From NCBI GenBank assembly GCA_002294185.1, contig DBFD01000015.1:1-47165 (forward strand): a stretch of DNA of 47,165 nucleotides. The letters are read 5' to 3'. The translations under genes were made by a program, and so were the position numbers. Shown piece by piece: positions 1-47,165 of this stretch. Numbering within the stretch: the first letter of the stretch is position 1; each line of letters opens with the position of its first letter. Source of the DNA: Paracoccus sp. UBA889. GTDB taxonomy: Bacteria; Pseudomonadota; Alphaproteobacteria; Rhodobacterales; Rhodobacteraceae. Under the pieces are notes generated by a model. It was not told where the DNA came from. It ran no database searches and saw only the letters and a list, made by a program, of their open reading frames with translations.

Positions 1-309
1 GTCGAGCTGTTCGTGACGCCCGACGGGCTGATCGTGAACGAGATCGCGCCGCGCGTGCATAATTCGGGCCACTGGACGCAGGCCGGCTGCGCCGTCGATC
101 AGTTCGAACAGCATATCCGCGCCGTGGCGGGCCTGCCCCTGGGCGATGGCAAGCGTTTCGCCGATGTGGTGATGGAGAACCTGATCGGCGATGATATCGG
201 CCGCGTGCCGGATCTGCTGGTCGCACCGCGCACGCAGGTTCATCTCTATGGCAAGGGCGAGGCGCGGCCGGGCCGCAAGATGGGCCACCTGAACCGGATT
301 GCGGAATGA
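1..309 (+). CDS. purK: 5-(carboxyamino)imidazole ribonucleotide synthase PurK, C-terminal part
   Basis: Purine biosynthesis enzyme that makes N5-carboxy-AIR from AIR, ATP and bicarbonate. The reading frame is open from base 1, so the 5' end lies outside the window; about 102 residues remain. The visible part holds the C-terminal end of the ATP-grasp fold, with the motif NEIAPRVHNSGHWT near residue 20, typical of PurK. The tail (GKGEARPGRKMGHLN) is also characteristic of the family. The stop overlaps the start of the following NUDIX gene (ATGA), suggesting translational coupling. purF lies just downstream on the other strand, so purine genes cluster here, but they are not in one transcript. 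Confidence 0.93.
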   Translation, partial: VELFVTPDGLIVNEIAPRVHNSGHWTQAGCAVDQFEQHIRAVAGLPLGDGKRFADVVMENLIGDDIGRVPDLLVAPRTQVHLYGKGEARPGRKMGHLNRIAE

Positions 310-752
310 GGGTTGCGCGCCCGAGGCTGGCGGTCCGCGCCGCGATCCTGCATCGTGACCGGCTGCTGATGGTCAACGCCTATCCGGGCGAACGCAGCGA
401 TCTGTGGTGCCTGCCCGGCGGCGGGGTCGAGCCGGGCCAGTCCCTGCCAGAAAACCTGATGCGCGAGGTGGCCGAGGAAACCGGTCTGCTGATCAGCGTC
501 GGCGCGCCGTTTCTGGTAAACGAATTTCACGACCCGGCGCGCGGCTTTCATCAGGTCGACCTGCTGTTCCGCGCCACGCTGATCGCCACCGACGAGGTTT
601 CGCTGGCCGATCCCGAAGGCGTGGTGAACCGTTTCCGCTGGGTCACGCAGGTCGAACTGGGCGCGTTGCGCCACAAGCCGGACAGCCTTGCCGCCGCCAT
701 CTGGGGCGATGCCGCGGCGCATTACGACCCCCTGGAAACCATCGTTCCCTGA
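306..752 (+). CDS. NUDIX hydrolase
   Basis: 148-residue NUDIX-fold hydrolase, expected to cleave a nucleoside diphosphate linked to another group; the substrate cannot be read from the sequence. The Nudix box spans about residues 39-62 and ends REVAEETGLL, with the catalytic REVxEE core intact. The first glutamate of the textbook box (GX5E) is Gln45 here, a known variation. The ATG overlaps the purK stop by ATGA, which decides the start. The gene is convergent with purF. A housekeeping or salvage role beside purine synthesis is possible but is inference. Confidence 0.88.
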   Translation: MRVARPRLAVRAAILHRDRLLMVNAYPGERSDLWCLPGGGVEPGQSLPENLMREVAEETGLLISVGAPFLVNEFHDPARGFHQVDLLFRATLIATDEVSLADPEGVVNRFRWVTQVELGALRHKPDSLAAAIWGDAAAHYDPLETIVP

Positions 753-773
753 CTGGCCTCGGTCTTCGGCCAG
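753..773. terminator. possible bidirectional hairpin between the NUDIX gene and purF
   Basis: Arms CTGGCC and GGCCAG (6 bp, perfect) flank a 9-base loop between two converging genes. There is no T-tract on either side, so it may only be a 3'-end stabilising hairpin rather than an intrinsic terminator. Confidence 0.3.
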
Positions 774-808
774 GGACGATCAGCCCCGGCGTTTGCGGAA
801 CGCAAGCC

Positions 809-2302
809 TTACTCGGCCGCCTCGTTGATTGCGGTTTCGGAACCCGGCTTCATGCGAAAGCCGCGTTCGAGCTGGTCGAAGGGCGCGACCGGGTAATCGC
901 CCGAGAAACAGGCATCGCAATATTGCGGGCTCTTGGTGTTGCGGCCTCCCGCCTCGCCGACCGCGCGGTAGAGCCCGTCCAGCGATACGAAGGCCAGGCT
1001 GTCGACGCCGATCCAGTCGCGCATTTCCTCGGGGCTCATCTGGGCCGCCAGCAGCTTGTCCCGCTCGGGCGTGTCCACGCCGTAGAAGCACGGCCAGGCG
1101 GTCGGAGGCGAGGCGATGCGGAAATGCACCTCGGCGGCGCCCGCGTCGATGATCATGTCCTTGATCTTGCGGCTGGTCGTGCCGCGCACCACGCTGTCGT
1201 CAACCAGAACCACCCGCTTGCCCGCGATCAGCGATCGGTTGACGTTCAGCTTCAGGCGCACGCCCATGTTGCGGATCTGTTCGGTCGGCTCGATGAAGGT
1301 CCGGCCCATATACTGGTTGCGGATGATTCCCATGCCATAGGGGATCCCGGATTCCTGCGCGAACCCGATCGCGGCCGGCGTGCCGCTGTCGGGGACCGGA
1401 CAGACCAGATCCGCCTCGATCGGCGCCTCGCGGGCCAGTTCGACCCCGATCTGGCGCCGGGTCTCATAGACCGAGCGGCCGCCGATGATCGAATCGGGAC
1501 GCGAGAAGTAGACATGTTCGAAGATGCAGAACCGGCCGGTCGAGGGCCCGAAGGGGCGAGAGCTTTCGACCTTGCCCTTGGTGATGACCACCATCTCGCC
1601 CGGTTCGATCTCGCGCACGAAATCGGCACCGATGATGTCCAGCGCGCAGGTTTCTGATGCCAGACAGAAGCCATCGTCGCCGACCTTGCCCAGAACCAGC
1701 GGCCGCACGCCCAGCGGATCACGCACGCCGATCAGCTTGGTCCGGGTCATCGCGATGACGCTGAACGCGCCCTCGACCCGGCGCAGCGCATCCTTCATCC
1801 GTTCGGGGATGTTGCGCTGGATCGACCGCGCCATCAGGTGGATGATGCATTCGCTGTCCGATGAGGACTGGAAGATGCTGCCGCGTTCGGTCAGCTCGCG
1901 GCGCAGGGCGGCGGCATTGGTGATGTTGCCGTTATGGGCGATGGCGCAGCCGCCCATCGAGAATTCGCCGAAGAACGGTTGCACGTCGCGGATCGCGGTA
2001 TTGGCCTTGGTCCCGGCGGTGGAATAGCGCACATGCCCGATCGCCAGCGGTCCCGGCAGCGTCGCCATCACGTCGGTCTTGGTGAAATTGTCGCGCACAT
2101 AGCCGAAGCGGTGGGCGCTGTTGAACCCGTGTTCGGGATCATGGGCGACGATGCCGCCGGCCTCCTGCCCGCGATGCTGCAACGCGTGCAGGCCGAGAGC
2201 GACGAAATTCGAGGCATCCGCCATCCCGATCGCGCCGAATACCCCGCATTCCTCGTGCAGGCGGTCCGAATCGAACGGATGGGCCAAGAATGGCTGCATC
2301 AT
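809..2302 (-). CDS. purF: amidophosphoribosyltransferase PurF
   Basis: First committed step of purine synthesis: PRPP plus glutamine gives phosphoribosylamine. The 497 residues match the family's usual length. The N-terminal Ntn glutaminase domain starts after a short propeptide, with the nucleophile Cys19 in LHEECGVFG. The C-terminal phosphoribosyltransferase domain carries the PRPP loop VVLVDDSVVRGTTSR. The start is one of two adjacent ATGs, preceded by AGGAT at a normal distance. cvpA lies 134 bp upstream on the same strand, the familiar cvpA-purF arrangement. Confidence 0.97.
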   Translation of the reverse strand: MMQPFLAHPFDSDRLHEECGVFGAIGMADASNFVALGLHALQHRGQEAGGIVAHDPEHGFNSAHRFGYVRDNFTKTDVMATLPGPLAIGHVRYSTAGTKANTAIRDVQPFFGEFSMGGCAIAHNGNITNAAALRRELTERGSIFQSSSDSECIIHLMARSIQRNIPERMKDALRRVEGAFSVIAMTRTKLIGVRDPLGVRPLVLGKVGDDGFCLASETCALDIIGADFVREIEPGEMVVITKGKVESSRPFGPSTGRFCIFEHVYFSRPDSIIGGRSVYETRRQIGVELAREAPIEADLVCPVPDSGTPAAIGFAQESGIPYGMGIIRNQYMGRTFIEPTEQIRNMGVRLKLNVNRSLIAGKRVVLVDDSVVRGTTSRKIKDMIIDAGAAEVHFRIASPPTAWPCFYGVDTPERDKLLAAQMSPEEMRDWIGVDSLAFVSLDGLYRAVGEAGGRNTKSPQYCDACFSGDYPVAPFDQLERGFRMKPGSETAINEAAE

Positions 2303-2435
2303 GGCATCCTGACTGGCTTTGGACTGTCGAGGGCTATGTAGTGCGGGCCGGACCCAGAGTCACGCCCCGGCTATCCGCAGAAGCGGAATTTTCGTCACAT
2401 CACCGACATCAGCGGCCATGGCCGGGCACGCCGCC

Positions 2436-3056
2436 TCAGTTCGAGGCCGGCGCCGCATCACCGGTCCGGGCCGGGGCGGTGTCCGGATCGACGGTTTCGG
2501 TCGTCGCGCCGCAGCCGCCGACCATCTGTTCGTAGCGGCTGACGATCCAGCCGGGCGCATCTTCGGGGATACGTTCGTCCATCTGGCCGCGCATCCGTTC
2601 GAACACCTGCGCCGAGCGTGAATTTTCGACCATCGCGACCTGCTGGCTGGTCATCACCCGGTCGTAGACGATGAAGACGATGGCGACCAGAAGGATGCCG
2701 CGCGCCACGCCGAACAGAAAGCCCATTCCCTGATCCACCCCGCCCAGGGCCGACCGTTGCACGACCGAGGAAAACAGCGGCGTGATGATCGAGAAGACGA
2801 CCAGGGCGAGGGCGAAGACCACCGCGAAGCCCGCGATCGTGGCCAATTCGCAACTGTCGCCCAGGAAACGGTCCAGAACCGGAAGCTGGGCGATCATCGG
2901 CCGCACCGCAGCGGCGAAGAGAAAGGCCAGGATGGCCGCCGCGATCCAGCCCAGGATGGCCAGCGATTCGCGCACGAAGCCGCGCGACCATGCCAGTATC
3001 GCGGAAAGAATGATGACCGCCGCCACCACCGCGTCGATGATCGTGAAACCGTCCAT
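2436..3056 (-). CDS. cvpA: CvpA family membrane protein
   Basis: 206-residue inner-membrane protein of the CvpA family, named for its link to colicin V production; its exact function is unsettled. The N-terminus (MDGFTIIDAVVAAVIILSAI) and three to four hydrophobic segments over about residues 1-140 fit the family. The C-terminal 60 residues are polar and end in a low-complexity tail. An upstream in-frame ATG at 3089 would add 11 residues (MQRYPARGRDY), but the family begins at MDGFT, so 3056 was chosen. It lies between radA and purF on the same strand, the usual order in this group. Confidence 0.9.
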   Translation of the reverse strand: MDGFTIIDAVVAAVIILSAILAWSRGFVRESLAILGWIAAAILAFLFAAAVRPMIAQLPVLDRFLGDSCELATIAGFAVVFALALVVFSIITPLFSSVVQRSALGGVDQGMGFLFGVARGILLVAIVFIVYDRVMTSQQVAMVENSRSAQVFERMRGQMDERIPEDAPGWIVSRYEQMVGGCGATTETVDPDTAPARTGDAAPASN

Positions 3057-3100
3057 GTAGTCCCGCCCCCGCGCCGGATATCGTTGCATTTTCAGGCGGT

Positions 3101-4477
3101 TCAGCCGGCGCCGAAGATCTCGCCCACAAATTCCGTCAGATCGGCGATGCGCCGCGTTCCCATGCCGCCGCGATCCGATCCGACCCCCTCGACCTTCTGG
3201 CCTTCGGGTAAGATCGCCTGTGAAAAACCAAGTTTCTGCGCCTCTTTCAACCTGTTTTCGGCCTGCGCGACGGGGCGCAGCGCGCCCGACAGGCTGATTT
3301 CGCCGAAAAGCACCGCCTCGGGCGGCAGCGCGCTGTCCTCGCGCGCCGACAGCAGGGCGCCGGCGATGGCCAGGTCGGCGGCCGGTTCGCTGACCCGCAT
3401 CCCGCCGGCGACGTTCAGGAACACGTCGAGCCCGGCGAAGGGAATGCCGCAGCGGGCCTCCAGCACGGCAAGGATGGTGCTGACACGGCCGCTGTCAAGC
3501 CCGACCACGGTGCGGCGCGGCGAGGCAAGGGTGGAGGGCGCGACCAGGGCCTGAACCTCGGTCAGCACCGGCCGCGTGCCCTCGATCCCGGCAAAGACCG
3601 CGCTGCCGGGTGAAGGCTGGCCGCGTTCGGACAGAAACAGCGCCGAGGGGTTGGCAACCTCGGCCAGCCCCGCGCCGGTCATCTCGAACACGCCGATCTC
3701 GTCGGCGGGGCCGAAGCGGTTCTTGACGCTGCGCAGGATGCGGAACTGATGACCGCGCTCGCCCTCGAAATACAGCACGGTATCGACCATGTGTTCGACC
3801 ACGCGCGGCCCGGCGATCTGGCCCTCCTTGGTGACGTGCCCGACCAGAACCACCGCCACGCCGCGCCGCTTGGCGAAGGTCACGAGCTCGTGCGCGGCGG
3901 CGCGCACCTGCGCCACGCTTCCGGGCGCGGCCTCGACATGATCGGACCACAGCGTCTGAACCGAATCGATGATGGCAAGATCCGGGCGTTCGCCGTCCAG
4001 CGTGGTCAGGATGTCGCGCAAGTTGGTTTCCGCCCCCAGCCGGACCGGCGCATCGGCCAGACCCAGCCTTTGCGCGCGCATCCTGACCTGTGCGCTGGCC
4101 TCCTCGCCGCTGATATAGACCGCATCGAGGCCGCGCCGCGCGAAGGCCGCAGCGCCCTGCAACAGCAGGGTCGATTTGCCGATGCCGGGATCGCCGCCGA
4201 CCAGGATCGCGCTGCCGGGCACCAGTCCGCCACCCAGAACCCGGTCCAGTTCCGCCATCCCCGAGACGCTGCGCGGCGGCGGCGGCTCGTCGGTGGCAAG
4301 ACCCGTCAGCGCAACGCGGCGCCCCTTGGCCGCGCCCAGACCGCGCCCCGGCCCGTGGCTCAGCGGAGCTTCCTCGACGATGCTGTTCCAGGCCCCGCAG
4401 GCATCGCAGCGCCCGGCCCATTTCTTGTGTGCGACGCCGCATTCGGTGCAGCTGAAGGCAGAGACGGATTTGGCCAT
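3101..4477 (-). CDS. radA: DNA repair protein RadA
   Basis: RecA-like ATPase that helps branch migration and processing of recombination intermediates. The 458 residues are the normal length. Visible parts in order are a four-cysteine zinc finger near residues 9-27 (CTECG...CDACG), Walker A GGDPGIGKST, the RadA-specific KNRFG motif, and a C-terminal Lon-protease-like domain. The frame stays open 50 codons upstream, but the family begins MAKSVSAF, so the ATG at 4477 is taken. Likely cotranscribed with cvpA and purF. Confidence 0.95.
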   Translation of the reverse strand: MAKSVSAFSCTECGVAHKKWAGRCDACGAWNSIVEEAPLSHGPGRGLGAAKGRRVALTGLATDEPPPPRSVSGMAELDRVLGGGLVPGSAILVGGDPGIGKSTLLLQGAAAFARRGLDAVYISGEEASAQVRMRAQRLGLADAPVRLGAETNLRDILTTLDGERPDLAIIDSVQTLWSDHVEAAPGSVAQVRAAAHELVTFAKRRGVAVVLVGHVTKEGQIAGPRVVEHMVDTVLYFEGERGHQFRILRSVKNRFGPADEIGVFEMTGAGLAEVANPSALFLSERGQPSPGSAVFAGIEGTRPVLTEVQALVAPSTLASPRRTVVGLDSGRVSTILAVLEARCGIPFAGLDVFLNVAGGMRVSEPAADLAIAGALLSAREDSALPPEAVLFGEISLSGALRPVAQAENRLKEAQKLGFSQAILPEGQKVEGVGSDRGGMGTRRIADLTEFVGEIFGAG

Positions 4478-4576
4478 GGGCGTCTTGTGCCATCTGGCCA
4501 GGGCGCCCGCAATACGCGTTGCAGCGGATCGCGCAGGCCCTTGGAGGGGTCGGCCTGCGCCCAGGCCCCGGTGCAG

Positions 4577-4611
4577 GAAAAAAGAACGGCGCGCCGGATT
4601 CGGCGCGCCGT
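4577..4611 (-). terminator. intrinsic terminator of mdh
   Basis: An 11-bp GC-only-core stem (4586-4596 with 4601-4611) with a GATT loop is followed, in the direction of mdh transcription, by a run of six T (A's at 4578-4583 on the + strand). It lies 26 bp after the mdh stop, a textbook Rho-independent terminator. It separates mdh from radA, so radA needs its own promoter in 4478-4576. Confidence 0.9.
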
Positions 4612-4636
4612 GTGTCAGGTCCGGCATCGGAACCGA

Positions 4637-5614
<978 letters not shown>

Positions 5615-5616
5615 TC

Positions 5617-5784
5617 ATGGATGGAATCTCGCGGCGTTGGTTAAGCCCTCGACATCCGAATCGCAAGTCTCTGCCCGTGGCGTGCGGCATGGCAGCAGCC
5701 TTGGTCGCCGTTTCCGGATGCGGACCCAAGCGGCCGGCGAACCGGATCCGCAGGTCCGAAGGCAAAGGCGCCCCCATGGGCTGA
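5617..5784 (+). CDS. possible small lipoprotein (weak)
   Basis: A 55-codon frame ends in a convincing lipoprotein signal: a basic stretch (HPNRKS), a hydrophobic core and a lipobox-like VSGC, followed by a short basic mature tail GPKRPANRIRRS. There is no recognisable ribosome-binding site, and the frame runs across the candidate mdh promoter on the other strand. Starts at 5617 (ATG) or within the frame (GTG before VACG) are possible. It may be chance; it is listed because lipobox-containing frames of this size are often missed. Confidence 0.22.
   Translation: MDGISRRWLSPRHPNRKSLPVACGMAAALVAVSGCGPKRPANRIRRSEGKGAPMG
5638..5666 (-). promoter_or_regulatory. candidate sigma-70-type promoter of mdh
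   Basis: On the minus strand TTGCGA (5661-5666) and TAACCA (5638-5643) are separated by 17 bp. They lie about 40 bp upstream of the mdh ATG. The match is moderate. Confidence 0.4.
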
Positions 5785-5856
5785 TATGGGGCTGATCCGG
5801 CCGGCGCGGGGGGGGGCGATGCCGCGCCGCGGCAATTTTTTCCTTGCCATTTCTGG

Positions 5857-5885
5857 CTGCCAGAGGCAGTTTCGCGCAACATTAT
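5857..5885 (+). promoter_or_regulatory. weak candidate promoter for the malyl-CoA thioesterase group
   Basis: CTGCCA (5857-5862) and CATTAT (5880-5885) are 17 bp apart. A GGAGG follows, then the ATG at 5902. The -35 half overlaps a short CTGCC/GGCAG inverted repeat. The elements are poor matches and only the position supports them. Confidence 0.25.
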
Positions 5886-5901
5886 TTCCCGGAGGTCTGT
5901 C

Positions 5902-6750
5902 ATGGCGCGCCCCTATCGTTCCGTCCTCTACATTCCGGCAGCCAACCGGCGCGCGATGGAAAAGGCGCAGGGGCTGCCGGCCGACGCAATCATCTTCGAT
6001 CTTGAAGACGCGGTGGCGCCGCCGGAAAAGGTCGCGGCGCGAGAAGCACTGGGGGCGGCGCTGACCAGGGATTACGGAGCCCGTGCCCGGATCGTGCGGA
6101 TCAACGCGCTGGCGAGCGAATGGGGCGATGACGATGCCCGCTTCTGCGCGGATCTGGTCGGATGCGCCGATGCGGTGCTGATCCCCAAGGTGGATACCGC
6201 GGCCGATCTGGATGCGGTCGCGGCGCTGTGCCCGGATCTGGCCCTCTGGGCGATGATGGAAACGCCGCTGGCGATGCTGAACGCGGCCGAGATCGCCGCC
6301 CATCCGCGCCTGCAGGGCATGGTCATGGGCACGAACGACCTGGCCAAGGAACTGAACAGCCGTTTTCGCCCCGACCGATTGCCGATGCAGACCGGGCTGG
6401 GGCTGTGTCTGCTGGCCGCGAAGGCCTTTCGAAAGGTGATCGTGGATGGCGTGTTCAACGCCTTCAGGGATGACGCGGGCCTGCGGGCCGAATGCGAACA
6501 GGGCCGCGACATGGGCTTTGACGGCAAGACCCTGATCCATCCGGCGCAGCTGGCCGTCGCGAACCAGGCCTTCGCCCCGACCGAGGCCGAGATCGCGCTG
6601 GCCCGACGCCAGATCGAGGCGTTCCGGCAGGCCGGCGCCGATGGCCGGGGCGTGGCCGTGGTGGATGGCCGGATCGTCGAGAACCTGCATGTCGAAACCG
6701 CCCGCAGCACCCTGGATCGCGCCGAGGCTATTGCAGCCATGGCCGGTTAG
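5902..6750 (+). CDS. mcl2: HpcH/HpaI aldolase/citrate lyase family protein, probable (3S)-malyl-CoA thioesterase
   Basis: CitE-like TIM-barrel enzyme of 282 residues. The N-terminus (RSVLYIPAANRRAMEKA) and IIFDLEDAVAPPEK at about residues 32-45 match the Mcl2 type of Rhodobacter. That enzyme hydrolyses (3S)-malyl-CoA to malate and CoA in the ethylmalonyl-CoA pathway. Mcl1, the true malyl-CoA/beta-methylmalyl-CoA lyase, has a different N-terminus. The acidic metal ligands in LEDAV and a mid-protein METPLAM are present. Mesaconyl-CoA hydratase lies three genes downstream on the same strand, supporting the pathway. A plain CoA-ester lyase is the alternative. Confidence 0.8.
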   Translation: MARPYRSVLYIPAANRRAMEKAQGLPADAIIFDLEDAVAPPEKVAAREALGAALTRDYGARARIVRINALASEWGDDDARFCADLVGCADAVLIPKVDTAADLDAVAALCPDLALWAMMETPLAMLNAAEIAAHPRLQGMVMGTNDLAKELNSRFRPDRLPMQTGLGLCLLAAKAFRKVIVDGVFNAFRDDAGLRAECEQGRDMGFDGKTLIHPAQLAVANQAFAPTEAEIALARRQIEAFRQAGADGRGVAVVDGRIVENLHVETARSTLDRAEAIAAMAG

Positions 6751-6792
6751 CGTCAACGTGAGGCCGATCCAGCCGAAACGAAAGGAAGCCAG

Positions 6793-7338
6793 ATGCTGAT
6801 CCTGATCCTTGGCGTGGCCCTGTGGTGGGCTGCGCATCTGTGGAAACGCGTGGCGCCCGCCCAGAGGGCCGCGGTGGGAGACAAGGGCAAGGGGATGGTC
6901 GCCGCTGCCCTGATCGTTTCGGTGCTGCTGATGATCTGGGGATACAAGGCCGCCGACGGCCCGGTCTGGTGGGGCCCCTCGGCGGCGCTGGTCGGAATCA
7001 ACAACCTGCTGGTGCTGATCGCCTTCTACCTGTTCGCGGCCAGCGGCATGAAGACGCGGGTGACGGCGATGACCCGCCATCCGCAACTGATCGGCTTTTC
7101 GCTGTGGGCGGTGGCGCATCTGCTGGTCAATGGTGATCTGCCCAGCCTCGTGCTGTTTGGCGGTCTGCTGGTCTGGGCGCTGGTCGAGATGGCGCTGATC
7201 AACCGCAGCCCCTGGACCCCGCCCGCCGGCCCGTTCCCGGCCCGCAAGGAGGCGATGGCCGCCGTCGGCGCAGTCGTCGTGCTGCTGGTGGTCGGTCTGA
7301 TCCACGGCCTGATTGGCCCATGGCCCTTCGGAGGCTGA
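6793..7338 (+). CDS. NnrU family membrane protein
   Basis: 181-residue integral membrane protein with about five hydrophobic segments. RHPQLIGFSLWAVAHLLVNGD near residues 95-115 is the signature of the NnrU family. NnrU was first described near nitrite/nitric oxide reductase genes in Rhodobacter, and its biochemical role is unknown. Here it sits 42 bp after the malyl-CoA thioesterase gene and immediately before a DUF1737 gene. The link to carbon metabolism is positional only. No other denitrification gene is in the window. Confidence 0.82.
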   Translation: MLILILGVALWWAAHLWKRVAPAQRAAVGDKGKGMVAAALIVSVLLMIWGYKAADGPVWWGPSAALVGINNLLVLIAFYLFAASGMKTRVTAMTRHPQLIGFSLWAVAHLLVNGDLPSLVLFGGLLVWALVEMALINRSPWTPPAGPFPARKEAMAAVGAVVVLLVVGLIHGLIGPWPFGG

Positions 7339-7339
7339 G

Positions 7340-7546
7340 ATGACGACGCTTTACCGCTGCATTACCGATGATGACACCTCTCGCTTCTGCCACCGCGTCA
7401 GCGAGGCGCTGTCGAAGGGCTGGACCCTGCATGGCGGCCCCTCGATGGCCTTCGATCCGCAGAAGGGGGTGATGCGGATGGCGCAGGCGGTGACCAAGGA
7501 CATCCACGCCGAATACCATTCCGAGATGAAGCTGGGACAGCAATGA
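7340..7546 (+). CDS. DUF1737 domain protein
   Basis: 68-residue soluble protein. The MTTLYRCITDDDTSRFCHRV start and the SKGWTLHGGPS motif (about residues 25-35) are typical of the small DUF1737 family, whose function is unknown. The ATG at 7340 is preceded by GGAGG at 7330-7334; the frame runs upstream, but that extension overlaps nnrU and lacks a site. The stop overlaps the next gene's start (ATGA), so it is probably translated together with mesaconyl-CoA hydratase. Confidence 0.82.
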   Translation: MTTLYRCITDDDTSRFCHRVSEALSKGWTLHGGPSMAFDPQKGVMRMAQAVTKDIHAEYHSEMKLGQQ

Positions 7547-8577
7547 GCAAGACCGATCCGGGCCGCTTCTTCGAGGATTACCGGGTCGGTCAGGTGATCC
7601 GCCACGCCGCGCCGCGCACCCTGGCCGAGGGCGAACGGGCCCTTTATCACGCGCTCTATCCGTCGCGGCATGCGTTGTATTCCAGCGACGATTTTGCCGC
7701 CGGTTGCGGCCTCGAAGGCAGTCCGCTGAATGATCTGATCGGCTTTCATGTCATCTTCGGCAAGACGGTCCCCGATATCAGCGTCAATGCCGTCGCCAAT
7801 CTGGGCTATGCCCAGGGCCGCTGGCTCAACCCGGTCATGCCGGGCGACACGCTGCGCGCCGAATCCGAGGTGATCGGCCTCAGGCAGACCTCGAACGGGA
7901 CATCGGGCGTGGTCTGGGTGCGCACGCGCGGACTGAACCAGATGGGCGAACCGGTGCTGGATTACGTCCGCTGGGTGATGGTGCGCAAACGGGCGCCCGA
8001 CGCGCCGGCGCCCGACACCGTGGTGCCGGATCTGGATCCGGTCGTCGACCCGGCCGGTCTGGCGGTTCCCAAGGGTCTGGATTTTTGCGATTACGACTTC
8101 GAACTGGCCGGCGAGCCGCATCGTCTGGGCGATTACCATCCGGGCGAGCGAATCGACCACGTCGATGGCGTCACCATCGAAGAGGCCGAACATATGCTGG
8201 CCACGCGGCTGTGGCAGAACACCGCCAAGGTGCATTTCGACGCCACCTTCCGCAACGATGGCCGGCGGCTGATCTATGGCGGGCATGTCATCTCGATGGC
8301 CCGCGCCCTGTCCTTCAACGGGCTGGCCAATGCGCAGATGATCGTGGCGCTGAATGGCGGCGCCCATGCCAATCCCTGCTTTGCGGGCGACACGATCCGC
8401 GCCTGGTCCGAGGTGCTGGACAAGGCCGAGACCCGCGCGCCGGGCGTCGGCGCGATCCGGCTGCGGCTGGTCGCGACCAAGGGCGACAGCGCGGCCTTCG
8501 CGCTGAAGGGCGCGGATGGAAAATATCTGCCCGAGGTTCTGCTGGACCTCGACTACTGGGCCTTGATGCCGGTCTAG
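7543..8577 (+). CDS. mch: mesaconyl-CoA hydratase (ethylmalonyl-CoA pathway)
   Basis: Hydrates mesaconyl-CoA to beta-methylmalyl-CoA, a step in acetyl-CoA assimilation without isocitrate lyase. The 344 residues match the family, a double hot-dog MaoC-like protein. N-terminal residues 1-45 (DPGRFFEDYRVGQVIRHAAP, then SRHALYSSDDFA) are close to the Rhodobacter enzyme. The second hot-dog half begins around residue 200 (HMLATRLWQNTAKVHFD). The start overlaps the DUF1737 stop. With the malyl-CoA thioesterase gene nearby, the organism probably grows on C2 compounds by this route; the key crotonyl-CoA carboxylase/reductase gene is not in the window. Confidence 0.92.
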   Translation: MSKTDPGRFFEDYRVGQVIRHAAPRTLAEGERALYHALYPSRHALYSSDDFAAGCGLEGSPLNDLIGFHVIFGKTVPDISVNAVANLGYAQGRWLNPVMPGDTLRAESEVIGLRQTSNGTSGVVWVRTRGLNQMGEPVLDYVRWVMVRKRAPDAPAPDTVVPDLDPVVDPAGLAVPKGLDFCDYDFELAGEPHRLGDYHPGERIDHVDGVTIEEAEHMLATRLWQNTAKVHFDATFRNDGRRLIYGGHVISMARALSFNGLANAQMIVALNGGAHANPCFAGDTIRAWSEVLDKAETRAPGVGAIRLRLVATKGDSAAFALKGADGKYLPEVLLDLDYWALMPV

Positions 8578-8578
8578 G

Positions 8579-9439
8579 ATGCGGATTCTGGCCCGCCTGA
8601 TCGCGGTATTCTGTCTGATCGGGCTGGCCGGCAGCCTTGCCGGGGCCTGGCATCCGGCCGGGGATTCGCTGGCCGTGTTCCGTCCGGCGCTGGCCGTCGC
8701 GCTGCTGCTGACGGCGCCTGTCCTGCGCGGGCGGGCCGGTTTGGCCGCAAGCGCCGTGGCACTGGTCGCGCTGGCGCCGATCCTGTGGGATCTGTGGCGG
8801 CCGGTGCAGGGGCCGGCGAACGGGATCGTGGTCTATCAGAAGAACCTGCGTTTCGATCTGGCCGATCCGGCGCCGATCATCGCCGATATCCGGGCCAGCG
8901 GCGCCGGAATCGTCTTTCTGGAAGAGGTCAGCTGGCGCAACCTTGCCGTGTCCGAACGGCTGAAAGCCGGGCTTCCCTATCAACTGATCTGTCCCGGAGA
9001 CACCACCGGCGCCATCGCGATCCTGTCCCGCTGGCCGCTGGATCGTCGGGATTGCGTGCCGAAAAGCGGCCTGGCCTCGGCCCGCGCCCGCACCCCGATG
9101 GGGGCGGTGTCGGTCGCGGTGCTGCATCTGACCTGGCCCTGGCCCTACGGGCAGGCGGCGCAGCTGGACACGCTGATGCCGAAGATAAGAGGCATCGCGC
9201 AGCCGGCACTGGTCGGAGGAGATTTCAACATGGTTCCTTGGTCCCGCGCGGTCCGCGCGATCGCATCCGCGACCGGCACGGCGCCGCTCGGCCCGCTGCG
9301 CACGACGTTCATGCTGAAAGGGATCTATCCGATGGCGATCGACCATGTGCTGATCCCGCGGGGCTGGGCGGGCCGCGGCGGGACACGGCCGCGATTGGGC
9401 TCGGATCATCGCGGTGTGCTGACGCGGATCGGGCCGTGA
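8579..9439 (+). CDS. endonuclease/exonuclease/phosphatase family protein, membrane-anchored
   Basis: 286-residue EEP-superfamily hydrolase. Two to three hydrophobic segments occupy about residues 5-80, so the catalytic domain is probably held at the membrane facing the periplasm. Superfamily motifs follow: VYQKNLRF, FLEEVSW (metal-binding Glu), GGDFNMVPWS (the DFN motif), IDHVLI and GSDHRGV (catalytic His). Close relatives are annotated only as EEP proteins, so the substrate (DNA, lipid or phosphoester) is open. It starts 1 bp after the mch stop and probably shares its transcript. Confidence 0.85.
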   Translation: MRILARLIAVFCLIGLAGSLAGAWHPAGDSLAVFRPALAVALLLTAPVLRGRAGLAASAVALVALAPILWDLWRPVQGPANGIVVYQKNLRFDLADPAPIIADIRASGAGIVFLEEVSWRNLAVSERLKAGLPYQLICPGDTTGAIAILSRWPLDRRDCVPKSGLASARARTPMGAVSVAVLHLTWPWPYGQAAQLDTLMPKIRGIAQPALVGGDFNMVPWSRAVRAIASATGTAPLGPLRTTFMLKGIYPMAIDHVLIPRGWAGRGGTRPRLGSDHRGVLTRIGP

Positions 9440-9512
9440 CAGGCGCCAGGCCGGGCTGTGCGGCCGGGAAGCGGGCAGGTGGCGCCAATGCGAGACATTG
9501 CGGCATTCCTGC

Positions 9513-9543
9513 TGTGATCACGCAGGCCGTGGCCGTGATCACA
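9513..9543. promoter_or_regulatory. paired GTGATCAC palindromes upstream of sdhC
   Basis: Two copies of the 8-bp palindrome GTGATCAC start 21 bp apart. The flanking bases make them perfect mirror arms of each other: TGTGATCACG at 9513-9522 and CGTGATCACA at 9534-9543, with 11 bases between. The 21-bp spacing is two helical turns. They lie in the 258-bp gap before sdhC, the only long upstream region of the sdh operon. A candidate promoter (TCGACT at 9554, TGGTAA at 9578, 18-bp spacer) lies just downstream. The rest of 9440-9697 holds a small CAATG/CATTG inverted repeat and nothing else I can name. Confidence 0.5.
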
Positions 9544-9697
9544 AACCGCGAATTCGACTTCTTTTCCACCGAAGCTCTGGTAACTGCGGATGACAGGTGG
9601 CACAAACGCGGTCAGTAACGGCACCAATCGCCAGCCCGTGCGGCCAGCCATCGCGCCCGCGCCGGGTCTGACAGAACCGACAAAGGAGGGCCGCATC

Positions 9698-10090
9698 ATG
9701 GCCGATGTGAACCGGGGCAACCGGCCGCTTTCCCCCCATCTTCAGGTCTACAGGCTGCCCATCGCGGCGATCGCCTCGATCATGACGCGCATCACCGGGC
9801 ACGCCCTTGTCGCGGGGATCGTGCTGCTGGTCTGGTGGCTGGTGGCCGCCGTCGCCAGCCCGGGCGCGTTTGCCGCCGCCGATTGGGTGATGCGGTCGTG
9901 GATCGGCTTCATCGTGATGACGGGATCGGCCTGGGCGCTGTGGTTTCACGCGCTGTCGGGTGTGCGCCACCTGTTCTACGATGCCGGTTACGGGCTGGAA
10001 ATCGACGAGGCGAAAAGAAATTCCTGGGTGATCATCGTGGGGTCGGTCGTGATGACGCTGATCTCGCTGATCCTGTTCTTCATCGGCTGA
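9698..10090 (+). CDS. sdhC: succinate dehydrogenase cytochrome b556 subunit
   Basis: Large membrane anchor of complex II, 130 residues with three transmembrane helices. The family signature NRPLSPHLQVYR (about residues 8-19) and the haem-region motif FHALSGVRHLFYD are present; the His in FHALSG is the likely haem b ligand. The frame is open 36 codons upstream, but AAAGGAGG (9682-9689) and the family start MADVNRGNRPLSP fix the ATG at 9698. First gene of the sdhCDA-x-sdhB group. Confidence 0.95.
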   Translation: MADVNRGNRPLSPHLQVYRLPIAAIASIMTRITGHALVAGIVLLVWWLVAAVASPGAFAAADWVMRSWIGFIVMTGSAWALWFHALSGVRHLFYDAGYGLEIDEAKRNSWVIIVGSVVMTLISLILFFIG

Positions 10091-10102
10091 CCGAGGGCAA
10101 CC

Positions 10103-10489
10103 ATGCGCTACATCACCCCCCGCAAGGCCGCCGAAGGTCTTGGCAGCGCCCATAGCGGCACCGCACATCACTGGGCCATGACGGTCAGCGCCTGTGCGCT
10201 GGTCCTGCTGACCCCGGCCTTCATGCTGGTGGTCGGCAGCGCGATCGGCCTGCCGCGCGAGGGCGTCGCGGCCTATTTCGGGCGCCCCTATCCGGCGATC
10301 ATCACCGCGCTGTTCATCGTCGTGGGCATGCTGCACTTCATCAAGGGCACGCGGATCATGATCGATGACTATCTGAACCATACCGAGCGCAAGGTCGCGA
10401 TCATCGTCTCGGTCATCTTCGGCTGGGCCGTGATCGCGGCCGCCCTCTTCGCGCTGGCGAAGATGGCCCTTGTGACCATCGTGATCTGA
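10103..10489 (+). CDS. sdhD: succinate dehydrogenase membrane anchor subunit
   Basis: Small membrane anchor of complex II, 128 residues, three transmembrane helices. The N-terminal [13 protein letters not shown] (about residues 14-26) and [17 protein letters not shown] in the second half match alphaproteobacterial SdhD. Together with SdhC it forms the quinone site and haem pocket. It follows sdhC by 12 bp and precedes sdhA by 7 bp. Confidence 0.93.
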
Positions 10490-10496
10490 GGAAACC

Positions 10497-12299
10497 ATGG
10501 CTGCTTACGAAATCCAGACGCATGATTATGACGTGGTCGTGGTCGGCGCCGGCGGTGCCGGGCTGCGCGCGACGCTGGGCATGGCCGAACAGGGCCTGCG
10601 CACGGCCTGCGTGACCAAGGTCTTTCCGACCCGCTCGCATACCGTCGCGGCGCAGGGCGGGATCGCGGCCAGCCTGTCGAACATGGGGCCCGACAACTGG
10701 CAGTGGCACATGTATGACACGGTCAAGGGCAGCGACTGGCTGGGCGATACCGACGCGATGGAATACCTGGCCCGCGAGGCGCCCAAGGCCGTCTACGAAC
10801 TGGAACATTACGGCGTGCCCTTCAGCCGCACCGAAGAGGGCAGGATCTACCAGCGGCCGTTCGGCGGCCACACCACCGAATTCGGCGAGGGCCCCCCGGT
10901 CCAGCGCACCTGCGCTGCCGCCGACCGGACCGGCCACGCGATCCTGCACACGCTTTATGGTCAGTCGCTGAAGGAAAACGCGGAATTCTTCATCGAATAT
11001 TTCGCACTGGACCTGGTCATCACCGATGGCCGCTGCACCGGTGTCGTCTGCTGGAAGCTGGACGACGGCACGATGCATGTCTTCAATGCCAAGATGGTGG
11101 TGCTGGCGACCGGCGGCTATGGCCGCGCCTATTTCAGCGCCACCAGCGCCCATACCTGCACCGGCGATGGCGGCGGCATGGTGGCGCGTGCGGGCCTGCC
11201 GCTGCAAGACATGGAATTCGTGCAGTTCCATCCGACCGGCATCTATGGCTCGGGCTGCCTGATCACCGAAGGCGCGCGCGGCGAAGGTGGCTATCTGACC
11301 AACAGCGAGGGCGAACGCTTCATGGAGCGTTACGCCCCAACCTACAAGGATCTGGCCAGCCGCGATGTGGTCAGCCGCTGCATGACGATGGAGATCCGCG
11401 AGGGTCGCGGCGTCGGCGAGGAAAGCGACCACATCTTCCTGAACCTGATGCATCTGCCGCCCGAGACGCTGCATGAACGGCTGCCGGGCATCAGCGAAAG
11501 CGCCAGGATTTTCGCCGGCGTCGATGTCACGCGCGAACCGATCCCGGTTCTGCCGACCGTTCACTACAACATGGGCGGGATCCCCACGAATTACTGGGGT
11601 GAGGTGCTGAACCCGGCCGAGGGCGCCCCCGACGCCGTATTCCCCGGTCTGATGGCGGTGGGCGAGGCCGGCTGTGCCAGCGTCCATGGCGCGAACCGGC
11701 TTGGCTCGAACAGCCTGATCGACCTGGTGGTCTTCGGCCGCGCGGCCGCGATCCGGGCGGGGCAGGTCATCGACCGCGAGGGCCCGATCCCCGCGACCAA
11801 CCAGGCGCAGGTGGACCACGCGCTGGAGCGGTTCGACAAAATCCGCAATGCCGATGGCGGCACGCCGACGGCGGAGTTGCGCAACGAGATGCAGCGCACC
11901 ATGCAGGCCGACGCGGCGGTGTTCCGCACCGACAAGACGCTGGCCGATGGCGTCCGGAAGATGGAGGCAATCGCCGCAAAGCTGGATGATCTGAAGGTGA
12001 CCGATCGTGGCCTGATCTGGAACACCGACCTGATGGAGACGCTGGAACTGACCAACCTGATGCCCAACGCGCTGGCCACGATCGTGGCCGCCGAGGCGCG
12101 CAAGGAAAGCCGTGGCGCCCATGCGCACGAGGATTACCCTGAGCGGGATGACGCCACCTGGCGCAAGCATTCGCTTGCAAGGGTAGAGGGGAACACGGTT
12201 AAACTCGACTACCGCCCCGTCCATCTGGAACCTCTGACGAAAGAGGCAGAAGGCGGGATCGACCTGAAGAAGATTGCTCCGAAGAAGAGGGTTTACTGA
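10497..12299 (+). CDS. sdhA: succinate dehydrogenase flavoprotein subunit
   Basis: Catalytic subunit of complex II, oxidising succinate to fumarate. The 600 residues are the normal length. FAD-binding [12 protein letters not shown] is at about residues 14-25. His48 in [11 protein letters not shown] is the expected covalent FAD attachment point. Substrate-site motifs [21 protein letters not shown] and [19 protein letters not shown] are intact. The stop overlaps the start of the next lipoprotein gene. Confidence 0.98.
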
Positions 12300-12664
12300 T
12301 GCGTTTCAAGATCATTGCCGCCTCGGGCCTCGCCGCGCTGACGCTGGCAGGCTGCGTCGCACCGATGCCGACCGCGACCGTTTCCACGCCGACCGCACCG
12401 GTCGTGACCACCCCGACCACCCTCGACGCCGCCTCGCGTCAGGTGGCGCGCAGCGTCGTCAACAGCGAGATGCAGAAGCGTTTGCCGGGCGTGAACACGG
12501 CGCCCTATACCGATTGCGTCATGTCGAACGCCACCACGGCGGAACTGATCGACATCGCGCAGGCCACGCGCAATGGCGTGGCGGGCACGGCCGACAGCGT
12601 CGCTTCGATCGTCTCGCGTCCCGCAACCACGCAATGCATCGCCAACGCCGCGCAGACGGCCTGA
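12299..12664 (+). CDS. small lipoprotein between sdhA and sdhB
   Basis: 121-residue hypothetical protein with a lipoprotein signal: [19 protein letters not shown], with the lipobox cysteine at residue 19. A low-complexity Thr/Pro linker covers about residues 20-43, followed by a compact domain with two further cysteines (about residues 76 and 115) that could form a disulfide. The ATG overlaps the sdhA stop (TGATG), so it is translated with sdhA. I do not recognise a family beyond similar small lipoproteins at this position in relatives. A role in complex II is not shown. Confidence 0.8.
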   Translation: MRFKIIAASGLAALTLAGCVAPMPTATVSTPTAPVVTTPTTLDAASRQVARSVVNSEMQKRLPGVNTAPYTDCVMSNATTAELIDIAQATRNGVAGTADSVASIVSRPATTQCIANAAQTA

Positions 12665-12668
12665 GCCG

Positions 12669-12986
12669 ATGCGCGCCTGGGCGGCCCCGTTCCGGTCCGT
12701 GCCGCTGCTGGCGGCGCTGGCAGCCTGTGCTCCGATACCGGTGGAGCAGGCGGAACGGGTCTGCCTGCGCGATGCCGAACTGGCCCAGGCTCCGCGCGGC
12801 GAAGTCGCCCTGGGGGTGGGCAGCGGTGGCGGAGGTTCGCGCCTCGGCGGTTCGGTCGATCTGGAAATTTCCAGCGATTACATCATGCAGCGCGATCCCT
12901 CGGACGTGTTCAACCGCTGCGTGGTGAATCGATCGGGACAGATGCCGACGCGGGTTCTGGCCGACCAGCCTGGCTGGCGGGGCTAG
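12669..12986 (+). CDS. second small lipoprotein between sdhA and sdhB
   Basis: 105-residue protein. The signal peptide MRAWAAPFRSVPLLAALAAC ends in a lipobox cysteine at residue 20. A glycine-rich stretch (GVGSGGGGSRLGG) is followed by a small domain ending ADQPGWRG, with a conserved-looking VFNRCVVNRSG segment. It starts 4 bp after the previous lipoprotein. The frame is open upstream, but that part overlaps the preceding gene and would bury the signal peptide. Function unknown. Confidence 0.75.
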   Translation: MRAWAAPFRSVPLLAALAACAPIPVEQAERVCLRDAELAQAPRGEVALGVGSGGGGSRLGGSVDLEISSDYIMQRDPSDVFNRCVVNRSGQMPTRVLADQPGWRG

Positions 12987-12990
12987 GCCG

Positions 12991-13833
12991 ATGACGGCAG
13001 CGCCGACGAAATCCGACCAGCGCCGCCTGATCCTGCATCTGGGCGTGCAGAAGACGGGCAGCACCGCGATCCAGCGCCATCTGAACCGCAACGCCGCCGC
13101 GCTGGCCCGGCGGCTGATCGTGCGCACCCCCGAGGAGGGCTCGCCCATGCGGCCTTTGGGACGCGCGGCGATTGCCTATTCGCTGGGACCCACCGAGGAC
13201 CGCGAGATCGCGCTGCGGATCGCCTTCGAGGATGTGCTGGAGACGCTGCCCGCCAATGACCTGCCGGTGCTTCTGAGCCACGAAAACCTGGCCGGCGCGA
13301 TGCCCGGCAATGGCGGTGAGACGCGGCTTTATCCGCAATTGCCGCGGATCGCGGGTCTGCTGTCGCGCTGCGCGGCGGGCTTTGCGGTGGATTTCGTCAT
13401 CTACACACGCAGCATGACGGCGTGGAAGGCCAGCGTCTGGGCGCAGGCCGTACGCACCGACGGCTATCAGCACGGTTTCGAGGATTTCCTGAACCGGACC
13501 GATGCGATGCCTGGCTGGGGCGATCTGATCCGCCGGATGGCCGATGTCCTGGGGCCTGATCGTTTGTGCCGCTTCAAGCTGGAAGACGAGCCCGATCCCG
13601 GTCGTCCGGGGCGGCTATTGCTGCACCATGCCGGGCTGGACGATGCCATTATCGAGGCGCTTGCCCCGCTGGATGGGCCTGCGATGCAGCGACTCAATGC
13701 CGGTTCGACCGAATTCCTGAGGCGGCTCAACGGCCTGACGCTTAATCCTCATGCGCGCGGAAAGGTGGTCGATCTGGTCGCCCGCGCGCAAAACCTGTTC
13801 ATCGCCGAGGTGCCTGGAAAAGGCACGTCCTGA
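12991..13833 (+). CDS. sulfotransferase-like P-loop protein
   Basis: 280-residue soluble protein. The N-terminal strand and loop LILHLGVQKTGSTAIQRHL (residues 13-31) are the 5'-phosphosulfate-binding P-loop of the PAPS-dependent sulfotransferase fold. VLLSHENLAG (about residues 90-100) and YTRSMTAWKASVWAQ (about 135-150) resemble the 3'-phosphate-binding part. The acceptor is unknown. It starts 4 bp after a lipoprotein gene and ends 12 bp before sdhB, so it is carried inside the sdh transcript. I see no mechanistic reason for that placement. Confidence 0.75.
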   Translation: MTAAPTKSDQRRLILHLGVQKTGSTAIQRHLNRNAAALARRLIVRTPEEGSPMRPLGRAAIAYSLGPTEDREIALRIAFEDVLETLPANDLPVLLSHENLAGAMPGNGGETRLYPQLPRIAGLLSRCAAGFAVDFVIYTRSMTAWKASVWAQAVRTDGYQHGFEDFLNRTDAMPGWGDLIRRMADVLGPDRLCRFKLEDEPDPGRPGRLLLHHAGLDDAIIEALAPLDGPAMQRLNAGSTEFLRRLNGLTLNPHARGKVVDLVARAQNLFIAEVPGKGTS

Positions 13834-13845
13834 AAGGAGCATCCG

Positions 13846-14625
13846 ATGGTCCAGTTCACCCTGCCCAAGAACAGCCAGATCCGGGTCGGCAAGACCTGGC
13901 CCAGGCCCGAGGGCGCGACCAATGTGAAGAAGTTCCAGATCTATCGCTGGGATCCCGAGGCGGGCGAGAACCCCCGTCTGGACACCTATTTCGTCGATCT
14001 CGACAAATGCGGACCGATGATTCTGGACGCGCTGATCAAGATCAAGAACGAGATTGACCCGACGCTGTCGTTCCGGCGGTCCTGCCGAGAAGGGATTTGC
14101 GGATCCTGCGCCATGGTCATCGGCGGCGGCAATCATCTGGCCTGCATCTACGGAATCGACGAGGTTCCGGGCGACATCGCCATCTATCCGCTGCCGCATA
14201 TGCCGGTGGTCAAGGATCTGATCCCCGACCTGACGCATTTCTATGCCCAGCACGCTTCGGTCAATCCCTACCTGGTCACCAAATCGCCGACGCCGGGAAA
14301 AGAGTGGAAACAGTCGATCGAGGATCGCAAGAAGCTGGACGGGCTATATGAGTGCATCCTCTGCGCGTCCTGTTCGACCGCCTGTCCGTCCTATTGGTGG
14401 AACGGCGACCGCTATCTGGGTCCGGCCGCGCTGCTGACGGCCTATCGCTGGATCGTCGACAGCCGCGACGAGGCGACCGGTGAGCGGCTGGACGAGCTGG
14501 AGGATCCGTTCAAGCTGTATCGCTGCCACACGATCATGAACTGCACCAATACCTGTCCGAAGGGGCTGAATCCGGCCAAGGCCATCGCCTCGATCAAGCA
14601 CATGATGGTTGACCGGGTGGTCTGA
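13846..14625 (+). CDS. sdhB: succinate dehydrogenase iron-sulfur subunit
   Basis: Electron-transfer subunit of complex II, 259 residues. The N-terminal [2Fe-2S] ferredoxin domain has [11 protein letters not shown]. The C-terminal domain has [12 protein letters not shown] and [17 protein letters not shown] for the [4Fe-4S] and [3Fe-4S] clusters. GAGCATCC before the ATG serves as a weak ribosome site. It is the last gene of the operon; a GC-rich hairpin follows after 16 bp. Confidence 0.98.
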
Positions 14626-14641
14626 TTGCGTCCCGCGACAG

Positions 14642-14664
14642 CCGGGGGGCTGTCTGCCCCCCGG
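14642..14664. terminator. GC hairpin between convergent sdhB and glyS; looks like a Rhodobacterales intergenic repeat
   Basis: Perfect 8-bp arms CCGGGGGG (14642-14649) and CCCCCCGG (14657-14664) flank a CTGTCTG loop. ACCCCCCGAAGGTATTTGGA follows, then AAGAG. From memory this hairpin-plus-GTATTTGGAAAGAG arrangement recurs between genes in Paracoccus and Rhodobacter genomes. It sits at the only gap between two converging operons, so a transcription-ending role is likely although there is no T-tract. Confidence 0.6.
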
Positions 14665-14717
14665 ACCCCCCGAAGGTATTTGGAAAGAGTGCGAGGGCCG
14701 GTCAGGTCCCGGCCTTG

Positions 14718-17009
14718 TCAGCCTTCGATCTTCGTGAAATCAGCGATCTCGCGGCCCGCGTTGCGGATGCGCGACAGCAGGTTCAGGCGGTTGCGGCGCA
14801 GGATCTGGTTGTCGCTGTTGACCTGGACGGCCTCGAAGAAGGCGTCGATGGGCGCGCGCAGCGCGGCGATGGCGGTCATGGCGGCGGGGAAGTCTTCGTC
14901 CGCGATGGCCCGTCTGATCGCGGGTTCGGCTTTGTCGAGGGCGGCAAAGAGGGCGCGTTCCTGATCGGTTTCCGCGAATTTCGCGTCCGCGCCGAAGCTG
15001 TATTCGACGCCGTCCTTCTCCTCGGCCTGCGCGAGGATGTTTCCGGCGCGCTTGAGGCCCTGGGTCAGGTTCCGGCCGTCTTCGGTTTGCAGCATGGCGT
15101 TCAGCGCCGTGGCGCGGTTGACGACCAGCACGAGGTCGTCATTGCCGGGTTGGGCCAGGACCGCGTCGATGATGTCGTGGCGGATGCCCTGATCGCGCAG
15201 ATGGACCTTGAGGCGGTCGTGGAGGAAGGCGAGGAGGTTGTGCGACGTATGGTTAAGGGTGCCCGGGCGGTCAGGGTCAAGTTTGACCCTATCAGGGCTT
15301 TGCGCCTTTGCCTTCTCAACGGCCGCGTTCCAATCGATTTTTGAATTCCGATCATTCAACGCCTTTGCAAAGATTTTTTGAGCATGTTTTGCCAATCGTC
15401 CGTCTTCCGCGACGATGGTCTCCCATGCAAGATCGACGGCCTTGGTTCGCTCCTCTCCAATAGTGTTGAGCTGATGAGAAAAATTGGCCAAGAGACCGGT
15501 TTTTGCAGCGTCCAGTAGATGACTTCTAACAACATTGTTAACGATCAATCGAATAGTCCCCAACGCCGCCCTTCTCAGCGCAAAGGGATCCTTCGAGCCG
15601 GTCGGCTTCTCGTCGATCGCCCAGAACCCGGTCAGCGTGTCGATCTTGTCGGCGAGTGCGACGGCCACGGAGACCGGGGCGGTGGGCACCGCGTCGGATG
15701 GGCCGAGTGGCGAGTAGTGGTCGCGGGCGGCGTCGGCCACCGCGTCGGGATAACCGGCGGCCTGCGCGTAATATCGGCCCATGATGCCTTGCAGTTCGGG
15801 GAATTCGCCGACCATGGCGCTCTGCAGGTCGAGTTTCGCGACCCGGGCCGCGGTTTCCGCCTGATCGGGGTCGGCGCCGACCATGGGCGCGATCTCGCGA
15901 GCCAGTGCGGCGACGCGGGCGATGCGGTCGGCCTGGCTGCCCATCTTGTTATGGAAGGTCACGGATTTCAGGCCCTCGGCCCAAGCGTTCATGCCCGATT
16001 TTGCCTCGCGCAGGTCGTTTTCCCAGAAGAAGGCCGCGTCGGAGAGGCGGGCGGCGAGAACACGCTGATTGCCAGCCAGGATCGTTTCGCCGTCATCGGG
16101 GGTGGCGATATTGGCGACGGTCACAAAGCCCTCGATCCGGCCGGTTTTCGGGTTGCGGGCCGAGAAGAATTTCTGGTGCTCCTTCATCGAGGTTTGCAGC
16201 ACCTCGGGCGGCAGGTCCAGGAAACGATCCTCGATCACGCCCATCAGCGGCACCGGCCATTCGACGAGGCCCGCGACCTCGGACAGCAGCGTATCATCGG
16301 GGACGATCTGCCAGCCGCGTGCGAAGGCCAGATTCTCGGCCTGCTGGCGGATTTCGGCCTCGCGCTCGGCCGGGTCCAGCATGACATGGGCGCGGCGCAG
16401 CCTGGCGACGTAGTCATCGAAGCCGGTGACGGTGAAGGCGTCGGGCGACAGGAAGCGGTGACCGCGTGTGCTGTTGCCGGACGCGATGCCGTCGATGTTC
16501 AGCGGCACGGTGGTCGCGCCGGATTCGTCGCTGAGGATGCAGAGGATCGAATGCAGCGGGCGGACCCAACGCAGAGAGCCCGTGCCCCAACGCATGGATT
16601 TGGGCCAGGGGAAATCGCGGATCGTGGTTTCCAGAACCTCGGCCACGATCTCGGATGCCGGGCGACCCTTGCGGGCGATGACGGCGAACCAGACCTGACC
16701 CTTCTTGTCGTCGCGGACTTGCAATTGGTCGCGCGTCAGGCCCGCCCCGCGCAGAAAGCCCTCCAGCGCCTTTTCGGGCGCGTCGGTGCGGGGGCCCTTG
16801 CGTTCCTCGCGCGTGTCGGGGCTTTGGGCGCTGAGCCCCTCGACGGTCAGGGCAAGGCGCCGGGGCGTCGAAAAGGCGCCCGCGCTGGCATAGGTCAGCC
16901 CGGCCTGGACCAGCCCGTCGGTGACCAGCCGCTTCAGATCATCGCGCGCGCGGGCCTGCATCCGGGCGGGGATTTCCTCGGAAAAGAGTTCGATCAGCAG
17001 ATCGGGCAT
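14718..17009 (-). CDS. glyS: glycyl-tRNA synthetase beta subunit
   Basis: Beta chain of the bacterial alpha2-beta2 glycyl-tRNA synthetase, 763 residues. The start [43 protein letters not shown] in the first half and the KDPFALRRAALG motif are typical of the family. The usual length is nearer 690-700. The excess falls around residues 490-570, where the DNA drops to about 47% GC (15301-15540). After it the conserved LLAFLHDRLKVHLRDQGIRHDIIDA resumes in frame. The start codon touches the stop of the DUF6446-type gene. Confidence 0.95.
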   Translation of the reverse strand: MPDLLIELFSEEIPARMQARARDDLKRLVTDGLVQAGLTYASAGAFSTPRRLALTVEGLSAQSPDTREERKGPRTDAPEKALEGFLRGAGLTRDQLQVRDDKKGQVWFAVIARKGRPASEIVAEVLETTIRDFPWPKSMRWGTGSLRWVRPLHSILCILSDESGATTVPLNIDGIASGNSTRGHRFLSPDAFTVTGFDDYVARLRRAHVMLDPAEREAEIRQQAENLAFARGWQIVPDDTLLSEVAGLVEWPVPLMGVIEDRFLDLPPEVLQTSMKEHQKFFSARNPKTGRIEGFVTVANIATPDDGETILAGNQRVLAARLSDAAFFWENDLREAKSGMNAWAEGLKSVTFHNKMGSQADRIARVAALAREIAPMVGADPDQAETAARVAKLDLQSAMVGEFPELQGIMGRYYAQAAGYPDAVADAARDHYSPLGPSDAVPTAPVSVAVALADKIDTLTGFWAIDEKPTGSKDPFALRRAALGTIRLIVNNVVRSHLLDAAKTGLLANFSHQLNTIGEERTKAVDLAWETIVAEDGRLAKHAQKIFAKALNDRNSKIDWNAAVEKAKAQSPDRVKLDPDRPGTLNHTSHNLLAFLHDRLKVHLRDQGIRHDIIDAVLAQPGNDDLVLVVNRATALNAMLQTEDGRNLTQGLKRAGNILAQAEEKDGVEYSFGADAKFAETDQERALFAALDKAEPAIRRAIADEDFPAAMTAIAALRAPIDAFFEAVQVNSDNQILRRNRLNLLSRIRNAGREIADFTKIEG
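15301..15540 (-). other. low-GC in-frame insert within glyS
   Basis: By hand count these four 60-base lines are 48, 48, 52 and 42% GC, in a gene and region clearly above 60%. Codon choice also changes, with A/T-ending codons. The segment encodes about residues 490-570, starting LLDAAKTGLLANFSHQLN, where other GlyS proteins have a short link. Just outside its downstream coding end is AGGGTCAA-GT-TTGACCCT (15276-15293), a perfect 8-bp inverted repeat. The frame is intact, with no stop. Confidence 0.6.
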
Positions 17010-17488
17010 CAGTCCATCACTCCGCGTTCCGGGGTCTTGTCGTTGAATTGCTGCCAGCCATAGGCCCGGCCATCGGGATAGATCGCCAGCACGCGGTCCA
17101 CATCGGGACGGATCTCGGACTGGCTGAGAAATGCCCTTGCGGCACCCGATTCCAGATCGGCGCCGATCCGGGCGGCGTCGTAGCAGTCGAACCAGAACGG
17201 GCCGTTCAGCGGCGTGGCGGCCGGGAAGGGCACGGCATCGGCGGGCAGATCGCCCTGGATCCGGAAACAGGCCCGCCAGCGGATCGGTGAACTATCGGCG
17301 TCGATGGCCTGAAAATCGGTCATGTTCAGCCGCGACGGTCCCTCGGCGGTCTGGATCGGCACCGCCGCATCCGGGCTGGCCGGATCGATCGGCTCGTAAT
17401 AGCCGTATTGCTGCGCATACCAGACCCCGGCCCCCGAGGCGAGGGCCGTCAGCGCAAGCCCGATCGTCGCGATCCTGCCCCAGTTCAT
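17009..17488 (-). CDS. DUF6446-type membrane-anchored protein between glyQ and glyS
   Basis: 159-residue protein with an N-terminal signal or anchor helix (residues 5-23, [19 protein letters not shown]) and a periplasmic domain. The domain has CFRIQG and FDCYDA cysteines, and the C-terminal part contains [14 protein letters not shown]. It overlaps glyQ at its start (ATGA) and glyS at its stop, so all three are translated from one message. Similar genes sit between the two synthetase subunits in other Rhodobacterales; the function is unknown. The frame is open upstream, but only the ATG at 17488 gives a signal peptide. Confidence 0.8.
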
Positions 17489-18408
17489 GCCGATGCCCCC
17501 GCTGCTTCGGTCGTCAGGAACAGATCGGCGCAGGCGCGGGCCAGTGCGCGGACGCGGCCGATATAGGCCTGCCGCTCGGTCACGGAAATGACGCCGCGCG
17601 CGTCCAGCAGGTTGAAGATATGGCTGGCCTTGATGCACTGGTCATAGGCCGGATGCGCCATCGGGATGCGGCGGCCGGCGCTGTCGGTTTCGGACGCCGC
17701 GATGATGCGGGCGCATTCGGCCTCGGCATCCTTGAAATGCTGAAACAGCGTTTCGGTATCGGCCTGATCGAAGTTCCAGCGCGAATATTCCTGTTCGGTC
17801 TGGCGGAAGATGTCGCCATAGGTCAGCGCAATCGCGGCCCCGGGATCGTTGAAGGGCATGTCCATGACATGTTCCGCGCCCAGCACATACATGGCCAGCC
17901 GTTCCAGCCCATAGGTCAGTTCGCCCGAGACGGGGCGGCAATCATGCCCGCCGACCTGCTGGAAATAGGTGAACTGGCTGACCTCCATGCCGTCGCACCA
18001 GACTTCCCAGCCAAGGCCCCAGGCGCCCAGGGTCGGGGATTCCCAGTCGTCCTCGACAAAGCGTATGTCATGGATCATCGGGTCCAGCCCGATGGCTTTC
18101 AGGCTGCCCAGATACAGGTTCTGCAGATCGGGCGGGCTGGGCTTGATGATGACCTGATACTGATAATAATGCTGAAGGCGGTTCGGGTTTTCGCCGTAGC
18201 GGCCGTCGGTGGGTCGGCGCGAGGGCTGGACATAGGCCGCCGCCCATGACCGCTGTCCCAGCGCGCGCAGGGTCGTGGCCGGATGGAAGGTGCCGGCGCC
18301 GACCTCCATGTCATAGGGTTGCAGCACGGCGCAGCCCTGACCGGCCCAGTAGGTCTGCAGGCGCAGGATGATTTCCTGAAAGCTGCGCGGAGGCTTTGGG
18401 CTGGTCAT
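17485..18408 (-). CDS. glyQ: glycyl-tRNA synthetase alpha subunit
   Basis: Alpha chain of glycyl-tRNA synthetase, containing the class II active site for glycine activation. It has 307 residues from the chosen start. [36 protein letters not shown], split over about residues 9-44, and the [18 protein letters not shown] block are diagnostic. An in-frame ATG at 18426 would add six residues. The ATG at 18408 was preferred because AAAGGACGG lies at the right distance before it and nothing comparable precedes 18426. Confidence 0.95.
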
Positions 18409-18527
18409 CGGGCCGTCCTTTTGCATAGATCGGGCTTGGGCTTTCGCGCCTTCTAGGCGCAGGGTAGGACAGGGTCAATAAAGGGCCCGCGGACAGGCGC
18501 CATCGGGCGCGCGACAAGGAGACCGGA

Positions 18528-19898
18528 ATGCGGCGACTGGCTTTCATGATGGCTGCGGTTCTGGCGGCCGGGGCGGCCTCGGCGCAGGAGGCGGTGATCC
18601 GGATCGAGGCCAAGCGCGGCGCGGCGCAGGCAGCGCAGGCTGCGGCAAAATGGCGCGAGTCATTCGACGACGTGGTGACCTTTCCGTTGACGGGCGGCTG
18701 GATCGCCATCGCCCTTGGGCCGCAGGAACGATCCCAGGCCGAGGCGCGGCTGGCCGGGCTGAAGGCCGCGAACCGCGTGCCCGGCGACAGTTTCGTGGCC
18801 GAACCGGCGGCCGGCATCGCGCTGTCTCCGGTTGCGGCCGATGCGGTCGCGACACCATCTCCGGTGCCGGAAGATGGCGGACCCCTAACAGGGGCCTCGC
18901 AGGATGCGGCAAGGCCCGCCGCGACCACAAGCGAAGGCGAGGCCGCCACCCCGGATCGCACGCCGATGCCGGAAGCCGGCAGCTATCTGCGGCTGGAATC
19001 CCTGCGTGGTGATGCGGAAAGCCGCGCGGCGCTGTCGAAATGGCGCGAAACCTTTCCCGAAGCCGGGCTGATGGCTCTGCCCGGTGGCTGGCGGACGATC
19101 ACGCTGGGGCCGCTGCCCGCGGAGGCGGCGGCGGAATGGCTGGCCGCGTTCAAGGCCTCGGGCGATGTGCCCAGGGATGCCTTTCTTTCGCAGGCCTCGG
19201 ATCTGGGCGAGGTGATCGAGCCCGGCGCGGATCCGGACCTGCCGGCATCCGCGGGCGCGCAGGAGATGCCGCCCGTGGATGAGATCCAGCGCGCCTTGCG
19301 TTGGGCCGGCCGCTATGATGGCGCGGTCGACGGGCAATGGGGGCCGGATACGCGCAAGGCAGTCGCGCGCGAGGTCGCCGAGGGGCGTCTGTCGCCCGAT
19401 CCCGGAACGGCGATGCGCAGACTGATCGAACGCCGGGACGCGTGGCGCAGGACGATGGGGCTGACGACGCTGACCGATGAACAGACCGGCCTGTCGGTCA
19501 GCGCCCCGATGGACAAGCTGGCTTTCGAACGGGCCGAACGGGCCTTGTCGATCTACGGACCCAGGCAGGATTCCGGTGTCGCGCTGATCCTGTTCAGCCA
19601 GCCCGGCGGACAGCAGGAATTGCTGGACCTGTCGGGGTTGGTGACGGCGCTTGGCTGGGTGCCGCATCCGACACGGATGATCGAGCCGGGCCATATCCTG
19701 CTGAAGGGGGCCAACATGGCCCAGAGCGCCATGGCCGAAGGCTGGGTGCGCGACGGCCGGGCCGAGGGCTTCGTCCTGATCTGGCCTGCCGGCGATCAGG
19801 AAAACCAGGCCCGTGTCGCGGCCGAGCTTTCCGACAGTTTCGCGCGGGTGGCCCCCGCTAAGAACGACGGACGCGACCCTTTCGCGGTATCGCCCTGA
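18528..19898 (+). CDS. secreted peptidoglycan-binding-domain protein with a duplicated SPOR-like domain
   Basis: 456 residues with a cleavable signal peptide (MRRLAFMMAAVLAAGAASAQ). Residues 23-90 and 153-220 are copies of one module at an exact 130-residue offset without gaps. Shared points are KWRE(S/T)F at 41/171, GGW at 56/186, LGP at 63/193 and VPxDxF at 84/214. The module resembles SPOR-type cell-wall-binding repeats. A Pro/Ala/Thr linker joins them. A peptidoglycan-binding-1-like helix bundle lies at about 248-290 (RALRWAGRYDGAVDGQWGPDT). The C-terminal 150 residues resemble the non-catalytic region found with such proteins; no protease triad is evident. It is divergent from glyQ. Confidence 0.75.
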   Translation: MRRLAFMMAAVLAAGAASAQEAVIRIEAKRGAAQAAQAAAKWRESFDDVVTFPLTGGWIAIALGPQERSQAEARLAGLKAANRVPGDSFVAEPAAGIALSPVAADAVATPSPVPEDGGPLTGASQDAARPAATTSEGEAATPDRTPMPEAGSYLRLESLRGDAESRAALSKWRETFPEAGLMALPGGWRTITLGPLPAEAAAEWLAAFKASGDVPRDAFLSQASDLGEVIEPGADPDLPASAGAQEMPPVDEIQRALRWAGRYDGAVDGQWGPDTRKAVAREVAEGRLSPDPGTAMRRLIERRDAWRRTMGLTTLTDEQTGLSVSAPMDKLAFERAERALSIYGPRQDSGVALILFSQPGGQQELLDLSGLVTALGWVPHPTRMIEPGHILLKGANMAQSAMAEGWVRDGRAEGFVLIWPAGDQENQARVAAELSDSFARVAPAKNDGRDPFAVSP

Positions 19899-20021
19899 AC
19901 GGACCGGGCCGATCGCGGTCTCCTTCGGGAGAAACCGTCTGTCCGCTGGCATGACCGCAGGGTGGCAAGGCCCGAATTTTTGGCAATGCTGGTCCGGCGC
20001 GCGGCCGGATCCCGGCGGGGC
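19899..20021. other. intergenic stretch before the ABC importer operon
   Basis: One imperfect hairpin with a TTCG tetraloop and GGAG/CTCC stem lies at 19916-19937, just after the preceding gene. It has no T-tract, so termination is uncertain. Nothing else is recognisable before the candidate promoter. Confidence 0.3.
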
Positions 20022-20049
20022 TTGCAAAAGGGTGTCCTTGCGTTAGTGT
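20022..20049 (+). promoter_or_regulatory. candidate promoter of the ABC importer/hydrolase operon
   Basis: TTGCAA (20022-20027) and TAGTGT (20044-20049) are 16 bp apart. They end exactly where the perfect inverted repeat begins. The -10 match is moderate; the position before a nine-gene run and against a palindrome raises its plausibility. Confidence 0.45.
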
Positions 20050-20070
20050 GAACCAATTCATGATTGGTTC
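20050..20070. promoter_or_regulatory. perfect inverted repeat, probable repressor operator
   Basis: Arms GAACCAAT and ATTGGTTC are exact complements with a 5-base centre (TCATG). The element occupies the start region just downstream of the candidate -10. It ends one base before the AGGA ribosome site of the first gene. A bound repressor here would block transcription start. The GntR/FCD gene at the end of the operon is the obvious candidate ligand-responsive regulator; the pairing is inference. Confidence 0.6.
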
Positions 20071-20078
20071 AGGATTTC

Positions 20079-21080
20079 ATGACACCCGACCGGATTGCCG
20101 CCGACAGCCACGCGCTTCTTCACCTTCAGCAGGCCACCTTGCGCCTGCCACGGCACCAGGCCGCGCTGCTGGACGATGTGTCGCTGTCCGTTTCGCGGGG
20201 TGAAACCCTGTGCATCGTCGGCGAATCGGGCTGCGGCAAAAGCCTGACCTCGCTGGCGATGATGGGGTTGCTTTCGCCGAACCTGCGCGACGGGCTGTCG
20301 GGACGCATGGTCTTCGAGGGGGACGAGATCGCCTTGACCGACCGCAAGGCGCTGGCCGGGCTGCGGGGTCGGCGGATCGGCATGATCTTTCAGGAACCGA
20401 TGTCCAGCCTCAACCCCGCCCATCGCATCGGCGACCAGATCGCGGAAGCATGGCGGCGGCACAATCCCGGCGACGGGCGCGATCGGGCGCTGGCCATGCT
20501 GCGCCGTGTGGGCATCCCGGCCGCGGAACGCCGGATGCGCGACTATCCGCATCAGATGTCGGGCGGGATGCGGCAGCGGGTGATGATCGCGATGGCGCTG
20601 GTCAACAATCCCGACCTGCTGATCGCGGACGAACCGACCACGGCGCTGGATGTGACCATTCAGGCCCAGATCCTGGATCTGATCGCGGAATTGCAGGCGG
20701 GCGGCGAGATGGGCACGATCCTGATCACGCATGATCTGGGCGTGGTCGCCGAGGTTGCGACCAGCGTCGCTGTCATGTATGCGGGACGCATCGTCGAGAC
20801 CGGTCCGGCCGAGGCGATCTTTCGCGATCCGCAACATCCCTATACGATCGGTCTGATGTCCTCGGTCCCCGCGCTGCGCGGTCCGCGCCGCAGGCTGGCC
20901 ACGGTGCCCGGTATCGTGCCCTCGATCGAAACCATGCCCCGGGGCTGCCGCTTTTCGACCCGCTGTCCCTTCGCGCGGCCAATCTGCGCAACCACGCCGG
21001 ATCTGACAGAGGTCGCACCCGACCATCGCACGGCCTGCCATTTCGCGCCGCTGGAAACCCGGCTGGAGGGCGCCGCATGA
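20079..21080 (+). CDS. peptide/nickel-type ABC importer ATPase (DppD/OppD family)
   Basis: 333-residue ATP-binding subunit. Walker A GESGCGKS, the Q-loop [10 protein letters not shown] (a peptide-importer signature), signature MSGGMRQR and Walker B LLIADEP are all intact. The C-terminal oligopeptide-transporter extension has the cysteine pattern [14 protein letters not shown]...C, which can bind an iron-sulfur cluster in this family. A TTG at 20064 would add five residues but lies inside the inverted repeat. The ATG at 20079 has AGGA four bases upstream. First gene of the operon; it overlaps the next by ATGA. Confidence 0.93.
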
Positions 21081-22174
21081 CCCGTCCCATCGTCGAGGTC
21101 GAGGGCCTGACCAAACGGTTCGCAGTCGGTGGTGGGCTATTGCAGAAACCGCGTCCGCTGCATGCCGTGGACGGCGTCGACCTGCACGTGAACGAGGGCC
21201 AGACCTTTGCCATCGTCGGCGAATCGGGCTGTGGAAAATCGACCCTGGCGCGTCTTCTGATGCGACTGCTGGAACCCTCGGAGGGCCGGATCCGCGTGGC
21301 TGGCCGCGACATTTCCGACCTCGCCGGCGCCGATCTGCGCGCCCTGCGTCGTGATGTGCAGTTCATCTTTCAGGATCCGTTCTCATCGCTCAATCCGCGC
21401 CTTTCGGTGGGGCGTCTCGTGGGCGAGCCGCTGGAGGCGCACCGACCCGAGATGAGCAGCCGTGACCGCCGGTCCGAGGTCGCGCGCCTCCTGGCGCAGG
21501 TCGGCCTGCGCCCCGAGCATATGGATCGCTATCCGCATGAATTCAGCGGTGGCCAGCGCCAGCGCATCGGCATCGCGCGGGCGCTGGCTTCGGGACCGAA
21601 AGTCCTGATCGGGGACGAGCCCGTCAGTGCGCTGGATGTCAGCGTTCAGGCGCAGGTGGTGAACCTTCTGGGGGACCTGCGCGACCGGCTGGGGCTGACG
21701 CTGATCGTCATCGCCCATGATCTTGCGGTGATCCGGCAGATGAGCGATCGCGTCGGTGTCATGTATCTGGGCCGCATCGTCGAAACCGGCCCGACCGACA
21801 CGATCTTCGAAGCCCCGCGACATCCCTATACGCGCGCGCTGCTGGCGGCGATCCCCGGACCCGATGGCGGCCATGGCGGGCCGGGCCTGTCGGGCGAGAC
21901 GCCAAGCCCGCTGGACCCGCCCTCGGGCTGCCATTTCCGCACCCGCTGCCCTCATGCGCAAAGCCGCTGCGCCGAGATCCGGCCGGCGCTGGAAGAGACC
22001 GGACAGGGCAGTCAGGTGGCCTGTCTGCGCTGGCGCGAGATTGCCGGCGATGGACAGGCCGCGCCACCCCGGTCGGCCCGCAGCGACGGCGCCGAGATCC
22101 GCTTTCGTCTCTATCGCGAGGCTTTGGCGCAAAAGGAAAACACCAAGAAAACCCAACAGGAGACAAAGACATGA
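21077..22174 (+). CDS. peptide/nickel-type ABC importer ATPase (DppF/OppF family)
   Basis: 365-residue second ATPase, forming a heterodimer with the previous gene's product. Walker [19 protein letters not shown], signature FSGGQRQR and Walker B VLIGDEP are intact. The C-terminal cysteines (CHFRTRCPHAQSRC...C) match the same extension. A 40-residue polar tail rich in Lys/Thr follows. It is ATGA-coupled at both ends. The substrate class cannot be told from the ATPase. Confidence 0.93.
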   Translation: MTRPIVEVEGLTKRFAVGGGLLQKPRPLHAVDGVDLHVNEGQTFAIVGESGCGKSTLARLLMRLLEPSEGRIRVAGRDISDLAGADLRALRRDVQFIFQDPFSSLNPRLSVGRLVGEPLEAHRPEMSSRDRRSEVARLLAQVGLRPEHMDRYPHEFSGGQRQRIGIARALASGPKVLIGDEPVSALDVSVQAQVVNLLGDLRDRLGLTLIVIAHDLAVIRQMSDRVGVMYLGRIVETGPTDTIFEAPRHPYTRALLAAIPGPDGGHGGPGLSGETPSPLDPPSGCHFRTRCPHAQSRCAEIRPALEETGQGSQVACLRWREIAGDGQAAPPRSARSDGAEIRFRLYREALAQKENTKKTQQETKT

Positions 22175-23673
22175 ACATTCGCAGAACCCTGCTGCTGGCG
22201 GCCCTGCTTGGCACCAGCGCGATGGCCGCGCAGGCCCAGACCCTGCGCATCGGGCTGGAAAGCGATCCTGATGCGCTGGATCCGGACAAGAGCCGCACCT
22301 TCGTCGGGCGGATCGTGTTCACCGCCCTGTGCGACAAGCTGATCGACGTGACGCCGGATCTGAAACTGGTGCCGCAACTGGCCACGGAATGGAGCGTCAG
22401 CGAGGATGGCAAGACCGTGGACATGACCCTGCGCGAAGGCGTCGTCTTCCATGATGGCACGCCCTTCGACGGCGAGGCGGTCAAGGCGAATATCGAACGC
22501 TCGCAAACGCTGGAGGACAGCGTGCGCAAATCCGAAGTCAGTTCGATCACCGAGGTCGAGGTGGTCGATCCGACCCATGTCAGGCTGCGCTTGTCGGCCC
22601 CCGACGCGCCGCTTCTGGCGCAGCTGGCCGACCGGTCGGGGATGATGATGTCGCCGGCGGCGTTCGATGACGATTTCAGCGCCCAGCCAGTCTGTTCGGG
22701 GCCGTTCAAGTTCAAGAACCGCGTCGCGCAGGACAAGATCGAGCTTGAGAAATTCGCCGATTACTGGAACGCCGACCAGATCAAGGTCGATGCCGTAAGC
22801 TACCTGCCGATCCCGGATTCGACCGTGCGGCTGGCCAACCTGCAATCGGGCGATCTGGACCTGATCAACCGACTCGCCGCCACCGATGTCGAAGCGGTCA
22901 AGAGCGCCGGGAACCTGAAATACGAACGCGCCGACGGGCTGGGCTATCAGGGGATCACCTTCAACACCAACAACGGCGCCAAGGCCGACAACCCCTTCGG
23001 GCAGGATCCGAAGCTGCGTCAGGCCCTGTCGCTGGCCATCGACCGCAACGCCATCAACCAGGTGGTCTTTGCCGGCCTGAATGCGCCGGCCAGCCAGTTC
23101 GTGCCGGCCGTCAGCCCGTTCTTCGATCCGGCCTATCCGGTCCCCGAACGCGATGTCGAGAAGGCCAAGGCGCTGCTGGCAGAGGCCGGTATCGAGGGCG
23201 GAATCGATCTGGAACTGCAATTTCCCAACCGTCCCGAAAGCCAGCAGGTCGTGCAGATGATTCAGGCCATGGCGGCTGAGGCGGGCATCAACATCACCCT
23301 GACCGCCAAGGAATTCGCCACCATGCTGGCCGATCAGGCGGCGGGCGATTTTCAGGCGTCCCAGGTGGGCTGGTCCGGTCGGATCGACCCGGACGGAAAC
23401 ATCTACGGCTTCGTCACCACCGGCGGCGGCTTCAATGACGGCAAGTATTCGAACCCCGAGATCGACCGTATCCTGGGCGAGGCCCGCGCCGTCAGCGACG
23501 AGGCCGCCCGCAAGGATCTGTACAAGCAGGCCAACCAGATCCTGCAGACGGATCTGCCGTTGTTCTATCTCTATAACGAGGCGTGGCTCTATGGCGTCTC
23601 GGACAAGGTCGCGGGCTTCACGCCCAGCCCGGACGGGATGATCCGGCTGGAAGGCGTCAGCCTGTCCGAATGA
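22171..23673 (+). CDS. ABC importer substrate-binding protein (family 5, peptide/nickel type)
   Basis: 500-residue periplasmic binding protein with a signal peptide (MNIRRTLLLAALLGTSAMAAQA). LRIGLESDPDALDP opens the mature part. The family-5 block around residues 70-100 (LATEWSVSEDGKTVDMTLREGVVFHDGTPF) is clear. The C-terminal half, from about residue 280, contains LRQALSLAIDRNAI, also standard. It belongs to the DppA/GsiB group; the ligand is unknown. A strong stem-loop follows the gene, fitting the usual excess of binding protein over the membrane subunits. Confidence 0.92.
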   Translation: MNIRRTLLLAALLGTSAMAAQAQTLRIGLESDPDALDPDKSRTFVGRIVFTALCDKLIDVTPDLKLVPQLATEWSVSEDGKTVDMTLREGVVFHDGTPFDGEAVKANIERSQTLEDSVRKSEVSSITEVEVVDPTHVRLRLSAPDAPLLAQLADRSGMMMSPAAFDDDFSAQPVCSGPFKFKNRVAQDKIELEKFADYWNADQIKVDAVSYLPIPDSTVRLANLQSGDLDLINRLAATDVEAVKSAGNLKYERADGLGYQGITFNTNNGAKADNPFGQDPKLRQALSLAIDRNAINQVVFAGLNAPASQFVPAVSPFFDPAYPVPERDVEKAKALLAEAGIEGGIDLELQFPNRPESQQVVQMIQAMAAEAGINITLTAKEFATMLADQAAGDFQASQVGWSGRIDPDGNIYGFVTTGGGFNDGKYSNPEIDRILGEARAVSDEAARKDLYKQANQILQTDLPLFYLYNEAWLYGVSDKVAGFTPSPDGMIRLEGVSLSE

Positions 23674-23678
23674 GGCCC

Positions 23679-23708
23679 GGCCGGGGCGGCGTCGCCGCCG
23701 CCCCGGCC
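23679..23708 (+). other. intercistronic stem-loop after the binding-protein gene
   Basis: A perfect 13-bp GC-only stem (23679-23691 with 23696-23708) has a TCGC loop. It begins 6 bp after the binding-protein stop and ends 20 bp before the first permease ATG. Such a structure would protect the upstream mRNA from 3' exonucleases and lower downstream expression. CCTTTCC follows, too weak for a full terminator. Confidence 0.75.
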
Positions 23709-23727
23709 CTTTCCGAAAGGCGCCGCC

Positions 23728-24672
23728 ATGCTGACCTATCTTGCCCGCCGCGTGATGATCGCGATCCCGACGCTGATCCTGATCTCGATTTTCGTCTTCG
23801 CGTTGCAGAAGATGCTGCCCGGCGATCCGGTGCTGGCGCTGGCCGGCGATGACCGCGACCCCGAGACGCTGGCGCGGCTGCGTGAATTGTATCACCTGAA
23901 CGATCCGATCTGGATGCAATATCTGCAATGGGTGAAGAACGCCCTTCAGGGCGATCTGGGGCGTTCGATCCGGACCGGGCTGCCGGTCAGCGACATGATC
24001 GCCCAGAAGCTGCCGGTGACGATCCAGCTTGCGGTGATGTCGATGATCTTCGCCGCCGCGATCGGGATCCCGGCGGGGATCATCTCGGCGGTGAAGAAGG
24101 GCACGATCACCGATTACGCAGCCAATGTGATCGCGTTGTCGGGCCTGTCGATCCCCAATTTCTGGCTGGGGATCATGCTGATCCTGCTGGTTTCGGTGAA
24201 ATGGCGGCTGCTGCCGGCCTCGGGCTATGTGCCGCTGAGCGAGGATCCGGTGCAGTCGATCCGCACCATGCTGATGCCTGCCTTCGTGCTGGGCACCGCG
24301 CTGGCGGCGTCGCTGATGCGGCACACGCGATCGGCGATGCTGGGGGTGTTGAGGCAGGACTACGTCCGCACCGCCCGCGCCAAGGGTCTGGCCGAACGCA
24401 GGGTGATCATGCACCACGCCTTCCGAAACGCCCTGACGCCGGTCGTCACGCTGATGGCGCTGCTGTTTGGCGAACTCATCGCGGGGGCTGTGCTGACCGA
24501 ACAGATCTTCACCATCCCGGGCTTCGGCAAGATGGTGGTCGATGCCGTCTTCAACCGCGATTACGCGGTGGTGCAGGCGGTGGTTCTTGTCACCGCGCTG
24601 GGCTTTATCCTGATGAATCTTCTGGCCGACCTGGCCTATGTGGCACTGAACCCGCGGCTGAGGACCGGCTGA
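23728..24672 (+). CDS. ABC importer permease (DppB/GsiC family)
   Basis: 314-residue permease with six predicted membrane helices. The N-terminal MLTYLARRVMIAIPTLILISIFVFAL and the EAA-type loop LRQDYVRTARAKGLAERRVIMHHAFRNAL (about residues 205-235) are standard for the peptide importer family. It pairs with the next gene, whose start overlaps its stop (TGATG). The ATG follows GAAAGG. Confidence 0.93.
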   Translation: MLTYLARRVMIAIPTLILISIFVFALQKMLPGDPVLALAGDDRDPETLARLRELYHLNDPIWMQYLQWVKNALQGDLGRSIRTGLPVSDMIAQKLPVTIQLAVMSMIFAAAIGIPAGIISAVKKGTITDYAANVIALSGLSIPNFWLGIMLILLVSVKWRLLPASGYVPLSEDPVQSIRTMLMPAFVLGTALAASLMRHTRSAMLGVLRQDYVRTARAKGLAERRVIMHHAFRNALTPVVTLMALLFGELIAGAVLTEQIFTIPGFGKMVVDAVFNRDYAVVQAVVLVTALGFILMNLLADLAYVALNPRLRTG

Positions 24673-25544
24673 TGAACGAGACCGCCGCGACCGATCCCGT
24701 CCTGTCGAAACGCCCGCAAAGCCGCGTCTGGCGCAAGCTGCGCGGCCATCGCAGCGCCATGTTCGGCGCGGTGCTTGTGGGAATGTTCGTCCTGCTGGCG
24801 CTGGCGGCGCCGATCCTGCCCGTGCCCGATCCCGCCGCCGTCGACTGGACCGCGATCCGGCAACCGCCCTCGGCCGCGCACTGGCTGGGCACGGACGAGT
24901 TGGGCCGCGATCAGTTGTCGCGGATGATCTGGGGCGCGCGCGCCTCGTTGATGGCGGGGGTGGTATCCGTCGGCATTGCCATCGTGATCGGCGTGCCTCT
25001 GGGGATCATTGCCGGGTATTTCGGCGGCTGGACCGATGCCGTGATCTCGCGCTGCACCGAGGCGCTGCTGGCGATCCCGTTCCTGATTCTCGCCATCGCG
25101 CTGGCGGCGTTCCTGGGGCCCTCGCTGACCAATGCGATGATCGCCATCGGGATCGCGGCCACGCCGGTCTTCATCCGACTGACGCGAGGCCAGGCAATCA
25201 ACGTGGCATCCGAGGATTACGTCGAAAGCGCCCATGCCATCGGCCTGTCCACGGGCGTCATCCTGCGCCGCTATATCTTTCCCAATGTCCTGCCGCCGAT
25301 CCTGGTGCAAGCCACGCTGACCGTCGCCAGCGCCATCATCGCCGAGGCATCGCTGTCCTTTCTGGGGCTGGGCCAGCAGCCGCCCGCGCCAAGCTGGGGG
25401 GCAATGCTGAACGTGGCCAAGGGCTTCATGACGCAGGCGCCCTGGATGGCGCTGTGGCCCGGCATCGCGATCTTTCTGGTGGTGCTGGGATTTAACCTTC
25501 TGGGCGACGGTCTGCGCGACGCGCTGGACCCGCGCGAGGATTGA
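24672..25544 (+). CDS. ABC importer permease (DppC/GsiD family)
   Basis: 290-residue permease. The N-terminal OppC-type segment (RKLRGHRSAMFGAVLVGMFVLLALAAPIL), HWLGTDELGRDQLSRMIWGAR, and the EAA loop near INVASEDYVESAHAIGLS identify it. The frame is open far upstream inside the previous gene, but the family start and the TGATG overlap fix the ATG at 24672. It completes a five-component importer. The hydrolase gene starts 16 bp later. Confidence 0.93.
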   Translation: MNETAATDPVLSKRPQSRVWRKLRGHRSAMFGAVLVGMFVLLALAAPILPVPDPAAVDWTAIRQPPSAAHWLGTDELGRDQLSRMIWGARASLMAGVVSVGIAIVIGVPLGIIAGYFGGWTDAVISRCTEALLAIPFLILAIALAAFLGPSLTNAMIAIGIAATPVFIRLTRGQAINVASEDYVESAHAIGLSTGVILRRYIFPNVLPPILVQATLTVASAIIAEASLSFLGLGQQPPAPSWGAMLNVAKGFMTQAPWMALWPGIAIFLVVLGFNLLGDGLRDALDPRED

Positions 25545-25559
25545 TCGACAGGAACAGGC

Positions 25560-27350
25560 ATGAACAATTTCACCACACGACCCGATATCCGCGGCACCTT
25601 CGGCACCGTCACCTCGACCCATTGGCTGGCCTCGGCGACCGGGATGGGCATTCTGGAACGCGGCGGCAATGCCTTTGACGCGGCGGTGGCGACGGCGCTG
25701 GTCCTGCAGGTGGTCGAGCCGCATCTGAACGGACCGGCCGGCGATCTGCCCGCCATCGTCCATCTGGCCGAGACCGGCGAAACCCGCGTGCTCTGTGCGC
25801 AGGGCGTGGCGCCGAAGGCCGCCACGATGGACCATTACCGCAGCCTGTTCGGCGACGGACTGATCCCCGGATCGGGGCTGCTGGCGACGGTGGTGCCGGG
25901 CGCCTTCGATGGCTGGATGCTGATGTTGCGCGATCACGGCAGCATGGAGGTGTCGGAGGTTCTGGCACCGGCCATCGCCTATGCGCGGGACGGCCATCCG
26001 GTGCTGCCGCGCGTGGCCGATACCATTGCCGGTCTGGCCGATTTCTTCCGCGCGGAATGGCCCAGCAGCGCCGCCACCTGGTTGCCCGGCGATGCCGCGC
26101 CGCAGCCCTGGTCGCTGTTTCGCAATCCCGATCTTGCCGCCGCCTATCAGCGGATCGCGGACGAGGCCAGGGGCGACACCCGCGCGGCCCGGATCGACGC
26201 GGCCCGCAGCATCTGGTCACGGGGTTTCGTGGCCGACGCGATCGGCGATTATCTGGCCGGGGCAAGCGTGATGGATGTCTCGGGAAGCGCGCATTCCGGC
26301 GTGCTGTCGCGGCAGGATCTGGCGGAATGGAAGGCGACATGGGAAACGACGCTGTCGCTGGATTATCATGGCTGGACCATCCACAAGACCCATAGCTGGT
26401 CACAGGGGCCGGTGCTGTTGCAAGCGCTTCAGATCCTCAAGCATTTCGATCTGGCGGCGCTGGATCCGCTGGGCGCGGATTTCGTTCATGTCGTGGCCGA
26501 GGCGATGAAGCTGGCCTATGCCGACCGCGAGGCCTATTACGGCGATCCCGATTTCTTCGAAATTCCCATGGCGACGCTGCTGTCCGAGGATTATGCTGCG
26601 GAACGCGCGGCTCTGATCGGCGAGAAAGCCAGCCTGGAACAGCGCCCTGGCCGCCTGCCGGGTCTGGAGCATCTGGCCGACGACGCCATCGCCCGCGCCG
26701 CGCATGATTTCGATGCCGCGCGCGGGGTCAGCGCCGGCGAGCCGACGATGGCGCATCTGACCGAACGGCGCGGGGATACCGTTCACCTGGACGTGATCGA
26801 CCGCTGGGGAAACATGGTCAGCGCCACGCCCTCGGGCGGATGGCTGCAATCCAGCCCGGTGATCCCGGGCCTGGGTTTTCCGCTGAACAGCCGCGCCCAG
26901 ATGTTCTGGCTGCGCGATGGCTTGCCGAGCTCGCTGCGGCCGGGGGCGCGGCCGCGCACGACGCTGACGCCGTCGATGGCGGAAAAGGGCGGCACCCGGA
27001 TCGCCTTTGGCACGCCCGGCGGCGACCAGCAGGATCAGTGGCAACTGATCTGGTTCCTGCGCTATGTCCATCACGGGCTGTCGATGCAGCAGGGAATGGA
27101 CGCGCCGCTGTTTCACATCATGCATTTCCAGTCCAGCTTCTATCCGCGCGAGGCCAAGCCCGGTGAATTGATGGTCGAGCCGAATTTCGGCGAGACGGTG
27201 ATCGAGTCTCTGCGCGCGCGGGGCCATATCGTTACCGTGGCCGAACCCTGGAGCATCGGCCGCCTGACGGCCGCGAGGCGCGAACCCGACGGGATGCTGA
27301 CCGCCGCCGCCACGCCCCGGCTGATGCAGGCCTATGCGGTGGGCCGCTGA
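25560..27350 (+). CDS. gamma-glutamyltransferase-family Ntn hydrolase, divergent active site
   Basis: 596-residue member of the GGT superfamily without a signal peptide, so probably cytoplasmic. Aligned by eye with E. coli GGT, the catalytic threonine is Thr407 in GDTVHLDVIDRWGN and the oxyanion GG is kept in GTPGGDQQ. Several substrate residues are not kept. The Arg that binds the gamma-glutamyl alpha-carboxylate (FREMAPAKAT in E. coli) is Gln81 in AQGVAPKAAT. The YTLN motif after the nucleophile is replaced by TPSGG, and SSMSP by TTLTP. A gamma-glutamyl substrate is therefore doubtful. Another amide is possible, as for the oxamate amidohydrolase HpxW of the same superfamily. Confidence 0.85.
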   Translation: MNNFTTRPDIRGTFGTVTSTHWLASATGMGILERGGNAFDAAVATALVLQVVEPHLNGPAGDLPAIVHLAETGETRVLCAQGVAPKAATMDHYRSLFGDGLIPGSGLLATVVPGAFDGWMLMLRDHGSMEVSEVLAPAIAYARDGHPVLPRVADTIAGLADFFRAEWPSSAATWLPGDAAPQPWSLFRNPDLAAAYQRIADEARGDTRAARIDAARSIWSRGFVADAIGDYLAGASVMDVSGSAHSGVLSRQDLAEWKATWETTLSLDYHGWTIHKTHSWSQGPVLLQALQILKHFDLAALDPLGADFVHVVAEAMKLAYADREAYYGDPDFFEIPMATLLSEDYAAERAALIGEKASLEQRPGRLPGLEHLADDAIARAAHDFDAARGVSAGEPTMAHLTERRGDTVHLDVIDRWGNMVSATPSGGWLQSSPVIPGLGFPLNSRAQMFWLRDGLPSSLRPGARPRTTLTPSMAEKGGTRIAFGTPGGDQQDQWQLIWFLRYVHHGLSMQQGMDAPLFHIMHFQSSFYPREAKPGELMVEPNFGETVIESLRARGHIVTVAEPWSIGRLTAARREPDGMLTAAATPRLMQAYAVGR

Positions 27351-28099
27351 TGACCTGGTCCCTGATCGCCCGCGATCCCGCGTCCGGCGCGCTTGGTATC
27401 GCCGTCGCCAGTCGCTTTTTCGCCTGCGGATCGCTGGTGCCGCATGTCGGTCCGGCAGCCGCCTTCGCCACGCAGGCCTTCGTCAACCCGGTCTGGGGCA
27501 CCGAGGGGCTGCGCCGCCTGGGCGCGGGCGAGGCGGCCGATGCCCTCCTGGCCGATCTGGTTGCGCGCGATGCGGGGGCGGCGCAGCGGCAGGCCCATGC
27601 GCTGGATGCGCGGGGCGGCGGCGCGGCCCATACCGGCGCGGAATGCGTGCCCTGGGCGGGACATGTGACGGGTCAGGGCCTTTCGGTCGCGGGCAACATG
27701 CTGGAGGGGCCGCAGGTGATCGAGGACACGGCGCGCGTCTTCGCAGACCGCGCCGACCTGGACTTTCCCGACCGGATGCTGGCCGCGATGCAGGCGGGCG
27801 AGGATGCGGGCGGCGACCGTCGCGGGCGGCAGGCGGCCGGGCTGCGCATCCATCGCGGTCAGGCCCATCCCTGGCTGGATCTGCGGGCCGATGATCATGC
27901 CGATCCGCTGGCCGAACTGCGCCGATTGCTGGCGGTGGCGCGCGAACGCTATCTGATGGTCGCCGAGATCATGCCGACCGCGGAAAATTTCAGCGGCGCC
28001 CCGGATCGCAGCGATACCGACCGCCGCATCGCAGAGGCGGAACGGGCGCGGATCGCGACCGGCCGCGCCAGCGCCTCGTTCGCGACGACGAAAGGCTAG
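27350..28099 (+). CDS. DUF1028 protein, possible second Ntn-type hydrolase
   Basis: 249 residues. MTWSLIARDPASGALGIAVASRFFACGSLVPHVGPAAAFATQ, split over residues 1-42, and GNMLEGPQVIEDTA at about residues 114-127 are the DUF1028 signatures. From memory the family has an Ntn-hydrolase-like fold but no established reaction. Residue 2 is threonine, which would become N-terminal if Met is removed and so could act as nucleophile; this is inference. The ATG overlaps the previous stop. The last 50 residues are a charged helix. Confidence 0.85.
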   Translation: MTWSLIARDPASGALGIAVASRFFACGSLVPHVGPAAAFATQAFVNPVWGTEGLRRLGAGEAADALLADLVARDAGAAQRQAHALDARGGGAAHTGAECVPWAGHVTGQGLSVAGNMLEGPQVIEDTARVFADRADLDFPDRMLAAMQAGEDAGGDRRGRQAAGLRIHRGQAHPWLDLRADDHADPLAELRRLLAVARERYLMVAEIMPTAENFSGAPDRSDTDRRIAEAERARIATGRASASFATTKG

Positions 28100-28103
28100 C
28101 GAG

Positions 28104-28934
28104 ATGGAGGCAATCACCACAGCCGCGCTGCTGGAACTGGCCGCCGTCGCCGTGGGCGCGGGCATCGGCGGCGGCATTCTTGCCGGCTTGCTGGGGGTCG
28201 GCGGCGGGATCGTCATCGTTCCCGCGCTCTATTTCGCGCTGAACCTGACCGGCATGGATCCGGGCCTGACGATGAAGGTCGCGGTCGGCACCTCGCTGGC
28301 GACCATCGTGTTCACCTCGCTGGCCTCGGGTCTGGGTCATCACCGCAAGGGCGCCATCGACACCGCGCTGCTGAAACTATGGGCGCCGTCGATCCTGGTG
28401 GGTGTGGTCATCGGCAGTGTTCTGGGCGGCTATGTCTCGGGCAAGGTGCTGATCGCGGTCTTTGCCGTGGTGGCACTGGCGGTTTCGGCCGACATGATCC
28501 TGCGCAAGGGGCGCGCCGATCCCGAACCCAAGGGCTTTTCCAGACCCGTCTGGGCGGCCTTCGGGGTCTTCGCCGGCGGGGTCAGCGCGATGATGGGGAT
28601 CGGCGGCGGCACGATCGGCGTGCCGCTGCTGAATTTCCTCGGCTACGACATCCGCCGCGCGGTCGGCACCTCGGCCGCGATCGGTTTCCTGATCGGGCTG
28701 CCCGGCGCGGTGATCTATGCGCTGACCGGGCTGGGCCAACAGGGGCTGCCGCCGTTTTCGCTGGGCTATGTAAACCTGCTGGCTGCGATCGTGATCATTC
28801 CGCTGACCACCAGTTTCTCGCAACTGGGCGTCAGGCTGGCCCACTCGATCCCCCGGCGGGCACTGCGCCTTGCCTTCGGCGCGTTCCTGCTGCTGACCGC
28901 GATCCGCATGTTCATCGACCTCTTTTCGGGCTAG
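28104..28934 (+). CDS. sulfite exporter TauE/SafE family permease
   Basis: 276-residue membrane protein with about eight helices. GGGILAGLLGVGGGIVIVPALYF (about residues 23-45) and its repeat GVSAMMGIGGGTIGVPLLNFLGYD in the second half are the two TSUP-family signatures. Characterised members move sulfite, sulfoacetate and other small sulfur-containing or organic anions, generally outwards. Its place after importer and hydrolase genes suggests removal of an anionic product. The direction and substrate are inferred. Confidence 0.9.
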   Translation: MEAITTAALLELAAVAVGAGIGGGILAGLLGVGGGIVIVPALYFALNLTGMDPGLTMKVAVGTSLATIVFTSLASGLGHHRKGAIDTALLKLWAPSILVGVVIGSVLGGYVSGKVLIAVFAVVALAVSADMILRKGRADPEPKGFSRPVWAAFGVFAGGVSAMMGIGGGTIGVPLLNFLGYDIRRAVGTSAAIGFLIGLPGAVIYALTGLGQQGLPPFSLGYVNLLAAIVIIPLTTSFSQLGVRLAHSIPRRALRLAFGAFLLLTAIRMFIDLFSG

Positions 28935-28937
28935 GAC

Positions 28938-29612
28938 ATGGAGCCGCCGACCGACGACCCGGCAGCGGTCATCGCCGCCCTTGCGCCGATCCTGACCGAG
29001 GCCGCCAAGACCGGCGGCCGGCTGCCGCCCGAACGTCGGCTGGCCGAGATTCTGGGCATCCCCCGTCGCCGGCTGCGTCTGGCGCTGGACGAATTGCAGC
29101 GGCGCGGGGCGGTCTTTCGCCGCCACGGGCAGGGCACCTTCGTCACCCCGCCGCCCCGCCCCGATGCCGGACGCCACCGCCTGCTGGCCGGCAGGCTGAG
29201 CCTTGATCAGCTGATGGATGTCCGTCGCCAGATCGAGCCGCGGCTGGCCGAACTGGCGGCGACCCGTGCCGGGGCCGGGGATCTGGCGCAGCTGGAAATC
29301 CTGATGCGGCAATCGCGCGAAGCCGTGCAGCCGCAGGAATACGACCTGGCCGACGAGGTGTTTCACTACCGAATCGCCGAACTGGCGGGCAATGCGCTGT
29401 TTCTGGAAGTCTATGATCTGATCCGGCAGATGCGGCGCGAGGCCGGCTGGCGCGAACGCAGAGAGGAAACCAACGTGCCCGGTTTCCTGAGGCTTCTGGG
29501 CCAGCAGCATCAGCATATCTTCGACGCCATCGCCGCTGGCGACGCAGCGGGCGCGGGTCAGGCGCAGCGGGACCATCTCGATTTCGTCGCCAGCGCCATC
29601 GACAGCGATTGA
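28938..29612 (+). CDS. GntR family regulator with FCD domain
   Basis: 224-residue transcription factor. A winged helix-turn-helix lies at about residues 10-75 (LPPERRLAEILGIPRRRLRLALDELQRRGAVFRRHGQGTFV). An all-helical FCD ligand domain lies at about 85-218 with likely metal ligands in DEVFHYRIAEL, QQHQHIFDAI and QRDHLDF. FCD regulators usually sense small carboxylic acids. It is the last gene of the importer/hydrolase operon (3 bp after the exporter gene) and probably controls it through the inverted repeat at 20050-20070. Confidence 0.9.
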   Translation: MEPPTDDPAAVIAALAPILTEAAKTGGRLPPERRLAEILGIPRRRLRLALDELQRRGAVFRRHGQGTFVTPPPRPDAGRHRLLAGRLSLDQLMDVRRQIEPRLAELAATRAGAGDLAQLEILMRQSREAVQPQEYDLADEVFHYRIAELAGNALFLEVYDLIRQMRREAGWRERREETNVPGFLRLLGQQHQHIFDAIAAGDAAGAGQAQRDHLDFVASAIDSD

Positions 29613-29619
29613 GACCGGC

Positions 29620-29647
29620 TTGACAGATCTGTCGGCTTGCCTAGCTT
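29620..29647 (+). promoter_or_regulatory. candidate promoter for imuA overlapping a 12-bp palindrome
   Basis: A consensus TTGACA (29620-29625) and TAGCTT (29642-29647) are 16 bp apart. The perfect palindrome GACAGATCTGTC (29622-29633) overlaps the -35 and spacer. Transcription would begin around 29654, essentially at the imuA ATG (29655), giving a leaderless message. No GAAC-N7-GAAC box was found here. Confidence 0.5.
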
Positions 29648-29654
29648 CGGGGCG

Positions 29655-30242
29655 ATGCGACCCGATTTCGATGATTGTTTTCCGCTGCGCGTCGCGCGCG
29701 TCCATGAGGTTTGCGGGGCCGGCGCGACGGCCTTTGCCGCCATCGCCGCCGCCCCGGCGCAAGGTCCGGTCCTGTGGCTGCGCGAGGCATGGCGCGGCGA
29801 CATGCTCAATCCGCTGGGACTTGCGCCGTTCATCGATCCGTCGCGTCTGCTGGTGGCGCGCAGCGCGAACCAGACCGACAGCCTTGCGGCCGCCGAAGAG
29901 GCCTTGCGTGACGGCGCCATTCCCTTCGTGGTGGCCCAGATCACCCGCCCGCTGAACCTGCGCGAAGGGCGGCGACTGCAACTGGCTGCCGGGGCGGGGG
30001 GCACGACCGGCCTGTGCATCATCCCCGAAAACATGGGCAGCAATGCCGCCGAGACGCGCTGGCGGGCGGTCCCGATCCTGGATGACGGGCGGGGGGACTC
30101 GACTCTGATGCAATGGGAAATTATCAAGAACAAATCAGGAACAATCGGGGCCTGGCATGTTCGATGGGATCCGGAAGCGCGTGGTCTGCATGTGGTTTCC
30201 CCGGCTGGCGAGCGACCGGGCCCTGCGGGCACGCCCGGTTGA
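29655..30242 (+). CDS. imuA: ImuA-like protein of the mutagenesis cassette
   Basis: 195-residue divergent RecA/SulA-like partner of the ImuB-DnaE2 translesion machinery. RVARVHEVCGAGATAFAAI (about residues 12-30) and the tail RWRAVPILDDG...GAWHVRWDPEARGLHV are typical of ImuA. The Walker motif is degraded, as in the family. A TTG at 29637 is possible, but the ATG at 29655 fits the candidate promoter. The last 86 bases overlap imuB in another frame, and the codons for TLMQWEIIKNKSGT coincide with an SOS promoter. Confidence 0.8.
   Translation: MRPDFDDCFPLRVARVHEVCGAGATAFAAIAAAPAQGPVLWLREAWRGDMLNPLGLAPFIDPSRLLVARSANQTDSLAAAEEALRDGAIPFVVAQITRPLNLREGRRLQLAAGAGGTTGLCIIPENMGSNAAETRWRAVPILDDGRGDSTLMQWEIIKNKSGTIGAWHVRWDPEARGLHVVSPAGERPGPAGTPG
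30099..30142 (+). promoter_or_regulatory. SOS promoter and LexA box for imuB-dnaE2, inside imuA
   Basis: TCGACT (30099-30104) and TATCAA (30122-30127) are 17 bp apart. GAAC-AAATCAG-GAAC (30128-30142) follows at once, an exact match to the alphaproteobacterial LexA box GAAC-N7-GAAC. A repressor there would cover the transcription start; the imuB ATG lies 14 bp after the box. The local sequence is conspicuously AT-rich for this genome although it is also coding for ImuA. Confidence 0.75.
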
Positions 30243-31656
30243 GGCGCCCTTCGCGCTGATCGTGAGCCGGAACAATGCCGAGCGTCTGGCCTGCGTGAAC
30301 GTCGCGGCCGAAAGCCGTGGTCTGTGGCCCGGCATGAACCTTGCCGATGCCCGTGCCTTCTGTCCCGATCTGGTCACCCGGACCGGCGATCCCCAGGGCG
30401 ATCGGGCATTCCTGGTCGCCCTGCGCCGCTGGGCCACGCGCTATTGCCCCTGGGTCGGGCTGGACGGGACTGACGGATTGGTTCTGGACATCACCGGCGC
30501 GGCGCATCTGTGGGGCGGCGAGGCGGCGATGCTGGCCGACATGCGCGCCCGCGCCGCCCGGGCCGGGCTGACGCTGCGCCTCGGCGCGGGCGACACGCGC
30601 GGCGCGGCATGGGCGCTGGCCCGGCATGGCGAGGGGATCGCGCCCGCGGGCCGGCCGCTTGCGGCCCTTGCCCCGCTGCCGGTCGCCGGGCTGCGGCTGG
30701 ATGCGGATATGGTGATGGCGCTGCAACGTCTTGGCCTGCGCCGTATCGGCGATCTGGCGGGGACGGCGCGCGCGCCCCTGGCCCGCCGCTTTGGCCCCGG
30801 CCTGCTGATGCGGCTGGATCAGGCGATGGGCGAGGCAGCCGAGCCGATCACCCCCGAAGCCGATCCCGTTCGCTATGCCCTGCGCCTGAACCTGCCCGAT
30901 CCGGTCGGCCTTCTGGACGACGTGATGGCGGCTGTCGGTCAACTTCTGGGTCCGCTCTGCGACCGGCTGAAGGCACAAGAGACCGGCGCGCGGCGGTTGA
31001 TCCTGACCCTGCGCCGCGTTGATCAGGTCAGCCGTCAGGTGGAATTGCGCCTTGCCGCCCCGATGCGCGAGACGGCCCGAATCCTGCCCCTGTTCGAACG
31101 CGGCATCGCCGAGGTCGATGCCGGTTTCGGCATCGATCAGATCCGGCTGGAGGCGACCCTGGTCCAGCCGCTGCCGATCCAGCAGATCGGGTCTGCGACC
31201 GCCACCGGCAGTCATGACAGCCAAGACGGCCAAGACAGGCTGGACGACCTGATGACCCGGATCGGAACCCGGATCGGGCTGGAAAACCTGCTGCGTTTCC
31301 TGCCCGCCGACAGCCACATTCCCGAACGCGGCTTCGTAGCCGCCGCAGCCGCCCACAGCCGCGCCGAGACCGGCTGGTCCGCGCCGCGCCCGCGCCCGGT
31401 GATCCTGTTTCCGCCCGAACCCGTTGCCGCTTCGGGCGCGCGTCCCCCGGCCCGGTTTCGCTGGCGGCGGATGATCTTTGCCACGGCCCGCGCCACCGGC
31501 CCGGAACGGATCGCGCCGGAATGGTGGCTGGATGATCCCGCCTGGCGGTCGGGGCTGCGCGATTACTGGCGGCTTGAAACCCGGCAGGGCAGGCGGCTGT
31601 GGCTGTTCCACACGCCGCAGGATCCCGGCTGGTTCGTCCAGGGGGAATTCGCATGA
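30157..31656 (+). CDS. imuB: ImuB, Y-family polymerase-like protein without catalytic residues
   Basis: 499 residues. KRVVCMWFPRLASDRALR at the N-terminus and FALIVSRNNAERLACVNVAAESRGLWPGMNLADARA are the ImuB signatures. The Y-family fold is kept, but the acidic metal ligands expected near the N-terminus are absent (CMWFPRL instead of a DxD-type motif), as is usual for ImuB. ImuB bridges the beta clamp, ImuA and DnaE2. The ATG lies 14 bp after the LexA box without a strong ribosome site. The stop overlaps dnaE2 by ATGA. Confidence 0.92.
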   Translation: MFDGIRKRVVCMWFPRLASDRALRARPVEAPFALIVSRNNAERLACVNVAAESRGLWPGMNLADARAFCPDLVTRTGDPQGDRAFLVALRRWATRYCPWVGLDGTDGLVLDITGAAHLWGGEAAMLADMRARAARAGLTLRLGAGDTRGAAWALARHGEGIAPAGRPLAALAPLPVAGLRLDADMVMALQRLGLRRIGDLAGTARAPLARRFGPGLLMRLDQAMGEAAEPITPEADPVRYALRLNLPDPVGLLDDVMAAVGQLLGPLCDRLKAQETGARRLILTLRRVDQVSRQVELRLAAPMRETARILPLFERGIAEVDAGFGIDQIRLEATLVQPLPIQQIGSATATGSHDSQDGQDRLDDLMTRIGTRIGLENLLRFLPADSHIPERGFVAAAAAHSRAETGWSAPRPRPVILFPPEPVAASGARPPARFRWRRMIFATARATGPERIAPEWWLDDPAWRSGLRDYWRLETRQGRRLWLFHTPQDPGWFVQGEFA

Positions 31657-34600
31657 GCTATGCCGAACTGGCCGTGACCACGAATTTCACCTTCCTGACC
31701 GGCGCCTCGCATCCCGAGGAACTGGTCGCCCGCGCCGCCGAACTGGGCCTTGCCGCCATCGCCATCACCGACCGCAATTCCGTCGCCGGCGTGGTGCGCG
31801 CCCATACCGCGCTGAAAGAAATGCGGCGCGAACTGGGCAAGGCCACGATCCGCTCGACCGTGCAGGTCGACACCTGCTCGCATCAGCCGGTGGGGGAATG
31901 GAAAACCGTCGGGGCCGCGGACCGGCTGTTGCCGAAACTGATCGTCGGCAGCCGTCTGGTGGCCGAGGATTGTCCGGTCGAATGGCTGGCCCTGCCGACC
32001 GACCGACCCGCATGGCACCGGCTGTCGCGGCTGCTGAGCCGTGGCAAGCGGCGGGCCGCCAAGGGCGAATGCCGGCTGATGCTGAACGATCTGCTGACCG
32101 GCTGCCGGGGCTTGATCCTGATCGCGCTGCCGCCAACCGAGCCGCACCGGGCGATCGCGCCGGTGCAGGCGATGGCCCGGCGCTATCCGGGGCGGGTCTT
32201 TCTGGGCGCCGCGCCGCGTTACGACGGCAGCGATCAGGCCTGGTTCGATACCTGCGCGGCGCTGGCCCACAGGGTGGCGGCCCCGATGGTCGCGGTGGGT
32301 GACGTGCTGATGCACCGCGCCGCCCGGCGCCGTCTGGCCGATGTGTTGACCTGTCTGCGCGAGGGGATCAGCATCGACCGCATCGGCAGCCGTGCCCTGC
32401 CCAATGCCGAGCGCCGCCTGAAATCCCCCGCCGAGATGGACCGTCTCTTTGCCCGTCACCCGGCCGCGATCCGTCGCACGACCCAGATCGCCTCGCTGTG
32501 CTGCTTCGATCTCGACCAGCTCGGCTACGATTATCCCGACGAGGTTGCAGCAGACGAGGCGCCTCAGGACAGGCTGGTCCGGCTGACCCGCGAGGGTCTG
32601 GCGCGGCGCTATCCGGGTGGCGCGCCGCAGCGGGTCCATGATCTGATCGACAAGGAACTGGCCCTGGTGGAGGAACTGAAATACGCCGCCTATTTCCTGA
32701 CCGTCCACGACATCGTGGCCGAGGCACGCCGACGCGGCATCCTGTGCCAGGGGCGCGGCTCGGCCGCCAATTCGATCCTGTGCTACCTGCTGGGCATCAC
32801 CGATGTCAGCCCCGATCTGATCGGCATGGTCTTCGAACGCTTCATCTCGCGCCATCGCGGCGAGCCGCCCGATATCGACGTGGATTTCGAACATGAGCGC
32901 CGCGAAGAGATGATCCAGTGGATCTACGGGAAATATGGCCGCCATCGCGCGGGCCTTTGCGCCACGGTGATCCATTTCCGTTCGCGCGCGGCGATCCGCG
33001 AGGTGGGCAAGGTGATGGGATTGTCCGGGGACGTGACCGCCGCGCTGTCGGGCCAGATCTGGGGGATGTCGAACGCGGGCGCGGATCCCGAACGGATGCG
33101 CGAACTGGGTCTTGATCCGCGGGATCGCCGCCTGTCGCAGACGATCCGCCTGATCCGCGAGATCATCGGTTTTCCGCGCCATCTGTCCCAGCATGTCGGC
33201 GGTTTCGTCATCACCCGGGGGCGGCTGGACGAATTGTGTCCGGTCGAGAATGCGGCGATGGAGGACCGCACCGTCATCGGCTGGGACAAGGACGATATCG
33301 ACGCGCTGAACATCCTGAAGGTCGATGTCCTGTCGCTGGGGATGCTGACCTGCATCCGCAAGAGCTTTGACCTTCTGGAAAGCCACGAAGGCATCCGTCA
33401 CAGCCTCGGTTCGGTGCCGCAGGGGGACGAGCCGACCTACCGGATGCTGCAACAGGCCAATGCGGTGGGCGTCTTTCAGGTCGAAAGCCGGGCGCAGATG
33501 AATTTCCTGCCGCGGATGAAGCCGCGTGAATTCTACGACCTGGTGATCGAGGTCGCCATCGTCCGCCCCGGCCCGATCCAGGGCGGCATGGTCAAACCCT
33601 ATATCCGCCGCCGTCAGGGGCTGGAGAAAGCCGAACCTTTCGGCCCGGCCTTGGCCGAGGTGACGCGGCGGACCCTGGGGGTGCCCCTGTTTCAGGAACA
33701 GGCCATGCAGATCGCCATCGTCGGTGCGGGCTATAGCGCCGAAGAGGCCGACCGCCTGCGCCGCTCGCTGGCCTCGTTCCGGCGCATGGGCACGATCGGC
33801 GAGCATCGCGAACGCTTTGTGCAGGGGATGCTGTCGAACGGCTATGACCGTGGGGTGGCAGAACAATGTTTCTCGCAGATCGAGGGGTTTGCCGATTACG
33901 GCTTTCCCGAAAGCCACGCGGCGGCCTTCGCGATGCTGACCTATGTCTCGTCATGGCTGAAATGCCATCATCCGGCGATCTTTGCCTGCGCGTTGCTGAA
34001 TTCGCAGCCGATGGGGTTTTACGCCCCCGCCCAGATCGTCCGGGACGCGCGCGAGAACGGGGTCGAGATCCGCCCCGTCTGCGTCAATTCCAGCCTCTGG
34101 GACAACCGGCTGGAACGGCGCGCCGATGGCGCATGGGCACTGCGGCTGGGATTTCGCCAGATCCGGGGCTTTCGCGACGGCGATGCCCGGCGGATCCAAG
34201 AATGTCGCGGCAACGGCTATACCGATGTCGAAAGCCTGTGGCTGCGCGCCGGAATTCCGCCCGCCGTGCTGGAACGGCTGGCCGAGGCCGACGCCTTCGC
34301 CGCCATCGGCCTGACCCGGCGTGACGCGCTGTGGCAGGTCCGTGCGATCCGGGCACCCGCGCCGCTGCCGCTGTTTTCCGATCCGCTGGATGGCGAGGCC
34401 ACTTGCGAGCCGCAGGTTGCGCTGCCCGCCATGCATCTGGGCGAGGAGGTGGTCGAGGATTACGTCGCCCTGCGCCTGTCGCTGCGCGCCCATCCGATGG
34501 AATTGCTGCGCCCGCGCCTGCCGGGCCTGATCCCGAACCGTGATCTGCCACGGGTTCCGCCGCGCCGGGTTTCGGTCTGCGGCCTCGTCATCACCCGCCA

Positions 34601-34955
34601 GCGCCCCGGCACGGCATCGGGCGTGATCTTCCTGACGCTGGAGGACGAGACCGGGGTGGCCAATGTCGTCGTCTGGCGGCGCATCCATGACCGTTTCCGC
34701 CGCGCGGTGATGGGCGGGCGGCTGTTGCGAGTCACCGGGCGGCTGGAACGCGAAGGCATCGTGGTGCATCTGATCGCCGATCGGATCGAGGATCTGTCCC
34801 ATCGCCTTGCCGAACTGGGCCATCCGCTTGAGGGTGCGGTCGGCACGACCTCGCCCCGCGCGGACATCGCGCCGCGCCCGAAACATCAACCCGCCCATGC
34901 CGGCCATCCCCGCGATCAGGCGAAACGACTTTTCCCCAGCCGGGATTTTCATTGA
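31653..34955 (+). CDS. dnaE2: error-prone DNA polymerase III alpha subunit DnaE2
   Basis: 1100 residues, the DnaE2 length; it is a non-replicative C-family polymerase that does translesion synthesis with ImuA and ImuB. An N-terminal PHP domain (MSYAELAVTTNFTFLTGASHPEEL) is followed by the palm with QGRGSAANSILCYLLGIT and PDIDVDFEHERREE, which carry catalytic aspartates. FQEQAMQIAI and an OB fold come after residue 950. The frame is open 18 codons upstream, but the family start and the ATGA overlap with imuB fix 31653. It is convergent with the GGDEF gene; no terminator was seen in the 95-bp gap. Confidence 0.97.
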   Translation: MSYAELAVTTNFTFLTGASHPEELVARAAELGLAAIAITDRNSVAGVVRAHTALKEMRRELGKATIRSTVQVDTCSHQPVGEWKTVGAADRLLPKLIVGSRLVAEDCPVEWLALPTDRPAWHRLSRLLSRGKRRAAKGECRLMLNDLLTGCRGLILIALPPTEPHRAIAPVQAMARRYPGRVFLGAAPRYDGSDQAWFDTCAALAHRVAAPMVAVGDVLMHRAARRRLADVLTCLREGISIDRIGSRALPNAERRLKSPAEMDRLFARHPAAIRRTTQIASLCCFDLDQLGYDYPDEVAADEAPQDRLVRLTREGLARRYPGGAPQRVHDLIDKELALVEELKYAAYFLTVHDIVAEARRRGILCQGRGSAANSILCYLLGITDVSPDLIGMVFERFISRHRGEPPDIDVDFEHERREEMIQWIYGKYGRHRAGLCATVIHFRSRAAIREVGKVMGLSGDVTAALSGQIWGMSNAGADPERMRELGLDPRDRRLSQTIRLIREIIGFPRHLSQHVGGFVITRGRLDELCPVENAAMEDRTVIGWDKDDIDALNILKVDVLSLGMLTCIRKSFDLLESHEGIRHSLGSVPQGDEPTYRMLQQANAVGVFQVESRAQMNFLPRMKPREFYDLVIEVAIVRPGPIQGGMVKPYIRRRQGLEKAEPFGPALAEVTRRTLGVPLFQEQAMQIAIVGAGYSAEEADRLRRSLASFRRMGTIGEHRERFVQGMLSNGYDRGVAEQCFSQIEGFADYGFPESHAAAFAMLTYVSSWLKCHHPAIFACALLNSQPMGFYAPAQIVRDARENGVEIRPVCVNSSLWDNRLERRADGAWALRLGFRQIRGFRDGDARRIQECRGNGYTDVESLWLRAGIPPAVLERLAEADAFAAIGLTRRDALWQVRAIRAPAPLPLFSDPLDGEATCEPQVALPAMHLGEEVVEDYVALRLSLRAHPMELLRPRLPGLIPNRDLPRVPPRRVSVCGLVITRQRPGTASGVIFLTLEDETGVANVVVWRRIHDRFRRAVMGGRLLRVTGRLEREGIVVHLIADRIEDLSHRLAELGHPLEGAVGTTSPRADIAPRPKHQPAHAGHPRDQAKRLFPSRDFH

Positions 34956-35050
34956 AAGCAGCATCGCGGCTTTGCCCGGGTCCTGGCCCGCTTGTGTCGG
35001 ATGATGCACGCCGACGCATCGATGCCACCGCGACCGGTGATGGCCGACGA

Positions 35051-36007
35051 TCAGCCTGCCTCGCGGCGTTCCCCATGCCCCAGGATTTCCGCCCCCGAGG
35101 CCGGGATCATGACATGGCCCTCGACGCGGTTCCGGCCGCTGCGCTTGCCCTGGTAAAGCATGGCGTCGGCGGTCGAGATCCACAATTCCATCGACAATTC
35201 GGACGAGCAGCGACCGCTGGCGACGCCGATGCTGACGGTCACGACAGGGCTGACATCAGAGCCGCCGTTGCCGATACCCAGAGCCTCGACCCTCCGGCGC
35301 ATGTCCTCGGCCACCTCCAGCGCGCCATCGTGATCGGTGCGCGGCAGGATGCAGGCGAATTCCTCGCCGCCATAGCGCAGGCAGGTATCGCCGCTTCGCC
35401 GGACCGCGCCGCCTAGTGCCGAAGCCACCTTGCGCAAGCACTGGTCCCCTTCAAGATGCCCATAAAGATCGTTGAACTGTTTGAAGAAATCGATATCCAG
35501 CATGATGAAGGACAGCCAGTCGCCCTCGCGAGAGAGGCGGCGCAGTTCGGTCTGAAGCAGCTTTTCCAGAAGCCGGCGGTTGCCAAGACCCGTCAGCCCG
35601 TCCGTCATCGCCAGATTGGCCAACTGGTCTCGCATCCGCTTCAATTCGATATGGTTGTCCACACGGCTGCGCAGGGCAACCGGCTGAATCGGTTTGGTGA
35701 CATAATCGATGGCCCCGGCGGCCAGACCGCGCACCTCGTCCTCGGTGTGGTAAAGGCCGGTGGTGAAGATCACCGGTATGTCGGCCGTGGCGGGGTCGTC
35801 TTTCAGCTTTCTGCACACCTCGTAGCCATCCAAGCCCGGCATCACGATATCCAGCAAGATCAGATCCGGCGTCACCCGCTGAACGACCCGCAACGCATCT
35901 TCCCCCGAACGGGAAAAGCAGATCTCGTAATCCTCGCCCAGGACAGCGCCCATGATCTCGATATTCGCGATCTCGTCGTCCACGATCATGATGACCGGTT
36001 TGCTCAT
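35051..36007 (-). CDS. response regulator with diguanylate cyclase (REC-GGDEF)
   Basis: 318 residues. The receiver domain has phospho-acceptor Asp53 (DLILLDIVMPG) with Asp10/Asp11 and Lys105. The GGDEF domain starts near residue 133 (MTDGLTGLGNRR) and has an intact active loop GGEEF at 213-217. RSGD at 204-207 is an inhibitory I-site at the standard 5-residue distance, so product feedback is expected. It is PleD-like but with a single receiver. It overlaps the upstream hybrid kinase by ATGA, so that kinase is its likely phosphodonor and c-di-GMP its output. Confidence 0.93.
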   Translation of the reverse strand: MSKPVIMIVDDEIANIEIMGAVLGEDYEICFSRSGEDALRVVQRVTPDLILLDIVMPGLDGYEVCRKLKDDPATADIPVIFTTGLYHTEDEVRGLAAGAIDYVTKPIQPVALRSRVDNHIELKRMRDQLANLAMTDGLTGLGNRRLLEKLLQTELRRLSREGDWLSFIMLDIDFFKQFNDLYGHLEGDQCLRKVASALGGAVRRSGDTCLRYGGEEFACILPRTDHDGALEVAEDMRRRVEALGIGNGGSDVSPVVTVSIGVASGRCSSELSMELWISTADAMLYQGKRSGRNRVEGHVMIPASGAEILGHGERREAG

Positions 36008-38865
36008 GTTGCGACCTCACCATTGTCGGGACCGGTTTCGGGCTGCGTGCCGTCCAGAAGGCGCAGCGCCTCGGCATAATCCAGTCGCAGCAGAGCCTGA
36101 AGCACGGGATGGGCGTCACGCGTGCCGGCGTCCAGGCCCAGGGCATCGGCAAAGGCGTGAAAACCGGCTCGTGCCGAAAGGCTCCTGCGACACAGTTGTT
36201 GGCGCAGCGCATCCCGGGCGGCCCGAGCCTCGGCCGAGGCGTGCGAAGCCGCGTTGATCCGCGCGGCAGCCGGGGCGTCGGCACTTGCCTGCGACGGCGC
36301 GGGCTGAAGGCTGTTTGCCGCGGCGATGGCCGGCGCCATCCTGTCCGCCAGTTCCGCGATCAACCCGGCCACGGCGCCGGATTCGCCGGCGCCAAGCGCC
36401 GCCTCGATCTGCCCGGCCAGATCCGGCACCTCGGCCAGTTCCAGCGATCCGGCGACGCTTTTCAGGGTGTGGGCCAGCCGCGCCGCATCCTCGATCCGCC
36501 CAGCCCGGATCATGGCGCGCAGATCGTCGCCGACACGGCCGTAGCTTTCCCCGAAACTGACGATCAGACGCCGCAACAATGCGGCCTTTCCGTTCACGCG
36601 ACGAAGCGCGCGGTCCAGGCCGAAGGGCGGCAGTTGTGCAGGCAGGACGGGCACCAAGCCGGTCGCACCGGCACGTGTCCGCTCTTTCCGGACCGCCTGC
36701 GGTCCGGTCTTCAGCCAGGTTCCAAGAACCCTGATCAACTGATCGGGATCCACGGGTTTCGAGATGTGGTCGTTCATGCCGGCTCCAAGGCAGCGCTGCC
36801 GCTCTTCTTCGTAGGCGTGGGCGGTCAGGGCGATGATCGGCAGGCAATCGGCCGAATGTGTCTGCCGGATCAGCTTCGTGGCCGCCACGCCGTCCATCTC
36901 GGGCATCTGCACATCCATCAGCACGGCCGCGTAGCCATGATCCTCATCCAGAATCCTGCGACAGGCGATGACACCGTTTTCGGCGCAATCGACGACCAGA
37001 CCCGCGTCGTTCAGCAACTCCACCGCGATCTCGCGATTGATCGCGTTATCCTCGACCAGCAGAACGCAAAGGCCCTGCATCGCTTGCGGAAGGTGCAGAC
37101 CGGCGGACGAAGCGCGCAGGTCGGCGCCGGAACTGACGGGCGGCGCGGCGGGCGGAATCAACTGGTTCAGCATGTCCAGCAGGCCGTGTGCATCAAGCGG
37201 TTTGCGCAGGACTGCGCTGATCGCGGCACGATCCTGGTCCCGGATGAATTCGTCGATCGGATAGGCGGTGACGATCAGCGTTGTCGGCATTACCGCCAGA
37301 TGCGGGCTGGATTGCATCGCCCGGACCGTCTGCAAGCCATCCATTCCTGGCATCTTCCAGTCCAGAAGAACCAGATCATAGGGGTTGCCGGCCATTGCCT
37401 CGCGTTCCAGCATTGCCAGCGCCTCGGAGCCCGACGGGACCAGATCGCCCCGCATGTTCCAGCGGGTCAGGGTCGCGTCGATGAAATCGCGCGAGGCCGG
37501 GTTGTCGTCAGCCACCAGCACCCGCAACGCCCGCAGGCGATCATGGGGCAGTGGCGCCTGACAGCTTGCATCGGCCCCGATCCCAAGCCGCATCGTGAAG
37601 GTGAAGACACTGCCCAGGCCCGGGGTGCTTTGAACCTCGATCCGGCCGTCCATCTGTTCGACGATCTGGCGGCAGATGGCCAGGCCCAGTCCGGTCCCTC
37701 CGAAGCGCCGGGTGGTGGAACTGTCGGCCTGCATGAACGAGGCGAAGATATGCGCCTGCTGGGCGGCTGTCATCCCGATGCCGGTATCGCTGACCGCGCA
37801 TTCGATACAGACCCTGTCCGCATCGCTCCTGATCTGTCGGACCGAGATGGTGATGCCACCCTTTTCGGTGAACTTGATCGCGTTGCTGAGCAGGTTCAGC
37901 ACGACCTGATTCAGGCGCAACTCGTCGCCTGTGACCAGCGCAGGAATGCGATCGTCGATCCGCGCCGCCAATGAAAGGCCCCGGGCCCGCGCGCTTTCCT
38001 CGACAAGCTGGATCTGGCTGCCGATCGCGGCGCGAAGGTCGAAATCATGCGATTCCAGCGTCAGCTTGCCGGCCTCGTTCTTCGAGAAATCGAGGACGTC
38101 GTTGATCAGTCGCAGCAGCGAGACGCCGGCATCGTTCAGCTTGGCCACGTGGTCGCGCTGGCGTGGTTCCAGGCGCGAACGCTGCAACAGGTGGCAAAAT
38201 CCCAGGACGGCGTTGATCGGTGTGCGAATCTCGTGACTGATATTGGCCAGGAACATGCTTTTCGCGCGGCTGGATTCCTCGACCAGGCGATTGCGATCTT
38301 CCAGCGCGACGCTTTTGGCGATCAGTTCATCGCTCATCACGCTGATCCGCTCGAAGGCCTTGCGAACCATGTCGATCACCCACAGCAGCACCAGCATCTG
38401 GAAAATGACGATGACGGCGTGCAGGACGACGCGCGCCAGATCGCCGTCGCTGGGAAACACCGCATAGGGCAGGAAATAGAGCAGCAGCAGATGGTGCAGC
38501 GCCGTGCCGGTTCCCGAAAATACGATTACCGCGCGGTCGAACCAGGCGATGTTCAATGCGATGACGGCAAAGAAATACATGTGCATGTCCATCTGCCAGG
38601 GGTGACCGGCAAACAGGATCAGCAGAAAGGCCGGCTCTCCGATCAGCACGATGCCTGACAGGTTGCGCGTGACCGCGCCCGTGCCGCAACGCAGCCAGGC
38701 GATGTGATAGATCAGCGCGAGTCCCGCCCCAATCAGCATGGCGGCCGGCACCGACATGACCTTGTTCCATGCCGCCGCCGCGCCCAGCACCGGCACATGC
38801 GCCCACAGCAGCCAGACCAGAAGCGCGCCGAAACGTTCGCGCAAGCGATGAATTTCGGCGTTCAT
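36004..38865 (-). CDS. hybrid sensor histidine kinase: membrane sensor, HisKA-HATPase, two REC, Hpt
   Basis: 953 residues. About six membrane helices fill residues 14-170, a sensor domain I cannot name. The H-box His211 is in NISHEIRTPINAV; ATP-binding motifs follow (VLNLLSNAIKFTEKGG, GTGLGLAICRQ). The first receiver has Asp502 (LLDWKMPGMDG) and the second Asp651 (LMDVQMPEMDG). A C-terminal Hpt domain has His799 (LAHTLKSVAGSLE). All phosphotransfer residues are present, so it can run an internal relay and hand on from Hpt to the REC-GGDEF protein. The frame continues upstream, but the ATG at 38865 overlaps the preceding small gene (TGATG). Confidence 0.92.
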   Translation of the reverse strand: MNAEIHRLRERFGALLVWLLWAHVPVLGAAAAWNKVMSVPAAMLIGAGLALIYHIAWLRCGTGAVTRNLSGIVLIGEPAFLLILFAGHPWQMDMHMYFFAVIALNIAWFDRAVIVFSGTGTALHHLLLLYFLPYAVFPSDGDLARVVLHAVIVIFQMLVLLWVIDMVRKAFERISVMSDELIAKSVALEDRNRLVEESSRAKSMFLANISHEIRTPINAVLGFCHLLQRSRLEPRQRDHVAKLNDAGVSLLRLINDVLDFSKNEAGKLTLESHDFDLRAAIGSQIQLVEESARARGLSLAARIDDRIPALVTGDELRLNQVVLNLLSNAIKFTEKGGITISVRQIRSDADRVCIECAVSDTGIGMTAAQQAHIFASFMQADSSTTRRFGGTGLGLAICRQIVEQMDGRIEVQSTPGLGSVFTFTMRLGIGADASCQAPLPHDRLRALRVLVADDNPASRDFIDATLTRWNMRGDLVPSGSEALAMLEREAMAGNPYDLVLLDWKMPGMDGLQTVRAMQSSPHLAVMPTTLIVTAYPIDEFIRDQDRAAISAVLRKPLDAHGLLDMLNQLIPPAAPPVSSGADLRASSAGLHLPQAMQGLCVLLVEDNAINREIAVELLNDAGLVVDCAENGVIACRRILDEDHGYAAVLMDVQMPEMDGVAATKLIRQTHSADCLPIIALTAHAYEEERQRCLGAGMNDHISKPVDPDQLIRVLGTWLKTGPQAVRKERTRAGATGLVPVLPAQLPPFGLDRALRRVNGKAALLRRLIVSFGESYGRVGDDLRAMIRAGRIEDAARLAHTLKSVAGSLELAEVPDLAGQIEAALGAGESGAVAGLIAELADRMAPAIAAANSLQPAPSQASADAPAAARINAASHASAEARAARDALRQQLCRRSLSARAGFHAFADALGLDAGTRDAHPVLQALLRLDYAEALRLLDGTQPETGPDNGEVAT

Positions 38866-39236
38866 CACAGATCTCTTCCGGGGGGACCGAAACAGCCCAG
38901 CAGCTTGGGCGAGGGCAGAACGATCCAGGCGCCTTCGGCACGGACGGCCTCCGCGAAACCCGGATCGTCTGATGCGGCAAGGGCTATTCCGGGAAGTCCG
39001 CCGAAGCCCACGATGCCGCCGCGCGCGCGATAGACCATGTCCAGGATCGCCCCGGTCGCCGTCCCGGGGCGTGCCAGGATCAGATATTGCCCGGGAACGG
39101 TGCTGGTCAGAATGGTGGCCGTCGCCAGTCCTGCCAGCCCCAGCACCAGCAGGACCAGAGCGGGCAGGGCATCGGCCCAACCGCTGCTCTGTTCGCCGGG
39201 GGCGGGTGCCCCGGTTTCCACGATTTCATCCGTCAC
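38865..39236 (-). CDS. small single-pass membrane protein ahead of the hybrid kinase
   Basis: 123 residues, no family recognised. One membrane helix at about residues 25-45 (LPALVLLVLGLAGLATATI) is followed by a soluble segment of about 75 residues, with GAILDMVYRARGGIVGFGGLPGIALAASDDPGFAEAVRAEGAWIVLPSP. The stop overlaps the kinase start (TGATG), which argues for a real, cotranslated gene. It could be a partner or signal input for the kinase; this is inference from position only. Confidence 0.65.
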   Translation of the reverse strand: MTDEIVETGAPAPGEQSSGWADALPALVLLVLGLAGLATATILTSTVPGQYLILARPGTATGAILDMVYRARGGIVGFGGLPGIALAASDDPGFAEAVRAEGAWIVLPSPKLLGCFGPPGRDL

Positions 39237-39577
39237 TGCCCACCCATTCGCGCTGCCGAGACTTGCAATGTTTGCACACTAGCGCAGGGGGGCTGTCCGA
39301 TCCGTTAATGGCTGGCCGGAAAACCATGAAAGTTTGTCGCGCTTCGGACGGGCGCGGCGGCGCGGTCGTCGCGCCCCGGTTGCGATCGGACGGGCGGCGG
39401 CGCGATTCGCGCGCGCGACCGGCGGGTTTCGCTCAGAAGGCGAGGCGCAAGGGATCGGTTCTCTGCAAGATAGAAATGAACAGCGAAAAGCCGCGGAAAC
39501 CCGGCCGAACACCAAATCTTGTAAGGACATCGGCCATGTGGGGATTAGGCTTGCGGGGTCAGGTGAAAGGTAGCTTC
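39237..39577. other. 341-bp divergent intergenic region
   Basis: This region separates the kinase operon (-) from the OmpA-like gene (+). On the + strand TTGTAA (39519-39524) and GATTAG (39543-39548), 18 bp apart, could be the OmpA promoter. On the other side, TTGCAATGTTTGCAC near 39268 is AT-rich and may hold the kinase-operon promoter, but no clear hexamer pair was found. The middle part is very GC-rich (CGCGCGCG near 39400) and holds no convincing gene. Confidence 0.3.
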
Positions 39578-39988
39578 ATGTTCAGACGATATCCCCTCTT
39601 GATTGCTCTCAGCGTCGGCCTGGCGCTTGCAACCTCCGTCGGCGCTCAGCAGACGAATGCAGACACATTGAAGATTTATTTTCAGACCGGCAGCGCCGGC
39701 ATCTCCTCCGATGGGCGCGGCACGCTTGATCAGGCGGCGCGCCTGTTCCGGGACGGCAACCCCATCGTCATGATCGTGGCCGGGGGGGCGGATACGGTCG
39801 GCAAGCCCGATTACAATCTTCGCCTGTCGATCCGGCGCGCGCAGGCCGTGGCCGACGGCCTGGTGGAAAGAGGCATTCCCGTCGATCGGTTGCAGGTCCT
39901 GGGACGCGGCACGAGCGAATTGGCCGTCGAGACCGATGACGGGATCGCCAAACGAGAAAATCGCGTTGTCGAAATTTCTTGGCGATAG
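39578..39988 (+). CDS. OmpA-like C-terminal domain protein
   Basis: 136 residues with a signal peptide (MFRRYPLLIALSVGLALATSVGA). The rest is a single OmpA/MotB-type peptidoglycan-binding domain. IYFQTGSAGISSDGRGTLDQAA and LSIRRAQAVADGLVERGIPVDRLQVLGRGTS are typical, ending in KRENRVVEI. There is no beta-barrel, so it is a periplasmic or wall-associated protein. GAAAGG lies before the ATG. The frame is open upstream, but only this start gives a signal peptide. The end overlaps the Sel1 gene by about 50 bp. Confidence 0.85.
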   Translation: MFRRYPLLIALSVGLALATSVGAQQTNADTLKIYFQTGSAGISSDGRGTLDQAARLFRDGNPIVMIVAGGADTVGKPDYNLRLSIRRAQAVADGLVERGIPVDRLQVLGRGTSELAVETDDGIAKRENRVVEISWR

Positions 39989-41144
39989 AGGCTGCCAGTC
40001 GGTCTGGGCCGGTGCGCTGTCTCTATCCCTTGGCCTGGCGCTGTCCGCCGGGGCGGATCCGCTTGGAGATGGCCAGCAGGCTTTCGAGGCTCGCGACTTC
40101 GCCCGCGCCGATGCGGTGTGGCAGGCCGCGGCGGACGAGGGTTCGGCCGAGGCGATGGTGCGGCTGGGGCTGTTGCGCGATCTGGGCCTGGGCGGGCCGC
40201 GCGATGCCGCCGCCGCGCTGGCTCTGTATCTGAAGGCCGCCAGACTTGGACTGGCCGAGGCGCAATTCAACGCGGCGGTGCTGCTGGATTCCGGCGACGG
40301 CGTGGCGCGCGATCCCCGGGCGGCAGCGGGTTGGTATGGTCGGGCCGCGGCGAACGGGCATGTCAGGGCACGCTATAACCTGGGGCTTATCCTTGCTGCG
40401 GGTGACGGGGTGCCGAGGAACGCGGATCTTGCCCGCTACTGGCTGGAGGATGTGGGCGGCGGCCTGCCGGCGGCGGCGGATCGGCTGGCAAATCTGGCGC
40501 CGCCCCCGCCCGGACAGCGCCGACTGGAGCCGCCGATCCCGCTTTCGGCCGGGCTGGTCCCGCGGGATCCGGCCCGGTCCGGACCGATCAGGGCCGAGAT
40601 GGCATGGGCCGGCGCGCCTGCGGCCCGGGCTCTGCCTTTCCGGGTTGAAATCGCCCGGAGAGACAGGCCGTCCGACCCGGCGCGGATGGTGTTTTCCGAC
40701 GATGTCCCGGGCTCGGCGCTGCGCGTCGATCTGGCCGGCACGACAGGGCGGCTGGTCTGGCGGGTGTCGCGCGTCGGCCCTGCCGCGTCACGCTATGCCG
40801 CGATGCCGTGGCAGGTTTTCGATCAGGCCGGTGACGAAGGCGAGGCGCCGTCCGGATTGATCCGGATCCAGGTTTCGCCCGGCGACGCCGCGGCGTCGCG
40901 TTTCGCGCGCGATCTGATCCGCGTGTTCGACGCGACGGGATATTGGACCGAGATCGTGGAAACCGCAGCGCCGCCCGACGCCGGCAGCGCGGTCAGCTAT
41001 GCCTACGATGCCGATGCTGCTCTGGCCCGCGACATTGCGCTGTCGCTGCCGGGCCTGGGCGCGGGCAGCCTGTCTTTCGTCACCGATCCGCAGCGGTCTC
41101 CGGGAATGGTGGTGCTGCGCCTGATCGGTGGCCCGGCAAGCTGA
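39936..41144 (+). CDS. Sel1-repeat secreted protein
   Basis: 402 residues with an N-terminal signal segment (ALSLSLGLALSAGA) preceded by a polar stretch. About four Sel1-like repeats lie at residues 45-190 (DEGSAEAMVRLGLLRDLGLGGPRD, LGLAEAQFNAAVLLDSGDGVARD, HVRARYNLGLILAAGDGVPRN). A different domain follows; its last 95 residues (IRIQVSPGDAAASRFARDLIRVF) resemble small LytR_C-like or SPOR-like folds. The ATG at 39936 lies inside the OmpA-like gene in another frame; a TTG at 39966 is an alternative that still gives a signal peptide. Probably cotranscribed with the OmpA-like gene; a cell-envelope role is likely. Confidence 0.75.
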   Translation: MTGSPNEKIALSKFLGDRGCQSVWAGALSLSLGLALSAGADPLGDGQQAFEARDFARADAVWQAAADEGSAEAMVRLGLLRDLGLGGPRDAAAALALYLKAARLGLAEAQFNAAVLLDSGDGVARDPRAAAGWYGRAAANGHVRARYNLGLILAAGDGVPRNADLARYWLEDVGGGLPAAADRLANLAPPPPGQRRLEPPIPLSAGLVPRDPARSGPIRAEMAWAGAPAARALPFRVEIARRDRPSDPARMVFSDDVPGSALRVDLAGTTGRLVWRVSRVGPAASRYAAMPWQVFDQAGDEGEAPSGLIRIQVSPGDAAASRFARDLIRVFDATGYWTEIVETAAPPDAGSAVSYAYDADAALARDIALSLPGLGAGSLSFVTDPQRSPGMVVLRLIGGPAS

Positions 41145-41174
41145 CCGGAACCATGATGATCGGGGCGTCAACGA

Positions 41175-41202
41175 AAAAGGCCGGGCGATTGCCCGGCCTT
41201 TT
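41175..41202. terminator. bidirectional intrinsic terminator
   Basis: AAAAGGCCGGGC (41175-41186) and GCCCGGCCTTTT (41191-41202) form a perfect 12-bp stem with a GATT loop. A-tract and T-tract flank it on either side. It serves the convergent Sel1 gene (+) and Bax-inhibitor gene (-). Confidence 0.92.
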
Positions 41203-41226
41203 CCCGTGTCTTTGCAAAATTGCGCC

Positions 41227-41973
41227 TTATTCGCGTCCGCCCATGAATTGCAGCAGGAACATGAACAGGTTCAGGAAGTCGAGATAGAGCTGCAAGGCGC
41301 CCATGATCGCGGATTTGCCGAGGAAATCCTGATCCGAACCCGCCAGCCGCAGGTAGGTATTCTTGATGTTCTGCGTGTCATAGGCGGTCAGACCGGCGAA
41401 AATCAGCACACCCAAGGCCGAGATCGCGAATTGCATCCCCGAGGATTGCAGGAAGATGTTCACGATCGAGGCGACGATCAGGCCGATCACACCCATGATC
41501 AGGAAGCTGCCCCAGCCCGAGATGTCCTTCTTCGTGGTATAGCCCCACAGCGAAAGTCCCGAGAAGGCGATCGCCGTCACCAGGAAGGTCTGCACGATCG
41601 AGAACGGCGTATAGACCAGGAAGATCGAACTGATCGACAGCCCCATCAGCGCCGCGAAACCGTAGAACATCATTGTCGCGGCCTGCACCGACAGGCGATT
41701 CAGGGCGGCGCCGAAGGCGAAGACCATCAGCAAGGGCGCGAAGACGATCACCCATTTCAGGGGCGAGGCATAGATTGCGGTGCCCAATTGCGTCAACTGG
41801 CCGGCGGAATCGACCGCGGCGCTGCTGATGCCATAGGCTGCGACGGCGGTTACACCCATGCCGACCGCCATCAGCCCATAAACCTTGTTCATGTAGGCCC
41901 GCAGCCCTTCATCGACCGCACCCGTCCGGGTGCCGACGCTCTGGGCCGAGCGGTACGTATTGTAATCTGCCAT
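41227..41973 (-). CDS. Bax inhibitor-1/YccA family membrane protein
   Basis: 248 residues with seven predicted membrane helices after a 25-residue cytoplasmic start (MADYNTYRSAQSVGTRTGAVDEGLRAYMNKVYGLM, split). GLTAYDTQNIK near residue 205 and the C-terminal LQLYLDFLNLFMFLLQFMG are the family's hallmarks. BI-1-type proteins act as pH-sensitive calcium leak channels or protease-associated membrane proteins; the role in this organism is unknown. GGGAG precedes the ATG. It has its own candidate promoter and the shared terminator. Confidence 0.94.
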   Translation of the reverse strand: MADYNTYRSAQSVGTRTGAVDEGLRAYMNKVYGLMAVGMGVTAVAAYGISSAAVDSAGQLTQLGTAIYASPLKWVIVFAPLLMVFAFGAALNRLSVQAATMMFYGFAALMGLSISSIFLVYTPFSIVQTFLVTAIAFSGLSLWGYTTKKDISGWGSFLIMGVIGLIVASIVNIFLQSSGMQFAISALGVLIFAGLTAYDTQNIKNTYLRLAGSDQDFLGKSAIMGALQLYLDFLNLFMFLLQFMGGRE

Positions 41974-42020
41974 CTACGTCTCCCTTTTGCGGTTGGGCTC
42001 AACGGCCCCAAGTCATGCCG

Positions 42021-42051
42021 ATCATATTGGCAGACCCGGCCCGCGATTCAA
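42021..42051 (-). promoter_or_regulatory. candidate promoter of the Bax-inhibitor family gene
   Basis: On the minus strand TTGAAT (42046-42051) and TATGAT (42021-42026) are 19 bp apart. They lie about 50 bp before the start codon. The -10 is good; the spacer is long. Confidence 0.4.
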
Positions 42052-42079
42052 TATGCCGCGCGTATCACATCTGCGCTGT

Positions 42080-43048
42080 TTACAGGGTTATCACGACTTT
42101 TCCAACGGATTTGCGTCGCCGCAGCATCTCGAAGCCCTCGTCCAGCCGCTCCAGCGGCAGGCTGCTGCCCGCGACCGGCTTCAGCCGGCCGGCCTCGAAC
42201 AAGGCCAGAAGCGCCGTCATGCTGTCGCGCCGGGCTTGCGGATCCAGGCTGGCATAGCCGCCCCAGTAGAAGCCGTGAATGGCGATGTTCTTGACCAGCG
42301 CGTGATTCAGCGCAAGGACCGGGGGCTGGCCGCCGGCGAAGCCTATGGCCAGAAAGCGACCGCCGCGCTTCAGGGCGCCGAAGGCTGCGGCGCCGGGCCG
42401 GTCGCCGACCGGATCATAGACCACGTCGATCCCCCCGCAATCGCGCAGCGCGGCCTTCAGATCCGGGCAATCGTCGCTGTCGATGACCAGATCCGCACCG
42501 GCGGCGCGCACCGCCTGCAACCTTTCGCGCCCGCGGGCAACCCCGATGACGCGCGCACCCATCGCCCGGCCGATCTCGACCGCGGTCAATCCGACGCCAC
42601 CCGCGGCGCCCAGCACCGCCAGCGTTTCGCCCGGTTTCAGCTTTGCCCGCATGGTCAGGGCCAGATGGCTGGTGCCGTAGGCGATCTGGAAACCGGCCGC
42701 CTGTTCGTCGCGCATCGCATCGGGCAGGGGCAGGCAGGCATCCGCAGGCACCGCAACGATCTGGGCCATCGTGCCCGGATGCAGCACCGCCACCCGGTCG
42801 CCACGCTGCAACCCGCAGCCGTCGGGCGCCGCGACGACCTGGCCCGCACCCTCCAGCCCCGGAACATAGGGCGGCGTGGCCTTTTCCTGGTATTGGCCGC
42901 TTGCCTTCAGCAGATCGGCAAAGTTCAGCGCGGCGGCGCCGATCCGCACCAGAACCTCGTCCGGGCCGGCCGCGGGCGGGCCGGCGTCGCGCAGCACGGG
43001 CACCTGTCCCAAAGCGGTGATCTCGGCGATTCGAATCGTCTCGGCCAT
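42080..43048 (-). CDS. NADPH:quinone oxidoreductase (zinc-independent MDR family)
   Basis: 322 residues. The QOR-type substrate domain starts with ALNFADLLKASGQYQEKATPPYVPGLEGAG (split, residues 40-70). The nucleotide-binding motif is VLGAAGGVGLTAVEIG at about residues 143-158. No zinc-binding cysteines or histidines are seen, fitting quinone oxidoreductase or enoyl reductase relatives rather than alcohol dehydrogenases. Two palindromes lie upstream, between this gene and the XRE regulator. Confidence 0.9.
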   Translation of the reverse strand: MAETIRIAEITALGQVPVLRDAGPPAAGPDEVLVRIGAAALNFADLLKASGQYQEKATPPYVPGLEGAGQVVAAPDGCGLQRGDRVAVLHPGTMAQIVAVPADACLPLPDAMRDEQAAGFQIAYGTSHLALTMRAKLKPGETLAVLGAAGGVGLTAVEIGRAMGARVIGVARGRERLQAVRAAGADLVIDSDDCPDLKAALRDCGGIDVVYDPVGDRPGAAAFGALKRGGRFLAIGFAGGQPPVLALNHALVKNIAIHGFYWGGYASLDPQARRDSMTALLALFEAGRLKPVAGSSLPLERLDEGFEMLRRRKSVGKVVITL

Positions 43049-43095
43049 TTCTGTCTCTCCATAATTAACGCAATGACTTCATCCCGTTGTGCCAA

Positions 43096-43146
43096 CCTGT
43101 CCAAATGGACAGGACTACGGAAACCCCGACCTGTCTTTTTGGTCAG
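43096..43146. promoter_or_regulatory. two related palindromic sites between the quinone oxidoreductase and the XRE regulator
   Basis: CCTGTCC-AAAT-GGACAGG (43096-43113) is a perfect inverted repeat. About 34 bp further, CCTGTCTTTTTGGTCAG (43130-43146) is a degenerate copy with the same outer bases. Both fit the CT-N12-AG layout of LuxR-type boxes, but could also bind MarR or TetR proteins. They lie about 50-100 bp upstream of the oxidoreductase ATG and 80-130 bp upstream of the XRE ATG. Confidence 0.5.
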
Positions 43147-43228
43147 AAACGGGCCTGTTAACCATGTTGACACTCGATAATTGTGACACCTTGGGCTACT
43201 GCCTCTTTAGATTGAGCGAGGTAGGACG

Positions 43229-43588
43229 ATGAAGCACGGTGTTGATGTTCATGTTGGTAAGCGTATCCGCCATCGTCGCTGGATGATCGGAATGACCCAG
43301 CAGCAGCTTGCTGACAAGGTCGGGATCAAGTTCCAGCAGATCCAGAAATACGAGACCGGGATGAACCGGGTCTCGGCGTCCCGGTTGTGGGACATCGCCC
43401 GCGCGGTGGATGTCCCCGTCAGCTTCTTCTTCGAGGGCCTTCATGAAGGCGCGCTGGCCGATGAGGTCACGGGCGACATTCTGGCCGACAAGGAGGCGCT
43501 GCAACTGGTTCGCGCCTATTATGCGATGCCGGCCGCGCAGCGTCGGCAGATCTTCGAACTGGCGCGGGTTCTGTCGGACGCTGCCTGA
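43229..43588 (+). CDS. XRE-family transcriptional regulator
   Basis: 119 residues. A helix-turn-helix of the phage-repressor type spans about residues 10-65 (GKRIRHRRWMIGMTQQQLADKVGIKFQQIQKYETGMNRVSASRLW). The C-terminal 50 residues are helical. The sequence resembles the PraR/PhrR-type regulators conserved in alphaproteobacteria, which control stress, biofilm or symbiosis genes. The start ATG follows GGTAGGAC. TTGACA at 43167-43172 could be part of its promoter, but no convincing -10 was found. Confidence 0.88.
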   Translation: MKHGVDVHVGKRIRHRRWMIGMTQQQLADKVGIKFQQIQKYETGMNRVSASRLWDIARAVDVPVSFFFEGLHEGALADEVTGDILADKEALQLVRAYYAMPAAQRRQIFELARVLSDAA

Positions 43589-43695
43589 AAGGCAGAAGAC
43601 GGCCAGGAAAACCGCCGCTGACCGGCTGGTGTCACGGTCCGTCTTGCACCGGCCGCCGCCGGGGGTGGCGGGTCCGGGCCGATGCGGCTAGACCT

Positions 43696-43712
43696 CGTGA
43701 CGCAATGTCACG
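43696..43712. promoter_or_regulatory. CGTGAC/GTCACG inverted repeat before hisN
   Basis: Perfect 6-bp arms with a GCAAT centre end 9 bp before the phosphatase ATG, overlapping its ribosome-binding region. It could be an operator or an mRNA hairpin. The rest of 43589-43721 holds nothing I recognise. Confidence 0.3.
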
Positions 43713-43721
43713 GGGGCGCCG

Positions 43722-44504
43722 ATGGAAGACAGGCAGCAGATCATCGAGACCGCGCACCTGATGGCCGATGCCGCAAGGCGCGCGATCCTGCCGCTGTTCC
43801 GAACCGGCATTCTGGCCGAAAACAAGCGCCCGGCCGGTTTCGATCCCGTAACCGAGGCCGACCGTGCCGCAGAGACCGCCATGCGCAGGGTTCTGGCCGA
43901 ACGCCGCCCGGACGATTCCGTGCTTGGCGAGGAATTCGGATCGCGGCACGGCAGCAGCGGTCTGACCTGGATCCTCGATCCGATCGACGGCACCCGCGCC
44001 TTTCTGTGCGGGGCGCCAAGCTGGGGTGTCCTGATCGGCCTGCGCGACGCGGGCGGGATCCGATACGGGCTGATCGACCAGCCCTATCTCGGCGAACGTT
44101 TCGAAGGCGGCTTCGGGATCGCCCGTCTGACCCATCGCGGCGGCACCTCGCCGCTGCGCGCCCGCACACGGGTCGCGCTGAACCACGCCCTGCTGATGAC
44201 CACCTTCCCCGAAATCGGCACCGGGGCCGAGGCCGCCGCTTTCCGCCGCGTCTCGCAACAAGCGCGGCTGACGCGCTATGGTCTGGACTGCTATGCCTAC
44301 GCGCTTCTGGCGATGGGGCAGATCGACCTGGTGATCGAGGCGGGCCTGCAAGCCTATGACATCGCCGGACCGCTGGCGGTGGTCCAGGCGGCGGGCGGGA
44401 TCGTGACCGACTGGCAGGGCGGCTCTGCCGCCGGGGGCGGGCAGGTGGTCGCCGCCGGCAGCCCGGAATTGCACCGCGAGGCGCTTGACCTGTTGAACCG
44501 CTAG
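43722..44504 (+). CDS. hisN: inositol monophosphatase family protein, probable histidinol-phosphatase
   Basis: 260 residues. The metal-dependent phosphatase motifs GEEFG (about residue 70) and WILDPIDGTRAFLCGAPSWG (about 85-104) and the C-terminal YDIAGPLAVVQAAGG are intact. RAFLCGAP instead of the inositol phosphatase's TNFVH-type sequence is typical of the HisN histidinol-phosphatases of alphaproteobacteria and actinobacteria. It thus probably catalyses the penultimate part of histidine synthesis; a general inositol phosphatase is the alternative. mgtE follows after 49 bp. Confidence 0.85.
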   Translation: MEDRQQIIETAHLMADAARRAILPLFRTGILAENKRPAGFDPVTEADRAAETAMRRVLAERRPDDSVLGEEFGSRHGSSGLTWILDPIDGTRAFLCGAPSWGVLIGLRDAGGIRYGLIDQPYLGERFEGGFGIARLTHRGGTSPLRARTRVALNHALLMTTFPEIGTGAEAAAFRRVSQQARLTRYGLDCYAYALLAMGQIDLVIEAGLQAYDIAGPLAVVQAAGGIVTDWQGGSAAGGGQVVAAGSPELHREALDLLNR

Positions 44505-44553
44505 CGCGCCCGACCTAATCAGTCACGGAACCTCGAACGGCAGGAGACGAGGC

Positions 44554-45969
44554 ATGGCCGACGACGACAAGAGCCCGGAAACGGACCACGAGATCGCCGC
44601 CGACGCCGCTGATCGCGACGACGAGGATTTCCAGCTGCGCGACGACCTGCTGGATCGCATCCACGCCGCCATCGAGGACGAGGATTCGGCACGTCTGAAC
44701 GACCTGCTGGAGCCGATGCACGCCGCCGACATCGCCGACGTGATCGAGCAGCTTTCCAGCGCCGAGCGTCGCGCCTTTCTGCATCTCTATTCCGGCGAGA
44801 TCGACGGCGAGATCCTGTCCGAAATCGACGAGGGCATCCGCGAAGAGGTGCTGGAACAGTTGCCCCGCGCGGTGCTGGTCGAGGCTGTCCGCGAGATGGA
44901 CAGCGACGATGTCGTCGACCTGATCGAGGATCTGGACGAATCCGGCCGGGCCGAGATTCTCGCTGCGCTGGATGACAGCGACCGGGCGGCGGTCCAGCAA
45001 TCGCTGGGCTATCCCGAATATTCCGCCGGCCGACTGATGCAGTCCGAGACCGTGACCGCCCCCGAGCACTGGACCGTCGGCGAGGCGATCGACTTTCTGC
45101 GAAGCGAGGAGTGGCTGCCGGAACAGTTCTACCACGTGATTCTTGTCGATCCGCGCCGCCATCCGACAGGATATGTCGCGCTTGGCCGCCTTCTGGCCTC
45201 GCCCCGTGCCACCGCCCTGAGCGACATCACCGAGGACAGTTTCCGTACCGTCAGCGCCTATGCCGAGGAAGGCGACGTGGCCTATGCCTTCAACCAGTAT
45301 CACCTGATCTCGGCCCCGGTCGTGGATCGGGACGAAAGGCTGGTCGGCGTGATCACCATGGATGACGCGATGAACGTCATGGATGAGGAACACGAGGAAG
45401 ACATCCTGCGCCTTGCCGGCGTGGGCGAGGATTCGGCGATCACCGATACCGTGGTCGAGACCCTGCGCCAGCGGCTGCCCTGGTTGCTGGTCAATCTTTT
45501 CACCGCCATCGTCGCCTCGCTGGTCATCGCGATCTTCGAGGCGACGATCCAGCAGATTGTCGCGCTGGCGGTGCTGATGCCGATTGTCGCCTCGATGGGC
45601 GGGAATGCCGGCACCCAGACCCTGACCGTCGCGGTCCGCGCGCTGGCCACCAAAAGCCTGACCGGCAGCAATGTCTGGCGCGTGGTCCGGCGCGAGGCGA
45701 TCGTCGGGGTGATGAACGGGCTGGCCTTTGCGCTGGTGATGGGCGTGGTGGCGTGGTTCTGGTTCGACGGCGTGTCGCTGGCCGCCGTCATCGGCATCGC
45801 GATGATCGTCAATCTTGCCGTTGCCGCCCTTGCCGGCATCCTGATCCCGCTGGCTCTGGAACGGGTGGGCGCCGATCCGGCGCTGGCCTCGGGCACCTTC
45901 GTGACCACCGTGACCGACGTCGTGGGCTTCTTCGCCTTCCTCGGTCTTGCCTCGGCCGTGCTGCTGTGA
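44554..45969 (+). CDS. mgtE: magnesium transporter MgtE
   Basis: 471 residues. The acidic N-terminal MgtE_N superhelix covers about residues 35-135 (LEPMHAADIADVIEQLSSAERRAFL). Two CBS domains span about 140-265, and five membrane helices follow from about 310. The pore motif PIVASMGGNAGTQTLTVAVRALA (split) is intact. The cytoplasmic part senses Mg2+ and gates the channel. The first 25 residues are unusually acidic. No M-box leader was seen in the 49 bp upstream. The stop overlaps the next gene (GTGA). Confidence 0.95.
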   Translation: MADDDKSPETDHEIAADAADRDDEDFQLRDDLLDRIHAAIEDEDSARLNDLLEPMHAADIADVIEQLSSAERRAFLHLYSGEIDGEILSEIDEGIREEVLEQLPRAVLVEAVREMDSDDVVDLIEDLDESGRAEILAALDDSDRAAVQQSLGYPEYSAGRLMQSETVTAPEHWTVGEAIDFLRSEEWLPEQFYHVILVDPRRHPTGYVALGRLLASPRATALSDITEDSFRTVSAYAEEGDVAYAFNQYHLISAPVVDRDERLVGVITMDDAMNVMDEEHEEDILRLAGVGEDSAITDTVVETLRQRLPWLLVNLFTAIVASLVIAIFEATIQQIVALAVLMPIVASMGGNAGTQTLTVAVRALATKSLTGSNVWRVVRREAIVGVMNGLAFALVMGVVAWFWFDGVSLAAVIGIAMIVNLAVAALAGILIPLALERVGADPALASGTFVTTVTDVVGFFAFLGLASAVLL

Positions 45970-46514
45970 GCGCCGCCGCAAAGGCCGCGCTGCGGGCGCG
46001 GGCGCTGGCCGCGCGGCTGGCGGGCCAGGGCGACGCGACGGGGATCACCCGCCATCTGACACAGGCGCTGGCGCCCCATGCGGGGGCCGGGCTGGCGGGC
46101 TACTGGCCGATGCGCGGCGAGGCCGATCCGCGCCCGGCCATGATGGCCCATTCGGGCCCGCTGGCCCTGCCCGTGGTGACGGGCAGGGGGGTCGCGCTGA
46201 TCTTTCGTGCCTGGGACGGCGGCGCGCTGGAACCCGGTCCCTATGGCACCGCCCATCCGCCCGAATCGGCACCCGTCCTGACGCCCTCGGTTCTGATCGT
46301 GCCGTTGGCCGCCTTCGACAAGGCCGGCAACCGAATCGGCTATGGCGGCGGCTATTACGACCGCAGCCTGCAATTGCTGCGCGCCGCGGGCCCGGTCTGC
46401 GCGATCGGGTTGGCCTTCGCGACGCAGGAATTGCCCGAAATCCCGGCAGAGCCCTTCGATCAGCCGCTGGATCTGATCGTCACCGACCAGGCGATCCGGC
46501 ATCCAGATCGCTGA
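45966..46514 (+). CDS. 5-formyltetrahydrofolate cyclo-ligase
   Basis: ATP-dependent conversion of 5-formyl-THF to 5,10-methenyl-THF, recycling folate. 182 residues from a GTG that overlaps the mgtE stop (GTGA). The frame is open far upstream inside mgtE, but SAAAKAALRARALAARL is the natural N-terminus. FDKAGNRIGYGGGYYDRSL near residue 118 is the family signature. A 465-bp gap follows. Confidence 0.92.
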   Translation: MSAAAKAALRARALAARLAGQGDATGITRHLTQALAPHAGAGLAGYWPMRGEADPRPAMMAHSGPLALPVVTGRGVALIFRAWDGGALEPGPYGTAHPPESAPVLTPSVLIVPLAAFDKAGNRIGYGGGYYDRSLQLLRAAGPVCAIGLAFATQELPEIPAEPFDQPLDLIVTDQAIRHPDR

Positions 46515-46544
46515 ATTCTGTCATTGTGGCCTTGTCGCATCATC

Positions 46545-46598
46545 TGTGCACAACCTCTGGATGAATCGCGGATAAGGCTGTGGAAAAGTTCCGGATAA
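46545..46598 (+). other. phased array of five DnaA-box-like 9-mers
   Basis: TGTGCACAA (46545), TCTGGATGA (46556), CGCGGATAA (46567), TGTGGAAAA (46579) and TCCGGATAA (46590) start 11, 11, 12 and 11 bp apart, all in one orientation. Their majority sequence is TGTGGATAA, the DnaA box (TTATCCACA on the other strand). Each copy differs from it by one or two bases. An AT-rich stretch (46596-46632, ending ATAAATAACTTATTT) follows directly. This could be a DnaA-controlled region of nrdJ or an origin-like element. Confidence 0.55.
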
Positions 46599-46632
46599 AA
46601 TTCCGTATGTGATTGACGATAAATAACTTATT

Positions 46633-46979
46633 TGGCCCCTCTGAGGGGCGGACAACTTGCGGCGAGCAAAGCTGTGAGCGAATCCACGGCGACGCCGAAC
46701 CGGGTCTGTCAACGCCCAATCTTTCGCGCATATGGTAAAAAAATAGTTGAAACCGACCAAATCTGGCGTCAGTTTGTATTTCACGGCGAAGGTGGCACAA
46801 GATGTGGTGGCGGCTGCCACCGGCACCACGAAACACCGGGCCGGACCCTGATCGAAAGCCTTGCAGGCGCTTGCCGCGCCTGACTGCCTTCTGCCGCAAG
46901 TGGAAGGCTGGGGATGCATGTCCATGGTACCGGGGCAGGGGCGCGGGGACAGCGATACGAGCATGAACGAGGGGCAGGC
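46633..46979. other. remainder of the intergenic region before nrdJ
   Basis: Small hairpins are GCCCCT-CTG-AGGGGC (46635-46649) and GGTGGC-GGCT-GCCACC (46803-46818). An AT-rich patch near 46730-46750 (GGTAAAAAAATAGTTG) may hold a promoter. I could not match the conserved core of a cobalamin riboswitch, nor an NrdR box. Open frames here on both strands show no family resemblance. Confidence 0.35.
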
Positions 46980-46983
46980 ATGA
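46918..46983 (+). CDS. possible 21-residue leader peptide coupled to nrdJ
   Basis: A short frame MSMVPGQGRGDSDTSMNEGQA ends in TGA that overlaps the nrdJ ATG as ATGA. GGAAGG and GGGG lie upstream of its ATG. A different ATG at 46914 is in frame with nrdJ itself and would extend it by 22 residues. Small frames occur by chance, so this is tentative. Confidence 0.2.
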   Translation: MSMVPGQGRGDSDTSMNEGQA

Positions 46984-47165
46984 AAATCGAGCGGCGTTTC
47001 ACCACCGAGGAATCCGGGGCCTATGGCGCGGTGGACTTCACCATGACAACCAGCGAGATCCGCAACCCGGACGGCAAGATCGTCTTTCGCAATGATCAGG
47101 TCGAGGTGCCGAAGGGCTGGAGCCAGGTCGCCAGCGACGTGATCGCGCAGAAATATTTCCGCAAG
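46980..47165 (+). CDS. nrdJ: adenosylcobalamin-dependent ribonucleotide reductase, N-terminal part
   Basis: Class II enzyme reducing ribonucleotides to deoxyribonucleotides with B12. Only the first 62 residues are inside the window; the gene runs off the end. MKIERRFTTEESGAYGAVDF and SEIRNPDGKIVFRNDQVEVPKGWSQVASDVIAQKYFRK (split) are the characteristic start of alphaproteobacterial NrdJ. CGAGGGG lies before the ATG at 46980; an in-frame ATG at 46914 is less likely because the family starts at MKIERRF. Confidence 0.93.
   Translation, partial: MKIERRFTTEESGAYGAVDFTMTTSEIRNPDGKIVFRNDQVEVPKGWSQVASDVIAQKYFRK

Follow-up and report, generated by a model that had tools for sequence, protein, structure and literature searches.

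Which compound is taken up and broken down by a nine-gene operon that couples a peptide-type ABC importer to two putative hydrolases, a membrane carrier and a regulator was the question raised by this locus, which lies within the 47,165-nucleotide stretch of Paracoccus DNA analysed here (the window). The preferred reading, to which a rough probability of 0.65 is given for the complete mechanism, is that of a substrate-inducible import-cleave-export module in which we infer the reactions, the direction of transport and the repression. An altered peptide-type ABC importer would take up an acidic small molecule without a free peptide amino group, and a cytoplasmic, self-cleaving LmbA2991-type Ntn hydrolase would attack the substrate carbonyl with Thr407, with cleavage of a C-N or C-C bond and release of an acyl acid. 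The DUF1028 protein, as a second Ntn-type amidase, would hydrolyse the remainder or a related amide via Thr2, a TauE-type carrier would remove the anionic product, and a GntR/FCD protein bound to AACCAAT-N5-ATTGGTT would repress the operon until an acid of the pathway releases it. Direct support comes from the order of the genes and its recurrence, from changed residues and predicted folds, and from the co-occurrence of operator and regulator. As to the substrate, a derivative of an acidic amino acid, N-acylated or cyclic, is most likely.

All nine genes lie on the forward strand, and inspection of reading frames and gap lengths confirmed the order and tight spacing described in an earlier note on this DNA. 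Intergenic gaps of -4, -4, 54, -1, 15, -1, 4 and 3 bp separate, in gene order, two importer ATPases assigned using Pfam and NCBIfam (DppD/OppD-like, 20079-21080; DppF/OppF-like, 21077-22174), a solute-binding protein (SBP) of the SBP_bac_5 family with a signal-peptide-like start (22171-23673), permeases B (23728-24672) and C (24672-25544), the hydrolase (25560-27350), the DUF1028 protein (27350-28099), a TauE/SafE (TSUP) carrier (28104-28934) and the GntR/FCD regulator (28938-29612). The expected Pfam domain was found above the curated cut-off for each of the nine, in line with the domain signatures noted before. The operon had been started slightly early, at 20022; the first gene begins with ATG at 20079 or, in its longest form, with TTG at 20064. 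A co-directional gene ends 180 bp ahead of it, and a 201-aa reading frame starts about 24 bp past the GntR gene. A scan for sigma-70 promoters found nothing. A perfect palindrome at 20051-20069 was absent from the earlier description.

The co-occurrence search proposed in that note was carried out on 182 loci, a sample biased towards the operon of the window, and the exact nine-gene order was recovered in 14 of them, window included; the genes are thus not confined together to this genome. In 105/182 loci the same co-directional run includes an importer whose SBP is related (40% identity or more); DUF1028 occurs in 64, TSUP in 30 and GntR in 93. Other Alphaproteobacteria, as well as a single actinobacterial record, carry the genes in reshuffled order. 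An 80-locus set was made of best matches and is therefore biased to this operon type, and a class-wide sample of 60 loci (60 of 80 non-window places taken, mostly weaker ones left out) contained ABC genes in 11, DUF1028 in 10, GntR in 5 and TSUP in 1. As most class-sample loci are without the operon, the GGT-like enzyme may have roles outside it. The genus sample filled 34 of 35 non-window places, or 32 after merging of identical proteins. The fewest changes on the tree were 20 for ABC, 28 for DUF1028, 12 for TSUP and 19 for GntR, gain and loss being indistinguishable in these counts. A literature search on this gene combination found no publications. The genes form a conserved unit whose components are consistent with import, cleavage in the cytoplasm and export, as had been proposed.

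The importer shares its component families with the Gsi and Dpp peptide importers. A key SBP residue departs from that type: Arg404 (codon 23380-23382, within WSGR-x-DPD) occupies the column of a DppA Asp. This Arg is present in 105/105 operon SBPs and, by remote alignment, in 0/10 other family-5 SBPs of the same genome; of the DppA chains aligned at this column, 8z1y has Asp and 8z1z has Arg. We take this column to be a DppA ligand position at which Asp binds the peptide amino group; given an invariant Arg there, the SBP sequence suggests that the ligand is probably something other than an ordinary dipeptide. None of the NCBIfam matches listed for the importer proteins reaches its cut-off, the best of those listed for the SBP being GsiB (206.9 bits, cut-off 594). 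The stem-loop previously noticed in the 54-bp gap between the SBP and permease genes (23674-23727) proved to be a strong hairpin of -38.9 kcal/mol (z -2.6), equalled in 1/200 dinucleotide shuffles. Relatives have a hairpin at the same place: using mononucleotide shuffles, z fell below -2 in 59/93 SBP-permease gaps and in 20/124 comparison gaps, the latter being a random half of other co-directional gaps of 35-110 nt.

The hydrolase was assigned to the GGT superfamily from Pfam, sequence and fold. Its nearest solved structure is LmbA2991 of Streptomyces lincolnensis (6j3a/6j3i), which provided the top three Foldseek matches with 50-52% identity in the fold alignment and a sequence match of E 1.3e-180 across residues 4-596. 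HpxW, of the same superfamily and Ntn-type fold, matches far more weakly (large chain, E 1.6e-24). Asp406-Thr407 (codons 26775-26780), the predicted self-cleavage site and nucleophile, align with the D420/T421 cleavage site of LmbA2991, and the small subunit would start with T407 followed by VHLDVIDRW, against T421 followed by CHLDVVDRW; the two enzymes share the D-T self-cleavage motif, the small-subunit start and the fold. Across 152 sequences, Asp406 and Thr407 are each conserved in 97% or more. Next to the active site, residues 385-405 and 428-431 are poorly modelled, with pLDDT below 50. No obvious signal peptide was seen by eye or with a crude hydropathy measure, and the location of the enzyme is probably cytoplasmic.

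In canonical gamma-glutamyltransferase, an Arg and an Asp hold the gamma-glutamyl group, and a Ser pair is a further functional feature. Residues R114, N411, Q430, D433, S462 and S463 of the E. coli enzyme are all changed in the window protein (R114 to Q81, D433 to M448, S462/S463 to T467/T468), and the gamma-glutamyl residues are altered in all 10 aligned family members, which keep the Thr nucleophile and the GG pair. The TIGR00066 score of 250.7 bits lies under the cut-off of 357.85. Because the gamma-glutamyl-binding residues are replaced, the protein is probably not a glutathione enzyme, and the earlier argument against plain glutathione use holds for R114, D433 and the Ser pair alike. The accompanying proposal of an amide or gamma-linked substrate is too narrow, since LmbA2991, the nearest characterised relative, breaks a C-C bond. 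According to PMC5519988, no Ntn hydrolase before LmbA2991 and Ant6 had been reported to do so. The natural role of LmbA2991 was described as unclear.

The DUF1028 protein (PF06267, 214.6 bits, cut-off 26.2) belongs to a family named in Pfam as of unknown function, and a literature search for DUF1028 found no publications. After the DUF1028 structure 2imh, Foldseek returned proteasome subunits, Anbu, HslV and MTH1020 with modest scores, TM values being about 0.4 and the first match having E 1.7e-4. Thr2 and Ser4 are present in 54 of 57 DUF1028 gene calls and the remaining three are gapped there; locus gene calls were script-made with some starts wrong, 4 of these 57 starting elsewhere. Relatives in a second alignment of 22 rows were picked for an MT start, so that Thr2 is no test in that set. 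From its modelled fold and alignment, the protein looks like a second Ntn-type protein with Thr2 as the candidate nucleophile, and the earlier estimate of one or two Ntn-type hydrolases can be set at two Ntn-type proteins. An amidase-type gene (Pfam on one copy) directly follows the GGT-like gene in five loci without a DUF1028 match (L044, L063, L064, L078 and L081; the L044 contig starts close to the operon).

The carrier (PF01925, 170.9 bits, cut-off 32.6) has about 8 hydrophobic segments in its hydropathy profile. TauE and chromate-type carriers handle oxyanions. The TauE type of the window is absent from L226, where a chromate-type transporter follows DUF1028, and from L086 and L236, where SBF-like proteins occur in the same gene run; L085 has a TauE-family protein outside the cluster of the window protein. 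Such substitute carriers give some support to a putative export step. TSUP is missing from 152/182 loci, and export would therefore be an optional part of the module.

The regulator (PF00392 and PF07729 above cut-off) is the predicted partner of the palindrome, which occurs just upstream of the operon as a perfect copy, AACCAAT-TCATG-ATTGGTT (20051-20069). Counted over the whole fetched locus, the palindrome was found in 70/93 loci with a GntR/FCD gene and 6/89 without; at up to 2 mismatches it was found in 72/105 ABC loci and 4/77 others, those four being GGT-TSUP-GntR units with the palindrome ahead of GGT. No copy was found in 33 of the 105 ABC loci and 23 of the 93 GntR loci. When the palindrome arms were shuffled 30 times, matches averaged 1.4 of the 105 ABC loci and never exceeded 6. 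Within 310 bp before the first core gene, the site (up to 2 mismatches) was present in 57/107 loci, against 8/535 random control windows, some of which may overlap a true site. As 37/100 shuffles of the window hold the motif at up to 3 mismatches, weight was placed on the perfect match and the cross-locus counts rather than on 3-mismatch matches. Across the genus, 10/125 genomes have a perfect site; each of them encodes the enzyme, and in 9 the site is at the operon, whereas 26/36 enzyme-carrying members are without a perfect site. The exception, in L255, is flanked by a GntR gene and the gene of an ABC SBP; this SBP and the sulfonate-like one from L231 did not match each other. A regulon wider than the operon was rejected, as the own genome yielded a single site when 1 mismatch was allowed.

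More specific substrates were weighed against these results. Clues from neighbouring genes conflict (5-oxoprolinase, DgcN-DgcA, carbamoylase-like, sulfonate-like SBP) and point weakly to acylated or cyclic glutamate-like amides. Degradation of such compounds to feed glutamate, covering D-glutamyl, N-acyl- or N-carbamoyl-glutamate, 5-oxoproline and hydantoin types, is a tentative possibility. PxpB-PxpC-PxpA-type genes directly precede GGT-TSUP in L005 (Paracoccus sp. M683) and in L223, which are different genomes. In 8 loci, an N-formylglutamate amidohydrolase-family gene is found upstream at a distance of 2.5-7.5 kb. The neighbours include a carbamoylase-family gene in L094 and a racemase-like one in L231, and 13/60 class-sample loci have both DgcN- and DgcA-type genes no more than 5 kb from the enzyme gene. 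However, 0 of these 13 have the ABC operon, no DgcN was found in the own genome, the HutG and ErtE equivalog cut-offs were missed, and the residues by which the pocket would hold a gamma-glutamyl moiety have been lost.

A substrate bearing an oxalyl (alpha-keto acid) group, from which oxalyl-Thr would be formed and oxalate or oxamate exported by TauE, is rather unlikely. The window enzyme is of the same type as LmbA2991, which like Ant6 cleaves a pyrroline C-C bond through a proposed oxalyl-Thr intermediate, with oxalic acid as co-product for Ant6 (PMC5519988), and the more distant fold relative HpxW is named an oxamate amidohydrolase in the available part of PMC12625717. Against this, the pyrroline activity of LmbA2991 is about 37% of that of Ant6 (PMC5519988), and a non-systematic look at annotated neighbours saw no oxalate-pathway gene.

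Degradation of an N-acyl sulfonate such as N-acyltaurine, with export of sulfonate or sulfite, is improbable. It would accord with the oxyanion carriers and with the enzyme of L231 being paired with an SBP weakly like sulfonate-binding proteins, below cut-off, yet the same non-systematic look at annotated neighbours showed no gene of taurine or sulfonate catabolism. The naa system for N-acetyltaurine uptake and cleavage in Ruegeria pomeroyi likewise combines a five-gene ABC importer, an amidohydrolase and a regulator, but, compared by description in the available part of PMC4334477, its enzyme is named NaaS, its regulator is of the LysR type and no GGT-like enzyme or DUF1028 is described. Ordinary glutathione or gamma-glutamyl peptide salvage, suggested by the GGT superfamily and the GsiB match, was rejected as highly improbable on account of the six changed residues and a separate canonical GGT elsewhere in the genome (with R137, D466 and SS), LmbA and Ant6 also being said, in the available part of PMC6085292, to be without gamma-glutamyl activity.

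The import-cleave-export module differs in setting from its structural relatives, as LmbA and Ant6 serve antibiotic biosynthesis whereas the window enzyme sits in an uptake operon. This recurring operon, which also has an atypical SBP and a predicted operator, joins an LmbA2991-type enzyme to DUF1028 and gives both families a testable candidate natural role. A bolder version is doubtful: a widespread catabolic, non-antibiotic pathway in which an acidic metabolite, once imported, would have a C-C bond cleaved by the LmbA2991-type hydrolase, with DUF1028 as partner Ntn amidase, acid export by TauE and a dedicated GntR/FCD operator. If true, C-C-cleaving catabolism would be the native role of LmbA2991-type enzymes.

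Two of 152 loci (L063, L089) are without an assignable operon, and Pfam gave no match for two flanking proteins (L220, L228). Further ABC genes were observed near L074, L083 and other loci.

The nine-gene operon is one instance of a recurring, probably co-regulated module built around an LmbA2991-type enzyme, with import-cleave-export as a fairly likely class of mechanism. The operon was confirmed as described in the earlier note, with all genes on the + strand (20079-29612), tight successive junctions (-4, -4, 54, -1, 15, -1, 4 and 3 bp) and each of the nine proteins above the Pfam cut-off for its expected domain. The 54-bp gap between the genes for the substrate-binding protein (SBP) and the permease carries a strong predicted fold (z -2.6). 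Of 93 such gaps in relatives, 59 gave z below -2, compared with 20 of 124 in a randomly chosen half of the other co-directional gaps of 35-110 nt (scored against mononucleotide shuffles). The upstream flank holds - strand genes for glycyl-tRNA synthetase and a + strand gene whose product has a peptidoglycan-binding domain; a co-directional gene is 180 bp away on this side, and on the downstream side a reading frame is approximately 24 bp away. Six flanking genes of the window were clustered, and each was a singleton among 152 loci. Downstream, the domain search placed an IMS-family gene overlapping a DNA polymerase III alpha-family gene (30157-34955), a pair resembling an ImuB-DnaE2 mutagenesis cassette.

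Recurrence was assessed using 80 loci whose GGT-like protein is 60-81% identical to that of the window (25560-27350), together with 11 plasmid-collection, 60 class-wide-sample and 34 genus loci. Merging of identical proteins left 182 loci with an assignable run, window included, a sample biased towards the operon, in which an ABC importer with a related SBP was present in 105, DUF1028 in 64, the window-type TSUP carrier in 30 and GntR in 93. The co-occurrence in other genomes on which the earlier note had made its proposal depend was found, the exact nine-gene order occurring in 14 of these 182 operon-biased loci, window included. Elsewhere GntR or GGT comes first or the ATPases last, and this reshuffling argues for functional linkage over shared ancestry alone. 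Taken by itself, the class sample, which covered 60 of the 80 non-window places and mostly the better-scoring ones, yielded 11 loci with the importer, 10 with DUF1028, five with GntR and one with TSUP. At E values up to 1e-120, the enzyme type was detected in 76/385 class genomes and 36/125 genus genomes, own genome counted. An actinobacterial locus (L085, Nonomuraea) holds GntR, SBP, permeases, ATPases, GGT and a TauE-family protein, of a cluster other than the window's, in one run. In locus L219 the GntR gene appears to be in two separate matching pieces, and DUF1028 and TSUP matches were not found. In locus L095 (3715-10788), an ABC importer of another type and a 472-aa protein weakly matching a biotin-ligase N-terminal domain precede a relative of the enzyme.

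A palindrome, AACCAAT-TCATG-ATTGGTT (20051-20069), ends nine bases before the first ATG, and its position suggests repression rather than activation. When the whole fetched locus was searched with a tolerance of 2 mismatches, this predicted operator was found in 72 of 105 loci with the importer and 4 of 77 others (shuffled-arm control, n=30: mean 1.4, maximum 6 of 105), and in 70 of 93 loci with GntR compared with 6 of 89 without; the arms are nearly fixed and the five-base spacer is variable. The four importer-less loci with the site are GGT-TSUP-GntR units in which the site precedes GGT, so that GGT and TSUP form one predicted regulatory unit even without importer and DUF1028. No second site was found in the own genome at up to 1 mismatch. 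Within the genus, a perfect operator occurred in 10 of 125 genomes, all enzyme carriers, with 9 of the 10 sites at the operon; it was absent from 26 of 36 enzyme carriers. The remaining perfect site (L255; genome G444, contig C23) lies away from the operon, between a divergent ABC SBP gene and a gene for a GntR/FCD-like protein that shares 36% identity with the window's across 157 residues.

The enzyme and nine relatives were aligned to E. coli GGT (K-12 gene), and all retain the Thr nucleophile and GG pair and carry R114>Q, N411>G, Q430>R, D433>M, S462>T and S463>T, replacing residues that bind the gamma-glutamyl group in the E. coli enzyme. Two other GGT-family genes are present in the own genome, of which the copy on contig C14 retains R, D and SS. 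Visual inspection and a crude hydropathy measure give the C14 protein a signal-peptide-like start and the window enzyme none; since the DUF1028 protein scores about equal to the C14 protein on that measure, a cytoplasmic location of the window enzyme is a reading that we infer. The third GGT-superfamily gene (contig C59, locus L003) is closest to 2nlz (titled cephalosporin acylase) and is without the gamma-glutamyl residues. The best solved relatives of the window enzyme (model mean pLDDT 83, poor at residues 385-405 and 428-431) were 6j3a and 6j3i (E 1e-180), titled LmbA2991 in the fold search, and the D-T motif (D406/T407) and small-subunit start of LmbA2991 are retained. Zhong et al. (2017; PMC5519988) report that both LmbA2991 and Ant6 undergo self-cleavage in front of a Thr and that a C-C bond in a pyrroline intermediate is hydrolysed by each of them, an oxalyl-Thr intermediate being proposed for both; these authors detected oxalic acid with Ant6 and term the intrinsic role of LmbA2991 unclear.

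The DUF1028 protein begins M-T-W-S, and loss of the initial Met would leave Thr2 free to serve as an Ntn nucleophile. Of 57 gene calls, 54 have both Thr2 and Ser4 and the other three have gaps there; both residues also stand in every row of a 22-row alignment, although those relatives were preselected to begin MT. The model (pLDDT 89.7) matches 2imh, a DUF1028 structure, followed by more modest matches to proteasome subunits, Anbu and HslV. Five loci that lack a DUF1028 match (L044, L063, L064, L078, L081) have an amidase-family gene, assigned by Pfam on the L044 copy, directly 3' of GGT, which suggests an amide-cleaving step; members of this amidase cluster are also found at other positions in another seven loci, of which some have DUF1028. 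Outside the loci with the window-type TSUP, other membrane carriers accompany the enzyme: a MATE-family protein directly 3' of it in 8 importer-less loci (Pfam on one copy), a transporter of the chromate type that follows DUF1028 in the run of L226, SBF-like proteins in the runs of L086 and L236, and the TauE-family protein of L085. The carrier step would be export of a product.

The window SBP carries the motif WSGR-x-DPD-x-N, and its Arg404 is present in 105/105 operon SBPs. In alignments, this column holds Asp in DppA chain 8z1y and Arg in DppA chain 8z1z, the two being presumably a mutant pair, whereas 5u4o, 1uqw and 6hlx have Ala, Ser and Glu; the ten other family-5 SBPs of the own genome gave A, Q, S, F, D, D, D, N, L and Q in remote, approximate alignments. 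The DppA Asp holds the peptide amino group, and with Arg404 in its place the ligand probably has an acidic or a blocked group at the position of the peptide amine.

Neighbouring genes speak for acidic amino-acid derivatives of an acylated or cyclic kind, without agreeing on a single compound. In two genomes (L005, Paracoccus sp. M683, the same locus as L224; and L223), PxpB-PxpC-PxpA-type genes directly precede GGT-TSUP, in runs where matches to importer, DUF1028 and GntR were not found; in L005, PxpA is above its subfamily cut-off and PxpC below its equivalog cut-off. In L231, from a genus member, the enzyme accompanies a creatinase/M24-type protein, an NMT1-type SBP and an Asp/Glu/hydantoin racemase-type protein, and L094 holds amidohydrolases and a hydantoinase/carbamoylase-family protein. 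DgcN- and DgcA-type genes, which belong to a D-glutamate pathway (PMC10845958, PMC12363236), were both present at a distance of up to 5 kb from the enzyme gene in 13 of the 60 class-sample loci (L131, L132, L137, L138, L139, L141, L155, L160, L167, L169, L175, L184, L185), none of which has the importer; mutual identity of the 13 enzymes falls to 50%, and one representative each of DgcN and DgcA passed its equivalog cut-off. DgcN was not found in the own genome. The plan of the naa N-acetyltaurine genes (PMC4334477) resembles that of the window operon, which the enzyme, regulator and DUF1028 appear to set apart.
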